Assembly: GCA_937915145.1 (NCBI GenBank)
Contig: CALDNT010000037.1
Coordinates: 90,016-154,015 of the forward strand
DNA length: 64,000 nucleotides
Source: an uncultured Reyranella sp.
Lineage (GTDB): Bacteria > Pseudomonadota > Alphaproteobacteria > Reyranellales > Reyranellaceae
Reading direction: 5' to 3'
Under the pieces are notes generated by a model. It was not told where the DNA came from and searched no databases. It saw nothing but the letters and a program-made list of their open reading frames with translations. Numbering within the stretch: the first letter of the stretch is position 1; every line of letters begins with the position of its first letter. Shown piece after piece: positions 1 through 64,000 of this stretch. The position numbers and the translations under genes are program-made.

Positions 1-80
1 GAGCTGCGTGATGAATATCATTCAACCCGGCGCCCGCTTCACGCTAGGCTTTGCCGCTGCCGCACGGGAGAAAGCGCAAG

Positions 81-1685
81 ATGCACGACAAGGTCGACGT
101 CCTGATCATCGGATCGGGCGCCTCGGGGGCGGCGGTGGCGTGGAGCCTGGCCGACACGAAGATGCGGATTGTCTGCCTGGAGCAGGGCGACTGGGTAAAA
201 CCCACCGACTATCCCAGCAACGGCCGCGACTGGGAGGCCCGCCTGTTCGGCGACTTCGCCACCAGTCCCAACCGCCGCCGCCGCGAGACCGACTATCCGA
301 TCAACGACGCCAACTCGCCGATCAAGGTGGTGAACTTCAACGGCGTCGGCGGCAGCACCATCATGTACACGGCGCACTATCCCAGGCTGCATCCCTCCGA
401 CTTCAAGGTGCGGACGCTGGACGGCGTCGCCGAGGACTGGCCGGTCGACTACGCCACGCTGGAGCCGTTCTTCGCCGAGAACGATCGCATGATGGGCGTT
501 TCCGGCCTGGCGGGCGATCCCGCCTATCCGGCCAAGCAGCCGCCGATGCCACCGTTGCCGCTCGGCAAGTCGGGCGCCCGCTTCGGCGCCGCGATGAACC
601 GGCTCGGCTGGCACTGGTGGCCCTCCGACAGCACCATCGCCACGGTCGATTACGACGGCCGCGCGCGCTGCATCAACCTCGGCCACTGCACGCCGGGCTG
701 CGCCCAGGGCGCCAAGGCCAGCACCGACATCACCTATTGGCCTCAAGCGATCCGCGCCGGCGTAGAACTGCGCACGCGCTGCCGGGTGCGCGAGATCACC
801 ACCGACGAACGCGGCATGGCGGCCGGCGTCATCTATTACGACGACAAGGGCGCGGAACAGTTCCAGGCGGCCGAGATGGTGATCGTGGCCTGCAACGGCG
901 TCGGCACGCCGCGGCTCTTGCTGAATTCGGCCTCGGCGCGGGCGCCGCACGGCCTCGCCAATTCCAGCGGACTCGTCGGCCGCAACCTGATGTTCCACCC
1001 CTATGCCCAGACCTACGGCTATGTCGACGAGCCGCTGGACGGCAATCACGGCCCGCCGCTCTGCCTGTGGAGCCACGAATTCTACGAGACCGACCGGCGC
1101 CGCGATTTCGTGCGCGGCTATGCCTTCCAGTTCAACCGCGGCATTCCCTCGATCCTGGAGGCGATCACCAGCACCGCCGCCGGCCGGCTGCCGTGGGGCG
1201 AGGACCATCACCGGGTCTATCGCACGTTGATGAACCATCGCATCGGACTCAGCGCCATCTGCGAGGACCTGCCGGAGGAGCACAACCGCGTCACGCTCGA
1301 TCCGGTGCTGAAGGATTCCAACGGCATTCCGGCGCCGCGCATCGACTACACGATCGGCGACAACAGCCGCCGGATGATGGCGCACGGCCACGCCCGGGCG
1401 CGCGAGATCCTAGCGGCGGCCGGCGCCACCAACATCGGCACCGAAAGCCCGATCCTGAACGGCGGCTGGCATCTTCTGGGCACCGCCCGCATGGGCACCG
1501 ACCCCGAACGCTCGGTGGTGAACGAATGGGGCCGCTGCCACGACGTAAAGAACCTGTTCATCGTCGACGGCAGCATCTGGGTGACATCAGGCGGCGTGAA
1601 CCCGACCTCGACCATCCAGGCCCTCGCCCTCTACATCGCCGACAGTATCAAGAAACACCTCGGCGAAGGGACGCTGTTCGAATGA
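81..1685 (+). CDS. GMC family oxidoreductase (choline dehydrogenase-like, FAD)
   Basis: N-terminal GxGxxG Rossmann motif (VDVLIIGSGASGAAVAWSLAD); C-terminal GMC pattern (GGWHLLGTARMGTDPERSVVNEWGRCHDVKNLFIVDGSIWVTSGGVNPTSTIQALAL). Start at M11 of the ORF. Confidence 0.92.
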   Translation: MHDKVDVLIIGSGASGAAVAWSLADTKMRIVCLEQGDWVKPTDYPSNGRDWEARLFGDFATSPNRRRRETDYPINDANSPIKVVNFNGVGGSTIMYTAHYPRLHPSDFKVRTLDGVAEDWPVDYATLEPFFAENDRMMGVSGLAGDPAYPAKQPPMPPLPLGKSGARFGAAMNRLGWHWWPSDSTIATVDYDGRARCINLGHCTPGCAQGAKASTDITYWPQAIRAGVELRTRCRVREITTDERGMAAGVIYYDDKGAEQFQAAEMVIVACNGVGTPRLLLNSASARAPHGLANSSGLVGRNLMFHPYAQTYGYVDEPLDGNHGPPLCLWSHEFYETDRRRDFVRGYAFQFNRGIPSILEAITSTAAGRLPWGEDHHRVYRTLMNHRIGLSAICEDLPEEHNRVTLDPVLKDSNGIPAPRIDYTIGDNSRRMMAHGHARAREILAAAGATNIGTESPILNGGWHLLGTARMGTDPERSVVNEWGRCHDVKNLFIVDGSIWVTSGGVNPTSTIQALALYIADSIKKHLGEGTLFE

Positions 1686-2128
1686 TCATCCCCACCCTCA
1701 CCGAGGCCGAAGCCCGCGACCTGCGCGCGCTGGCGGGCCACATGATCCCGGCGAGTGCCGCCTACAAGGTGCCCGGCGCCGACGACGATCTGATCCTCGC
1801 CGACATCGTGAAAAGCCTGGAGCGCGACTTCGACGATGCGCGCACCGCCCTCGCCCATCTGGCAAAGCTCTCCGGCGGTACCTTCGCCGGTCTCGCGCCG
1901 GCACGGCAGGCCGAAGTCGCCGCGATCTTCAAGGCTGAAGGCGGCGCGCCGCTCCATGCGCTCAACCGCGTGGTGCTGCTCTGCTACTACCGCGACGACC
2001 GCGTGATGCGCGCGCTCGGCCAGGAGCCGCGCTCGCCGTTTCCCAGGGGCCATGACGTCGAACAGGGCGACTGGTCGCTGCTCGACCCGGTGAAGACGCG
2101 CGCGCCGATCTGGCGTCGCGTGAGCTGA
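1682..2128 (+). CDS. Small protein coupled to the GMC oxidoreductase; gluconate 2-dehydrogenase subunit 3-like (tentative)
   Basis: ATGA overlap with the upstream GMC gene; MIIPTLTEAEARDLRALAGHMIPAS... resembles the small subunit that partners GMC dehydrogenases. Confidence 0.6.
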   Translation: MIIPTLTEAEARDLRALAGHMIPASAAYKVPGADDDLILADIVKSLERDFDDARTALAHLAKLSGGTFAGLAPARQAEVAAIFKAEGGAPLHALNRVVLLCYYRDDRVMRALGQEPRSPFPRGHDVEQGDWSLLDPVKTRAPIWRRVS

Positions 2129-2170
2129 CGCCACGCCCGCCGTAGCGGTTGTAGCCGTGGTAACCGCCGC

Positions 2171-3319
2171 TCAGTTCAGCCCATACAGCCGCGCCACGTT
2201 GTCGTGCACGATCTTCTTCTGCACGCCCTCAGACAGGCCGGCGAGATTGCGGGTGAGCGTGTCGCGCGAGTTCGGCCAGATGCAATCGGGGTGCGGATAG
2301 TCGGCGCCCCAGATGATGGTGTCCTCGCCGATCAGCGGCACGATCGGCTCGAGGAACTTGTCCTGCTGGTAGGTGACGAAGCCCTGGCGGCGGAAATAGT
2401 CGCTGGGCTTCATCTTGAAGCCGAGGCTGCGGGCGCGGTCGTGATATTCGGTGTCGAGCCGGTCGAACACATAGGGCAGCCAGGTCACGCCCGATTCGCC
2501 CAGCACGAACTTGAAGTCGGGATATTTCTCGCAGGCGCCCGAGGCCAGCACCGAGACCAGCACCTCCATGGTGTCGAGCTGGAACAGCGCCGAGCGCACC
2601 AGCCGGTGCTGGACGGCATATTCCTTTTCCATCTCGGGCGTGTCGGGCGCGCGGATCGCCTTGAAGCCGGTCGAATGGAACGAGATCGGGAAATGGCATT
2701 CCGCCGCCGCCTCCCACAGCGCGAACCAGCCGCGGTGATAGAGCGGCAGGCCCATGCGCTTGAAGGCGAGATCGCCGCCCTTCAGCCCCATCTTCGCGCA
2801 GCGCCGCACCTCGGCCGCAGCGGCGGCGGGATCGGTGTTGGGAATGATGGCCAGCGGAAAGACGCGGTTGGGGTCGGAACGTTTGGCGAAGTCGGCCGCC
2901 CAGTCGTTGTAGCGGGCGTTGGACCAAACGCGCAGATCGACCTCGTCGATCAGGTCGTTGATCATCAGGCAGCCGTAGATGATCTCCTTCTCCAGCCCGT
3001 CGCGATCGAGATCGGCGATGCGCAGCTCGGGCGTGGTTGGCCGCGGCCTGGCGCCGGGGTAGCTGTCCCACTCGAAGCCCGCCTCCTTCATCTCGTCGAC
3101 ATGGCCGAACGAGCCCTTGGTGTAGGGCAGGAAGCCGGGGCCGACGCCGTTCCACATGCCGCGGTCCTTGTCGTCGACGAACCAGTGCTGGCCGTCGTTG
3201 CGCTCTTCGACGCGCGGCACGTTCTTCTTCCACTTGGCCGGCGCATCGGCCGACCACAGGTCGGGCGGGCAGTAGGTGAGATCGATGTGGTTGTCGCCGG
3301 AGATGAGCTTGTGCTGCAT
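2171..3319 (-). CDS. Amidohydrolase family 2 (TIM-barrel metal-dependent hydrolase)
   Basis: MQHKLISGDNHIDL...; ISFHSTGF; LGESGVTWLPYVFDRLD; IIWGADYPHPDCIWPNSRD; C-terminal NVARLYGL, all typical of amidohydrolase_2. Confidence 0.9.
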   Translation of the reverse strand: MQHKLISGDNHIDLTYCPPDLWSADAPAKWKKNVPRVEERNDGQHWFVDDKDRGMWNGVGPGFLPYTKGSFGHVDEMKEAGFEWDSYPGARPRPTTPELRIADLDRDGLEKEIIYGCLMINDLIDEVDLRVWSNARYNDWAADFAKRSDPNRVFPLAIIPNTDPAAAAAEVRRCAKMGLKGGDLAFKRMGLPLYHRGWFALWEAAAECHFPISFHSTGFKAIRAPDTPEMEKEYAVQHRLVRSALFQLDTMEVLVSVLASGACEKYPDFKFVLGESGVTWLPYVFDRLDTEYHDRARSLGFKMKPSDYFRRQGFVTYQQDKFLEPIVPLIGEDTIIWGADYPHPDCIWPNSRDTLTRNLAGLSEGVQKKIVHDNVARLYGLN

Positions 3320-3508
3320 GGCGCGCTCCCGTCGGTGGCTGGAACTGGTGAGGCAAGTCCGCTGGCGAGGGGTATCGTAGGAGCCGCCCGCCGCGCGTGC
3401 CACGACGAATTTTCGCCAAGCGGCCGCACAAGCCGCGATCCGATGGATCAGATTCAGGCGGACCGCGAGCCTCCGGCTCGCTCAAACGCCCAGAAAACGC
3501 CGGAAGGG

Positions 3509-3803
3509 GAGGAGGTGGATTGTACTGAGACGTTCATCGGCCACAAGGAAGGCACGACTCCGTCTCACGGCACTCAGCACAGGCGCGCGGTTCTGTCTCT
3601 GGTGGAGCGCGGCGGACCTGTCCGTTCCTTCCATATCGACAAGGCGAACCTCGCCGCTATCGGCACCATCGTTGTGGCGAACGTCGCGCGTGAATTCGCA
3701 TTGATGACGGACGGGACGCGCCCCTATCGGAAGGGTGGCAAGCGATTTTCCTGACTCGAAGCCGCCGATCACAGCGCCGAAGAAATACGTATACGGCAAT
3801 GCC
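3509..3803 (+). pseudogene. IS1595-family (ISXO2-like) transposase remnant, frameshifted
   Basis: EEVDCTETFIGHKEG...RRAVLSLVERGGPVRSFHIDKANLAAIGTIVVANVAREFALMTDGTRPYRKGGKRFS then, out of frame, DHSAEE / YVYGNA, matching the family order VDETFIG...VERGG..RSFHI...LMTD...NHS..EYVRGD. Confidence 0.75.
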
Positions 3804-3979
3804 TGGAAGCGCCGAATTTCATCGATCCTCCAATGGTCATCTTGTGCGTGCTGAATGGCATTTCCTCAAACCCTGCTGAGTTGACCTGCAAGCTCACGCA
3901 AAGAAGATGAGCTTGCATCATGCGAGGATCGTCTCCGCAGTCGCGCCCGCCATATACTGTCTCGGTGCGCTCTTCTTAA

Positions 3980-4552
3980 TTACTGAGTCGAGACAGCGGT
4001 GACATGGTAGTTCGACCGCTTCCCGATACTATCGCCAAATTCACCCTTCAAGACATACTTAAGAGCTGGCGAGATCCACCACTTCTGATTGGCTCGATAG
4101 CCTGCTGAGCTTGTCTCTTTGAGTTCCAAGACGAAAGTGTTCTGCGGCCCCATGGGCGTCGATATCACTTCCATGCCGGTTACAGTGTACTCTAGGAAGA
4201 ACGTTGCGCCGCCCAGAGTGACCTGACCTTTGTGGTTTTTTCCAACCGCTAGCGGCCATATGCGCTCCACTGCTATGGGGCTAATGTACTTAGCCCAGTT
4301 GGGGTCGCTGCGCCTCTGGGCATTGAAACCGTAGAGCAGCGCGTAAGTTTCACCTGCCCCAAACTTGCTATGCTGCGCTTTGCAGAAGAACCCTTCTTGA
4401 CCTGTGATCGTGGTCGAGTCGCCGCTATTAAATGAAATCTTCGTACCGGCTGCCGGGCATGAAAACTCCATAGTCTGCGACATCGCAGCGTTGGAACCGA
4501 ACGCCGCGACAGCAACGGCCAAAATCACAATGATGCGCTTTAGTGGCGCCAT
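3980..4552 (-). CDS. Secreted hypothetical protein
   Basis: Start at MAPLKRIIVILAVAVAAFGSNAAMSQ (signal peptide-like), then a soluble domain ending SNYHVTAVSTQ. Confidence 0.65.
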   Translation of the reverse strand: MAPLKRIIVILAVAVAAFGSNAAMSQTMEFSCPAAGTKISFNSGDSTTITGQEGFFCKAQHSKFGAGETYALLYGFNAQRRSDPNWAKYISPIAVERIWPLAVGKNHKGQVTLGGATFFLEYTVTGMEVISTPMGPQNTFVLELKETSSAGYRANQKWWISPALKYVLKGEFGDSIGKRSNYHVTAVSTQ

Positions 4553-4721
4553 TCGAGTCCTCCAGTTCGCGATTAAGGGAGCTAATTCGAAGGCAAAACT
4601 CAAAGTACAATGCTTGCAAAACCGGGGAGGACGCATCGCCCAAGCCGTCTCTACTCGCTCCCAGCGACAACCGCGCGAGGCGCCCCCAACCCGGAGGGAC
4701 AGTTCTGACTGTGACGGAGGC

Positions 4722-4952
4722 CTACTGCACCAGCCGCACCACAATGAGCCCAACGCCCGCGGTCACCATGGTCGTCAATCCCAGCGCAATGGCGGTTTGC
4801 ATCCATTCAGACGTTATGGCGGATGCCCCCTGCCTGGATCTCAACTTCCCAAGTACGACTACTGAAACAACCAAAAGCCCGGCTCCCAATAGTGACTGTT
4901 CCAATTTGCCCTCCTGCGTCAATTCGGCGGACATGCTTTCGGGTGTCGCCAC
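4722..4952 (-). CDS. Small putative membrane protein (76 aa)
   Basis: Two hydrophobic segments (LLGAGLLVVSVVVLGKL; TAIALGLTTMVTAGVGLIVVRLV). Confidence 0.4.
   Translation of the reverse strand: MATPESMSAELTQEGKLEQSLLGAGLLVVSVVVLGKLRSRQGASAITSEWMQTAIALGLTTMVTAGVGLIVVRLVQ
4826..4930. repeat. Imperfect direct repeat, copy 1
   Basis: ccccctgcctggatctcaacttcccaagtacgac...agcccggctcccaatagtgactgttcc...ctcctgcgtcaattcggcgg matches 5043..5152. Confidence 0.85.
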
Positions 4953-5042
4953 ACCCTGCCGTTCAATCGGCGCGGCAATTCTTTGCCATCATGAGTTGAA
5001 TCACAAGGGCGATTGCAATCCCTTCACACCCTGTGAAGGACA

Positions 5043-5152
5043 CCCCCTGCCTGGACCTCAGTTTCCCAGGTACGGCGACCGGGACGACCGAAAGCCCGGC
5101 TCCCGATAGCAACTGTTCCTGATTGCTTTATCCTCCCGCGTCAGTTCGGCGG
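5043..5152. repeat. Imperfect direct repeat, copy 2 (frameshifted fragment of the 4722..4952 gene)
   Basis: ccccctgcctggacctcagtttcccaggtacggc...agcccggctcccgatagcaactgttcc...ctcccgcgtcagttcggcgg; minus-strand ELTREDKAIRNSCYREPGF versus ELTQEGKLEQSLLGAGLLV. Confidence 0.8.
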
Positions 5153-5194
5153 GCCGACGGCGGATAGCCGATGTAAGATCCGGAGGAGTTGCCC

Positions 5195-5959
5195 ATGCTG
5201 ACCTACCTTCCCCCCGCCGACATCGTCGCCCACCCCGGCCTCCGCATCGTCCTGGTGCGCGGCGTGCCCAGCCCATGGTCGCAAGCGGCCAAAACGATCT
5301 TCGAGATCAAGCGCCTGCCCTACCTCGCCGCCCCGCTGGACGTGGGCGGCGCCAATGCCGAGATCGCGGCCTGGTCGGGCCAGAACAGCGCGCCCGTTGT
5401 CGCCTGGCAGGACGAGAAACCGCTGAACCGCTGGCTCGACATCCTGCTGCTGGCCGAGCGGCTGGCACCGGACCCGGCCCTGCTGCCGGCCGATCCGCGG
5501 GAGCGGGCGCTGGCGGTCGGGCTCTGCCACGAGATGATGGGCGAACGCGGCATCGGCTGGAACCGCCGGCTGCAGATGTTTGCCGGCGCCGTCGCCACCA
5601 GCAACGCCGGCCGGCTGGCGCCGCTGATCGACAAATACGGCTTTAACACCGCCGACGCCGCGGCGGCCGGCGCGCGGGTCGCGGCCACGCTCGGCATGCT
5701 GGCGGCCGAGCTGAAAGCGCAGCAGGCGCGTGGTGCTGCCTTCTTCGTGGGCGAGGCGCTGAGCGCCGTCGATATCTGTTGGGTGGCGGTGGCCAACCTG
5801 ATCGCGCCGCTGCCGGCCGCGCAGTGCCCGATGCGCGAGGCTTCGCGCGCGGGTTTTACGGCGACCGACCCGCTGATCCTGGCGGCGCTCGATCCGGTGC
5901 TGGTCGAACACCGCGACCGCATCTTCAAGGCGCACTTCCGCGATCCGATGGAGTTCTAG
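5195..5959 (+). CDS. Glutathione S-transferase family protein
   Basis: GGAGG upstream of ATG; thioredoxin-fold start (IVLVRGVPSPWSQAAKTIFEIKRLPY) and C-terminal helical GST domain (AFFVGEALSAVDICW). Confidence 0.75.
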   Translation: MLTYLPPADIVAHPGLRIVLVRGVPSPWSQAAKTIFEIKRLPYLAAPLDVGGANAEIAAWSGQNSAPVVAWQDEKPLNRWLDILLLAERLAPDPALLPADPRERALAVGLCHEMMGERGIGWNRRLQMFAGAVATSNAGRLAPLIDKYGFNTADAAAAGARVAATLGMLAAELKAQQARGAAFFVGEALSAVDICWVAVANLIAPLPAAQCPMREASRAGFTATDPLILAALDPVLVEHRDRIFKAHFRDPMEF

Positions 5960-5977
5960 TCCTTCGCAAACGCACCA

Positions 5978-6025
5978 ACCTCATCCTGAGGAGGCCCACA
6001 GGGCCGTCTCGAAGAGTGAGGCCGG
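5978..6025. repeat. REP-like intergenic palindromic element
   Basis: cCCTCAtccTGAGGaggcccacagggccgtctcgaagagtgaggc; the 'cctcatcctgaggag...gtctcgaag' pattern is familiar from intergenic regions of alphaproteobacteria. Confidence 0.5.
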
Positions 6026-6153
6026 TGGTGGTGGGTACGGCGGAGAGGACACATGAGCGGGACGGGCGGACATTTACTCATCCCAAATCGCCACAGTGAC
6101 GGCGTACTGCCCGGCCTGTAGACCGCTTGCTCCCCTGCAGGAGCGCGACACGG

Positions 6154-6477
6154 ATGGCCGATACCGACGACGACTATGTTTATGACGACGCCAGCGGCGA
6201 ATGGATTCCGGCCGCGGAAGCGGCGGCGAAGAAGGCTGCCGCCGAGATCGCCTCGGCCGGGGTCGTCGAGGTGCGCGACTCGGTCGGCAATCTGCTGGCC
6301 GACGGCGACAGCGTCATCCTGACCAAGGATCTCAAGGTCAAGGGCGCCGGCCAGACGCTGCAGCGGGGCACGGTCATCAAGTCGATCCGCCTGACCGGCG
6401 ACGCCCAGGAGATCGACTGCCGCCACGACAGCATAAAGGGCCTGGTGCTGCGCGCCGAGTTCGTGCGCAAGCGCTGA
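6154..6477 (+). CDS. PhnA/YjdM-like domain protein
   Basis: VEVRDSVGNLLADGDSVILTKDLKVKGAGQTLQRGTVIKSIRLTGDAQEIDCRHDSIKGLVLRAEFVRK matches the PhnA C-terminal domain pattern. Confidence 0.8.
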   Translation: MADTDDDYVYDDASGEWIPAAEAAAKKAAAEIASAGVVEVRDSVGNLLADGDSVILTKDLKVKGAGQTLQRGTVIKSIRLTGDAQEIDCRHDSIKGLVLRAEFVRKR

Positions 6478-6483
6478 CGCGGC

Positions 6484-6594
6484 TTTCTTCGTGGGCGAGG
6501 CGCTGGGCGGCGTCGATATCCGTCAGGGGCGCGATCGCCAACCTGATCGCGCCGCTGCCCGCCGCGCAATGCCCGCGATCCGATGGAGTTTTAG
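6484..6594 (+). pseudogene. Truncated duplicate of the 3' end of the GST gene at 5195..5959
   Basis: ttcttcgtgggcgaggcgctgggcggcgtcgatatc...gccaacctgatcgcgccgctgcc...cgatccgatggagttttag matches parent 5741-5830 joined to 5941-5959, with a 1-nt insertion. Confidence 0.85.
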
Positions 6595-6739
6595 TTTCTT
6601 CTGCCCAGTCCGGGGAAAGGCATAGTGGCGGCACGCATGAGTTGTCACTCGAAGCGCGGATTCTTCTCCGGTTGCATCCGGCGGTGGCGTGGTTTCTGAT
6701 CCGGTCCTTGGTCGATCGATCACATCCCGGGGAGCTCGC

Positions 6740-8137
6740 ATGCAAGACCAGGCCATCACGCCGTACGCGCCGCGCCACAGCATCGCCGACTACCGCAAGG
6801 CAGCCGACGACTGCTTCGCCAAGTTCAGTTTCCTCTATCGCTGGTCGGGCAACTTCTGGCGGCTCGGGCATTCCTTCGATACCGCCATCGACTACCTGGC
6901 TGAAAAGGGTCAACCCAGCCCCGCGATCGCGTTCGCCAGGGACGTGCTGAACGCCTTCGAGGACACGCGCGGGCACTGGTACGACGACTACGGATGGTGG
7001 GGCCTCGCCGCCTCCCGGGCCATGGCGCGCGCGCCCCTGTTCGGCACGGACCTCACCGGCAAGTTTCAGTTCGTCCGCGACAAGTGCTGGGCCTTCATGG
7101 ACAAGGGCGACGTCGGCGACATGGCGATCGAGTGCTGCAAGGCCCAGCACCCCTCGAACGGCGTCACCATGGCCGGGGCGCCCAACGTGTTCGAGCAGGC
7201 CCGCAAGGTTCCAAACGGCGACCCCGGAAAGCTCTACGACCTCCTCGCGCCGCGATTCCCGGGCGGGGTGTGGAACTGCGACTGGAGCTACACGATCAAC
7301 AGCTACAATATCCCACAGATGAAATGGGCAGAGCCCTGCTTCTGCCTACCCATCTACGACCTGAGCAATCCGAACCGCCAATGGGCGAAGGATGGGCTCG
7401 GCGGCTTCCAGAACACGGTGACCAACGCCCTCTACTACAATCTCGCCGCACGGGTGGGGGCGGCGGCGGAAGCCAAGCGGGCGTACGGTTTCTTCGACGC
7501 CTGGATCAAGGCCAGCGACGGGCCCGACGACGACGGCCTCATCCATTCCTGGAAGAACAACGACGGCCATGTCGTCGGCTTCATCCGCGAACGGGTGCCC
7601 GCCTACAAGAGTCCGAAAGAAAATGTGTGGGCCTACCGGCCGAAGCTGGCCTGGGCCGGTGACCAAGGCCTCGTCGTCGCGGCCTTCGCTGATTACCTGC
7701 AGGCCAACCCCAACGACAACGACCTGAGAAACCTGCTGCAGATTCGCACCGCCGCCCTGCTGCGCGGTGCGCTCTACTACATCGCCGCCAAACGCAAGGA
7801 CGGGACCGGCGCGCTGGTGCCCGGCGGCCGACTCAGGGACTGGTGGGATCCGAACAATCCCAACGCGCCCGGCGGCGATCCCAGCAACTATCACACCGGC
7901 AGCGGCGTCTTCTGGCGTAGCGTCAAATATGCCTACGATGTGGACGGCGGCTTCAAGCTGCTGATCCCGGCAATCGCGGGCTTCAAGGACTTCCTCGCCT
8001 TCAATGCCGATGCCGCCTGCGATTCCGCCGGCCAGAGCCTGCCGGAGCATGTCCGGAGCCCGGACGAGGCGCTGATCGCCGTCACCAACGACCTCGCGAC
8101 CCTGATGGCGGGCATCCGCATCCTGGGCGGCTCCTGA
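6740..8137 (+). CDS. Putative GH76-like glycoside hydrolase (alpha/alpha toroid)
   Basis: WYDDYGWWGLAASRA Asp-Asp motif typical of GH76; Trp-rich helical repeats; GGGG upstream of ATG. Confidence 0.6.
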   Translation: MQDQAITPYAPRHSIADYRKAADDCFAKFSFLYRWSGNFWRLGHSFDTAIDYLAEKGQPSPAIAFARDVLNAFEDTRGHWYDDYGWWGLAASRAMARAPLFGTDLTGKFQFVRDKCWAFMDKGDVGDMAIECCKAQHPSNGVTMAGAPNVFEQARKVPNGDPGKLYDLLAPRFPGGVWNCDWSYTINSYNIPQMKWAEPCFCLPIYDLSNPNRQWAKDGLGGFQNTVTNALYYNLAARVGAAAEAKRAYGFFDAWIKASDGPDDDGLIHSWKNNDGHVVGFIRERVPAYKSPKENVWAYRPKLAWAGDQGLVVAAFADYLQANPNDNDLRNLLQIRTAALLRGALYYIAAKRKDGTGALVPGGRLRDWWDPNNPNAPGGDPSNYHTGSGVFWRSVKYAYDVDGGFKLLIPAIAGFKDFLAFNADAACDSAGQSLPEHVRSPDEALIAVTNDLATLMAGIRILGGS

Positions 8138-8162
8138 GTGCAGGAGGACAAAGACGGCCCGG

Positions 8163-8720
8163 CTATCCGGCGAGGCTCAGGGAATCCATGAACAAGGCGA
8201 TGGCCGGATCCTGGCGCGCGCCGGCGGGCGCGTGCGCCACCTGGACATAGAGCGCCTTGGGCGAGAAATAGACACGCGCGCTCAGCACGCCACGGCCCTG
8301 CTCGACGCCGAGGACGAAGCGGCGGCCGGGGACCGCGCCAAGCTGGATCGGCCCCTGCTCGAGCACGGTGGCACCAGGCCAGCTCTTCTCCATGCCGCCC
8401 TGGATGGCGACAAGGCGCTTCGCCAGCTCGGCCGGCGGCGCCGGCAGGTGCGCTTCGTTGCCGACGAAGTCGGTGACCATGAAATCGAGCAACACCCTGT
8501 CGGCGAAGGTGAAGGTGTATTGCCGCAAGGTGCCGCCGTCCGGCCGCGGGTTGGCCAGGAAGCGGTAGCCCTTCGGCATCCGCAGCCGGTAGAGCCCGCC
8601 CGGGCCGACGATGTCTTCCCACGCCGGAGCCGGCGCCTGTGCCCGGGCCTGCGGGATGCCCCTTCCCGGCAGCAACGCGGCACCCGCCGCCGCCGTTGCA
8701 ACGAAAACCCGGCGTCGCAT
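8163..8720 (-). CDS. Secreted hypothetical protein with Tat/Sec-like signal
   Basis: MRRRVFVATAAAGAALLPGRGIPQARAQ then a soluble domain. Confidence 0.65.
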   Translation of the reverse strand: MRRRVFVATAAAGAALLPGRGIPQARAQAPAPAWEDIVGPGGLYRLRMPKGYRFLANPRPDGGTLRQYTFTFADRVLLDFMVTDFVGNEAHLPAPPAELAKRLVAIQGGMEKSWPGATVLEQGPIQLGAVPGRRFVLGVEQGRGVLSARVYFSPKALYVQVAHAPAGARQDPAIALFMDSLSLAG

Positions 8721-8809
8721 GAAACCCTCCACCGATCGTTATTGCGCCACAAGTGCAATTATCAAATCGATCCGTCGAAATATCCAGAGGTTTTGCGCTG
8801 AGTCGATAT

Positions 8810-8877
8810 TTGACATTTCAGCAGGTCCTGGACTATGTTCATGTCAGGCTGGCGCTTGGAATGCGCCGGCCTTTTTC
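8810..8877 (+). promoter_or_regulatory. Sigma70-like promoter closely followed by an intrinsic terminator-like hairpin
   Basis: TTGACA (8810-8815) - 17 nt - CTATGT (8833-8838); hairpin GGCTGGCGC-ttggaat-GCGCCGGCC (8847-8871) then TTTTTC. Confidence 0.4.
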
Positions 8878-8946
8878 GTTTCCGGAAGACCTGCCCGCGG
8901 CCACCCGCATCTCCCACGCTCCCGATGGAGCGCCCCACCCGTCGTC

Positions 8947-9092
8947 ATTTTCTCGGACACCGATGAGCCGAAGTCGCCGGGGCCGGCGGCACAGCCGATC
9001 GCGGGGCGATTCGCCTGCTGGATCAACGGCCTGACCAGGATTTTTGGCACAGCGGAATGGACAACGCGTGGCACAACGAGCTGTGCCAAAAA
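8947..9092 (-). repeat. Dispersed ~145-bp element, copy A
   Basis: Reverse complement tttttggcacagctcgttgtgccacgcgttgtccattccgctgtgccaaaaat... aligns with 41755..41905; contains perfect 12-bp inverted repeat TTTTTGGCACAG/CTGTGCCAAAAA. Confidence 0.85.
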
Positions 9093-9109
9093 CCGGCATC
9101 CCGGAGTGG

Positions 9110-9739
9110 CTAGACGCCGGCGTAAGGCTCGCCCCAGCGGTCCTGGTAGACGATCTCCTTGAGCGGGCCGCGGCCGACCGGGCCGAACTTGCCCATCGGC
9201 CAGCCGACCGGAAGGATGGCGTAGGAGTGGACGCCGGCCGGCAGGCCGAGCGCGGCATCGGCTTCCTTCTCATGCAGCATGTGCCGGGTGGTGAGCGTGG
9301 TGCCGAGGCCCAGCGCGCGGATCGCCAGCACCATGTTCTGCACCGCCGGATAGATCGAGGCGCCGGCCATGCGGTTGGGGGTCGGGCCGTCCTCGAGGCA
9401 GGCCACGATCCACACCGGCGCCTCGGCGTAGTGGTCGGTGAGATATTCCACCGCGGCCACCTGGCGGAGGTAGCGTTCCTTCGTCACGCCCGGCGGCGGT
9501 TCACCGGTGCGGTAGCGCGGGCCGATCACCTCGTCGAACGCCTTCTTGTACCAGACCGAGACCGCGTCCTTGATCTTGCGGTCCTTGATCACCAGGAAGC
9601 GCCACTTCTGGGTGTTGCCGCCGTTGGGCGCGCAGGCCCCGGCGCGCAGGATCCTGGCGATCAATTCATCCGGCACCGGATCGGGCTTCAGCCGCCGCAT
9701 GGCGCGGCAGTTCTCGATGGTCTCGAACAGATCGGGCAT
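9110..9739 (-). CDS. Nitroreductase family protein
   Basis: MPDLFETIENCRAMRRLKPDPVPDELIARILRAGACAPNGGNTQKWRFLVI; ASIYPAVQNMVLAIRALGLGTTLTT. Confidence 0.92.
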   Translation of the reverse strand: MPDLFETIENCRAMRRLKPDPVPDELIARILRAGACAPNGGNTQKWRFLVIKDRKIKDAVSVWYKKAFDEVIGPRYRTGEPPPGVTKERYLRQVAAVEYLTDHYAEAPVWIVACLEDGPTPNRMAGASIYPAVQNMVLAIRALGLGTTLTTRHMLHEKEADAALGLPAGVHSYAILPVGWPMGKFGPVGRGPLKEIVYQDRWGEPYAGV

Positions 9740-9762
9740 TGGTCGTTGCTCCTGGCTTGGAT

Positions 9763-10698
9763 TTACGAGGCGCGGCGGCGGGTGACTTCCTCGAAGCGGC
9801 GTTCGCGGGCGGCGCGGCGCGGATCGTCCATCTCGGCCAGCGCTGCCTCGGGCACCCAGCCGTCGCGGCCCGGGACATAGGCGCGGTTGGTCTGGCGCGG
9901 GTTGCGGTTCAGCAGCGGCCTGGCGTGCAGCGGGTGGCGCAGGCTGCGGACCTCGTGCTCGATCTGGAACAGCTTGCGGCCGGACTTGGGATCGACGATG
10001 TGCTCGAAGCGGTACTGGTGCTGGTTGCTTTCCTCGGTGACGAGGTCGCGCTCGGCCAGCCTGCTGTGCGGGCCGGAGAAATTGGCGACATAGACTTGGA
10101 TGTGATGGCCGTCGTAGGCCGGCGCCGGCCGCGCGGTCTCACGGAAGACCAGTTCCTGGTCCATGCCGGCGGCGACGTGGGCGGCCTTGTCCTCGACCGT
10201 GGCGCGGGTGGCGAAGACCTTGTCGTAGAAGCCGGCGACGCCCTTGGCGGCACCGACCGGCACGTCGAACTCGACATAGGCCATGCCCAGCGTCATGCCG
10301 CCGAAGCGCGGCGCCGGATCGTGGCAGAGAATGGTGTTGCCCCACGGGCAGGTGGTGGCGACATGGTCTTCATGCTCGACGAAATCGAAGCGCGTGCCGG
10401 CCAGCGCCTTGCGCATATTGCCCAGCCGCACCAGCAGCGCTTCGCGGTCGGGCAGCACCAGCCCGACGCGGCCGCGCAGCAGCTGCGCGGTGGTGCCGGT
10501 CGGCAGGTGGAACTGGCTGCGCCCGACGTTGATCCACATGTTGTCGACGCTGGTCATCATGTAGGGGTCGCGCGTGAGGCCAAGGCCGCTGACGTAGAAC
10601 AGCGTCGCCAGCCCCTGGTCGGCGACCCGGAGATTGACGTGCTCGAGCTCGACGATGTTGCCGATGTCCTCGGCGCTGCGGTCGTACTGGTTGGTCAT
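9763..10698 (-). CDS. VOC superfamily (glyoxalase/dioxygenase-like) protein
   Basis: VELEHVNLRVADQGLATLFYVSGLGLTRDPYMM...; second half with MAYVEFDVPVGAAKGVAGFYDKVF. Confidence 0.75.
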   Translation of the reverse strand: MTNQYDRSAEDIGNIVELEHVNLRVADQGLATLFYVSGLGLTRDPYMMTSVDNMWINVGRSQFHLPTGTTAQLLRGRVGLVLPDREALLVRLGNMRKALAGTRFDFVEHEDHVATTCPWGNTILCHDPAPRFGGMTLGMAYVEFDVPVGAAKGVAGFYDKVFATRATVEDKAAHVAAGMDQELVFRETARPAPAYDGHHIQVYVANFSGPHSRLAERDLVTEESNQHQYRFEHIVDPKSGRKLFQIEHEVRSLRHPLHARPLLNRNPRQTNRAYVPGRDGWVPEAALAEMDDPRRAARERRFEEVTRRRAS

Positions 10699-10760
10699 CG
10701 TTCGCCTCCGATGGAGAAAGTTGCCGTGTTGCAGCAGGGGTTTGCGTCAATGGGCCTGCA

Positions 10761-11579
10761 TCAGTGGGCCAGCAGCAGCGGTACCGGACAGGATGAAATC
10801 ACCTTGGCGGTGGCGCCGCCGAGACCGAGGAAAGTCGACATCCCGCCATGGCCATAGGCGCCCATGACCAGCAGGTCGGCGCCCTTGGCCCGGGTGTAGT
10901 CGAGCAGCGCGCGACCGCGGGCACGGCCGGAGACGGCGCCGGGATCGATGGTCTCGACCGTGGCGGCGACGCCATGGCGGTCCAGCGTGCGCAGGAGATG
11001 GGGTGTCCCGACATCGTCCGGCGCGGCGCCGGCCACGACGATCGTGACCTTGCGGGCCTTTTCGAGAAACGGCAGGGCGAAGCCTGCGGCCCGCGCTGCC
11101 GGGGCGCTGCCGTTCCAGGCCACGACCACGGACGTCATCGGCGCGGGGTCGGGATTGGGCGGGGCGATCATCAGCGGGCAGACGCAATCGTGGAGGGCGG
11201 TGTGCACCGTCGCCGGTGCGATGTTCTCGGCGTCGGCGCCGGGCCGGCCGAGCAGGAGGAGGTCGGCGTAACGCGCCATCGCCACGAGCTGGTCGCGCGT
11301 GACGCCGCGGCCGCCGGCGAAGGTGGTGCCGGTGAGCGGCGCGATCAGTTCCCAATAGGCGCGCTCGGACTCGCGCGCGCGCGCCTTCTGCCGGTCGTCG
11401 GTCTGGCGCTTGAGGAACGGCATGGCCTGGGCCGCGATGTCGGCATCGCCGGGCCGGGATTCGGAGAAATGAATGGCATCGACGGTGCCGCGGAACATGG
11501 AGGCGATCCGGGCGGCGAGACCGAACGACATTGCCGCTTCCGGCCCGCCTTCGGAAATCGCAAGAATGGACTTGAACAT
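10761..11579 (-). CDS. Universal stress protein UspA family (two domains)
   Basis: MFKSILAISEGG...; VVVAWNGSAPAARA; ADLLVMGAYGHGGMSTFLGLGGATAKVISSCPVPLLLAH. Confidence 0.9.
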   Translation of the reverse strand: MFKSILAISEGGPEAAMSFGLAARIASMFRGTVDAIHFSESRPGDADIAAQAMPFLKRQTDDRQKARARESERAYWELIAPLTGTTFAGGRGVTRDQLVAMARYADLLLLGRPGADAENIAPATVHTALHDCVCPLMIAPPNPDPAPMTSVVVAWNGSAPAARAAGFALPFLEKARKVTIVVAGAAPDDVGTPHLLRTLDRHGVAATVETIDPGAVSGRARGRALLDYTRAKGADLLVMGAYGHGGMSTFLGLGGATAKVISSCPVPLLLAH

Positions 11580-11606
11580 CGCCAGGCTTCTCTCCGCCGA
11601 TCCGGC

Positions 11607-11855
11607 CTATCGCAACGACTGCCGGTCGCGGCGCCACGCGCCCCAGGTCCGGGTGGCGATGAAGATCCCGGTGGACGCCGCCACGAAATAGTTCAGCAAG
11701 ATATAGGGCAGGCTGAATTCGCCAAGGCTGTAGAAGCGGCGATCCAGCTCGACAAGCCACACGGCACCGAGACTGGCGAGAAACAACACCCGGACCCAGC
11801 GCGGGCTGGTCGCCTCGATCATGCGGCAAAACCGCCGGACGTCATCGAACTTCAT
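11607..11855 (-). CDS. Small membrane protein (82 aa)
   Basis: MKFDDVRRFCRMIEATSPRWVRVLFLASLGAVWLVELDRRFYSLGEFSLPYILLNYFVAASTGIFIATRTWGAWRRDRQSLR; two hydrophobic segments. Confidence 0.55.
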   Translation of the reverse strand: MKFDDVRRFCRMIEATSPRWVRVLFLASLGAVWLVELDRRFYSLGEFSLPYILLNYFVAASTGIFIATRTWGAWRRDRQSLR

Positions 11856-11996
11856 CGTCACTCCCCGCCCATCGTGGCGGCCGCAGTCTACGTCCCCCGC
11901 GGCCGGGTCGGCCAGAAATCTTCGGCCGCGGGGCAAGGTTGTCCCGGGTGCAGCGATGCTCCAGTCTGGACCGCAACAATACCATCGGGGGAAACG

Positions 11997-13178
11997 ATGA
12001 AAGTCCAGGCCTACGAGGTTTTTCAGTGCGACGCGGGATGGCGCAGCTTCTCGTTTCTCAAGCTCGTGACCGACTCCGGTCCCGTCGGCTGGTCGGAATA
12101 CAACGAAAGCTTCGGCAGTCCCGGTCTTTCCGCCGTGATCGAGGCGTTGATGCCGAATGTGATCGGCATGGACCCGATGGACCTCGAGCTGGTCAATGCC
12201 GTGCTGGCGACCAAGTCGACCCAGTCGCGCGGCGGGCTCGTGCGCCAGGCGATCGCGGCGATCGAGAACGCGCTGCTCGACATCAAGGGCAAGGCGCTGG
12301 GAGTGCCGGTCTATCAGCTGTTCGGCGGCAAGCTGCGCGATCGTATCCCGGTCTACTGGTCGCACTGCGGCTCCTACCGCATGCGCAATGCCGAGCTGGT
12401 CGGCACGCCGCCGGTGCGGACCTACGACGACATGACCAAGGTCGGCGCCGAAGTGAAGGCGCGCGGCTTCTCGGCCCTGAAGACCAACATCGCCATCGAG
12501 ACCGACGGGCTGATCAGCGCCTACCGGCCGGGCTTCGTCGTCGGTCGCGGCTTTCCCGAGCGCAACTGGGACGCCTACATCGCCCGCAGCGCCGCCAAAA
12601 CCGTGGAGGCCTTCCGCAAGGGCTGCGGGCCCGATGTCGGCATCATGCTCGACCTCAATTTCCATTTCCGCACCGAAGGTTTCAGGCGCATCGCCGAGGC
12701 CGTCGGGCCGACCGGGCTCACCTGGCTCGAACTCGACGCGCACGATCCCAAATCCATCGCGCTGATCCGTCGCGACTCGCCCTGCCCGATCGCCTCGGGC
12801 GAAACCCTGCTGGAACGCCGCGATTTTCGGCCTTATTTCGAGAACTACTCGTTCGATACCGCCATCGTCGACGTGATCTGGAACGGCTTCTACGAGTCGC
12901 TGAAGATCGCGGCGATGGCGGAGGTCTACGAGGTGAACGTAGCGCCGCACAATTTCTACGGTCATCTTGCCAGCGCCATCAGCGCGCACTTCTGCGCCGC
13001 CGTGCCCAACTTCCGCATCATGGAGATCGACATCGACAGCGTGACCTGGCGCGACGACTTCGTGAAAACCCCGCCGGTCATCGAGAACGGCGACTTCATC
13101 CTGCCGACCGGCCCTGGCTGGGGCATCGAAGTGAACGAGGCAGGGCTGCGGGCACACCCGGTCAAGTCGAGCCGGTAG
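11997..13178 (+). CDS. Mandelate racemase/muconate lactonizing enzyme family (enolase superfamily)
   Basis: AIAAIENALLDIKGKALGVPVYQLFGGKLRDRIPVY; DLNFHF; WLELD; IASGETL; NVAPHNFYGHLASA. Confidence 0.93.
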   Translation: MKVQAYEVFQCDAGWRSFSFLKLVTDSGPVGWSEYNESFGSPGLSAVIEALMPNVIGMDPMDLELVNAVLATKSTQSRGGLVRQAIAAIENALLDIKGKALGVPVYQLFGGKLRDRIPVYWSHCGSYRMRNAELVGTPPVRTYDDMTKVGAEVKARGFSALKTNIAIETDGLISAYRPGFVVGRGFPERNWDAYIARSAAKTVEAFRKGCGPDVGIMLDLNFHFRTEGFRRIAEAVGPTGLTWLELDAHDPKSIALIRRDSPCPIASGETLLERRDFRPYFENYSFDTAIVDVIWNGFYESLKIAAMAEVYEVNVAPHNFYGHLASAISAHFCAAVPNFRIMEIDIDSVTWRDDFVKTPPVIENGDFILPTGPGWGIEVNEAGLRAHPVKSSR

Positions 13179-13228
13179 GCGAACGGGACGGCCGTGGTCG
13201 TGACCCCGCGCGCCGTCGCGCCCTTCGC

Positions 13229-14794
13229 CTACCAGACCCCGAAGAAGATTCCGTGTTTCTTGTGGGTGGCGGTGCGGGCCTCGACGTAGGCGTCGTCGAC
13301 CGTGACCCGCGTCTTGCGCGCCTTCAGCCAGCCATCGAGGCGGCCTTCCATCTCGCGACGGATGTGGGCGTAGGACTCGTTGGCGCCAAGGTCGCTCCGC
13401 TCCTGCGGATCGTTGGCGAGGTCGAACAGCATCGGCCTGAAATCCTGCCACCACACGTATTTCCAGCGGTCGGTGCGAACCATGATGGCGCGGCAATCGC
13501 GGGGGCCGCGCTTCAGGATCAACCGCGCCTCGCGGAAGGAATAGTCGAGTTCGGAGAACACGGCGTCGCGCCAGGCCTCCACCTTGCCGCCACGCAGCAG
13601 AGGCAGCAGCGAACGGCCTTCGACGAGGTGCTCGTGGGCCGGCAAACCGAGCGCGGCCAGTACCGTCGGCACGACATCGATTGCCTCGACGAATCGACTG
13701 TCGACGGTGCCGCGTGAAGCGTCGGCAGCAGGATCCGGATCGTAGACGATGAAGGGCACGCGCAGCGCCTCCTCGTAGAACATCTCCTTTTCGCCCAGCC
13801 AGTGATCGCCGAGGAAATCGCCGTGGTCGGCGGTGAAGACGATCAGCGTGTCATCGAAGCGGCCGGCCTTCTTCAGGTGATCGAACAGGCGGCCCAGCCA
13901 GTCGTCGATCTGGCGGATCAGGCCCATGTAGGTCGGCATGACCGTCGCCCGCGCGTCGGGGCGGCCGAACGACACCGATTCTTCGTGCTGGCGGTAGGCC
14001 GCAAGTACCGGATGCTGCCCCTCAAGTTCGGACTTGTCGCGGTTGAGCGGCAGGCAGTCCTTGGCACCGTACATGTTGTGATAGGGCGCCGGCGCCATGT
14101 AGGGCCAATGCGGCTTCACATAGCTGAGATGGAGGAACCACGGCTTGTCGTCCATGCCGTCGATGAAGCGCATGGCCTCGCGAGTCATATAGGCAGTTTC
14201 CGAATGCTCCTCGGCGACGCGCGCCGGCAGCCCGGCGTTGCGCATGTGCCAGCCGGAGGCCTTCTCGCCGTCCGGACCGGTGGCAGCGATCACATAGTCG
14301 CTCCAGGGATCGTCGGAATTGTAGCCCTGGCTGCGCAGGTAGGCGGCGTAGCCGCTCTCGTCGCCGGGCGGTGAGTGGCCATCGTAGCGGTCGAGCTCCT
14401 CGAAGCGGCCGGCACGCATGAGAGCGGCAACGGCGGAACCGCCTTCGATGCCGTAGCGCTGGAGGCCGTCGAGATCCGGCAGCACATGGGTCTTGCCGGC
14501 CAGTGCCACGCGGATGCCGGCGGGCTGGAGATAGTCGCCGATGGTCTTTTCGCGCAAGGAGAGAGGCACGCGGTTCCAGGTGGCGCCGTGGCTGGTCATA
14601 TAGCGGCCGGTGTAATAGCTCATGCGCGAGGGGCCGCAGACGCCGGACTGCACATAGGCACGCGAGAACAGCACTCCCTGCTTTGCCAACCCGTCGATTG
14701 CCGGAGTCCTGAGATGCGGATGGCCGGCGCATGACAGGTGATCGGCACGGAGCTGGTCACACATGATGAACAGAACATTCTTGACCTTGGCCAC
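13229..14794 (-). CDS. Sulfatase
   Basis: NVLFIMCDQLRADHLSCAGHPHLRTPAIDGLA; formylglycine motif CGPSR; TADHGDFLGDHWLGEKEMFYEEALRVPFIVYDP. Confidence 0.95.
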   Translation of the reverse strand: MAKVKNVLFIMCDQLRADHLSCAGHPHLRTPAIDGLAKQGVLFSRAYVQSGVCGPSRMSYYTGRYMTSHGATWNRVPLSLREKTIGDYLQPAGIRVALAGKTHVLPDLDGLQRYGIEGGSAVAALMRAGRFEELDRYDGHSPPGDESGYAAYLRSQGYNSDDPWSDYVIAATGPDGEKASGWHMRNAGLPARVAEEHSETAYMTREAMRFIDGMDDKPWFLHLSYVKPHWPYMAPAPYHNMYGAKDCLPLNRDKSELEGQHPVLAAYRQHEESVSFGRPDARATVMPTYMGLIRQIDDWLGRLFDHLKKAGRFDDTLIVFTADHGDFLGDHWLGEKEMFYEEALRVPFIVYDPDPAADASRGTVDSRFVEAIDVVPTVLAALGLPAHEHLVEGRSLLPLLRGGKVEAWRDAVFSELDYSFREARLILKRGPRDCRAIMVRTDRWKYVWWQDFRPMLFDLANDPQERSDLGANESYAHIRREMEGRLDGWLKARKTRVTVDDAYVEARTATHKKHGIFFGVW

Positions 14795-14834
14795 GCGGCT
14801 TCCCTCCTCGGCTTCTTGGGCTTATCTAAAACCC

Positions 14835-15410
14835 ATGACCGACACTCCGTCCATCCGCGACATCATCGATTTCTGGTTTCTGCCGCTTTCCGATCCCGAC
14901 CACGGCCTGCCGCGCGACATCTGGTGGCGAAGCACGCCCGCGTTCGATGCCGAGATCGTATCGCGGTTCGGGGCCGCGACCGAGCGCGCGGTCGCTGGCG
15001 GGTTGGATGCCTGGAAGGCTTCGCCGGAAGGGGCACTGGCCTTGATCCTTTTGTGCGACCAGTTCCCACGCAACTGCTTCCGTCGTTCCGCCCGCGCCTT
15101 CTGCGGCGATACAAAAGCAATCGAGACGGCGCGGCTCGCACTCGCCCGCTTCTATCCCGCAGCCTTCGGATCCAACCACAGGCTCTTCTTCTATATGCCG
15201 TTCGGCCACAGCGAGGTGCTGGCCGACCAGCTCATGGCCTGCGCGCTGTTCGACACGATCGGCGGCGAAGAAAATTTGCAATCAGCCGCAGAGCACCGCG
15301 ATGTCGTCGCCCGCTTCGGCCGCTTCCCCCATCGCAACGAAGTGCTGGGACGCACGAGCACGGCGGAAGAGCTGGAATTTCTGCGCGACGCTAAGCGGTA
15401 CGGGCAATGA
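14835..15410 (+). CDS. DUF924 family protein
   Basis: [12 protein letters not shown]...[58 protein letters not shown]. Confidence 0.92.
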
Positions 15411-15891
15411 TCTCGCGATAAAGCTCGGCGGTCGTCGCGTCGAAGCAACAGAAGATGATTCGCTCAGGCATGCGGATCATGCGGGCCTGGCGCACGGCGA
15501 TATTGGTCGCCGGCTCCTTCGGGTAGCCGTAAACACCAGTCGATATCGCCGGAAAGGCAATGCTGTTCAGGCCATGGACAACAGCAAGTGCCAGGCTGTT
15601 GGTGTAGCATTTCGCCAAAAGTTCGGGCTCGTTGGCCACGCCGCCTCGCCAGACCGGGCCGACGGTGTGGATCACATGGCGCGCCATCAGCCGATAGCCC
15701 TTGGTAATCCGGGCTTCACCGGTAGGACAACCGCCGAGGCTGCGGCACTCGGCCAGCAGATCCGGACCGGCTGCACGATGGATGGCGCCATCAACGCCAC
15801 CACCACCCAACAGGCTTTCGTTGGCTGCGTTCACGATGGCGTCGACGTCGAGTTGAGTGATGTCGCCTTCGACGATCTCGATGGCCGCCAC
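15391..15891 (-). CDS. Macro domain protein (O-acetyl-ADP-ribose deacetylase-like)
   Basis: [67 protein letters not shown]. Confidence 0.95.
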
Positions 15892-15896
15892 CGGCC

Positions 15897-16643
15897 CTAC
15901 CAGTAGCGGATCGAACCGGTATCGAGGTGGACGAAGCCGGAGCGCGGGTAATAGCCGACCCCGCCCATCTGGAGCGACCGTGCGGCCTGGCGGATCTTGA
16001 ACACCGACACGCCGGGAAGGCGGATATCCATGGCGTTGCCGTTCATGTGCTGGCTGTCACGCGCCACGCCGCGGCTGACGCTGGCCAGCCAAGCATTGGT
16101 CGTGGGCGACCGGTAGGCTGACAGCACCTCGATCGAACCTCCGTAACCCACGATCCGCGCCGTATGCCACAGCACATCGAACAGTAGCGGATCCATTTCG
16201 GTCAGGGCGTTGTCGCGGCTGTCGCGCAGGAAGTGGTTCAACTGGTTCAGCGCATCGCGATGGTAGGCGCCGTTCGACCAATAGGTGACGGTAAGCGTCT
16301 CCTTGGTGTTGAAGCTGATCAGGCTGAGGCTGCGCGGACTCACCGTGTCGAGCGGTGGCGGTGGTCCGGGCGGCTGTGCCGGTGCGAAACCACCGTAGCG
16401 CGCGGCGCGCAGGGTCTCCGGAGTCGTTCGCTGCTTTGCCGCGCTTCGAGAAGAGCCGCGCTGCACGGTCGGAGCAGCTGCCGCCTTTCGGACAACGACT
16501 TTCTTGGAAGGGACCGCCGTCTTCGCACTGGCCGGCGTGCTGCGCACGACTTCAGGCGTGGTCGATCCCGCGGACTTGGTCTGGGCGGCGCTGGTGCCAG
16601 CGAACGCCAGCACTGCCGCCAAGCTCAACGCAAATAACCGCAT
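15897..16643 (-). CDS. DUF882/M15-type peptidase (YcbK-like), secreted
   Basis: Signal peptide [75 protein letters not shown]. Confidence 0.85.
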
Positions 16644-16684
16644 CCCCGCCCCGGGTTGTTGTATTTTTATCACGGACATACATA

Positions 16685-18121
16685 TCAGAGACCGACTCGC
16701 GACTCAAAGTGAAAATCCCCAGGCTGGGTCTCTCCAGACTGGGCCCCGGCCAAGCCGACCACTTCACCCACCAGGCACAGCGTCGGCCCCGTCAGTCGTG
16801 CGTGCGTCGCCCGGCGTTCGATGGTGGCGAGCGTACCAACGACGCGGCGCTCGCGATCGGTCGTGCCATTTTCGATCAGGGCAATCGGCGTTGCTGCGGA
16901 CCGTCCATGTTGGATCAACCGACTGACGATCACCGGCAGGGTCGCGGCACCCATATAGATGACAACGGTCTGTCGCGGTCGTGCAAGCATCTGCCAGTCA
17001 AGATCGATGCTGCCATCCTTCAGATGCCCCGTCACGAAGACGCAGGCTTGCGCATGATCGCGATGGGTGAGCGGGATTCCTGCGCTGGCCGCACAGCCCA
17101 AGGCAGCCGTCACGCCGGGCACGACCTCGACGGCCACGCCCGCCCGGGTCAGCGCTTCGATCTCCTCGCCGCCGCGGCCAAAAACAAGCGGATCGCCACC
17201 CTTCAGGCGCACGACACTCTTGCCAGCATGGGCCAGCGCCACCAGGCGATCGTTGATCTCTTCCTGTGGTACGCAGTGATGCGCCCGGCGCTTGCCGACG
17301 TATATCCGCTCCGCGTCGCGTCGCGCCATGGCGAGCACTTCAGCCGAGACCAGGCGATCGTAGACGACCGTATCGGCGCGCTGCAGCAGGCGGTGGGCTT
17401 TCAACGTCAGCAGATCGGGATCGCCGGGACCGGCGCCGACGAGATGTACCATCCCCTGCGTTGGGCCGGCAGCAGAACCGGTCTCATGGCGCGTACTATC
17501 GAGCAGCCGGATCAGTTCTCGCCGCGCGCCGATCTCGTCGCCGGCCAGCGCCAGTTCGCCGATGCGGCCTTCGAACACGCGATCCCAGAAGCGGCGGCGG
17601 GTGCGCGACTGATCGAGCGTACGGCGCACCTGCTTGCGAAAGACCTCGGCAAAGCGCGCAAGTCGGCCGATCGCTGCCGGCATCGCCTGCTCAATCTCGG
17701 CCCGCAGCCGCCGCGCCAGCGCCGGCGCGGCACCGCCGGTCGAGATGGCGATGGTGATCGGCGCGCGGTCGACGATCGCCGGCATGATGAAGCTGGAGAG
17801 ACCGGGTCGGTCGACGACGTTCACCGGAACACAGCTCCGTTGCGCGGCGTGCGACACGCGCGCCTGCACAGCCTCGTCGTCGCTCGCAACGATGACCAGT
17901 GACGCCCCCACCAGATCCTCGTCGCCGAAAGCCCGGCCCGACCAGGAGATGCGGCCTTCGTCGATAAGCTGGGCGATCTCACCCACGACCGTGTCGGCGA
18001 TCAACGTTACATGGGCACCGGCGGACAACAGCAACTCGACCTTGCGCGCTGCAGCCTCGGTGCCGCCAACGACCAGTACGCGCCGCTCCTGCAACGACAT
18101 GAAAAGGGGGAACGTCCGCAT
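16685..18121 (-). CDS. cysG: Siroheme synthase (dehydrogenase/ferrochelatase + uroporphyrinogen-III methyltransferase)
   Basis: N-terminal RRVLVVGGTEAAARKVELLLSAGA; C-terminal VHLVGAGPGDPDLLTLKAHRLLQRADTVVYDRLVS..., VVRLKGGDPLVFGRGGEE; TGATG overlap with upstream ORF. Confidence 0.93.
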   Translation of the reverse strand: MRTFPLFMSLQERRVLVVGGTEAAARKVELLLSAGAHVTLIADTVVGEIAQLIDEGRISWSGRAFGDEDLVGASLVIVASDDEAVQARVSHAAQRSCVPVNVVDRPGLSSFIMPAIVDRAPITIAISTGGAAPALARRLRAEIEQAMPAAIGRLARFAEVFRKQVRRTLDQSRTRRRFWDRVFEGRIGELALAGDEIGARRELIRLLDSTRHETGSAAGPTQGMVHLVGAGPGDPDLLTLKAHRLLQRADTVVYDRLVSAEVLAMARRDAERIYVGKRRAHHCVPQEEINDRLVALAHAGKSVVRLKGGDPLVFGRGGEEIEALTRAGVAVEVVPGVTAALGCAASAGIPLTHRDHAQACVFVTGHLKDGSIDLDWQMLARPRQTVVIYMGAATLPVIVSRLIQHGRSAATPIALIENGTTDRERRVVGTLATIERRATHARLTGPTLCLVGEVVGLAGAQSGETQPGDFHFESRVGL

Positions 18122-19998
18122 CACGCAGCCTTCATAGTCCGCGCAGCGCGCAGAAGTGTCCGGAGTTCCGGGCGGCAGGAACCACAGTTGGTGCCGGCGC
18201 GAGTGGCAGCACCAATTGAATCGAGCGTGATCGCGCCGTCGGCAATCGCCACCTTTACCGACGCACATGACACTCCGAAGCAGGCACAGATATCGTCGCC
18301 ACGATCGACCGCGTTGCCCCCGTTCAGCAGCGCGTTGCGATCTTCGACGCGCAATTGGTCCATTGTCATAAATGGAGCCAGCCGCTGGCGCGCCGCTTCG
18401 TCCCGCGACTCGCCGAGCATCACCATGGCTTCGAGCCGGCCATCGCTGATCACTGCACGAACGCCGAGTTCGCCGTTCAGCCACGGTCCGGGATTGGTTG
18501 CACTCACGGCCGCCGAGAGGGCCTGTTGTGCAAGTGCGAGCGGCTGCTCCCCCGCCAACAGATAGGCGTGATAGCCGGCGCCTCTCACTCGCGTCCAATA
18601 GGTCACTTCTGGCAGCATCACCGGCCTGATAGCGAGAATCGTGCCATGCCAACGCATATCTAGACGGCGAATTTCGACCGGTGTGTGCTTCAGCTCGGGC
18701 TGACCGGAGATCGGATCGACAGCCGGGTTGACGGCGACGTTGATGGCACCGGCCCGCGAAATCTGCGCCGTCCAGTGCATGGGAGCGAACACCTCGCCCG
18801 CCCGCACGGCGTCCGTCACATGTACCTTCAGCACGGCCCGTCCCCAGTCACTCGCCACTTCGGCAATATCGCCGTTCACAAGCCGGCGGACGGCCGCATC
18901 GGCAGGGTGCAGCTCGACCGTCGGCTCGGGCCGATGGCCGGCGAGACGGGCGGATTTCCCCGTCCGAGTCATGGTGTGCCACTGGTCGCGCACTCGTCCG
19001 GTGTTGAGGCGCAGCGGTTGCGCGGCGCTCGGCGCGTGGGCCGGCTCGCGTGGCACCGTCGCGATGAATCGCGCCCGGCCGTCGGAATGAAGGAAGCCAC
19101 CGTCGGCGAAGAAGCGCGCGCCGGTCCACGCCCGGTCCGCGCGGGCCGGCCAGATGAACGGTGCCAGGGACGCATAGTCGCGATCACTCAAGTCGGCGCG
19201 AGCGCCGATATCGAAGCCACGGGTTCCACCATTCTCAAAAGCGGAGAGGGCGGCATGCTCACGGAAGATGTCCGCAACGCTTGTCCACTCAAAGGCTTGT
19301 CCGAAACCCAGGCGGCGCGCGACCTCGGCGACAATCCACCAGTCCTGACGCGCCTCGCCCGGTACGGGCAGAAACGGGCGTTGGCGTGAGATGCCGCGTT
19401 CGGAGTTGGTAACTGTGCCGTCCTTCTCGCCCCACGCCAGTGCCGGCAAGCGGATACGGCAGGCATCGACCGTGTCGCTGGCGCGCACCGCCTCGGAAAC
19501 GATCGACAGATCGCAATCCCGCAGCGCCGCACGCACGGATGCGGCATCGGGCAGGCTGGCGACCGGATTGGTCGCCATGACCCACACCGCCTTGATCCGA
19601 CCGGACTTCACCGCCTCGAACAGCTCGACTGCCTTCAACCCCGGCCGTTGCGCCATCCGGGAGCTTTTCCAAAAGCGTCCGACGCGGGCGACATCCTCGG
19701 GAGTGAAGTCCATGTGGGCGGCCAGCGTATTGCTGAGCGCGCCAACCTCCCTGCCGCCCATGGCGTTGGGTTGGCCGGTGATCGAGAACGGCCCCATACC
19801 CGGTCGACCGATACGCCCCGTCAACAGATGACAGTTGATGATGGCATTGACCTTGGTGGCCCATGATGCCTCGCGACAGATCTCGACCTCGAGTCCGTGG
19901 CGGCCGAACACACCCAGTTCCTTCGCCAGCACGACCGGCGCGCAGTCAACGAGAGGGATGATCCTCAGCGTCAGCTTCGGTCGTTTCAGATCGGCCAT
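18121..19998 (-). CDS. Chimeric ORF: N-terminus of NrtA/CmpA-type binding protein (~48 aa) fused in frame to C-terminal part of assimilatory nitrate reductase (molybdopterin region + Fer2_BFD domain); probably a deletion product
   Basis: LRIIPLVDCAPVVLAKELGVFGRHGLEVEICREASWAT (NrtA-like) then KVNAIINCHLLTGRIGRPGMGPFSITGQPNAMGGREVG (NasA internal); C-terminus CACFGVSCASVKVAI...GTNCGSCRPELRTLL. Confidence 0.85.
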   Translation of the reverse strand: MADLKRPKLTLRIIPLVDCAPVVLAKELGVFGRHGLEVEICREASWATKVNAIINCHLLTGRIGRPGMGPFSITGQPNAMGGREVGALSNTLAAHMDFTPEDVARVGRFWKSSRMAQRPGLKAVELFEAVKSGRIKAVWVMATNPVASLPDAASVRAALRDCDLSIVSEAVRASDTVDACRIRLPALAWGEKDGTVTNSERGISRQRPFLPVPGEARQDWWIVAEVARRLGFGQAFEWTSVADIFREHAALSAFENGGTRGFDIGARADLSDRDYASLAPFIWPARADRAWTGARFFADGGFLHSDGRARFIATVPREPAHAPSAAQPLRLNTGRVRDQWHTMTRTGKSARLAGHRPEPTVELHPADAAVRRLVNGDIAEVASDWGRAVLKVHVTDAVRAGEVFAPMHWTAQISRAGAINVAVNPAVDPISGQPELKHTPVEIRRLDMRWHGTILAIRPVMLPEVTYWTRVRGAGYHAYLLAGEQPLALAQQALSAAVSATNPGPWLNGELGVRAVISDGRLEAMVMLGESRDEAARQRLAPFMTMDQLRVEDRNALLNGGNAVDRGDDICACFGVSCASVKVAIADGAITLDSIGAATRAGTNCGSCRPELRTLLRAARTMKAA

Positions 19999-20149
19999 CG
20001 CCGCGCCGTCGACGATCTAATTAGTTGATTTATAATGTATTTTATTCTCTTGGCGGAGATTGTACCGGCGACCCCGGGCGGGTCCAGCAGGCGCGGCATG
20101 GCGCTCGCATGCGCAGCATGACCATCTCGCAGCCATCACGGCGAGCTTA

Positions 20150-20779
20150 TTATTTGAGCACTTTGACGTAGGTGACGATGTCCTGGGCAACTTCGCCGAT
20201 GCGCTTGTTCTGATCCATGGCGAGCTTACGCAGCAGTCGATAGGCGGCCTCTTCGGCGAGCCCCTTTTGCTCCATCAGCAGCCCCTTGGCCCGGTCGACC
20301 ATCTTGCGCTCTACCAAGGAAAGCCGGGCACGATCGAGCTCCTCGCGCATCGAGTGGTAGCAATTGAAGTGGGCAACGGCCACATCAACGACCGACCGCA
20401 CACGGTCTTCGGCCAATCCCTTCACGACATAGGCCGAGACGCCCGCCTCCATGGCCGCGGCGATTGTTGCGGGGTCCGACCGATCGGCGAACAGCGCGAT
20501 CGGCCGCGGTTGTTGCTCAGTGCTGCGACGCATGTCTTCAATCGAATCGCGGCTGGGACTGTCGATACTTACGACGATGACGTCCGGCCGCAGGGCGCTG
20601 ACCCGCGCGGGAAGGTCATGCGTGCCGTCGAGTCGCGCGAGCAGGATGTAGCCAGCGTTGCGCAAGCCTGTCTCGACGATGTCGGCACGCGCAGGATTGT
20701 CGTCGATCAGCAGTACGGACAGCGTTTTTGTCACAGGGGCCAGGGGAGTGGATTGCGACCCTGGAGCCGCAACTTCCAT
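20150..20779 (-). CDS. nasT: ANTAR-domain response regulator (NasT-like)
   Basis: LSVLLIDDNPARADIVETGL receiver; C-terminal RARLSLVERKMVDRAKGLLMEQKGLAEEAAYRLLRKLAMDQNKRIGEVAQDIV ANTAR; next to nitrate assimilation remnants. Confidence 0.85.
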   Translation of the reverse strand: MEVAAPGSQSTPLAPVTKTLSVLLIDDNPARADIVETGLRNAGYILLARLDGTHDLPARVSALRPDVIVVSIDSPSRDSIEDMRRSTEQQPRPIALFADRSDPATIAAAMEAGVSAYVVKGLAEDRVRSVVDVAVAHFNCYHSMREELDRARLSLVERKMVDRAKGLLMEQKGLAEEAAYRLLRKLAMDQNKRIGEVAQDIVTYVKVLK

Positions 20780-20788
20780 GCCATCTGC

Positions 20789-22729
20789 TCAGGGCGCTGA
20801 ATCGACGAGCTTTCCGTCTTCCCACAAGCCGGCACGCACCTGGCCGTCGACACCAGTGACCTGACCGTAGCCTTGCCGCCGGTTGCCGCGAAAGCCGCCT
20901 TCGTAGCGTTCGCCGTCACCGAGCGTTTCGACCCCTGGGCCATCCAGCATGTCGGCATGGAATTCACCGGACTGCACGAGGCTGGGCTTAGCCAGCGTAC
21001 GACGAACGCCCAAGCCTTCCAGACGCCCCGCGACGAAGTTTCCTTCGGCGCGTTCGATGCCCGGCCTCTCACGAACACCGAGCCCCGTCGACTGGCCAGC
21101 GCGCCATTGTCCAGTGTAGCGCGTATCGTTACCCAGCCGCACGATGCCAAGACCGTTCAGCTGATCGGCATCCCAGTCCCCCGCCTGACGCTCGCCGTTG
21201 GTCAGATCGGCAACACCAAGACCCTGGCGTTTGCCGGCCACGACCTGGCCGACATAGCTGGCGCCGCCATCGTACGATAGCCGCTCTACGTTCTCGAGGG
21301 CGGGGCTGGCAGCGCGGGCCGCCACAATGCGCGCCTCGCCCGCCATCGACCGCGCGGCCTTGGACGCCTCGTCGGCACGATCGAGCACCGCACGTGCCTC
21401 GGACGCCGAGCGCTGGGCCTGGTCCATCAACGCTTTCTGCGCCGAACGATCCGGAGAAGGTGGTTGCGTCGGCGCCGCGGCCGGCGAAGTCGCGGCAGGA
21501 GCGACAGACGGCCCGGCGGGCAACGAAGGCGATGGCGATGGCGAAGCCGGCGACTGTGTCACGACCGGAATCGGCGGTGCCTCAGCCGCGGGGCGATCCG
21601 GCGGCGGGGCGACGGCAAATACGTCGCGTAGTTCCGGCTGAATTCGCCAAAGCGCCACGGCCACAACGGCAAGCAGCGCGACGATCGCCCAGAGTCCTGC
21701 CCAAGATCGCCGTGAGCGCGGCGGTGGTGGTGGCGACGGCAGTGGCACAGACGAAACGGGCTTGCCGCTTTCACGGCGAACACCACCGAGGCGTGGTGCA
21801 GCGGTCGCACCCGGCAACCGCTGAGTCAGCGCATCATCGGCCTGCGGCAGCGGGGCGCCAAACATGACACTCCAGTCGGCGACGGTCTGTGGTCGCTGAT
21901 CCGGCGCGAACGCAAGCCCACGGTCAATGGCAACGAGCAGTGTCTGATCGAAGCGATCCGCCTGCGTCACTGCCAGGGGTCGATACGGATCGGCGCCGAC
22001 CCGGCTCACCGCCTCCGGCGGCGGGATGCCGGCGACAGCGTGATGCAAGACCGCCGCAGCGGAATAGATGTCGCTCCACGGACCCTGCTTGCCGTCGAGG
22101 GCGTACTGCTCGATGGGCGCGTACTGCGGCGTCAGAATGCTGGTCAGGGTTCGCGTGCGCCCCCCCATGGCCTGACGTGCCGCACCGAAGTCGATGAGGA
22201 CCGGTACGCCGTCATGCCTGACGATGATGTTCGATGGCTTGATGTCACGGTGAAGAAAACCTTGAGCGTGCACGGCGCGCAGCCCACTCAACAGCCCCTC
22301 GGCAAGGCGGGTCACTTCGTCAGGCTGCAACCGGCGCTTCGGCTCCCGTAGTAGCTGCGCTACGCTGCGGCCGTCTTCGAACTCCATGACTGTGTAGGCG
22401 GTGCTGTGGGCCTCGAAGTAGCGGAGCACCGGGACGATGTGGGCGTGACGAAACCGCGCCAAGGCGCGGGCTTCGTCGAGAAACCGTTCCCGGCCCCAGA
22501 CGAAATCATCGGCAAAGCGCGCACCGCGCGATACCACCTCGCCATCCGGCCGTCGGACGGCGAACTCAACCGGGAAGTACTCCTTGATGGCTACGAATTT
22601 GGTGAGCTGGGTGTCGAAGGCACGATAGGTGATACCGAATCCACCGTGCCCGATGATTGCATCGAGCCGATAGTCGCCGAGCCGCGTTCCGAGCGGCAGG
22701 GCCTGATCGTTTTCATGTGACATGGGCAC
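20789..22729 (-). CDS. Ser/Thr protein kinase with TM helix and C-terminal MORN repeats
   Basis: Kinase motifs IGHGGFGITYRAFD, FLHRDIKPSNIIV, LIDFGAARQ, QYAPIEQY; TM AGLWAIVALLAVVAVALW; YVGQVVAGKRQGLGVADL..., YTGQWRAGQSTGLGV..., YEGGFRGNRRQGYGQV. Start 22729 or 22720. Confidence 0.93.
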   Translation of the reverse strand: MPMSHENDQALPLGTRLGDYRLDAIIGHGGFGITYRAFDTQLTKFVAIKEYFPVEFAVRRPDGEVVSRGARFADDFVWGRERFLDEARALARFRHAHIVPVLRYFEAHSTAYTVMEFEDGRSVAQLLREPKRRLQPDEVTRLAEGLLSGLRAVHAQGFLHRDIKPSNIIVRHDGVPVLIDFGAARQAMGGRTRTLTSILTPQYAPIEQYALDGKQGPWSDIYSAAAVLHHAVAGIPPPEAVSRVGADPYRPLAVTQADRFDQTLLVAIDRGLAFAPDQRPQTVADWSVMFGAPLPQADDALTQRLPGATAAPRLGGVRRESGKPVSSVPLPSPPPPPRSRRSWAGLWAIVALLAVVAVALWRIQPELRDVFAVAPPPDRPAAEAPPIPVVTQSPASPSPSPSLPAGPSVAPAATSPAAAPTQPPSPDRSAQKALMDQAQRSASEARAVLDRADEASKAARSMAGEARIVAARAASPALENVERLSYDGGASYVGQVVAGKRQGLGVADLTNGERQAGDWDADQLNGLGIVRLGNDTRYTGQWRAGQSTGLGVRERPGIERAEGNFVAGRLEGLGVRRTLAKPSLVQSGEFHADMLDGPGVETLGDGERYEGGFRGNRRQGYGQVTGVDGQVRAGLWEDGKLVDSAP

Positions 22730-23293
22730 GCATAACCTGATGCCCTAGATGCGCGTTCCCGGGCAGGCGCACAAGCACCCCGAGGCAGCGCGCTCCGAAC
22801 TTCAACCGCTCAGGCTCAGCGTATGCCGGCAACCACAGGCGCAGCCGCCCGGCCGGAGCCAAAATCGCGCATCTCGGAAACCAGCTGCATGGCTATGATC
22901 GCCGCGCAATGCCCTATGGCCGTCAGCAGGGTGGCAGGCCGTGTCTGCAAGTATGGCGTCGGTTCGTGTGCCCGGCGTTCGTCTGACATGGCGAACCACT
23001 CCCAAAATTGCTTCGTCAAAAACAGCCGAACAGCCCGAAATATTTGGCTAGCCCCAAAAAGAAGATATCCTCGAAGGTACTTGAATTCAATAAAATGTTT
23101 CAATCCCAATGGGTTACGAGACAATTCGTCGACAAAACTGGAGCCCACAACAGGTCGCGGTATGATGCCGCTGCGACCACTGCTTATGGTCGTCCGACCC
23201 GACCAGGTCGGCGAGGCGCCGCCAACAACGGCCGCGATATTGACGCCGAGGCGGAGTAGGATCGCCTCTCACTTGTTGGGAAAAGAGCCCGCC

Positions 23294-24049
23294 ATGAAGC
23301 CCGCGACCCAATACGACAATGCCCGGACCCTGGTCCTGACCGGTGCCAGCCGTGGCATCGGGCACGCCACGGTCAAAAAATTCAGCGCCGGCGGCTGGCG
23401 GGTGATCACGGTTTCACGCCAGCCCTTCAGCGTGCTCTGCCCGTGGCCGGGCGGTGACAAGAATCATGTGCAGATCGATCTGGCGAAACCAGACGATGTC
23501 GGCCGCGGCATCGAAGACATTCGCGAGCGCCTCGGTGGTGGTCGTCTGGACGCCCTGGTCAACAACGCGGCGATCTCGCCGAAGAATGAGGCCGGCCGCC
23601 GGTTGGGTGCCATCGACACCCAGTTCGATCTCTGGCAGCGGGTGTTCAACGTCAATTTCTTTGCGCCCGTCGCGCTGGCACGCGGCTTGATGACGGAACT
23701 GGCCGAGGCACGCGGCTGCGTGGTCAACGTAACGTCCATCGCCGGCAGTCGCGTCCATCCCTTCGCCGGATCGGCCTATGCCACCTCGAAGGCGGCGCTG
23801 GCCGCGCTGACCCGTGAGATGGCGCACGACTTCGGTCCGCGCGGCATTCGCGTAAATGCCATCGCGCCGGGAGAAATCGATACCGCGATCCTTTCGCCGG
23901 GAACCGAGCAGATCGTCGAGGAACAAATTCCGATGCGCCGCCTCGGCACGCCGGATGAAGTGGCCGACGTCATTCACTTTCTCTGCGAAAAAGGGGCAAG
24001 CTACGTTTCAGGCGCCGAGATCCAGATCAACGGCGGCCAGCACGTATAG
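23294..24049 (+). CDS. SDR family oxidoreductase
   Basis: TLVLTGASRGIGHATVKKF; LVNNAAIS; SAYATSKAALAALTREMAHDFGPRGIRVNAIAPGEIDT. Confidence 0.95.
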   Translation: MKPATQYDNARTLVLTGASRGIGHATVKKFSAGGWRVITVSRQPFSVLCPWPGGDKNHVQIDLAKPDDVGRGIEDIRERLGGGRLDALVNNAAISPKNEAGRRLGAIDTQFDLWQRVFNVNFFAPVALARGLMTELAEARGCVVNVTSIAGSRVHPFAGSAYATSKAALAALTREMAHDFGPRGIRVNAIAPGEIDTAILSPGTEQIVEEQIPMRRLGTPDEVADVIHFLCEKGASYVSGAEIQINGGQHV

Positions 24050-24055
24050 GAGGCG

Positions 24056-24862
24056 ATGATGGACACCACGATCACAACGCTGCGGGGCGAAACCGGTCGC
24101 GACGCCCGCCGTCGAATCCGCGCCGGCGGCCACCGCCTGCCGACCTCTGGCATGGCGCCGGGCTATGTGCAGGGCAATCTCGCCATCCTGCCCAAGGAAT
24201 TTGCCGCCGATTTCGCCCGCTTTTGCCAGCTTAACCCCAAGCCCTGCCCGCTGCTCGCGTCTTCGGAACCGGGCGACCCGCGCCTGCCTGCGCTGGGCGA
24301 GGATCTCGACATCCGCACCGACATCCCTCGCTACCGCATCTGGAAGAAGGGTGAACTCGTCGAGGAAGTGAACGACCTCAAGAAAGTGTGGCGCGACGAT
24401 CTCGTATCGTTCGTGCTCGGCTGCTCGTTCTCGTTCGAGGAAGCGCTGATCGAGAACGGCCTCGAACTGCGCCACCAGACCTGCAACAGCAACGTGCCGA
24501 TGTACCGGACCAATATCGAGTGCACGCCGTCCGGCCCGTTCCACGGGCCGATGGTCGTCTCGATGCGCCCATTCAAGCCCGCCGATGCCATCCGTGCCGT
24601 GCAGGTCACCACACGGTTTCCCTCGGTGCACGGCGCGCCGGTACATCTCGGCAAGCCCGAACTGATCGGCATCAAGGATATCGCCAAGCCGGACTACGGC
24701 GATGCCGTGCCGGTGCGTGACGACGAATTCCCGGTATTCTGGGCCTGCGGCGTCACCCCGCAATCGGTCGTGGCTACAGTGAAGCCCGAGTTCTGCATCA
24801 CCCATGCCCCCGGCTACATGCTGGTGACCGACCTTCTGAATTCGCGGCTTGCCGTCCTCTGA
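24056..24862 (+). CDS. DUF1445 family (putative hydro-lyase)
   Basis: [89 protein letters not shown]. Confidence 0.9.
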
Positions 24863-25551
24863 TGATGGCGCGTCTTGCATTTGACGGCCACGCCAAGGGC
24901 GCCGTGGAGAGTGTCACTGTCGACATCGAGAACCTGGTGATCGCCGGCTGGACCGGTCGCGACGTGACTGCGCTCAATCAACACATCGAGGAATTGAAGT
25001 CGATCGGCGTCCAGCCGCCCTCGCGGGTGCCGATTTACTACCGCGCCGCGGCGCAGATGCTGACCCAGGCCGACGCCATCCAGGTGCTGGGCGACGACAG
25101 CTCGGGCGAGGTCGAGCCCGTGCTGATCGGCGCGTCCGGCCGCCTCTGGGTCACCGTCGGCGCCGACCATACCGACCGCAGAGTCGAAAGCTACGGCATC
25201 GCCATTTCCAAGCAGATGTGCGCCAAGCCGATCGGCCGCGTCGCCTGGCGCTTCGAGGAAGTTGAACCACATTGGGACAGGCTGCTGCTGCGCAGCTTCG
25301 TCCACGAGGGTGGCAAGCGGGTTCTCTATCAGGAAGGCCCGCTGGCCCATATTCGCGATCCGCGCGAACTGATCTTCGGCTGGCGGGACGACAAGCGCCT
25401 GCCCATGGGCACCGTCATGTTCTGCGGCACCATGCCGGCCATCGGCACGATCCGCCCGTCGCCGCGCTTTGAGATGGAGCTCGACGATCCGGTGCTCGGC
25501 CGCAAGATCTCCCACGCCTACGACATTGAGGCGCTTCCCGTCGTTTCCTGA
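24862..25551 (+). CDS. DUF2848 family protein
   Basis: LVIAGWTGRDVTALNQHIEELKSIGVQPPSRVPIYYRAA; DHTDRRVESYGIAISKQMCAKP; TGATG junction with the upstream gene. Confidence 0.85.
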   Translation: MMARLAFDGHAKGAVESVTVDIENLVIAGWTGRDVTALNQHIEELKSIGVQPPSRVPIYYRAAAQMLTQADAIQVLGDDSSGEVEPVLIGASGRLWVTVGADHTDRRVESYGIAISKQMCAKPIGRVAWRFEEVEPHWDRLLLRSFVHEGGKRVLYQEGPLAHIRDPRELIFGWRDDKRLPMGTVMFCGTMPAIGTIRPSPRFEMELDDPVLGRKISHAYDIEALPVVS

Positions 25552-26366
25552 TCGGAAACGAAATCCACCAGGGCGGTTACGACCGCCGGATCGGCGAGCA
25601 ACCGATTGTGGCCGAGGCCCCGAGTGATGATGAGCTTGGCAGTCGAGAGCATATGTGCCGACCGCGCAGCCTCGCGTACCGGAACCCGGCGGTCGTTCTG
25701 ATCGTGGATCAGCAGAACCGGCAGATCGAGCCTGGCAGCGATGTGGCGAACATCGAAATCGTCGGCCGGACGACCGACGCGACTTTCGACCGACTCGATA
25801 AAGGCCGCCGCACCCCGCTTGGATAGACCGACTGACTGGGCGAAGCGCAGTAGTTCACGCTTGAGGCCGGAGGGCGCGGCAACCAATGCGACCTTCCGCG
25901 CGCCGCCATGGTGGGCGACCGAGAACAAGCTCATGGCCCCACCCATCGAGTGGCCAATCACCGCGTGTACAGGACCCAAGTGCGCCAGCGTGCGCTCGAT
26001 CGTATCGATGAATCTCACCGCGGTGAGTTCGTTTCCCGCCGACTCGCCATGTGCTGGAACGTCGAGCGCTACGGCGGCGAAGCCGCCCGCCAGCAACGCA
26101 TCGATGATCGCCCCGAACTGCGCGCGGTTGCCCTCGAAGCCGTGGACCAGCAGCACCACCGGAGCGCCGCTCGTACCCCAACGCCAGGCGATCAAACCTT
26201 CATCAAGCGCGAGTCGCTCGTCAGCCGCCGGAAGGTCATGCAGCGGTGGCGGCCGAACGTGGCGGCGCGGGTTCAGCATCATCCGGCGGAACACCGGCGC
26301 CACCATGACCGGTACCACGCGGCTGGCTGCGGCGAGGGCCGCGATCGACAACGAAAGGGCGGACAT
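25518..26366 (-). CDS. Alpha/beta hydrolase
   Basis: VVLLVHGFEGNRAQFGAIIDALL; AVIGHSMGGAMSL; LPVLLIHDQNDRRVPV; GLGHNRLL. Confidence 0.92.
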   Translation of the reverse strand: MSALSLSIAALAAASRVVPVMVAPVFRRMMLNPRRHVRPPPLHDLPAADERLALDEGLIAWRWGTSGAPVVLLVHGFEGNRAQFGAIIDALLAGGFAAVALDVPAHGESAGNELTAVRFIDTIERTLAHLGPVHAVIGHSMGGAMSLFSVAHHGGARKVALVAAPSGLKRELLRFAQSVGLSKRGAAAFIESVESRVGRPADDFDVRHIAARLDLPVLLIHDQNDRRVPVREAARSAHMLSTAKLIITRGLGHNRLLADPAVVTALVDFVSDQETTGSASMS

Positions 26367-26558
26367 GGCACGTTTTCTCCATAAGTGCATCTGCACCTAA
26401 TTGGTCGCACCAACCCGATTGCTCAAACGAACTTGCGTACTGCCTTCCGTAACTTTTCTTCATGCACCGGGCGAACGCATGGCTTCCCTGCGAGGTCGGC
26501 CTTGCGCGGATAGCGGTGGTAAACGTACGTTCAGCCCATCAGGGAGGGTTAAGTACCG

Positions 26559-27758
26559 ATGATCAATGGCGCCTTTGACGGCATCACTGTGCTCGACTTC
26601 ACGCAGGGCATCGCGGGCCCGCACGCCTCGATGCTGCTCGCCCTGCATGGCGCCGACGTCATCAAGATCGAGCCGCCGGAAGGCGACTGGGGCCGGGCCC
26701 TGGGCGAACTGAAGGGCGACCACTGCGCCCATTCCGTCGCCTTCAATCGCGGCAAGCGCAGCATTGCAGTCGACCTCAAGTCGCCCGACGGCCTGGCCAT
26801 CGTGAAGAAGATCGCGGCCAAGGCCGATGTCGTGATGGAAAGCTTCCGGCCGGGCGTGATCCAGCGATTAGGCTTTGGCTACGAAGAGATGAAGAAGCTC
26901 AATCCCAAGGTCGTCTATTGCTCGATCTCGGGCTTTGGCCAGAGCGGGCCCTACAGCAAACGGCCGACGGTCGACGGCCTGATCCAGGCCTTCAGCGGCA
27001 TGATGGTGATGAACAAGATGCCGGACGGCACGCCGTGGCGTCAGGGTATGATCGCCGTCGACGTGACGACCGGGCTCTACACTTTCCAGGCGCTCAGCAC
27101 CGCCATCATCCGCCAGTTCCGCTTCGGCGAAGGCTGCTTCATCGATTCGAGCCTGATGCGCTCGGCAGCCGCCTTTCAAGGCGCCAAGCTGATGGAGTGG
27201 GTGTTCTCAAAGGGCGCGCCGCCGGTCCTCTACATGCCGGCCGGCAGCTACAAGTCGAAGAACGGCTACATCATGGTGAGCGCCATGCGGCCGCATCATT
27301 TTCGCCTGCTGTTCGAGCTGATCGGGCGCCAGGACATCGCCGACGATCCCGACCTGCAGAGCCACAACGATCGCATCAAGAACGCGGCAAGGATCATCAA
27401 GGCCCTGAATGAGACGATGCCGACCAAGACCACCGAGGAATGGATCTCAATCCTGCAGCCCAAGGACGTGTTCTGCGAGCGGGTGAACAATTACTCCGAC
27501 TATCTCGACCATCCGCATGTGAAGGAATCGGGCGCGATCGACTGGATCGAGCAGGACGGCTTCGGCCGCATGCCAGTCGCCAACATCCCGGGCCTGCCGC
27601 CAGCTTCGACGCACGAACCCCAGCAGCACGCGCCACATATCGGCGAGGATGGGCCGGATATCCTGCGCGAGCTGGGCTACGGCGCCACCGAAATCGAGGC
27701 GATGCAGTCACGGGGCGGCGTGTGCGCCCCGGCGCCGACAGCCCAGGCAGCCGAGTAA
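26559..27758 (+). CDS. CaiB/BaiF CoA-transferase family protein
   Basis: VLDFTQGIAGPHASMLLALHGADVIKIEPPEGDWGR; NRGKRSIAVDLKSPDGLAIVKKIAAKADVVMESFRPG; SISGFGQSGPYSKRPTVDGLIQAFSG. Confidence 0.95.
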   Translation: MINGAFDGITVLDFTQGIAGPHASMLLALHGADVIKIEPPEGDWGRALGELKGDHCAHSVAFNRGKRSIAVDLKSPDGLAIVKKIAAKADVVMESFRPGVIQRLGFGYEEMKKLNPKVVYCSISGFGQSGPYSKRPTVDGLIQAFSGMMVMNKMPDGTPWRQGMIAVDVTTGLYTFQALSTAIIRQFRFGEGCFIDSSLMRSAAAFQGAKLMEWVFSKGAPPVLYMPAGSYKSKNGYIMVSAMRPHHFRLLFELIGRQDIADDPDLQSHNDRIKNAARIIKALNETMPTKTTEEWISILQPKDVFCERVNNYSDYLDHPHVKESGAIDWIEQDGFGRMPVANIPGLPPASTHEPQQHAPHIGEDGPDILRELGYGATEIEAMQSRGGVCAPAPTAQAAE

Positions 27759-27762
27759 ATCA

Positions 27763-28245
27763 CTATTTCTTCAAGAAGACCTTTGAGCAAACGGAGTCGG
27801 CGAAATCACCAGAGATGGCCCGCGCGCCGCCGGACAGCTTGGCTAATCCAATCAAGCCACTTCCGTGCGTCCTTTCCTGGACATAGTACTCTGCAGCAAC
27901 AGTATTGTTCTCGGGATTGACTAGCTTTACCTCCGCGGCGACTTCGTGGTTGTCAGCGAGAAGCATGGCCATACCGGTATTTGCCAGCTTGAAGTTGTCG
28001 AGTCGCACTTGCATGTCATACTTGATCGGGCCTCGTGCGCATTGCGCTATCTTCTGTTCAAGGGCCGTCCGCAATGCCTGAATGTCTTCCTCGCTGGCGT
28101 TCGGCGATCGATTAGCGATGGTGACGACTCCGATCGACGCAGCCGCAGCCGCAGAGGGACTCCAAGCCTGGATCGGCTTGACCGGTTCCGCGCAAGCAGA
28201 AACCAATAGAACGACAGTTAGCGCTGCCGCGATTCGACTCAGCAT
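27763..28245 (-). CDS. Putative lipoprotein
   Basis: MLSRIAAALTVVLLVSACAEP lipobox. Confidence 0.7.
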   Translation of the reverse strand: MLSRIAAALTVVLLVSACAEPVKPIQAWSPSAAAAASIGVVTIANRSPNASEEDIQALRTALEQKIAQCARGPIKYDMQVRLDNFKLANTGMAMLLADNHEVAAEVKLVNPENNTVAAEYYVQERTHGSGLIGLAKLSGGARAISGDFADSVCSKVFLKK

Positions 28246-28350
28246 TTTTGGTAACTCCCCCGAGAAGATCGTCTTAATTTGTCGAACGCGCAACGGTTGA
28301 CGAGTATGTAGTATATTCTTTCAACCTTCCTTAGGAATATCCAGATCGAA

Positions 28351-28959
28351 ATGCTGACAAACATGAAATGGCTCGCTGCCGTGGCAACGATCGGCACTTT
28401 GGCTGGGTGCCTTAACGTCACTGACGGACCTCCTCCACCCCCAGCGTCATCTCCAACGGCCGTGCCGCAAGCCATCGAACCAAGCGAAGGGGCCATACGG
28501 ATCGATGGACTTTCAAAGTTTCGTCAGACCGCCCAGGTCGTCAGCGACCACTGCCGATCGTTCAGCTACATGACTGATCGGCAGGCGGCCACACAGGCCT
28601 CGATCACTAGAGCGCTTCAAGGTTATGCGTCAGCATTGCCGGGCGGACTGCAATTGGACATCCAGTCTCTAAAGGTACGTATTCGGTGTCATACAGCGGG
28701 CGCGGGCGCGTTCAGCAGCTATTGCGCCGCGGATGCGAGCCTGAGCCTGGCCGCGATCGGGAACGATCAGGGTGGGCGTGAGATCATCGTGACAGCCTCG
28801 AGGGACGCTACCGAACAAGTTCCAATCGGCTTTATTTTAGGCGTTCATTGTGCCGACGGCATGCCCGCAGTTACGTCAGCCGTGGATAGTGTCCTGGCAA
28901 CAGCACTGGCAGACATTCAGAATGGTTTGACCGCTCGAACGGGCGTCCCTACTCGATAA
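28351..28959 (+). CDS. Putative lipoprotein
   Basis: MKWLAAVATIGTLAGCLNV lipobox; start 28351 or 28363. Confidence 0.65.
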   Translation: MLTNMKWLAAVATIGTLAGCLNVTDGPPPPPASSPTAVPQAIEPSEGAIRIDGLSKFRQTAQVVSDHCRSFSYMTDRQAATQASITRALQGYASALPGGLQLDIQSLKVRIRCHTAGAGAFSSYCAADASLSLAAIGNDQGGREIIVTASRDATEQVPIGFILGVHCADGMPAVTSAVDSVLATALADIQNGLTARTGVPTR

Positions 28960-28977
28960 ACCAGGCGACCTCGGTCG

Positions 28978-29282
28978 CTACGGCACCCGAAACCCGTGCG
29001 CGAAGGGATCGCGCGAGGCGATGAAGATCGTGTTGACACCGCGCTGGCGGGACCAGCCCGACATCGATGGCACGATGGCGTCCCAGATGCTGATGCGAGC
29101 CGCCGTCGATTCGAGCCCGACATGACGTCGCGGCCGCGTGGCTCAAACATCAGTGCTCGGCGGATCCAGTCGTGATTCGCCATGAAATCCTGACGGCATT
29201 CGCTCATGCTGGTGCCCACGAACAGTGGCGCGCCACCCATCACCAGCCGCGCCGGTTGCCGCAGGCATGGCCATCGAGGCGC
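28978..29282 (-). pseudogene. Proline racemase-family (hydroxyproline epimerase/dehydratase-like) pseudogene with frameshift and large internal deletion
   Basis: Fragments in order: LDGHACG / (frameshift) QPARLVMGGAPLFVGTSMSECRQDFMANHDWIRRALMFEPRGRDVMSGS / (deletion, frameshift) GVNTIFIASRDPFAHGFRVP*. Confidence 0.7.
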
Positions 29283-29311
29283 GAGAAAACATGGCCCGAC
29301 ATGGGACCTGC

Positions 29312-29833
29312 TTACGCCGCCGCCATGAAGCGCTCAACTTCGCGGGCGCTCTTGAGATGCACGACCCGCTTCTCCCTGGCGAGGAATTCGCATTCGAGCG
29401 CAAACCGCTGGCGATTGCGGCGATGTGTCTTGAGCGCCCACAACAGGATCGAATCGCGGCTGAAGAAGGCCTGGCGCATCGATTCACTGTTGCCTGTGCC
29501 CCACAACTCCTCGCGCGTCGCCACCCGCCGGACCGTGCGGCGCAGCAAACGCCACATGACCAGTGGCAACGGCAGGTCGAGCCAGATCAGGGTGTCGGCC
29601 GGTCGCCACACGAGGTCGCGCACCTGGCCGTAATTGCCAACGACGATCCAGCCCTCTCCGCTGGTCTCGCGGTCGACACGGTGGCGGAACAGGTCGACCG
29701 GCGCCGGCTGCCAGTCCCGCCCCCAGAACAGGGCGTCGAGCTCGATGACGCGCAAGCCGGTCCGCGCCGCCAGCCGTTCCGCCAGCACGCTCTTTCCCGA
29801 CCCCGTCGTTCCAAAGACGACTACCCGATGCAT
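29312..29833 (-). CDS. P-loop small-molecule kinase-like protein (adenylate kinase/topology modulation protein-like)
   Basis: MHRVVVFGTTGSGKSVLAERLAARTGLRVIELDALFWGRDWQPAP; WIVVGNY; LIWLDLPLPLVMWRLLRRT. Confidence 0.85.
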   Translation of the reverse strand: MHRVVVFGTTGSGKSVLAERLAARTGLRVIELDALFWGRDWQPAPVDLFRHRVDRETSGEGWIVVGNYGQVRDLVWRPADTLIWLDLPLPLVMWRLLRRTVRRVATREELWGTGNSESMRQAFFSRDSILLWALKTHRRNRQRFALECEFLAREKRVVHLKSAREVERFMAAA

Positions 29834-29975
29834 TGCCAAACTCTAACGTCGGCGCGACAGTCCTCGCAGGGTCGCTTTTCGTCACACCCCGTTGGCCGAC
29901 ACGGTCCGGGTCGCGTACCGCGAACACCAAACCTTGGGCTGGCAGAACCTGAGAATCGGGTGCAGGCTACCAGAT

Positions 29976-30764
29976 ATGGCCGAAGACAATCGCTTGCGCC
30001 GATTTGCCGTCCTGATCGATGCCGACAACACGTCGCCTCGCATCGCCGCGGGACTGTTCGAGGAAATCGCCAAGTTCGGCGAGGCCAGCGTCCGGCGGAT
30101 CTATGGCGATTTCTCCAGCCCGCGCCTGCGGTCCTGGGCGGACATCCTGCAGAAATACGCGATCGATCCCTACCAGCAATTTGCCTATACGACGGGCAAG
30201 AACGCATCCGACATCGCCCTGGTGATCGACGCTATGGATCTGTTGCACAGTCGCCGGTTCGACGGATTCTGCCTCGTCTCGTCGGACAGCGACTTCACGC
30301 GCCTCGCCTCGCGTCTTCGTGAAGAGGGCGCCGATGTCTACGGCTTTGGTGCGCAGAAGACCCCGGAGAGCTTCCGCCAAGCCTGTCGAAGGTTCGTTTA
30401 CACCGAGAACCTGCTGCCCGAGGCCGAAGTGGCGACCCCCGAAGAAGGCCCCTCTCCCAAAGCCCTCCACTCCGCCCCTGCACCCGTGCCCATCCTGACC
30501 AAGGCGATTGCCCAGATGGAGACCGAAGACGGTTGGGTTGGCTTGGGCGCCGTGGGCCAACGCCTCGCCAACATCGCTTCCGACTTCGATCCACGCACCT
30601 ATGGTTTTCGCAAGCTCAGCGACCTGGTGCGGCAAACCGGCGCGTTCGACTTGGATCAGCCGGATGGCAGGGCCGTACGGATCCGGGCGAAGCCGACGAC
30701 CCGCTCCAAGCCCCGCGTCAAGGCGGTGAACGCGCCCGCCCCCCGGCGGCCGCGCCAAACCTGA
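29976..30764 (+). CDS. NYN (LabA/DUF88-like) domain protein with C-terminal OST-HTH/LOTUS-like domain
   Basis: FAVLIDADNTSPRIAAGLFEEIAKFGEASVRRIYGDFSS; NASDIALVIDAMDLLH; FCLVSSDSDFTRLASRLREEGADVYGFG; C-terminal GWVGLGAVGQRLANIASDFDPRTYGFRKLSDLVRQTGAFDL. Confidence 0.93.
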   Translation: MAEDNRLRRFAVLIDADNTSPRIAAGLFEEIAKFGEASVRRIYGDFSSPRLRSWADILQKYAIDPYQQFAYTTGKNASDIALVIDAMDLLHSRRFDGFCLVSSDSDFTRLASRLREEGADVYGFGAQKTPESFRQACRRFVYTENLLPEAEVATPEEGPSPKALHSAPAPVPILTKAIAQMETEDGWVGLGAVGQRLANIASDFDPRTYGFRKLSDLVRQTGAFDLDQPDGRAVRIRAKPTTRSKPRVKAVNAPAPRRPRQT

Positions 30765-30847
30765 CGGCGACAGGGGTAATTGGGCTGCTTCGCCTCGTTG
30801 CTTTTGTCGCCGGCTCCGCCTAAAGGCCAAGCGCGTGACGTGATCCA

Positions 30848-31915
30848 ATGTCCGCGACCGAGACAGGAAAGTTCACTCGATTGAGCAACAGCCAGGATCC
30901 CGCGACCCCCACCGCAGCCGTAACGGATGCGCGGATCTGGCCGCAAATTCTTGCGCGCTACCGGCAGCCCAGCAATGGGCGCGGTATCGTCGAGATCGCC
31001 ATCACCGTCCTGCCGCTGGTCGCACTCTGGACGCTGGCCTGGGCGACGCTCGACATTGGCTACTGGCTGGCCCTACCGCTCGCCATTGCCGCCGCTGCAT
31101 TCCTGGTCCGCCTCTTCGCGATCCAGCACGATTGCAGCCATGGCGCCTTCTTCCGCCATCGGCTGGCGAACGATTGGATCGGCCGCGTCGTCAGCGTGGC
31201 GACGATGACGCCCTATGGCGTCTGGCGCCGCACTCATGCCACCCACCATGCCAGCACCGGCAATCTCGACCGGCGCGGCCTTGGCGACGTCGATACGCTC
31301 ACGGTCGACGAATATCGCTCGCGTGGGTTCTGGGGCCGGCTGCGCTATCGCGTATATCGCCACCCGTTGTTTATGTTTGGCGTGGCGCCCGCCTATCTTT
31401 TCATCCTGCAGCATCGCCTGCCGGTCGGGTTGATGCGAAACGGCTGGCGGCCGTGGGCCAGCACCATGACGACCAACCTGGCGATCGCGTCGATCGCCGC
31501 CCTGCTGATCTGGCTCGTCGGAATCAAGGCATTCCTTCTCATCCACCTCCCGATCATGCTGTTCGCGGCTTCGGTCGGCGTGTGGCTGTTCTACGTCCAG
31601 CACCAGTTCGAACATACCGTGTGGGCAAACGACGGCGACTGGAACCTGCACGACGCCGCCCTGCATGGCAGCTCGCACTATGACCTTCCGGCGTTCCTGC
31701 GCTGGTTCACCTGCAACATCGGCGTGCACCACGTGCATCATCTGTGCAGCCGCATTCCGTACTACCGGCTGCCGCACGTGCTGCGCGACCATCCGGAACT
31801 CCGCGATGTCGGCCGGCTGACGCTGCTCCAGAGCTTCCGCTGCGTGCGCCTCGTGCTGTGGGACGAGACACAACGTCGCCTGGTTTCGTTCCGCGACGTC
31901 CGAGCGTCGCACTGA
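30848..31915 (+). CDS. Fatty acid desaturase
   Basis: Histidine boxes HDCSHGAFF, HATHH, HHVHH; multiple TM segments. Confidence 0.93.
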   Translation: MSATETGKFTRLSNSQDPATPTAAVTDARIWPQILARYRQPSNGRGIVEIAITVLPLVALWTLAWATLDIGYWLALPLAIAAAAFLVRLFAIQHDCSHGAFFRHRLANDWIGRVVSVATMTPYGVWRRTHATHHASTGNLDRRGLGDVDTLTVDEYRSRGFWGRLRYRVYRHPLFMFGVAPAYLFILQHRLPVGLMRNGWRPWASTMTTNLAIASIAALLIWLVGIKAFLLIHLPIMLFAASVGVWLFYVQHQFEHTVWANDGDWNLHDAALHGSSHYDLPAFLRWFTCNIGVHHVHHLCSRIPYYRLPHVLRDHPELRDVGRLTLLQSFRCVRLVLWDETQRRLVSFRDVRASH

Positions 31916-31931
31916 ACATCGTCGACGCCCG

Positions 31932-33887
31932 TCAGACGCAGCTTTTCAACAGATTGGTAGCGGCAGGGTCACCCGGCAGTAGCACCAGGCTCTCCTCGAA
32001 ATGCCGACGCGCGGTCGGCGTGTCGTTGCGGACGAGCGCTTCGACGCCGGCGAGAAGAAGATCGCGGGTCTGCTTCTTGGCGGCCCGTACGGCCGGGTCG
32101 TTCCGCTCAAACACCTCGAACAGCGTGACCGGCTCGGTCTTGCCCTTGACCACCACGACGTCGATCGGACGGATGTCATAGGCCTTGGGGTCGGCAAGCT
32201 CATCGTAGGTGTGCCGCGAGATCAGGATGCCGACCTGATAGACCTTGGTAAGGCTCTCCACGCGCGAGGCGAGGTTGACTGCATCGGAAATGACGGTGCC
32301 GTCCATGCGGTGCTTCTCGCCGATCGTGCCGAGCATGAGCGAGCCGGTGTTGAGACCGATGCCTATGCCAACGGGTTCGAGGCCGCCCGCGCGGCGTTCC
32401 GCATTGAAGCCGGCGAGCGTATCCATCATTGCGAGGCTGGCGCGCAGCGCATCATCGGCATTCTCGAACAAGGCCATGATCGCGTCGCCGATGTACTTGT
32501 CGATAAAGCCGTTGTGGTCGCGGATGACCGGCCCCATGCGCTCGAGGTAGGAATTGATGAAGGCGAAATTCTCGTCGGGCGTCATCTTCTCCGACAGGGT
32601 GGTGAAGTTTCTGATGTCGGAGAACAGCACCGTCATGTTCTGGCGCTTGTTGTCACCCAGCATGACCGACACGATGGACGGCTTGCCCATGATGGCCAGG
32701 AAGGCCTGCGGCACGAAGCGTTCGATCGACAGGTTGGTTTCCTTGAGGTCGAAGATCGTGTTGCGAACGGCGCCGCGCATCGCCTCGAAGCTGCGAGCAA
32801 GATGCCCGATCTCGTCGCGCCGGTCGGTATTGGCAATGGCGTGTTCGAGATCGCCCTCGGCGATCGCGCCGGCCTCTCCACGCAAGTTGAACAGAGGATC
32901 CAGTATCTGCCTCTGCAGAAGGCAGGAGGAAATCCAGAACACAATCGGCAGCATCAAGGCGAGCACGATCATCGAGCTGACGAACACCTTGATGACCGCT
33001 TCGCGCGCCAGTCCGGTGTCGTAGGTAATCTGCCGAATGACGAGCTTGTGGGATATAGGATCGTCCTTCGCCGGCACCCCGGCGGAGGTGTAGCGACTGT
33101 AGATCGTGACGTGCCGGCCGTCAGCGTCCACGATCTCTTCGCGACCTGTCTTGGCAACATGATCGACAAGGTCCGGAGCGAGCTTTCGGCCAACATGCAG
33201 CAGGGACCACGCCCCTGCAGGCGTAACCAGAAAGATATCGACATCCTTCACGTACTCGTTCGATCGAACGGCATCGACGAAGATGTCGTCGAAGAAGTAT
33301 TTGCCCATCCAGCCGAAGTCGCCCTTGCTGAGACTTTCCCGAATGCCGGTCGATGTCTCGACGATGTAGTTGCTGCCCCGGGGGCCGAAGTAACTGTACG
33401 TCCGCAACGTGCCGGTTTGGGAGGACATGTCGATGCCGTCGCTCATGACCCTGCCGTTCTCGAACACGGTGTCGAGAAACCGAGTGAAGGGGCTCTCGGG
33501 AAACACGAGATTCATGTCCGACGGCAGATTGGTCTGAAATACCTTGTGCGACCGGTCAATGAAGTAAATGTGCTCGACGGCGTACTTTCTGGCGACGGCG
33601 CCGAGTTCTTCGGCCGACAGGTCGGCGGGATTGCGGCCGGTACTGGCGAGCTCATCGGCGATTTGCGGCAGAACCTTCTCCATGTGCGCTTTGATCCGGC
33701 CATGCTGACTGCGCAGCAAGACTTCGAAGATCGCGAAGCGGTCGGTAAGGCTGGCTTCCAGGTTGCGGATTTCCTCGGCCTGCTTCTCGGACACCAGGCG
33801 ATACATTGCGAGCGACACCACTACGGTCGCGCCGAGGCTGACGGCCACCATCACCGCCAGGAGAAACAACCCGACCTTGCGCTTCAT
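31932..33887 (-). CDS. Class III adenylate/guanylate cyclase with extracytoplasmic sensor and HAMP
   Basis: MTVLFSDIRNFTTLSEKMTPDENFAFINSYLERMGPVIRDHNGFIDKYIGDAIMALF; GIGLNTGSLMLGTIG; two TM segments and HAMP-like linker. Confidence 0.95.
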   Translation of the reverse strand: MKRKVGLFLLAVMVAVSLGATVVVSLAMYRLVSEKQAEEIRNLEASLTDRFAIFEVLLRSQHGRIKAHMEKVLPQIADELASTGRNPADLSAEELGAVARKYAVEHIYFIDRSHKVFQTNLPSDMNLVFPESPFTRFLDTVFENGRVMSDGIDMSSQTGTLRTYSYFGPRGSNYIVETSTGIRESLSKGDFGWMGKYFFDDIFVDAVRSNEYVKDVDIFLVTPAGAWSLLHVGRKLAPDLVDHVAKTGREEIVDADGRHVTIYSRYTSAGVPAKDDPISHKLVIRQITYDTGLAREAVIKVFVSSMIVLALMLPIVFWISSCLLQRQILDPLFNLRGEAGAIAEGDLEHAIANTDRRDEIGHLARSFEAMRGAVRNTIFDLKETNLSIERFVPQAFLAIMGKPSIVSVMLGDNKRQNMTVLFSDIRNFTTLSEKMTPDENFAFINSYLERMGPVIRDHNGFIDKYIGDAIMALFENADDALRASLAMMDTLAGFNAERRAGGLEPVGIGIGLNTGSLMLGTIGEKHRMDGTVISDAVNLASRVESLTKVYQVGILISRHTYDELADPKAYDIRPIDVVVVKGKTEPVTLFEVFERNDPAVRAAKKQTRDLLLAGVEALVRNDTPTARRHFEESLVLLPGDPAATNLLKSCV

Positions 33888-33920
33888 CGACAGACTCCGG
33901 CCAGGATTCGCTGGCGGCGT

Positions 33921-34544
33921 TCAGCTATTCTGCCACAGGCGCGTGGTGTAGGCGCCTTCGACGCTGGCATCGATTTCGGCTGCCACGTCGGCGCCGGCCC
34001 CGACACGAGGCGCGATGATCCTGCCGAACGACACGCGGCCAGACGCGGGCCATGCTTTGGGGTCCCACAATTTGGCACGGACGATCGACCGGGCGCAGTG
34101 GAAATAGCAATGCTCGATCCGGACCCGGGTGGCCAGTAGTGCCGGCTTGCCAAGCGAACTCAGCGAAGCCACCAAGTCTGCATCATCGTAAATCTCGGCA
34201 GTACCCGACACACGCAAGGTCTCGCCGGTCGCAGGTACCAGCGCGATCAAGCCAATCTTGCCCGTGGCCAGGATATTGCCGAGGCCGAAGGCCAGATTGT
34301 TGCCGGCGCGTTCGGGAATGAGCAGCGTCTTGGGGTCCTCGACGCGGATGAAACCCGGATCGTCGCCTTTGGGCGAGACCTCCACTGTACCGTCGGCGCC
34401 TACGGTGCCGATCAGGGCGAATGGGCACCGGGCCAGGAAGGCGATCGACTGCTCGTCCAGGGCATCCAGGATCTTGGCACGCGTCGTCTGGCGCGGTTCG
34501 GGGAGGATGCGTCGGAGATCGGCGGTCGAGGCGATGCGCGCCAT
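33921..34544 (-). CDS. Pyridoxamine 5'-phosphate oxidase family protein
   Basis: FALIGTVGADGTVEVSPKGDDPGFIRVEDPKTLLIPERAGNNLAFGLGNILATGKIGLIALVPATGETLRVSGTA. Confidence 0.9.
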   Translation of the reverse strand: MARIASTADLRRILPEPRQTTRAKILDALDEQSIAFLARCPFALIGTVGADGTVEVSPKGDDPGFIRVEDPKTLLIPERAGNNLAFGLGNILATGKIGLIALVPATGETLRVSGTAEIYDDADLVASLSSLGKPALLATRVRIEHCYFHCARSIVRAKLWDPKAWPASGRVSFGRIIAPRVGAGADVAAEIDASVEGAYTTRLWQNS

Positions 34545-34601
34545 GGTTTGGAACTCCCAGTGGATCGATTGGGCGAACCATCCGCCAGCCCGGCCTTCAG
34601 T

Positions 34602-35054
34602 TCAACCAGGTCGGCGGCGGTGGACTGTCAACGCACCCATGTTGGCGTAGAGCCGTCGCAGGGAGGCCTTCAGCGCCTCCGTCTCGCGCGCTTCGAACCC
34701 GCGCAGCGCCACCGCCTCATAGCGTTCGGCAATCGGGGTCAGGCGCCGGGTGAGCCGGCGTCCGGCCGCGGTGACCTCGAGGGTGACGGCGCGGGCGTCG
34801 GCGGCGTCACGGCGGCGGACCACCAACCCCCTTTTTTCCATGGCATCGACCAGACGCGTCAAGGTCGAGACCTCGATCGAGGTCGTTTCCGACAGATCGC
34901 CCATCCGGCGGCGGTCGCGGTCATGGAGTGCCGCCAGCACGCGCCAGATCTGCAGGGTGGCCCCGAGCGGCCTCACTTCCTCGCTGAAAGCCGTGGCGAT
35001 GCGTGCACCGGCACGGTTCAGCAGATAGGGCAGATAGACATCGAGCGGACCCAT
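34602..35054 (-). CDS. MarR family transcriptional regulator
   Basis: LGATLQIWRVLAALHDRDRRRMGDLSETTSIEVSTLTRLVDAMEKRGLVVRRRDAADARAVTLEVTAAGR. Confidence 0.93.
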   Translation of the reverse strand: MGPLDVYLPYLLNRAGARIATAFSEEVRPLGATLQIWRVLAALHDRDRRRMGDLSETTSIEVSTLTRLVDAMEKRGLVVRRRDAADARAVTLEVTAAGRRLTRRLTPIAERYEAVALRGFEARETEALKASLRRLYANMGALTVHRRRPG

Positions 35055-35078
35055 GGCGTCAGGCCGCGAAATGCGGCG

Positions 35079-36116
35079 CTACCTCGCGCTGAAGCGCTCC
35101 ATCTGCTCCTTGACCAGGGTATGGGGCTTTTGGCCGTAGTTGAAATAGAGAATCACCTCCGCGACACCGCCGGCCTCGACCTGCTTCAGCGTGTCGACGA
35201 TATGCTGCGGGCTGCCGCACAGGATCGACTTGTCGGTCAGTTTCTCCGGCCGCATGTCGCGCAGGATGTTCACGATTTCGACGAAGTACTTGTAGGTCGG
35301 CGGCACGTTCTCTCCCGACGAGGACGGGAAGGCCGCAATCAACGCGTCCTGGAAATAACGCACCAGCGCCTGCTTGCCATACTGCTCTTCCTCCGGCGTC
35401 GAGGCGATGTGCACGAAATAGGAGCACATGGCGCGCCGCATCGGCCGCTTGAATTCGGCCTCGCAGGTCTCGCAATAGACGCGCACGGCATCGGTCAGCG
35501 AGCCGTAGACCATGGCCGCCGCGAACGGCGCATAGATGACGTTCCAGTCGTTGCGGGCGGCGAGTTCCATCGACGGCCGAGAAAAACATGCGACGTAGGG
35601 GCGGAGCGGCTTCTGTGCCGGCCGTGGCCGCACCTCCACATCCTTGAATTCGTAGAATTTGCCCTTGTGCGACCACTTCCCGGATTCGGTCCAGGCGCGC
35701 CACACGATCTCGAGCCCCTCGGCGAACAGCTCTGCCGATTCGGCGAACGGCGCCTGGAATGGCTCGTATTCCTTGCGGTCGTAGCCGCGGCCGGCGGCGA
35801 AGTCGACGCGGCCGCCGGACAGCAGGTCGAGCGTTGCCCATTCCTCCGCAACATGCAGCGGATGATGCACCGGAAGCAATGTGACGGCGGGAGCGAGCCG
35901 CAGCTTCGTCGTCGCACCGGCCAGTTGCGCCAGAATGGCCAGAGGCGAAGCGTTGACACCCAGAAGGTTGAAGTGATGCTCGCCGATCCAGGCCGAGTTC
36001 AGTCCGACTTTCTCGGCCCACAACGCCTCCGCGAAGATGTCCTTGATGAACTGCTCCGGCGTGCGCGGATTGCCGGGATACCGATTGTCGCTCAGCGTGA
36101 AGTATCCGAACTGCAT
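35079..36116 (-). CDS. Luciferase-like (LLM) flavin-dependent oxidoreductase
   Basis: MQFGYFTLSDN; FAEALWAEKVGLNSAWIGEHHF; LRLAPAVTLLPVHHPLHVAEEWATLDLLSGGRVDFAAGRGYD. Confidence 0.95.
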   Translation of the reverse strand: MQFGYFTLSDNRYPGNPRTPEQFIKDIFAEALWAEKVGLNSAWIGEHHFNLLGVNASPLAILAQLAGATTKLRLAPAVTLLPVHHPLHVAEEWATLDLLSGGRVDFAAGRGYDRKEYEPFQAPFAESAELFAEGLEIVWRAWTESGKWSHKGKFYEFKDVEVRPRPAQKPLRPYVACFSRPSMELAARNDWNVIYAPFAAAMVYGSLTDAVRVYCETCEAEFKRPMRRAMCSYFVHIASTPEEEQYGKQALVRYFQDALIAAFPSSSGENVPPTYKYFVEIVNILRDMRPEKLTDKSILCGSPQHIVDTLKQVEAGGVAEVILYFNYGQKPHTLVKEQMERFSAR

Positions 36117-36201
36117 GGTGCCTCCTCCGGAGTCAGAGGGTCGCCTGGCAAGATTTATCTGTAAATACAAATAATTGTATCACCGCATTCCGAAGAGCGT
36201 T

Positions 36202-37104
36202 TTAGGCGATGGGCGGGCCGAGTTCGGCCAACGGCATCAACCAATCGCGGAACGCCTTGATCTTGCGCCGGCGGATCGCCTCCGGCGGATAGACGAGGTA
36301 GTAGGCGAGTTCGGTCGCCATCTTGAAATCGAACGGCACCACCAGACGCCCGGCCTTGAGGTCGGGCGCAACCAGCGGCTGGCGGCCGAGTGCCACGCCA
36401 AGGCCATCCATCGCCGCCTGATAGGCCGCCAGCGTAAAGTCGAAGGAGACGCCGCGTGAAGAATCGATTCCCTTCACGCCGGCCGCGGTCAACCAAACCT
36501 GCCAATCGTCCGGAAAAGAGCCGATGTGGAGCAAGGTATAGCGCTTCAGATCGATTGGCTTTTTCAGCGGGTTTGGACCCTTGACCAGCGACGGCGCACA
36601 CACCGGCGTGACATCCTCACCGACCAAGCGCTCGGCCACCAGCCCAGGCCAATGGCCGCGACCGTAGCGGACGCCGATATCGACATCCTCGCGCGAAAAG
36701 TCGATGAGGCCGGTGTTGGTGCTGATCCGCACATCGATCTCGGGATTGGCGCGCTGAAAACCGCCGAGCCGGGGTACCAGCCACTTCATGGCAAACGATG
36801 CCGTCGTGGTGACCGTGAGATGGCCGCCGCGGTCCTTCTGCAGCAGCTTTTCGGTCGCCTCATTCAGCTGATCGAACGCACCGCGCACCGCCGGAAGATA
36901 GGCCTGGCCCGCTTCCGAGAGCAGCAGAGAGCGATTTCGGCGCACGAATAATTTTAATCCGAGTCGTTGCTCAAGGCCACGCACCTGATGGCTGATCGCC
37001 GCCTGGGTGACGCTCAATTCCGCGGCGGCGTCGGTAAAGCTCATATGGCGTGCGGCGGCCTCGAAGGCGCGCAGACCGTTGAGTGGCGGCAGGGTGCGTT
37101 TCAT
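36202..37104 (-). CDS. LysR family regulator (GcvA-like)
   Basis: MKRTLPPLNGLRAFEAAARHMSFTDAAAELSVTQAAISHQVRGLEQRLGLKLFVRRNRSLLLSEAGQAYLP. Confidence 0.95.
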   Translation of the reverse strand: MKRTLPPLNGLRAFEAAARHMSFTDAAAELSVTQAAISHQVRGLEQRLGLKLFVRRNRSLLLSEAGQAYLPAVRGAFDQLNEATEKLLQKDRGGHLTVTTTASFAMKWLVPRLGGFQRANPEIDVRISTNTGLIDFSREDVDIGVRYGRGHWPGLVAERLVGEDVTPVCAPSLVKGPNPLKKPIDLKRYTLLHIGSFPDDWQVWLTAAGVKGIDSSRGVSFDFTLAAYQAAMDGLGVALGRQPLVAPDLKAGRLVVPFDFKMATELAYYLVYPPEAIRRRKIKAFRDWLMPLAELGPPIA

Positions 37105-37118
37105 GGCAATTCCATCAC

Positions 37119-37135
37119 ATGAGGTATTCTTATCA
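37119..37135. promoter_or_regulatory. Candidate LysR operator dyad (copy 1)
   Basis: ATGAG-GTATT-CTTAT dyad, 15 bp upstream of the LysR start; counterpart at 45975. Confidence 0.4.
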
Positions 37136-37222
37136 AAACAGGACAAAGGGTCGTTTGTAAAGGGCTCCGCCGGGGCGCAAATCCAGATCACACAAGACGC
37201 AACCCCTGTCGGGAGAAGTCCC

Positions 37223-37426
37223 ATGGCCAACATCTCGCTGTACTACCGTTCCGAAGTTCCCCTGATGACCACTGTGTCGGCCATCGGCGAACTCCTCGCG
37301 GTCTGGCGCCGCCGTGCCCGGGAGCGGCGCGAGCTCGCCATCCTCGATTCCCGCACGATCCGCGACCTCGGCCTCAGCCCAGGCGATATCCGGTTCGAGG
37401 CCAACAAGCCGTTCTGGCGCGGCTGA
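37223..37426 (+). CDS. DUF1127 family small protein
   Basis: RRRARERRELAILDSRTIRDLGLSPGDIRFEANKPFW. Confidence 0.93.
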   Translation: MANISLYYRSEVPLMTTVSAIGELLAVWRRRARERRELAILDSRTIRDLGLSPGDIRFEANKPFWRG

Positions 37427-37580
37427 CCTTCAATTCCGGAGCGGGCCCGTTCCATACCCTGCGCGGGCCCATCCCCTCCGGATACTGGCCGGCGGTCGAC
37501 CTTCAGCCTCCCTGTCGACCGCCGGCTTTTTCTTGCCCGCCGATCTTTGCGTTCGCCGGCCGCTCTGCTAGAGCCCGCGC

Positions 37581-38825
37581 GTGGCGCTTTCCGATCAACA
37601 GATTCAATCGCTCGGCAACGATGCCCTGCAGCGCGCGGCAGCCGGCGATTTTGCCGGCGCTGAAGCGCTGTTCGCGCAGGCCGCCGAGGCCCGCCCCAAT
37701 TCAGGTCAGCTCCTTCATTTCCTCGGGCAGATCCGGCTGAAGCTTGGCCGCTTTGCCGAGGCACGCGAACCATTGGAACGCGCCGCATCGTTCCTGCCCA
37801 AGGACCCCTCGGCGCAAGTCAACCTTGCAGGCTGCCTCGGCAGACTGGGCCTGCATGATGACGCGCTGGCCGCGCTCGAGCGGGCGGCACGGCTGAAGCC
37901 CGACGATACCGCCATCGCCCACAACAGAGGCCGGACCCTCGAAGCGCTTGGCCGGCGTGAAGAGGCCGAGCGCGCCTACGACGCGGCGCTGGCGATCGAT
38001 CATCGGATGCTGTCCTGCCTGTCGGCACGGGCCGGCCTGCTGGCAGCGCGCGGCGATTGGGCGGGCGCGCTGGCCGATCTCGACATGGCGCTAACCGCCC
38101 GCCCCGACGATGCCCGGCTGCGCCTGCGGCGCGGCGAGTTGCTGCTTGGGCAGGGCGACTGGTGGCGCGGACTGGCCGATCATGAGGCCCGGCTTGAATT
38201 AACCGACGGCGACCTCTGGGTCCCGGAACTGCCGCTGTGGCAGGGCGAAGAGCCATCCGGCCGCCTGCTGGTCTATCCGGAGCAACCTGACATCGAGAGC
38301 GACGCCGCGGTGCGCGACACCCTGATGCTGTTGCGCGGCGCCGAGGCCATGCGCACGCGCGGCCTCGATGTCGCCGTTCAATGTGCCGCCAGGGTCGCGG
38401 ACTGGATCGACCTGCCCACCATGCGGCGTGACGAGCCGACGCAAGGCTTCACCGTGGCGTTGCCGCTGCGCAGCCTACCGCACCGGCTGGACTGGACGCT
38501 GCAGTCGCTGCCACCACCCGGGACGCTGCGGCTGAAGGGGCAAGCTTCGTCCCGCATCGGCTGGTTTGCCCGGACAGCACCACCTCCAGGCATCGTCGTC
38601 GACAGCAATCCCGACGAGGTTGCGCGTTGCGGCTTCGTGGTCGGCAACGACGACTCCATCGCCCATGTCGCCGCCTTGCTTGGCATTCCCACGCTCCTGC
38701 TGTTGCCGAATTCTGCAGACTGGCTGTGGGGTCCGCGGCGCGGACCGTCGCCGTGGTATCCGAGCCTCGACGTCATTGCCGAGGACGACGACGAGAAGCT
38801 GGCGGCGTGGCTTGAGAGGTGCTGA
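37581..38825 (+). CDS. TPR protein with shortened C-terminal glycosyltransferase-9-like region
   Basis: GTG start; TPR units (NLAGCLGRLGLHDDALAALERAARLKPDD); C-terminal GNDDSIAHVAALLGIPTLLLLPNSADWLWGPRRGPSPWYPSLDVI. Confidence 0.85.
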   Translation: MALSDQQIQSLGNDALQRAAAGDFAGAEALFAQAAEARPNSGQLLHFLGQIRLKLGRFAEAREPLERAASFLPKDPSAQVNLAGCLGRLGLHDDALAALERAARLKPDDTAIAHNRGRTLEALGRREEAERAYDAALAIDHRMLSCLSARAGLLAARGDWAGALADLDMALTARPDDARLRLRRGELLLGQGDWWRGLADHEARLELTDGDLWVPELPLWQGEEPSGRLLVYPEQPDIESDAAVRDTLMLLRGAEAMRTRGLDVAVQCAARVADWIDLPTMRRDEPTQGFTVALPLRSLPHRLDWTLQSLPPPGTLRLKGQASSRIGWFARTAPPPGIVVDSNPDEVARCGFVVGNDDSIAHVAALLGIPTLLLLPNSADWLWGPRRGPSPWYPSLDVIAEDDDEKLAAWLERC

Positions 38826-38852
38826 TATCCGCGCCACGCGGAGGGACCCCTG

Positions 38853-40247
38853 ATGGGCAAGGCACTTTTTGACAAGATCTGGGATGGCCATGTGATTGCC
38901 GACCTCGGCAGCGGTTTCATCCTGATGCATATCGACCGATTGCTGCTGCACGACATGTCGGGCGGCAAGGCGCTGAAGGAGGCCATCGAGAAGGGCTATC
39001 CGCCGGCGCAGCCGCGCCTGACCTACGGCACGCCCGACCACACCATGTCGACGCTACCGGGCCGCACCGAGAAGACTTATGCGCCGGGTGAGCCGCTGAT
39101 CCTGTCGATGCGCGAAACGACCAGCGCCTACGGCATCAAGCTGTTCGACCTCGGCCAGGACGGGCAGGGCATTGTGCATGTGATGGGCCCCGAGCAGGGG
39201 CTGACGCTGCCCGGCACCACACTGGTCTGCGGCGACAGCCACACCTCGACGCACGGCGGCATGGGAGCACTGGCCTTCGGCATCGGCTCGTCCGAACTGG
39301 TGCACGTGATCGCCACCCAGACGATGATCCAGAGGAAGCCCAAGCGCCTGCGCGCCAGCTTCGAGGGCGCGCTGCTGCCCGGCGTCACGGCCAAGGACAT
39401 GATCCTTCACCTGATCGGCGAACTCGGCACCGCCGCCGGCACGGGCTACTCGGTCGAATATGCGGGCTCGGCGGTGCGCTCTCTGTCGGTCGAGGCCCGC
39501 CTCACGCTCTGCAACCTCACCATCGAGATGGGCGCCCGCACCGGCATGGTGGCGCCCGACGACACCACCTACGAATACCTTGCCGGCCGCGACTATGCGC
39601 CGAAGGGCGCGATGTGGGACCGCGCGGTCGCTCATTGGCGGACGCTGCCCAGCGACCCCGACGCCGAGTTCGACCGCGAGCATACGATCGACATGAAGAA
39701 CGTGGCACCACAGATCACCTGGGGCACCAGCCCCGAGCACGTCATCGCCGTCGATCGCGCCATCCCCGATCCTTCGAAGGGGCCTGAGGAAAAGCGCGGG
39801 GCCTGGGAAGCGGCGCTGAAGTACCAGGGCCTCGAGCCCGGCAAGCCGATCGAGGGCACCCACGTCGACTGGGTGTTCATCGGCTCCTGCACCAACAGCC
39901 GCATCTCCGATCTGCGTGCCGCGGCGGCCATCGCCAAGGGCCGGCACAAGGCCGACCATGTGACCGCCTGGGTCGTGCCCGGCTCGGTGCGAATCAAACA
40001 GGAAGCCGAGGCCGAAGGACTGGACCGCGTGTTCCTCGAAGCAGGTTTCGAGTGGCGCGAGCCCGGCTGTTCGATGTGCCTCGCCTCCAACGGCGAGCGG
40101 GTGCCGCCCGGCAAGCGCAGCGTATCGACCTCCAACCGCAACTTCGTGGGCCGCCAGGGCCCCGGTGCCCGCACCCATCTCGCCAGCCCTGCCATGGCGG
40201 CGGCGGCGGCGATCAAGGGCGCCATCGCCGACGTCAGGAAGATCTGA
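38853..40247 (+). CDS. leuC: 3-isopropylmalate dehydratase large subunit
   Basis: LFDKIWDGHVI; VCGDSHTSTHGGMGALAFGIGSSE; IGSCTNSRISDLRAAA; GCSMCLASNGERVPPGKRSVSTSNRNFVGRQGPGARTHLASPAMAAAAAIKG. Confidence 0.97.
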   Translation: MGKALFDKIWDGHVIADLGSGFILMHIDRLLLHDMSGGKALKEAIEKGYPPAQPRLTYGTPDHTMSTLPGRTEKTYAPGEPLILSMRETTSAYGIKLFDLGQDGQGIVHVMGPEQGLTLPGTTLVCGDSHTSTHGGMGALAFGIGSSELVHVIATQTMIQRKPKRLRASFEGALLPGVTAKDMILHLIGELGTAAGTGYSVEYAGSAVRSLSVEARLTLCNLTIEMGARTGMVAPDDTTYEYLAGRDYAPKGAMWDRAVAHWRTLPSDPDAEFDREHTIDMKNVAPQITWGTSPEHVIAVDRAIPDPSKGPEEKRGAWEAALKYQGLEPGKPIEGTHVDWVFIGSCTNSRISDLRAAAAIAKGRHKADHVTAWVVPGSVRIKQEAEAEGLDRVFLEAGFEWREPGCSMCLASNGERVPPGKRSVSTSNRNFVGRQGPGARTHLASPAMAAAAAIKGAIADVRKI

Positions 40248-40249
40248 TC

Positions 40250-40867
40250 ATGGACAAGTTCACCAAGGTTACCGGCGTCGCCACGCCGCTGATGCGCCAG
40301 AACGTCGACACCGACCTGATCATCCGCATCGAGCGACTGGTCGACAATGTGACCCGCGAAGGCCTCGGGCCCTATTGCTTCGAGCAGATCCGCTTCAAGC
40401 CGGACGGCAGCGAGGACCCGGACTGCATCTTCAACCAGGAACCCTATCGCGACGCCCCGATCATCCTCAGCCGGGAGAATTTCGGCTGCGGTTCCAGCCG
40501 CGAGGGCGCGGTGTGGGCGCTCAAGGGCATGGGCATCAGGACGGTGATCGCCCCCTACTTCGGCGACATCTTCAACAACAACTGCTTCCAGAACGGCATC
40601 CTGCCGGTGGCGCTGCCGATCGCGGAGATCGAACAGCTCGCCGACGAGATGAAGTCCTCGCCCGGCAATGCCCGCGTCACGGTCGATCTCGAGAACTGCA
40701 CCGTCGTGTCGCCCACCGGGCGCGTGATCCCCTTTCAGGTCGACGCGCGACGCCAGCACGCCATGTTGAACGGCCTCGACGATATCGCCCAGACCATGAG
40801 CGCCAAGGACAAGATCGAGGCGTGGCAGACAGCGGACAAGACCGCCCGCCCATGGGTCTGGCTGTAG
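40250..40867 (+). CDS. leuD: 3-isopropylmalate dehydratase small subunit
   Basis: MDKFTKVTGVATPLMRQNVDTDLIIR; NFGCGSSREGAVWALKGMGIRTVIAPYFGDIFNNNCFQNGILPV. Confidence 0.97.
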   Translation: MDKFTKVTGVATPLMRQNVDTDLIIRIERLVDNVTREGLGPYCFEQIRFKPDGSEDPDCIFNQEPYRDAPIILSRENFGCGSSREGAVWALKGMGIRTVIAPYFGDIFNNNCFQNGILPVALPIAEIEQLADEMKSSPGNARVTVDLENCTVVSPTGRVIPFQVDARRQHAMLNGLDDIAQTMSAKDKIEAWQTADKTARPWVWL

Positions 40868-40871
40868 CCTT

Positions 40872-41735
40872 GTGACACCGCTCCACGCCGCCGCCGCTCT
40901 TGTCATCGTGGCGGTGTGGGGCCTCAACTTCACCGCCATCCGCTTCGGCCTCGACGAGTTCACGCCCTTCGCCTTCGCCACCTGGCGCTTTCTGCTTGGC
41001 GCCCTGCCCGTGCTGTTTGTCCCGAAGCCCGCCGTTTCATGGGGCGTCCTGGCCGGCATCGGCGGCTTCATGTTCACCGGCCAGTTCATCTTCCTGTTCT
41101 TCGCCATGCAGGCCGGCCTGCCGCCGGGGCTGACATCGGTTCTGGTGCAACTGCAGGGGCCGCTCACGGTCGTGCTGGCCGCCCTCTTCCTGCGTGAGCA
41201 CGCCACGCGCGGCCAGTGGGCCGGCCTCGCCGTTGCGACGGTCGGCGTCGTGGTGATCGCCCAGACCGTCGACGACACGGCGAACGTGCTGGCCATCGGG
41301 CTGGCGCTGCTGTCGGCACTCACCTGGGCGACCGGCAATCTCTTCTTCCGCACCGCCCGCGGCGTGTCGATGTTCGCCGTCACGGTATGGGCAAGCGTGC
41401 TGCCGCCCATACCGCTTGCCATCGCGTCGATCCTGATCGAGGGGCCCGGTCCGATCCTGACGCCGGTCCTCGCGCCGACCTGGCGCGGCTGGCTCGTGCT
41501 TTTCTACACGGTCGTTCCGGTGATGTGGCTGGGCTACCTCATCTGGGGCACGTTGCTGCGCACCTATCCCGCCGCCAAGGTGGGGCCGATCTCGCTGCTC
41601 GTACCCTGTGCGGCACTGTTCTTCGCGTCACTTCTGGTCGACGAGCCGATCGGCGGGCTGCGCCTGCTGGGCGTCGCCGTCGTGCTGGGCGGCGTAGCGA
41701 TCGGCGTGTTCGCGTCGGGCCGGCGGCTGCGCTGA
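40872..41735 (+). CDS. EamA/DMT family transporter
   Basis: GTG start; about 10 TM segments; VAVWGLNFTAIRFGLDEFTPFAFATWRFLLG. Confidence 0.92.
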   Translation: MTPLHAAAALVIVAVWGLNFTAIRFGLDEFTPFAFATWRFLLGALPVLFVPKPAVSWGVLAGIGGFMFTGQFIFLFFAMQAGLPPGLTSVLVQLQGPLTVVLAALFLREHATRGQWAGLAVATVGVVVIAQTVDDTANVLAIGLALLSALTWATGNLFFRTARGVSMFAVTVWASVLPPIPLAIASILIEGPGPILTPVLAPTWRGWLVLFYTVVPVMWLGYLIWGTLLRTYPAAKVGPISLLVPCAALFFASLLVDEPIGGLRLLGVAVVLGGVAIGVFASGRRLR

Positions 41736-41754
41736 GCGGACCCTTGCAGGGCAC

Positions 41755-41905
41755 TTTTCTGGCACAGCTCGTTGTGCCACGCGGTGTCCATTCGACTGTG
41801 CCGAAAATCACGGCCAAGCCCCTGATCCAGCGGGCCAATCGCCCCCCGACAAACTATGCCGCCGGCGCCGGCCGCTATCGCAGATGAGTGTCCGGAAATT
41901 CCAGC
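41755..41905 (+). repeat. Dispersed ~145-bp element, copy B
   Basis: tttctggcacagctcgttgtgccacgcggtgtccattcgactgtgccgaaaatcacggcc... aligns with the reverse complement of 8947..9092. Confidence 0.85.
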
Positions 41906-41915
41906 CCGCCAGACC

Positions 41916-41948
41916 ACAAAAAACGCCCGGCGGTTTTCCGCCGGGCGT
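41916..41948 (-). terminator. Rho-independent terminator of the M20 peptidase gene
   Basis: aaaaaACGCCCGGCGG-tttt-CCGCCGGGCGT: perfect 11-bp stem; T-run on the minus strand. Confidence 0.88.
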
Positions 41949-41995
41949 CTCCCATCGTAGCAAAAATACTAGCAAAAACCTGTCGAAACGGCAAA

Positions 41996-43276
41996 TCAGG
42001 CCTTCTGCAGGCCGCACCATTCGGCGATGAACAGCGCCGTGGCCTGGGTGATCTTGCGCACCGACTCGAGGTTCACGCGCTCGTCGTAGCCGTGGATGTC
42101 GTCGGACTGCGGGCCGTAAACTAGCGCCGGAATACCGGCATAGAGGCCGAAGAAGCGGTTGTCGGCCGTACCGGTCGAGGTTTTGTCCTCAAGCGCGGCC
42201 CCGAACACCGTCTGGTGCGCCCCGGCCAGCACTTCTCGCACCTGCTCGTGATTCTCGAGCACGAACGGCTCGGCCTGAAAGCCCTCCCACGTCACCGTGG
42301 GCAAGTTGTTGCCGAGGAACGGATCGTTGGCGGCGGCGCCGCGCACCAGATCCTCGATCTCCTGCCGGCACTCCTTCAGGTTCTGCGACGGCAATACGCC
42401 CACCCGCATGTCGAAGGTGCACCAGGCCGGCACCGAGCTTGCCCAATCGCCGCCGGCGATCTTGCCGACGTTGAAGTTCACCGGGTGATGGTGGTCGCAG
42501 AAATGCTTGTCGTGCGCCTTCTTCGCATTCCATTTCTTCTCCAGTTCGCGCAGCTGCTGGATCAGGCGGAACGCCGATTCGATGGCGTTGGAGCCGGCAT
42601 CGGCCTTGTAGACGTGGACCGGATGGCCGGTGACCTTGACCTGGAACCACATGACGCCGGTCTGGGCGACGGTGAGCACGCCTGACGACGGTTCGGGAAT
42701 GAGGACCGCGGCGGCGCGATAGCCGCGCTGGAGACAAGCGAGCGCGCCGTTGCCGGTGCATTCCTCCTCGACGACCGACTGCTGATAGACGTCGGCGGCC
42801 GGCCGGTAGCCAAGGCCGCGCAGAGCGCGCAGGGCAAAGACATTGAGGATCAGGCCTGCCTTCATGTCACCCGCGCCGCGACCGTACATCCAGCCGTCCT
42901 TGATCGCGGGCTCGAACGGCGGCCGGCTCCACATCTCGTGCGGGCCTTCTGGCACCACGTCGATATGGCCGTTGAGGATCAGGGTACGGCCCTTGGGATT
43001 GCCCGGTCGCCATGCCCCAACGACGTTCCAGGCATCGTCGTAATCCTGGGAATGCGGCGAGTAGCCGGGCAGATGCTTCAGATCGCCGATCTTGATCTGC
43101 CAGCGATCGATGCCCAGCCCGTCCTCGCGGAACAGACGGGCCATCATGTCCTGGGCCGGGGCTTCCTGAAAACGTGTCGAAGGTATCTTCACCAGGTCGG
43201 CCAGCACACTTGTCTGATCGTCGAACCGGCGGTCGACCTCGCTCATGATTTTGGTCTTGATGGCGGCATCGAGCAT
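41996..43276 (-). CDS. M20 family peptidase (ArgE/DapE-like deacylase)
   Basis: LILNGHIDVVPEGPHEMWSRPPFEPAIKDGWMYGRGAGDMKAGLI; EEECTGNGALACLQRGY; GTADNRFFGLYAGIPALVYGP. Confidence 0.94.
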   Translation of the reverse strand: MLDAAIKTKIMSEVDRRFDDQTSVLADLVKIPSTRFQEAPAQDMMARLFREDGLGIDRWQIKIGDLKHLPGYSPHSQDYDDAWNVVGAWRPGNPKGRTLILNGHIDVVPEGPHEMWSRPPFEPAIKDGWMYGRGAGDMKAGLILNVFALRALRGLGYRPAADVYQQSVVEEECTGNGALACLQRGYRAAAVLIPEPSSGVLTVAQTGVMWFQVKVTGHPVHVYKADAGSNAIESAFRLIQQLRELEKKWNAKKAHDKHFCDHHHPVNFNVGKIAGGDWASSVPAWCTFDMRVGVLPSQNLKECRQEIEDLVRGAAANDPFLGNNLPTVTWEGFQAEPFVLENHEQVREVLAGAHQTVFGAALEDKTSTGTADNRFFGLYAGIPALVYGPQSDDIHGYDERVNLESVRKITQATALFIAEWCGLQKA

Positions 43277-43329
43277 GGATGGCGTCCCTGCAGGCAATGT
43301 TGAGCGGCTTTGAGCTTGGCGGAGGCGAA

Positions 43330-44415
43330 ATGACTCGTCAAAGCGGTGCGAGCCTTCTATTTCACGCCGCAATGCAATCTCTACGCTCGCTCGAGGCACT
43401 GGAACGCGAAGGGTTGGTGGAGACCGACCCGCGGCTGGCCACCGCCGCCCAATCGATGGCGATTGCGATCACGCCCGACATGCTGGCGTTGATCGACCGC
43501 GCCCGACTGGCGTCCGATCCCATCGCCCGCCAGTTCGTTCCCAGTGCCGCCGAGACCGAGGTGTCGGCGATCGAGCTTGCCGATCCGATCGGCGACGAGG
43601 CGCGCTCGCCGGTCAAGGGGTTGGTCCACCGCTATCCCGACCGCGTGCTGCTGAAGCCGCTTCATGTCTGCCCGGTGTACTGCCGTTTCTGCTTCCGGCG
43701 CGAAAAGGTTGGCCCTGGCGGCGAGGCGCTGTCGGCCGCCGAACTGGAGGCGGCGCTGGCCTATATCCGCAATCATCGCGAAATCTGGGAGGTGATCCTG
43801 ACCGGCGGCGACCCGCTGATGCTGGCGTCACGCCGGTTGGGCGAGTTGATCACCGCCCTCGACGAGATCGCGCATGTCGCCGTCATCCGGGTCCATTCCC
43901 GCGTGCCGGTCGTCGATCCGGGGCGGGTGACGGCCGAACTAGTCCAGGCGCTAAAGCCGCGGCGGGCGAGCCTGTGGCTGGGCATCCACTGCAATCACGC
44001 CCGTGAACTCGCCGCCCCGGCGCGGGAGGCGTTGGCGCGCCTGGCCGATTCGGGCATTCCCCTGATGGGCCAGACCGTCCTGCTGCGCGGCATCAATGAC
44101 GATGTCGAGACCCTGGAGCAACTCATGCGGGCGTTGGTGACCGCCCGTGTAAAGCCATACTATCTGCATCATCCCGACCTGGTGCGCGGCACCGGCCATT
44201 TCCGCGTCTCGATCGCCGACGGTCAGGTCTTGATGAAGGCGCTGCGCGGCCGCCTGTCGGGACTCGCCCAGCCGACCTACGTGCTCGATGTCCCTGGTGG
44301 CCACGGCAAGGTCCCAGTCGGTCCGGGTTACATCGGCGACGATCCGGAAGCGGCCACAGACAATTCCCTCACGATCGAGGATGCGTTCGGGCAGCCGCAT
44401 CGCTATCCCGGCTGA
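43330..44415 (+). CDS. KamA-type radical SAM protein (EpmB/lysine 2,3-aminomutase-like)
   Basis: LVHRYPDRVLLKPLHVCPVYCRFCFRREKVG (CxxxCxxC); EVILTGGDPLMLASRRLGELI; KPYYLHHPDLVRGTGHFRVSI. Confidence 0.92.
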   Translation: MTRQSGASLLFHAAMQSLRSLEALEREGLVETDPRLATAAQSMAIAITPDMLALIDRARLASDPIARQFVPSAAETEVSAIELADPIGDEARSPVKGLVHRYPDRVLLKPLHVCPVYCRFCFRREKVGPGGEALSAAELEAALAYIRNHREIWEVILTGGDPLMLASRRLGELITALDEIAHVAVIRVHSRVPVVDPGRVTAELVQALKPRRASLWLGIHCNHARELAAPAREALARLADSGIPLMGQTVLLRGINDDVETLEQLMRALVTARVKPYYLHHPDLVRGTGHFRVSIADGQVLMKALRGRLSGLAQPTYVLDVPGGHGKVPVGPGYIGDDPEAATDNSLTIEDAFGQPHRYPG

Positions 44416-44425
44416 CGCAACTCCA

Positions 44426-44890
44426 TCACATGGCTTCCCGCCCGACCGGGCCGGCGGGTGCAACGATGAGTTCGATGTCGATGTTGCCGGCCTTCTCGAA
44501 GGTGAGCACGACGGGCGTGCGGGCGCCTGGCTCCAGTGGCGCCTTGAGGTCGAGCAGCATCAGGTGATAGCCGCGGGGCTTCAGTGTCAGCGTGGTGCCC
44601 GGCGCAAGAGCAAGCCCATCGGCAAGTTCGCGCATGCGCAGTTCGCTGCCCACGACCTTGATTGCATGGATCTCGATCCGTCCCGCGGCAGGGCTGCTGG
44701 CGGCGACCAGCCGGTCCGGTGCGGCACCTTTATTGGCAAGCGTGAAGTAGCCACCGCCGGTCCGGGCCTCCTTCAAAGAGGCGCGCGCCCAGGCGCTGCC
44801 GATTTCGATCCCGCCCAAAGCGTAGTCTAGGGAGGTGGCGGCGGCGGGCAGGTCGGAAACGGGGGCAGGCGAACGACGGAACCAAGCCAT
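44426..44890 (-). CDS. PCu(A)C-type copper chaperone-like protein
   Basis: H-x10-M...H-x-M pattern: IHAIKVVGSELRM...KPRGYHLMLLDLKAPL. Confidence 0.82.
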   Translation of the reverse strand: MAWFRRSPAPVSDLPAAATSLDYALGGIEIGSAWARASLKEARTGGGYFTLANKGAAPDRLVAASSPAAGRIEIHAIKVVGSELRMRELADGLALAPGTTLTLKPRGYHLMLLDLKAPLEPGARTPVVLTFEKAGNIDIELIVAPAGPVGREAM

Positions 44891-45036
44891 GGAAGCCTCT
44901 TATGGTGCTGAGCGAACCCAATACGCCAAAATTATCTTATCGAGCTCGCACGATACTGGATTAGTTTTTTTCGTAGGACGGCCGTGCTGCGCGCCCAGGT
45001 GTGCCGCAAGAGGCGGGGGGCAGCCCCACCCCCCGA

Positions 45037-45960
45037 TCAACGACGGCCGGTCACGGCGAGGACTGTTCGGCCTGACCGCACCTGTGGCGCGCTGAGTTCC
45101 TCGACCAACCATTCCTCGAAGGCCTTCGTCTTGGGCCGGCTCACCGACGCCGGCGGACACACGAACCACCACGCCTTGCCGCTGTCGACGATCTGCGGAA
45201 ACGGTTGGAACAGGCGACCTGCCGCCAGTTCCTCGCGGAAGAGCTGAGGCGGGCCGAGGGCGACGCCCGCGCCCTCCATCGCCGCTTCCACGGCAATCAT
45301 CGTCGAGTCGAAGGTGAGCACGCGCTTGGGTTTGAAATCGCCCATGCCGACCGCGCGCAGCCAGATCGCCCATTCGGGATCGTAGGTCATGTCGATGAAA
45401 GGTACGCGCTTCAAATCGTCGAGGGTCTTCAGCTTGTCGCGGTAGCGATGACCGCAGAGCGGCGTCAGCACGTCGCTGAACAGACGCGTGGCATGGACCT
45501 CAGGCTCGGGCTGCACCGTGAAGCGGATGGCGCAGTCGAAGTCCTCGCGCGCGAAATCGACCCTCCTATGGGTCGTCGTCATGCGCACTTCGATCTCGGG
45601 ATGCTTGGTCTGGAAGCGGTGCAGGCGCGGCGCCAGCCAACCCAGCGCAAAGGTCGTGACCAGACTGACGTTCAGCGTGCCGGAGTTGGCCTTGCGGCCG
45701 ACGCGTTCAAGCGCATTGGTCATGCGATCGAAAGCGTCGCGCAAATCCGGCAGAAGTGCCTCACCCTCGCTGGTGATTTCCAATCCTCGCGGCCGGCGGA
45801 CGAACAGGGCAATACCCAGCCTCTCCTCGAGCGCCTTCACCTGATGGCTGACCGCCGCCTGGGTGACGTGGAGTTCTTCGGCGGCGTGGGTGAAACTTGA
45901 ATGACGGGCGGCGGCCTCGAAGGCACGTAGCGCGTTGAGCGGCAGTTGCGAGCGACTCAT
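45037..45960 (-). CDS. LysR family regulator (GcvA-like)
   Basis: MSRSQLPLNALRAFEAAARHSSFTHAAEELHVTQAAVSHQVKALEERLGIALFVRRPRGLEITSEG. Confidence 0.95.
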   Translation of the reverse strand: MSRSQLPLNALRAFEAAARHSSFTHAAEELHVTQAAVSHQVKALEERLGIALFVRRPRGLEITSEGEALLPDLRDAFDRMTNALERVGRKANSGTLNVSLVTTFALGWLAPRLHRFQTKHPEIEVRMTTTHRRVDFAREDFDCAIRFTVQPEPEVHATRLFSDVLTPLCGHRYRDKLKTLDDLKRVPFIDMTYDPEWAIWLRAVGMGDFKPKRVLTFDSTMIAVEAAMEGAGVALGPPQLFREELAAGRLFQPFPQIVDSGKAWWFVCPPASVSRPKTKAFEEWLVEELSAPQVRSGRTVLAVTGRR

Positions 45961-45974
45961 GTGAGACAGCCGGT

Positions 45975-45989
45975 CATAGATATTCTATG
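45975..45989. promoter_or_regulatory. Candidate LysR operator dyad (copy 2)
   Basis: CATAGA-TAT-TCTATG, 15 bp upstream of the LysR start. Confidence 0.45.
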
Positions 45990-46102
45990 CCTCCCCCGAG
46001 GTTTCATCCTTTGAACCCCGGCTCCTTATAGCCCAAATACACCACCGAAACGAGGATCATGAGACTCTGTCGAGCCTCCCTCGCCTCAAGCGGAGCTAAG
46101 TC

Positions 46103-46342
46103 ATGTCGACCCTGTCCAGCGTGCGGTCCTTTGCCCGCGCAGAAACCCCGTCCCTCTCTTTCGGCCGCGCCGTCGCGTTGGTGGCAGGTGCGGTCACCGT
46201 CGGGATCGAGGCCGTTATGACCCGCAGCGAACTCGCCCGCTCGCGACGCCAGCTCGCCCGACTCGACGACCGGTTGCTGCGCGACATCGGGCTCGACCGG
46301 GCAACTGCCCGGTTCGAGGCCGACAAGGGTTTCTGGTCGTAG
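46103..46342 (+). CDS. DUF1127 family small protein
   Basis: RSELARSRRQLARLDDRLLRDIGLDRATARFEADKGFW. Confidence 0.9.
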   Translation: MSTLSSVRSFARAETPSLSFGRAVALVAGAVTVGIEAVMTRSELARSRRQLARLDDRLLRDIGLDRATARFEADKGFWS

Positions 46343-46402
46343 GCGGCAATTGCCGGCGGCAGCCGGATAGAGCAGGTTCGGTCATGGTGCTTTGATGGCC
46401 TC

Positions 46403-47524
46403 ATGACCCAACATCCTCTCGCACTTCCCACCCTGACGCTGGCCACCCCGGCTCTTCCCGATCCGAGCACCTGCTGGGCTGCCGTCCAGCGGCGCGACCG
46501 GTCGCATAATGGCCGGTTCTGGTTCTCGGTCCGGTCGACCGGGGTCTATTGCCTGCCATCGTGCGCGGCCCGGCCGCCGCTGCGCAAGAACGTGGCCTTC
46601 CACACCTCGCCCGAGGCGGCCGAGGCGGCGGGTTTCCGCGCGTGCAAGCGCTGCAAGCCGCGCGACTGGCAGGCCGGAGCGGGCCTCAGCCGGCCGGTGG
46701 CACGGGCCTGTGCCCTGTTCGATTCCAGCGATGCCGACACGCCGCCCTCGCTGGCCGAGGTGGCGCGCAAGGTCGGCCTGTCGAGCGGCGCGCTCGGCAA
46801 GCGTTTCGTGGCCGAGCTTGGCGTCAATCCGCGCGACTGGCTGGTGGCGCGCAAGCGCCAGCGTTTCCGCAAGGCGCTGCGCGGCGGCGAGACGGTGGCG
46901 GAGGCGCTCTATGGCGCCGGGTACGGCTCGCCGAGCCGTGTCTACGAAAGCAGCGACAAGGCGCTCGGTATGACGCCAGCGACCTATGCCAAGGGCGGCG
47001 CGGGCGCCGATATCGACTACACGACGGTCGACTCCGACTATGGCCGCGTGCTGGTGGCGGCGACGCGCAAGGGCATCGCCGCGGTTTTCCTGGGCGACAA
47101 CGACCGCGCCCTCGAGAAGACCCTGCGCAACGACTTCCCGGCCGCCAGGATCGCGCGCAACGACGGCAGTCTCGGCGCCCGTGTGAAAGGCGTGCTGGCA
47201 CGTCTCTACGGCCGCAAGCCGACGGCGCTCGACGCCGCCGACGTTCCGTTCGACATCATCGGCACGGCCTTCCAGTGGAAGGTATGGAAGGCACTGACCG
47301 AAATCCCGGCCGGGCAGACCCGAACCTATGGTGAGATCGCCCGGGGCATCGGCGAACCCAAGGCGGCCCGCGCCGTCGGCCGGGCCTGCGCCACCAACCA
47401 GGCAGCGATCGTCATTCCCTGTCATCGTGCCGTCGGCGCCAATGGAACGCTCACCGGCTACCGCTGGGGCGTGCCCCGCAAGGAACGGCTGCTTGCCGAG
47501 GAACGCCGGCGCAGCAGCACGTAG
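46403..47524 (+). CDS. ada: Bifunctional DNA repair protein/transcriptional regulator Ada
   Basis: FWFSVRSTGVYCLPSCAARPPLRKNVAFH; FRACKRCKP; AraC-type HTH; methyltransferase motif VIPCHRAVGANGTLTGYRWG. Confidence 0.96.
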   Translation: MTQHPLALPTLTLATPALPDPSTCWAAVQRRDRSHNGRFWFSVRSTGVYCLPSCAARPPLRKNVAFHTSPEAAEAAGFRACKRCKPRDWQAGAGLSRPVARACALFDSSDADTPPSLAEVARKVGLSSGALGKRFVAELGVNPRDWLVARKRQRFRKALRGGETVAEALYGAGYGSPSRVYESSDKALGMTPATYAKGGAGADIDYTTVDSDYGRVLVAATRKGIAAVFLGDNDRALEKTLRNDFPAARIARNDGSLGARVKGVLARLYGRKPTALDAADVPFDIIGTAFQWKVWKALTEIPAGQTRTYGEIARGIGEPKAARAVGRACATNQAAIVIPCHRAVGANGTLTGYRWGVPRKERLLAEERRRSST

Positions 47525-48009
47525 AAGGCGCCGCTGCCACCATGGTTGGGATGGGCGACACGTACGCTGCGCACCCGGGCGCGGTTGTCGGCCCGGTTCA
47601 GCCAGCCGATGAATTCGGCGCGAATGCGGCCCCCCACCAGGCGGCCTCGTTCCTCGCGCAGGCCCTTGCCCGTGACGATCAGCACGACCCGAAAATCGCG
47701 CTCCGTCGCCCGTTCGAGAAATTGGCCGACGGCGCGTTCAGCGGCCTCCAGGGTCATGCCGTGCAGATCGAGCGTGGCCTCGGGCGCGCGCTTGCCGCGT
47801 GACAGGGCGCGCGCGACGTCGCGGTCGAAACTGCGGTCGTCGATGCCGAGGTCCGGACCGACCGCCGGAGCGCGTACGATCTTGGCCGGCGGAGGCCCAT
47901 TCTCGACCGACAATGGTTTGGCCAGTGACGCGCGCGCCGCCCGGCGCCGGCCGTCGAGAGGCTTCACATCGGCCATCGCCGCCGAGAACAATCCGACGTC
48001 CTTGACCAT
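47458..48009 (-). CDS. Smr domain protein
   Basis: ATLDLHGMTLEAAERAVGQFLERATERDFRVVLIVTGKG; VRVAHPNHGGSGAFYVLLRR. Confidence 0.9.
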   Translation of the reverse strand: MVKDVGLFSAAMADVKPLDGRRRAARASLAKPLSVENGPPPAKIVRAPAVGPDLGIDDRSFDRDVARALSRGKRAPEATLDLHGMTLEAAERAVGQFLERATERDFRVVLIVTGKGLREERGRLVGGRIRAEFIGWLNRADNRARVRSVRVAHPNHGGSGAFYVLLRRRSSASSRSLRGTPQR

Positions 48010-48055
48010 GGGTTTGGTGTAGCCTTGGCCGTGGGGCGGGTCTACACAGCCCGAC

Positions 48056-49408
48056 ATGGCCCAGCCTTCCAATACACCGGCCCTCCAGCCCGACCCCGAT
48101 CTCCAGACTGGCCTGCAGTATCTGCGCGCCAGCTGGTTCGATCGCGCCGAACCGTTGTTTCGTGCCGCCCTCGGCCGCCATGGCGAACGGCCCGACATCC
48201 TGCACTATCTCGCGGTCTGCCTGTCGCAGCGCGGCGCGCTGGACGAGGCCGAAGTGTTGTGGCGCAAGGCGTTGGCCAAGGACCCGAACGAGCCGATGCT
48301 GTCCTACAATCTCGGCCTGGTGGCGCGCCGGCAGGGCCGTCTCGACGAGGCCGCCCGGCGGTTTCGTGACACGATCCGCCGCACGCCAGCCCATGTCGAG
48401 GCGCGACTGGCCTTGGCCTCCGTCCATATCGACATGGCCCGCTTTGCCGCTGCCGAGCGCGAGCTGGCCGAATTCATCGCCAATATCGACAACGCCATCC
48501 AGCAGCCCGAAGGCGAGGGTCTGAAGCCGCTGCAGGCGCGGGCGCGCAACATGCTGGGACATACGCTCTATCGCATGGGCCACTACTCCCCGGCGATCGA
48601 GGTGCTGGACATGGCCATGGTCGATGCCGGCGAAGATCCCGGCCGCCGCGGCCAGATCCTGGGCGACCGCGCCCTGGCACTTGGCGGTTTGGGTCACCAT
48701 GACGAGGCCATCGCCGGCGCCGGGCAGGCGCTCGAACTGGCGCCCGAAAGCGCTTCGCTCAATCATGTGCAGGGTTACTTGCTCTATCACGCCGGCCGGC
48801 CCACCGACGCGATCGCCCCGATCCAACGGGCGCTCGAGATCGATCCCGCCTTCACGGCGGCCCTCAAGACCCTTGCCCTGGCTCATGCCGCCACCGGAAA
48901 AAACAACGAAGCCGTCGACCTGCTGCACCGGGCATTACGCGCGAACCCGCGGGACCGCGATGCCGTGCTGCAGCTTTCCCTTTTGCACATCGCGCACGAA
49001 AGGTTCGCCGAAGCCCTCGAAACCCTTGACGGACATCTGAAATCCGCACCCGACGACGTGCGTGCACTCAACAATCAGGCGCTGGCGCTGCGGGGCCTCA
49101 AGCGTTTCGAGGAGGCGCGGCGAGCGCTGAAGCGGGCGTCACGGCTGGCCAGTGACGATCCTCTGGTACTGACCAACCTCGGCCGCGTGCTGGTCGACCT
49201 CGGCCGCGCCGCCGAAGCACGGCCACTGCATGAACACGCGCTGCGCGGACTGCCGGGCGATTCGCGGCTGCTGGGTCACTACGGCGCCTGCTTGGCGGCA
49301 CTGGGCGAGCGCGACAAGGCGCGCGAAACCCTTGATGCGGCGCTGGCGGCCGATCCCAACAATGCCGAGGCGCTGGCAACCCGGGCCGGCCTCGACGCAG
49401 ATGCGTGA
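48056..49408 (+). CDS. TPR repeat protein
   Basis: Multiple TPR units (ILHYLAVCLSQRGALDEAEVLWRKALAKDPNE; LSYNLGLVARRQGRLDEAARRFRDTIRRTP). Confidence 0.92.
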   Translation: MAQPSNTPALQPDPDLQTGLQYLRASWFDRAEPLFRAALGRHGERPDILHYLAVCLSQRGALDEAEVLWRKALAKDPNEPMLSYNLGLVARRQGRLDEAARRFRDTIRRTPAHVEARLALASVHIDMARFAAAERELAEFIANIDNAIQQPEGEGLKPLQARARNMLGHTLYRMGHYSPAIEVLDMAMVDAGEDPGRRGQILGDRALALGGLGHHDEAIAGAGQALELAPESASLNHVQGYLLYHAGRPTDAIAPIQRALEIDPAFTAALKTLALAHAATGKNNEAVDLLHRALRANPRDRDAVLQLSLLHIAHERFAEALETLDGHLKSAPDDVRALNNQALALRGLKRFEEARRALKRASRLASDDPLVLTNLGRVLVDLGRAAEARPLHEHALRGLPGDSRLLGHYGACLAALGERDKARETLDAALAADPNNAEALATRAGLDADA

Positions 49409-49432
49409 GGAACGACGTATGAGAGGCGGGGC

Positions 49433-50098
49433 ATGAGCCCGGGGGCTGACCGTCTGGCCGAGGTGCGTCAGCGGATCGCGGACGCCGCACAAGGCGCCGG
49501 CCGCAGCCTGGCGGACGTTACCCTCGTGGCCGTTTCCAAGACCCATGGCACCGACCGCGTCCGCGAGATGCTCGAGGCCGGGCAGCGCGTGTTCGGCGAG
49601 AACCGCGTGCAGGAAGCCCAGGAAAAATTTCCCGCCCTCAAGTCGGACTATCCCGACCTCGAACTGCACCTGATCGGTCCGCTGCAAACCAACAAGGCGC
49701 GCGATGCGGTGGCGCTGTTCGACGTCATCCAGTCGGTCGACCGCGACAGGATCGCCGCAGCACTCGCCAAGGAAATGACGCACCTTGGCCGCCGGCCGGC
49801 CTGCTATGTCCAGGTCAATACCGGCGAGGAGCCGCAGAAGGCGGGCGTGGCGCCGGCCGACGTCGATGCCTTCGTGGCCACCTGCCGCGACACCTACAAG
49901 CTGCCGGTCGTCGGATTGATGTGCATCCCGCCGGTCGACGAGGAGCCTGCCCTGCATTTCGCCCTGCTGGCCAAGATCGCCGCGCGCAACGGCCTGTCCT
50001 GCATCAGTATGGGCATGAGCGCCGACTACGAGACGGCGGTGCGGCTGGGCGCCACCCATGTTCGGGTCGGCAGCGCGCTGTTCGGCGCCCGCCCTTAG
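49433..50098 (+). CDS. YggS family pyridoxal phosphate-dependent protein
   Basis: VTLVAVSKTHGTDRVREMLEAGQRVFGENRVQEAQEKFPAL; LHLIGPLQTNKA; SMGMSADYETAVRLGATHVRVGSALFG. Confidence 0.95.
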   Translation: MSPGADRLAEVRQRIADAAQGAGRSLADVTLVAVSKTHGTDRVREMLEAGQRVFGENRVQEAQEKFPALKSDYPDLELHLIGPLQTNKARDAVALFDVIQSVDRDRIAAALAKEMTHLGRRPACYVQVNTGEEPQKAGVAPADVDAFVATCRDTYKLPVVGLMCIPPVDEEPALHFALLAKIAARNGLSCISMGMSADYETAVRLGATHVRVGSALFGARP

Positions 50099-50100
50099 AC

Positions 50101-50940
50101 ATGCCGGAGCTGCCCGAAGTTGAAACTGTTCGCCGCGGACTGATCCCGCGCCTGGTCGGGCGCCGGATCGTGCGCCTCGAGCAGCGCCGACGCGACTTGC
50201 GCGTGCCCTTGCCGGCGCGTTTCGCCCAACGGGTCGAGGGTCGCACCGTTCGCGCCATCGACCGGCGGGCCAAGTACCTGCTGATCCGGCTGGACGACGG
50301 CAACACCCTGATCGCCCATCTCGGCATGTCCGGCCGCATGACCCTGCATGATGCCGAGAGTGCCGCTGAGCATCCCTTCGACCGACACGACCATGTCGTG
50401 TTTGAGACCGACGCGGGCTGGCAGGTCCGCTTCAACGATGCCCGCCGCTTCGGGCTGATGCTGCTGGCTCCCGACGAAGCGATCCCGGGCCACAAATTGT
50501 TCAGCGCGCTGGGGCCCGAACCACTCGACGAGGCCTTCGACGGCGCCGCCCTCGCCGGCCGCCTCAAGGGCCGACGAACACCGATCAAGGCCGCTCTGCT
50601 CGACCAGAAGACGCTGGTCGGCGTCGGCAATATCTACGCCTGCGAGGCGCTTTTCCTGGCGGGACTCTCGCCTCGCCGGCTGGCCCATACAGTCCAGGGT
50701 GAGCGCGCCGACCGGCTGGTGGCGGCGATCAAGAAGGTGCTTCACCGCTCGATCGAGGACGGCGGCTCGACGCTGCGTGACCATGTCCAGCCCGGCGGAG
50801 AGCTCGGGTATTTTCAGACTCGCTTCAATGTCTACGACCGCGCCGGCATCGCCTGCCCGACCCGCGGCTGCGACCGGACCGTGCGCCGGCTGGTGCAGGC
50901 GGGCCGTTCGACCTTCTATTGCGCACGTTGCCAGCGCTAG
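50101..50940 (+). CDS. mutM: Formamidopyrimidine-DNA glycosylase
   Basis: [47 protein letters not shown]-terminal zinc finger. Confidence 0.97.
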
Positions 50941-50972
50941 CTAAGAGCGGCCCCATACCCGGGAGGACGCCA

Positions 50973-51755
50973 GTGGCCATCACATACGAAAACATCCTGA
51001 TCGAGACCAAGGGCCGGGTCGGGATCATCCGTCTCAACCGGCCCAAGGCGCTGAATGCGCTGTGCGCCGATCTGGTCCGCGAGTTGGGTCACGCCCTCGA
51101 CATCTTCGAGGCCGATCCCGGCATCGGCTGCATGGTGGTGACCGGCAGCGACAAGGCCTTCGCGGCGGGGGCCGACATCAAGGAGATGAAGGACAAGTCC
51201 TATCAGGATGTCTTTCTGCAGGATTTCATCACGGTCGGCTGGGAAAAGGTGAGCCAGGTGCGCAAGCCGATCATCGCCGCCGTGGCAGGCTATGCGCTGG
51301 GCGGTGGCTGCGAGATGGCGATGATGTGCGACTTCATCATCGCCGCCGACAACGCCAAGTTCGGCCAGCCCGAAATCACGCTGGGCACCATCCCGGGGGC
51401 CGGCGGCACGCAGCGCCTGCCGCGCTTCGTCGGCAAGTCGAAGGCGATGGACCTGGTCCTGACTGGTCGCATGATGGATGCAACGGAAGCCGAGCGCTGC
51501 GGTCTGGTAAGCCGCGTCGTACCGCTTGGCGACCTGATGGACGATGCCATCGCCACAGCCGAGAAGATCGCGGGTCTGTCGCTGCCCGCGACGATGGTGG
51601 CCAAAGAGGCCGTCAACCGGGCCTTCGAAACGACTCTGGCGGAGGGCGTTCGTTTCGAACGCCGTACCTTCCATGCAACCTTCGCCTTCGACGACCGTGC
51701 GGAGGGCATGGCCGCCTTCGCGGAGAAGCGTAAAGCAGGCTGGAAACACCGGTGA
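50973..51755 (+). CDS. Enoyl-CoA hydratase/isomerase
   Basis: GTG start with GGGAGG upstream; [78 protein letters not shown]. Confidence 0.95.
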
Positions 51756-51829
51756 TTGGATGGTTCCGGCCCGCTTGACCCGCCCCCATACGGCCCGTAT
51801 AAGCCCGCCCTTCGAGCAACGAGGACTAA

Positions 51830-52093
51830 ATGGCTAATCACAAGTCGGCCCAGAAGCGCGCGCGCCAGACCGAGCGCCGCACAGCCGTGAATACCGCCCG
51901 CCGCAGCCGCGTGCGCGGCTCGATCAAGAAGGTCGAGGAGGCGATCACCTCCGGCGACAAGAATGCCGCCCAGGCGGCGCTGCGCGCGGCGCAGCCGGAG
52001 ATCCAGCGCGGCGCCATCAAGCGCCTCGTGCCCAAGAACACCGCCGCGCGTCGCGTGTCGCGTCTTGCGGCGCGCATCAAGGCGATGGCCTGA
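51830..52093 (+). CDS. rpsT: 30S ribosomal protein S20
   Basis: [39 protein letters not shown]...[22 protein letters not shown]. Confidence 0.98.
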
Positions 52094-52119
52094 CACGCTC
52101 GCCACCTTCAGTGGATGTG

Positions 52120-52152
52120 AACGCCGCTCGCCTGAGCGGCGTTTTCTTTTTC
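52120..52152 (+). terminator. Rho-independent terminator of rpsT
   Basis: AACGCCGCTC-gcct-GAGCGGCGTT followed by TTCTTTTT. Confidence 0.9.
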
Positions 52153-52660
52153 GGCATTCACATGCCGCAGAATCAAAAAAAATTTCGCGCGCATTCGACG
52201 AAGAATATTTGTCCGCCAATTGGGCGAACGACATACGATTCGCGTTTATCGCATCGTGCGAGCGTGCAGCCGCTAGATATTGAGCGCCATCGAGTGCACC
52301 GCATGTCGAGAAATCGAATCGCGAGAGTTGTCAATCGAGTCGCGCGGGGAACAGTCTGAATAGCGTGCGACGTTCCTGGTCTGAATCGTTTGCGCCGATC
52401 ATCGGGTCTGCTAAGAGTCGGCCCATCGCGACGGGCGTGGGGCGCTGGAACGCGAGCCAGGGCGGAGACGGGGGGCTTCCTCTTCGCTGATAGAACGAAC
52501 GAGGGGGCAAGCCGCAACGCGATAGCGACGATCAAAAAATCAAGCGTCCCGACCACGACGCTCATCAAGAATTTTTGTCGCTCTTGCTGCGCTGTACATC
52601 CTCCGTCGATCGTTGGCTCAGTGTTCGACGCCTTGCGAAGACAAATGAAAAGCGGGGGCC
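52153..52660. promoter_or_regulatory. Intergenic regulatory region upstream of rhodanese-dnaA with a GANTC cluster; possible origin-proximal region
   Basis: Six GANTC sites at 52170, 52237, 52316, 52337, 52383, 52415; ATCGARTCGCG direct repeat at 52313 and 52334; locally AT-rich stretch 52165-52260. Confidence 0.45.
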
Positions 52661-53125
52661 ATGCCGAAAGACAACAAGATCGCCGGCACATATGAGGTGT
52701 TCCCTGCGGCCGGTTATGCCGGTGACGTGGCGCCGGCGACGGCTTGGAAGATTCTCGGAGAACACAAGAACGCGATGCTGGTGGATGTCCGCACTCGCGC
52801 TGAATGGAACTTCGTCGGCCTGCCCGACCTCGCATCGCTGGCCAGGAAACCGGTGCTGGTCGAGTGGCAGGTCTTCCCGAGCATGCAGCCCAATCCGGAA
52901 TTCGTGAGCGCGCTGGCAGGCGCGCTCATGGACAAGGACGCACCGCTGCTCTTCCTGTGCAGGAGTGGAGCCCGATCGGCCGCGGCGGCGAAAGCCATGA
53001 CCGCGGCCGGCTACAGTAGATGTCTCAATGTGGCAGACGGCTTCGAGGGGCCCCTGGATGGCGAGGCCAAACGCGGCTCGGCAGGGGGATGGAAGACGGC
53101 AGGACTTCCGTGGAGACAAACGTGA
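52661..53125 (+). CDS. Rhodanese-like domain protein
   Basis: NAMLVDVRTRAEWNFVGLPDL; active-site loop LLFLCRSGARSAAAAKAM. Confidence 0.93.
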   Translation: MPKDNKIAGTYEVFPAAGYAGDVAPATAWKILGEHKNAMLVDVRTRAEWNFVGLPDLASLARKPVLVEWQVFPSMQPNPEFVSALAGALMDKDAPLLFLCRSGARSAAAAKAMTAAGYSRCLNVADGFEGPLDGEAKRGSAGGWKTAGLPWRQT

Positions 53126-54606
53126 ACCGATTTCAATCACCGATCTCAGGCAACAAAGAAGCTTCCTACGAACAAAAAAGCGTGGCGGGGACCGAAATGG
53201 ATGAAATTGCGGGCCGCAAGGAGTTGGAGACGCATTGGGTGCGTGTCTGCGACCGGCTTCGCAAGGAAATCGGCGACAAGGCCTTCAATACCTGGTTCGG
53301 CGAGGTCGAGTTGGGCGAGTTGAAGGCCGGCAAACTTCGTCTCTATGCCCCTACGCGGTTCGTCCGCGACTGGGTCGGACGCCACTACGGCGACCGCGTG
53401 CTCGCCTACTGGCAGGCGGTGGCGCCGGACGTGAAGAATGTCGAAGTCAATCTCGTGCCGCCGCCGGCGCCGCGCAGGGCCAACGACATCATCGCCGTGC
53501 CGCCGCTGCCGTCGTCGCAGAACTACCAACCGCCGATGCCGCGCATGGGGCCATCGATCGGCCGCGGCGGGGACGAGGCCGCCCAAGGTCCGGAAGCACG
53601 CTACACTTTCGCCAATTTCGTGGTCGGCAAGCCCAACGAGTTCGCCTACGCCGCCGCGCGCAACATCGCCGAACAGGACCGGCCGCTGCCGGAACGCAAT
53701 CCGCTCTACATCTTTGGCGGCGTCGGCCTCGGCAAGACGCATCTCATGCATGCGATATGGCACGCCATTCGTGATCGCGCGCCCCAGACGCGCGTGCTTT
53801 ATCTGACCGCCGAAAGCTTCGTGAACCGCTTCATCCAGGCGCTGCGCACCAAGAACACCAGCCAGTTCAAGGAGCTGTTCCGTAACGTCGATGTCCTGAT
53901 GGTCGACGATGTCCAGTTCATCTGCGGCAAGGAAGCGACCCAGGATGAATTCTTCTTCACCTTCAATTCACTGGTGGAGCAGAACAAGCAGATCGTGCTG
54001 TCGTCGGAGAAGCCTCCGAGCGAACTGCAAGACATCGAGGAGCGCATGCGCTCTCGACTGGGCAGCGGTCTTGTGGCCGACATCCATTCGTCGACCTACG
54101 AATTGCGCCTCAGCATCCTGCAGACCAAGGCCGAGACCGCGCGTGTGCCGGTGCCGACCGCCGTGCTGGAATTCCTGGCGCACAAGATCAGCACCAACAT
54201 CCGCGAACTCGAAGGTGCCCTGAACAGGGTCGTCGCGCACGGCCAGCTGATCGGCCGCGAGATCACCGTCGAAATGGCGCAGGACGTCCTCCACGACCTG
54301 CTGCGCCAGGCCGACCGCAAGGTGACTGTCGATGAGATTCAGCAGCGGGTGGCGGCCCATTACAATATCAAGCTCGCCGAGATGAGTTCGCCGCGCCGTG
54401 CCCGCTCGGTGGCCCGGCCGCGTCAGGTCGCCATGTACCTCGCCAAGCAACTCACGACGCTCAGCCTGCCGCAAATCGGCAAGCGTTTCGGAAACCGCGA
54501 CCACACCACGGTGATGCACGCCGTGCGCAAGATCGAGGAACTCAAGATCTCCGATCTGTCGATTGCAGAGGACGTCGAGCTTCTCAAGCGGCAGTTGCAG
54601 GGCTAG
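53122..54606 (+). CDS. dnaA: Chromosomal replication initiator DnaA
   Basis: TFANFVVGKPNEFAYAAARNIAE; IFGGVGLGKTHLMHAIWH; VDDVQFICGKEATQDEFFFTFNSLVE; RARSVARPRQVAMYLAKQLTTLSLPQIGKRFGNRDHTTVMHAVRKIE. Start GTG 53122 (GGAG 7-10 nt upstream) or ATG 53197. Confidence 0.96.
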   Translation: MNRFQSPISGNKEASYEQKSVAGTEMDEIAGRKELETHWVRVCDRLRKEIGDKAFNTWFGEVELGELKAGKLRLYAPTRFVRDWVGRHYGDRVLAYWQAVAPDVKNVEVNLVPPPAPRRANDIIAVPPLPSSQNYQPPMPRMGPSIGRGGDEAAQGPEARYTFANFVVGKPNEFAYAAARNIAEQDRPLPERNPLYIFGGVGLGKTHLMHAIWHAIRDRAPQTRVLYLTAESFVNRFIQALRTKNTSQFKELFRNVDVLMVDDVQFICGKEATQDEFFFTFNSLVEQNKQIVLSSEKPPSELQDIEERMRSRLGSGLVADIHSSTYELRLSILQTKAETARVPVPTAVLEFLAHKISTNIRELEGALNRVVAHGQLIGREITVEMAQDVLHDLLRQADRKVTVDEIQQRVAAHYNIKLAEMSSPRRARSVARPRQVAMYLAKQLTTLSLPQIGKRFGNRDHTTVMHAVRKIEELKISDLSIAEDVELLKRQLQG

Positions 54607-54629
54607 CAAATTCCCTGCTGGGACTGTGA

Positions 54630-54660
54630 AACGGGGCCCTTGCGGGCCCCGTTCTCGTTG
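54630..54660 (+). terminator. Terminator-like hairpin after dnaA
   Basis: AACGGGGCCC-ttgc-GGGCCCCGTT followed by ctcgttg (weak T-run). Confidence 0.6.
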
Positions 54661-54817
54661 AGAAATCAGTCCCTAAAGGCCTCAAATCACGAGCGAAATC
54701 GCTTTCCGCCCGCAACCTCCGTGGTATAGTCCGCGACCGTTCCGCCGGGGTGTTTCCCAGCCTGCGAAACGGGGTGTCTGAACCATATTCTTGGCCCCTC
54801 GTTATAGCGACCAAACC

Positions 54818-59648
<4,831 letters not shown>

Positions 59649-59678
59649 CGGCGCGCCGGAAGCGCCGGCCGCAAGGCG

Positions 59679-59966
59679 TCACGGTGCGCGCTTGGACCGC
59701 TGCCAGATCCAGAGCACGGCCAGAACGACCAGCGAGCCCACGAAGGCCGCCACGACGTCGCGCAGGGAGATCGAAAACTTGTCGAGCCCCTGAAGCAGGC
59801 CGAACAGGCGGAAAGCCAGCCCGCCGATCACCGCTCCCGCCAGGCCGATGCCGAGATTGCGGGCGAGGCCGAAGCCCTTGCGATCCCAGGCGACTAGGCG
59901 CCCGGCGATGCCGCCGCCGATCAGTCCGACGACGATCCATACGATAAGCTGGTCGACTGATGGCAT
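59679..59966 (-). CDS. GlsB/YeaQ/YmgE-like small membrane protein
   Basis: MPSVDQLIVWIVVGLIGGGIAGRLVAWDRKGFGLARNLGIGLAGAVIGGLAFRLFG. Confidence 0.85.
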   Translation of the reverse strand: MPSVDQLIVWIVVGLIGGGIAGRLVAWDRKGFGLARNLGIGLAGAVIGGLAFRLFGLLQGLDKFSISLRDVVAAFVGSLVVLAVLWIWQRSKRAP

Positions 59967-60031
59967 GACAATCCCCCACGTGCGATCGGTGGCCGGCAGG
60001 ATCGGCCAATCGCCCCGGAGCGTCAAACCGC

Positions 60032-60427
60032 CTACAGGACCATCTGGGTCTGCGTCACCACCGCCACCAACTTGCCCTCGGCCGTGGTGATGCGCGTCGT
60101 CCACACCATGGTCCGGCGACCCCGATGGATCGGCGTGGTCTCACCCACGACCGTCGATCCGACCGGCGCCGGCCCGACGAAGTTGGTCTTGCTCTCGATC
60201 GTCGTCGTGCCCTTGCCTTCGGGCAGGTTGAGCACGGTGGCGGCGGCGCCCAGCGTGTCGGCGAAGGCCATGACCGCGCCACCATGCAGGATGTCGGGCC
60301 GCGTGCAGAGCTCGGGCCTGACGACCATCTCGGCCTTCACACCGGTCTCGCTCGCGGCCGTGAACTTCAGCCCCAGCACCTTGGCGAAAGGCAGTTGGCG
60401 GTCGTTCAGGAACTGAAGTTTGTCCAT
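60032..60427 (-). CDS. PaaI family thioesterase
   Basis: RPDILHGGAVMAFADTLGAAATVLNLPEGKGTTTIESKTNFVGPAPVGSTVVGETTPIHRGRRTMVWTTRIT. Confidence 0.92.
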   Translation of the reverse strand: MDKLQFLNDRQLPFAKVLGLKFTAASETGVKAEMVVRPELCTRPDILHGGAVMAFADTLGAAATVLNLPEGKGTTTIESKTNFVGPAPVGSTVVGETTPIHRGRRTMVWTTRITTAEGKLVAVVTQTQMVL

Positions 60428-60439
60428 CGTCGTCTCCGT

Positions 60440-60859
60440 CTAATGGGCCGTGCCGAGCCGGCACAGGCCGAGATACTCCAGGATGGCGAGGTCGGCCACG
60501 ATCACCGCCAAGGCAACGATGCCGACAATTCCAGCCATGGTCCACGAAGCCGGAAGCGCCAGCACCAGGATGCTGCCCGCCACCCAGGCAACGTCGCCGG
60601 CGAAGATGGCTCGCGCCCAGACCTGCGGCAGCTGCTCGCGCGAGGCCGCCCAGGCGCTCAGCAGGCCAAAGGCCACGACGCCAACGCCCAGGAGTTCAAG
60701 CACCATGCCGAGTTCAAGACCAAGTACCGAGACCGGCTGATCGACGGCGGCAGCGGCGAACGGGCCGGCAAAGACAGCGAGCATCGTCCCGGAAACGACG
60801 GAGAAAACGGCGTTGCCCCAGAGCGTGCGGCGGAGCAGGCGGTCGGATGAAGCGGTCAT
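60440..60859 (-). CDS. Integral membrane protein (four hydrophobic segments)
   Basis: MTASSDRLLRRTLWGNAVFSVVSGTMLAVFAGPFAAA...; repeated hydrophobic helices. Confidence 0.75.
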   Translation of the reverse strand: MTASSDRLLRRTLWGNAVFSVVSGTMLAVFAGPFAAAAVDQPVSVLGLELGMVLELLGVGVVAFGLLSAWAASREQLPQVWARAIFAGDVAWVAGSILVLALPASWTMAGIVGIVALAVIVADLAILEYLGLCRLGTAH

Positions 60860-60970
60860 GACGTCCTCCTTGTGTGTTGTGGACGCTCCGGAGATCGCAT
60901 GCCGCCACCTTGTCCTCAATTACGCGCGAGGTAATCGGCGGAGCCGCGGCCCGGTGCTAGGTTTGCGGCC

Positions 60971-61813
60971 ATGATGAGCAACACATCCGCCTCGATCGCC
61001 ACCGCGCCCGATCTGTTCGGTCCCATGCTGCGGACCTGGCGCCGCCGCCGTGGCGCCAGCCAACTTGCGCTCGCCCTGCAGTCGGGTGTGTCGCAGCGCC
61101 ATGTCAGCTTTCTCGAGTCCGGCCGCGCCAAGCCCAGTCGCGAGATGGTGGTACAACTCACAACCGCGCTCGACGTGCCGCTGCGCCAGCGCAACGCCAT
61201 GCTGCTGGCGGCGGGCTTTGCGCCGGTCTATCGCGAGAGCAACCTCGCCGCACCCGAACTGGCGCCGGTGCGTCAGGCGATCGACCGCATTCTGCGGCAG
61301 CAGGAGCCTTATCCCGCCGTCGTCATCGACCGGCTGTGGAACCTCATCCAGGCCAACGACGCGGCCCAGGCTTTTACGGTATTCCTGTTCGAGGGGCCGC
61401 CCCCGCCACCGCCGGCAGGTCAGCCACCGAACCTGCTGCGTTGGCTGCTCGACCCCACGGCGCTGCGGTCGAAACTCGCCAATTGGGAAGAAGTCGCCCG
61501 CCACCTCGTCTCGACCACCTACGCCGAGATCCTGGCTGACGGTGGCGAACCCAAAGCACTGGCCTTCGTCGAGGACGTTATGGCCTATCCTGACGTACCG
61601 GCATCGTTCCGCAAGCTGCGCTTCGAGGACCGTCCGCAGCCGGTGCTGACCCTGGACTACATCGTCGGCGGCAAGGCGCTGTCGGTGTTCACCACCATCG
61701 CCACACTGGGCACGCCGCAGGATGTCACGCTGCAGGAAGTCCGCATCGAATGCTTCTTTCCTGCCGACGACCGCAGCGACGCGCTGTTCAAGAGTCTCGC
61801 CGCCAGAAACTGA
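60971..61813 (+). CDS. XRE family regulator with MmyB/MLTR-like ligand-binding domain
   Basis: MLRTWRRRRGASQLALALQSGVSQRHVSFLESGRAKPSREMVVQLTTALDVPLRQRNAMLLAAGFAPVY; YPAVVIDRLWNLIQANDAA. Confidence 0.93.
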   Translation: MMSNTSASIATAPDLFGPMLRTWRRRRGASQLALALQSGVSQRHVSFLESGRAKPSREMVVQLTTALDVPLRQRNAMLLAAGFAPVYRESNLAAPELAPVRQAIDRILRQQEPYPAVVIDRLWNLIQANDAAQAFTVFLFEGPPPPPPAGQPPNLLRWLLDPTALRSKLANWEEVARHLVSTTYAEILADGGEPKALAFVEDVMAYPDVPASFRKLRFEDRPQPVLTLDYIVGGKALSVFTTIATLGTPQDVTLQEVRIECFFPADDRSDALFKSLAARN

Positions 61814-61827
61814 AGCCGAGCCGACGG

Positions 61828-61972
61828 CCGGGCCCAACTTCGGAAATTTGGCCCGACACGGCATACAGAAATTCGGCTCTTCAGCCGCCTGAAAGCCAGC
61901 AAATCCAACCTTTCCGCGCGCTCGGAGGGCCCACCTGAAACGCCGGTGTGTTGGGCCCGAAGTTGGGCCCGG
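61828..61972. repeat. 145-bp segment bounded by a perfect 16-bp inverted repeat
   Basis: CCGGGCCCAACTTCGG (61828-61843) and CCGAAGTTGGGCCCGG (61957-61972). Confidence 0.85.
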
Positions 61973-62309
61973 ACCTGTCCCCGATTGGGGTCATGGGATC
62001 TCTTCTTTCGATCCTTGCGTTCGGCCGTCATCCCCGACGGGAAGCGTGCCCGGCGCGCCGGTGGACCGGCGTCGTTCCATGCGTCTCCCTGACGACCGAC
62101 CGGAGGGGCCGGGTGGGAAGGAGGCGCGGGCTTGTGGTTTTGTCTGTCCACGGGTCAGGACCCGCGGCGGCGACCCTGCGTTCTGGGACGCGAACCCGCG
62201 GGCGGCCGCGGGCAGGTCTTTGCCGGAATGAAAGAAACCCGCGCACTTGGCGCCAGGCTACCTGAAAAGTAACCTGAAACCTGCTGTAATGCAAATCCTT
62301 CCGGCTGCG

Positions 62310-63659
62310 TCACAAGAGCGCGCAGGTTCGGAAGCCGGCCAGGACGTCGTTGCGGTCCGGCGTAAAGAAATTGCGATAGGCCGGGCGGGCAATGCGCGCG
62401 CTGGTCGCCCAACAACCGCCGCGCAGGACCTTGCGCGTACCGAACCAGGGCTGCGAATAGTCCTTGTAGGGATCGGCGGCAAAGCCCGCGAAGGGCAGGA
62501 AATCCGACGCGGTCCATTCCCAGACATTGCCGATCATCTGCCGGCAGCCGAAGGCGCTATCGCCATCGGCACAGGCCGCAACATCGATCGGCCCGTCGAA
62601 GGCATGGTCGAGATTGGCATGGGACGATGTGGGCGGCGCCTCGCCCCACGGCCATCGCCTGCGCCCCTCTGCAAGCCGGGTGCCGTCCGGCGACGGTGAG
62701 CCAACCGCCGCGGCTTCCCATTCGGCTTCGCTCGGCAGGCGCCGCCCGGCCCATCGGCACCACGCCTCGGCCTCGAACCAGGTGACGAACACGACCGGCG
62801 CATGCGGTGCCAGCTCTTCGGTCGCGCGATAGCGCCGAACGCTCCAGACGCCGTCGCGCTTGGGCAACCAGTAGACGGGACGTTGGGCGTCGCGGCCCTC
62901 CTCGCGGCCCCCGTCCCGACCTTGCCGCCACGCCCATCCGGCGTCGCTCCAGAATTCCCGCATGCCGTAGCCGCCGGCCTCGACGAAGGCCGCAAACTCG
63001 GCATTGGTGACGGGAGCGCGAGCGATGCGGAAGGCCGCCAACGCCGTCTCGTGCGCCCATTTTTCGTTGTCGAAGACGAAATCACCGGCGGCGGTCGACC
63101 CCAGCCGCCACGTTCCGCCCGGCACGGCGACATCGCCGGGCAGGTCGCCGGCGCCAGGTCGCCTGGTGTTGCCCAACCCCTGCGGCGACGCAAAGGACAA
63201 TGTCTGGCGTGAGTAGGTGAGCGCCTCGATATGCATGTCCTCATGCCGGATCGCGAGTTCGTAGAAATATAGGACCTCATCGTCGGGCGAGCCGCCCAGC
63301 AGCTCCTCCTGGCGCGCCAGCACATCGGCCATGTAACCGAAGGTACCGGCGCGATCCGGCAGGTCGAGCTGCCAGCGCGTGGCATGCGGCACGGCGCTCG
63401 AATCCCACAGCCGGTCGCTTCGCTCGATCAGCGGCGCATGGCCGTGGCTGTGGCGCAGCGTCCAGTACTCGTGAAACCAGCCGACATGGCCGATCTCCCA
63501 GAGCACGGGATTGACGATGTCCAGTCGCGGGCCCATCAATTCCTGCAATGACAGATCTTCCGTCAAACGCCGGGTGCGATGACGGGCCTCGCGCAGTTGC
63601 GCCACGAGTTCGGCAGCGGATGCACCGCTGGTCGGTCGGTGCGAATGGGTGTGGTCCAT
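62310..63659 (-). CDS. senA: EgtB-like nonheme iron enzyme (DinB + FGE/SUMF1 domains), probable selenoneine synthase SenA
   Basis: RLDIVNPVLWEIGHVGWFHEYWTLRH; IRHEDMHIEALTY; C-terminal DPYKDYSQPWFGTRKVLRGGCWATSARIARPAYRNFFTPDRNDVLAGFRT; divergent partner is a SenB-like glycosyltransferase. Confidence 0.75.
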   Translation of the reverse strand: MDHTHSHRPTSGASAAELVAQLREARHRTRRLTEDLSLQELMGPRLDIVNPVLWEIGHVGWFHEYWTLRHSHGHAPLIERSDRLWDSSAVPHATRWQLDLPDRAGTFGYMADVLARQEELLGGSPDDEVLYFYELAIRHEDMHIEALTYSRQTLSFASPQGLGNTRRPGAGDLPGDVAVPGGTWRLGSTAAGDFVFDNEKWAHETALAAFRIARAPVTNAEFAAFVEAGGYGMREFWSDAGWAWRQGRDGGREEGRDAQRPVYWLPKRDGVWSVRRYRATEELAPHAPVVFVTWFEAEAWCRWAGRRLPSEAEWEAAAVGSPSPDGTRLAEGRRRWPWGEAPPTSSHANLDHAFDGPIDVAACADGDSAFGCRQMIGNVWEWTASDFLPFAGFAADPYKDYSQPWFGTRKVLRGGCWATSARIARPAYRNFFTPDRNDVLAGFRTCALL

Positions 63660-64000
63660 GAGGATCGTGCTTATCACACCCGAGGGGCCGACCTCACGCA
63701 CCGGCAACCGCATCGCCGCCTCGCGCTGGGCGCGCATCCTGCGCGGTCTCGGCCATCGCGTGCGGATCGCGGCCGACTATGACGGGCATCCCGCCGATCT
63801 GATGGTGGCCGTCCATGCCTGGCGGAGCAGCGGCGCGATCGAGAAGTTCAAGGCGAAATTCCCTGGGCGCCCGGTGATCCTGCAGCTCAGCGGCACCGAT
63901 ATTTATCACTATATCAACAGCGACCCGGCGCCGACGCTGCGCTCGATGACGTTGGCTGACCGTCTGGTGGCACTGAACGACCTCGCATGGCGCGTCGTCC
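63658..64000 (+). CDS. senB: SenB-like glycosyltransferase (selenosugar synthase candidate), truncated by window end
   Basis: MRIVLITPEGPTSRTGNRIAASRWARILRGLGHRVRIAADYDGHPADLMVAVHAWRSSGAIEKFKAKFPGRPVILQLSGTDIYHYI...; GT-B N-terminus, next to senA-like gene. Confidence 0.72.
   Translation, partial: MRIVLITPEGPTSRTGNRIAASRWARILRGLGHRVRIAADYDGHPADLMVAVHAWRSSGAIEKFKAKFPGRPVILQLSGTDIYHYINSDPAPTLRSMTLADRLVALNDLAWRVV

Follow-up and report, generated by a model that had tools for sequence, protein, structure and literature searches.

Organization of the locus

The analyzed stretch of DNA (hereafter, the window; 64,000 nucleotides) spans bases 90016–154015 of contig C37 in the 4.77-Mb draft genome of an uncultured Reyranella sp. 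At the end of the window, two genes, identified below as senA (minus strand) and senB (plus strand), lie head-to-head with overlapping start codons (Table 1). A preliminary description had placed a DinB–FGE protein here facing the N-terminus of a GT-B glycosyltransferase, and both were present on the strands described, with the minus-strand protein matching Pfam DinB_2 and FGE-sulfatase domains and the plus-strand ATG at 63658. The senA ATG at 63659 was chosen to fit the relatives, and the open frame runs upstream to 63737. Contig C37, 154,015 bases long, stops exactly where the window does, which means that senB is cut by the assembly and not just by the window. The rest of senB was found at the extreme end of another contig, C308; if the two contig ends abut, they would join senB in frame, suggesting an assembly break.

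Table 1. Positions of the predicted selenoneine genes and associated features (window coordinates unless a contig is given)
Feature	Position	Strand	Evidence
senA, predicted selenoneine synthase, 449 aa	62310..63659	-	NF041186, TIGR04373, tree, residues
senB, predicted selenosugar synthase (Se-glycosyltransferase), first 114 codons	63658..64000	+	TIGR04348, solved SenB structures, residues
senB remainder	G000:C308:21855-22448	-	TIGR04348 positions 113-309
CATG shared by senA ATG and senB ATG	63657..63660	.	sequence and 36/36 loci
Putative senA leader signals, in senB codons 2-14	63661..63698	-	fixed rare codons, AAGGA in relatives; function inferred

Identity of the EgtB-like protein

The minus-strand protein scored 489.8 bits with the NCBIfam SenA model NF041186 (cut-off 420; E = 7e-147) and 308.5 bits with the EgtB model TIGR03440, below the cut-off of 360. 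The pattern was reversed for the other EgtB of the genome, which scored 545 bits with the EgtB model and 359 with the SenA model. When controls were scored with the SenA model, Variovorax SenA reached 512 bits, and OvsA, at 435 bits, also exceeded the cut-off of 420, so this model alone cannot tell SenA from OvsA. The two were separated by TIGR04373, a C-terminal active-site signature of EgtB-related proteins (cut-off 71), with which the window protein scored 95.9 bits and Variovorax SenA 93.6, whereas OvsA scored 56.7. The C-terminal YKDYSQPWFGTRKVLRG of the window protein agrees with Variovorax SenA, and the aligned signature positions read DPYKDYSQPWFGTRKVLRGGCWATS in the window protein, HPYRDYSAPWFGTRRVLRGACHATS in Variovorax SenA, and DMYPFYSTLQFATHKTTKGGGCAAS in OvsA. 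The motif DYS.PWFGTR.VLRG is common to the window protein and SenA, whereas OvsA has YSTLQFATHKTTKG at this place. The three iron-binding histidines are retained. The window protein resembles SenA of Variovorax paradoxus (PDB 8k5i, 8ryz; NF041186) in passing the family model, in its iron-binding histidines, and in its C-terminal signature, although the identity is about 47% or less and the segment at about residues 323–376 is absent from, or much diverged in, the 8k5i chain.

A maximum-likelihood tree was constructed from 63 proteins, including senB-linked proteins, SenA, OvsA, and EgtB. A branch with 100/99 support parted EgtB from the senB-linked proteins, SenA, and OvsA. The window protein fell within the Reyranella set, where its nearest rows were other senB-linked Reyranella proteins, and its position relative to the long SenA_8k5i branch was weakly supported (92/85 and 82/34). 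OvsA grouped with gammaproteobacterial rows (96/99), apart from Reyranella; the exact placing of both SenA 8k5i and OvsA is uncertain because their branches are long. When the Reyranella type and all EgtB proteins were constrained to form a clade, the tree was 27 log units worse, a difference that does not by itself reject such a clade (AU test, p = 0.074). As this comparison asks just whether Reyranella could be the deepest SenA branch, it was not used as evidence.

It is very unlikely that the window protein is an OvsA-type selenoxide synthase, an enzyme of the ovoselenol pathway that would modify histidine at a different carbon of the ring. Of the solved structures, OvsA (8ux5) was matched best over the full length (313 bits), and it also passes the SenA model, but the TIGR04373 scores and the signature motif place the window protein with Variovorax SenA, and the tree places OvsA with the gammaproteobacterial rows. 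Forcing OvsA and Reyranella into one clade was disfavored by the AU test (p = 0.037), and egtD clusters with senA in four of the compared loci (L103, L108, L127, and L136), which also argues against an enzyme of this type.

Identity and residues of the glycosyltransferase

The part of the plus-strand protein in the window matched positions 1–106 of TIGR04348 (E = 1e-36). Because the gene is divided between contigs, the two pieces scored 126 and 240 bits, each below the 300-bit cut-off; intact orthologues in the genus scored 382–400 bits with this model (397 bits for full-length relatives). The window part also resembles the solved SenB structures 8jjn, 8fbx, and 8k5u, and the identity to Variovorax SenB is 38% over 312 residues. 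Residues N20, H58, R61, T85, R155, K158, E231, and E239 are kept throughout the 80 loci compared, as well as in this genome; the roles assigned here to the catalytic K158, the selenophosphate pocket, and E231/E239 follow the work on the Variovorax enzyme (PMC10891094). Among the selenophosphate-pocket residues (N20, H58, R61, T83, T85, and R155), only T83 is changed, being Ser in this genome. The resemblance to SenB that had been proposed from the N-terminus was supported by the matches of the two pieces to TIGR04348, by the solved structures, and by the conserved key residues over both pieces, and on this basis the plus-strand gene is identified as senB.

The differences from Variovorax SenB lie in T83S and in the sugar-donor region, where T23, one of three donor-contact residues, and the EGGAHV motif are both changed (T23A and EGGANV). 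Of the 35 Reyranella-type loci, 34 have Ala at position 23, and of the 45 others, 44 have Thr; Asn replaces H235, giving EGGANV, in 79 of the 80 loci. In Variovorax SenB, N20, T23, and E231 govern the choice of donor, and H235 contacts C-4' (PMC10891094). These substitutions in the sugar pocket raise the alternative that selenophosphate and hercynine are used but a different selenium compound is made. We regard this as highly improbable: the catalytic residues of SenB are retained, and SenA removes the sugar in the published pathway, so a changed donor need not alter the product. The retention of these residues across 80 alpha-, beta-, and gammaproteobacterial loci offers a wider set of enzymes in which to examine sugar-donor choice (T23A, H235N).

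Gene order in related genomes

Gene order was compared across the 80 loci, comprising 35 of the Reyranella type and 45 others. Both genes are also present in the cultured R. soli NBRC 108950 (L084). senA is adjacent to and divergent from senB in 35/35 Reyranella-type loci and in 32/45 of the others, as in the proteobacterial senABC clusters. Unlike those clusters, the Reyranella locus has no adjacent SelD/SenC, the SelD being on another contig, and its start codons overlap. SelD, mostly of the fused kind, occurs near senA/senB in 34 of the 45 other loci, as against one of the 35 Reyranella-type loci; this one (L091) belongs to a sister lineage, and the count among the Reyranella loci themselves is 0/34. 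On the next branch out, a locus whose SenA falls beside the Reyranella type (L103; 100/99) has senA, senB, a fused SelD, and egtD together. No conserved neighbors other than senA and senB were found within the genus.

The preliminary description had also expected a selD-like senC beyond 64000. The contig ends there, no selD was found in the window or on C308, where senB continues, and the single SelD of the genome is encoded on contig C71, where it follows a pyridine-nucleotide-disulfide oxidoreductase domain in a fusion protein. The forecast, apt for many of the other genomes, does not hold here.

On C308, senB is followed by an ArsR–rhodanese gene, an AraC-type regulator, and others. The ArsR–rhodanese fusion gene (L008, G000:C308, about 21169–21843) runs convergently towards the senB 3' end, and about 11 of the compared loci have a gene of this kind after senB.

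Predicted supply of hercynine and selenophosphate

An ordinary egtB and egtD are paired on contig C24, so hercynine can be made in this organism. The proposal that the window gene is senA rather than egtB is borne out by the family scores with their controls, the signature residues, the separate egtB–egtD pair, and the tree, in which the protein sides with the senB-linked SenA proteins and away from EgtB; the minus-strand gene is accordingly assigned, from its sequence and context, as senA. It is extremely improbable that it encodes an ordinary ergothioneine sulfoxide synthase (EgtB) beside an unrelated glycosyltransferase, since the shared fold family, the 308 bits with the EgtB model, and the egtD in the genome are set against a score below the EgtB cut-off and above that of SenA, a true EgtB (545 bits) on C24, the 100/99 split, and linkage to senB across dozens of genomes. 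EgtB, OvsA, and the window protein are all DinB–FGE iron enzymes of the same superfamily, but the family scores, TIGR04373, the tree, the residues, and, for OvsA, the AU test set the window protein apart, and both identities were set aside.

A survey of 37 Reyranella genomes identified senB in 21 (one split), SelD in 36, selA in 36, and egtD in 34, whereas selU (TIGR03167) was found in 0/37. Of the 21 genomes with senB, 20 contain egtD. SelD and selA are near-universal in the genus, with or without senB, and there is generally one SelD per genome. A SelD dedicated to selenoneine was therefore rejected. As SelD is not confined to the senB-bearing genomes and selA is present, SelD probably also serves selenocysteine synthesis, and this gene content suggests that selenophosphate is probably shared between the selenoneine and selenocysteine routes. 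A locus without senC in a genus that has selA would make it possible to ask how cells apportion selenophosphate to selenocysteine on the one hand and to a small molecule on the other.

The Reyranella SelD proteins fell into score classes of about 430, about 375, and about 290 bits, the last mostly representing a long fused frame; these differing classes suggest replacement between lineages.

Overlapping start codons

The ATG of senA (the reverse complement of 63657–63659) and that of senB (63658–63660) have two bases in common, forming the CATG, which occurs at the identical place in 36/36 Reyranella-type loci. Between its ATG and the conserved RPTSG, senA varies in length by whole codons. Of the 193 senB sites assessed, only codons 5 and 7 showed fixation of a rare codon: codon 5 is CTT in 34/34 (usage 6%) and codon 7 is ACA in 32/34 (usage 9%). 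On the other strand, these codons are directly upstream of senA. The ribosome-site-like sequence AAGGA occurs within senB codons, 8 nt before the senA ATG, in 30 of the 36 loci, and the window has AAGCA. The CATG overlap in every locus and the fixed rare codons point to leader signals of senA within senB, and the simplest reading is that these signals sit inside the senB coding sequence. A GTG six codons upstream of the senA ATG is conserved in 36/36, so senA may have a longer start.

Proposed pathway

Selenoneine genes have been studied mostly in betaproteobacteria. We conclude with high confidence that the window carries part of a two-gene selenoneine biosynthesis locus of a Reyranella species, with an unlinked SelD, and this gene pair very probably allows the bacterium to build the selenium antioxidant selenoneine. 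In the proposed scheme, the lone fused SelD (C71) would supply selenophosphate, from which SenB would transfer selenium to a UDP-sugar, yielding a selenosugar. SenA, an iron-dependent relative of EgtB, would then couple the selenosugar to hercynine supplied by EgtD (C24) in an O2-using reaction, the product of which would give selenoneine. The identity of the genes, the conservation of their catalytic residues, the content of the genome, and the order of the genes were shown here, whereas the reactions of SenA and SenB are those expected from published work on the Variovorax enzymes. The pathway is already known, and the Reyranella locus is a further instance of it, with senC unlinked and an unusual overlap of start codons. 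Within the literature collection searched, ovoselenol and Reyranella together with selenoneine returned nothing useful.

The chances seem evenly balanced for a fuller model, in which Reyranella makes selenoneine without a dedicated SenC, one SelD being shared with selenocysteine synthesis, and senA and senB are expressed from nose-to-nose signals in each other's coding ends, which would bind the pair to one another where their start codons overlap.

Variant loci

Six alphaproteobacterial loci (L104, L107, L116, L118, L122, and L126) contain senB without an adjacent senA. Their neighboring genes encode an amidohydrolase, a CO-dehydrogenase-like molybdenum hydroxylase, and an AllG-like protein, followed by a fused SelD, and a putative selenate ABC transporter (TIGR04553) is annotated in the neighborhood of L116. 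A senA-type gene occurs elsewhere in all six genomes and scores over the cut-off in five. In two Reyranella genomes, senA is broken or shortened (110 and 192 residues) beside an intact senB (L035/G025:C8 and L036/L088, G004:C38). The senA of G025 has an internal stop (TAG), and the short genes in G025 and G004 reflect either decay or sequencing error.
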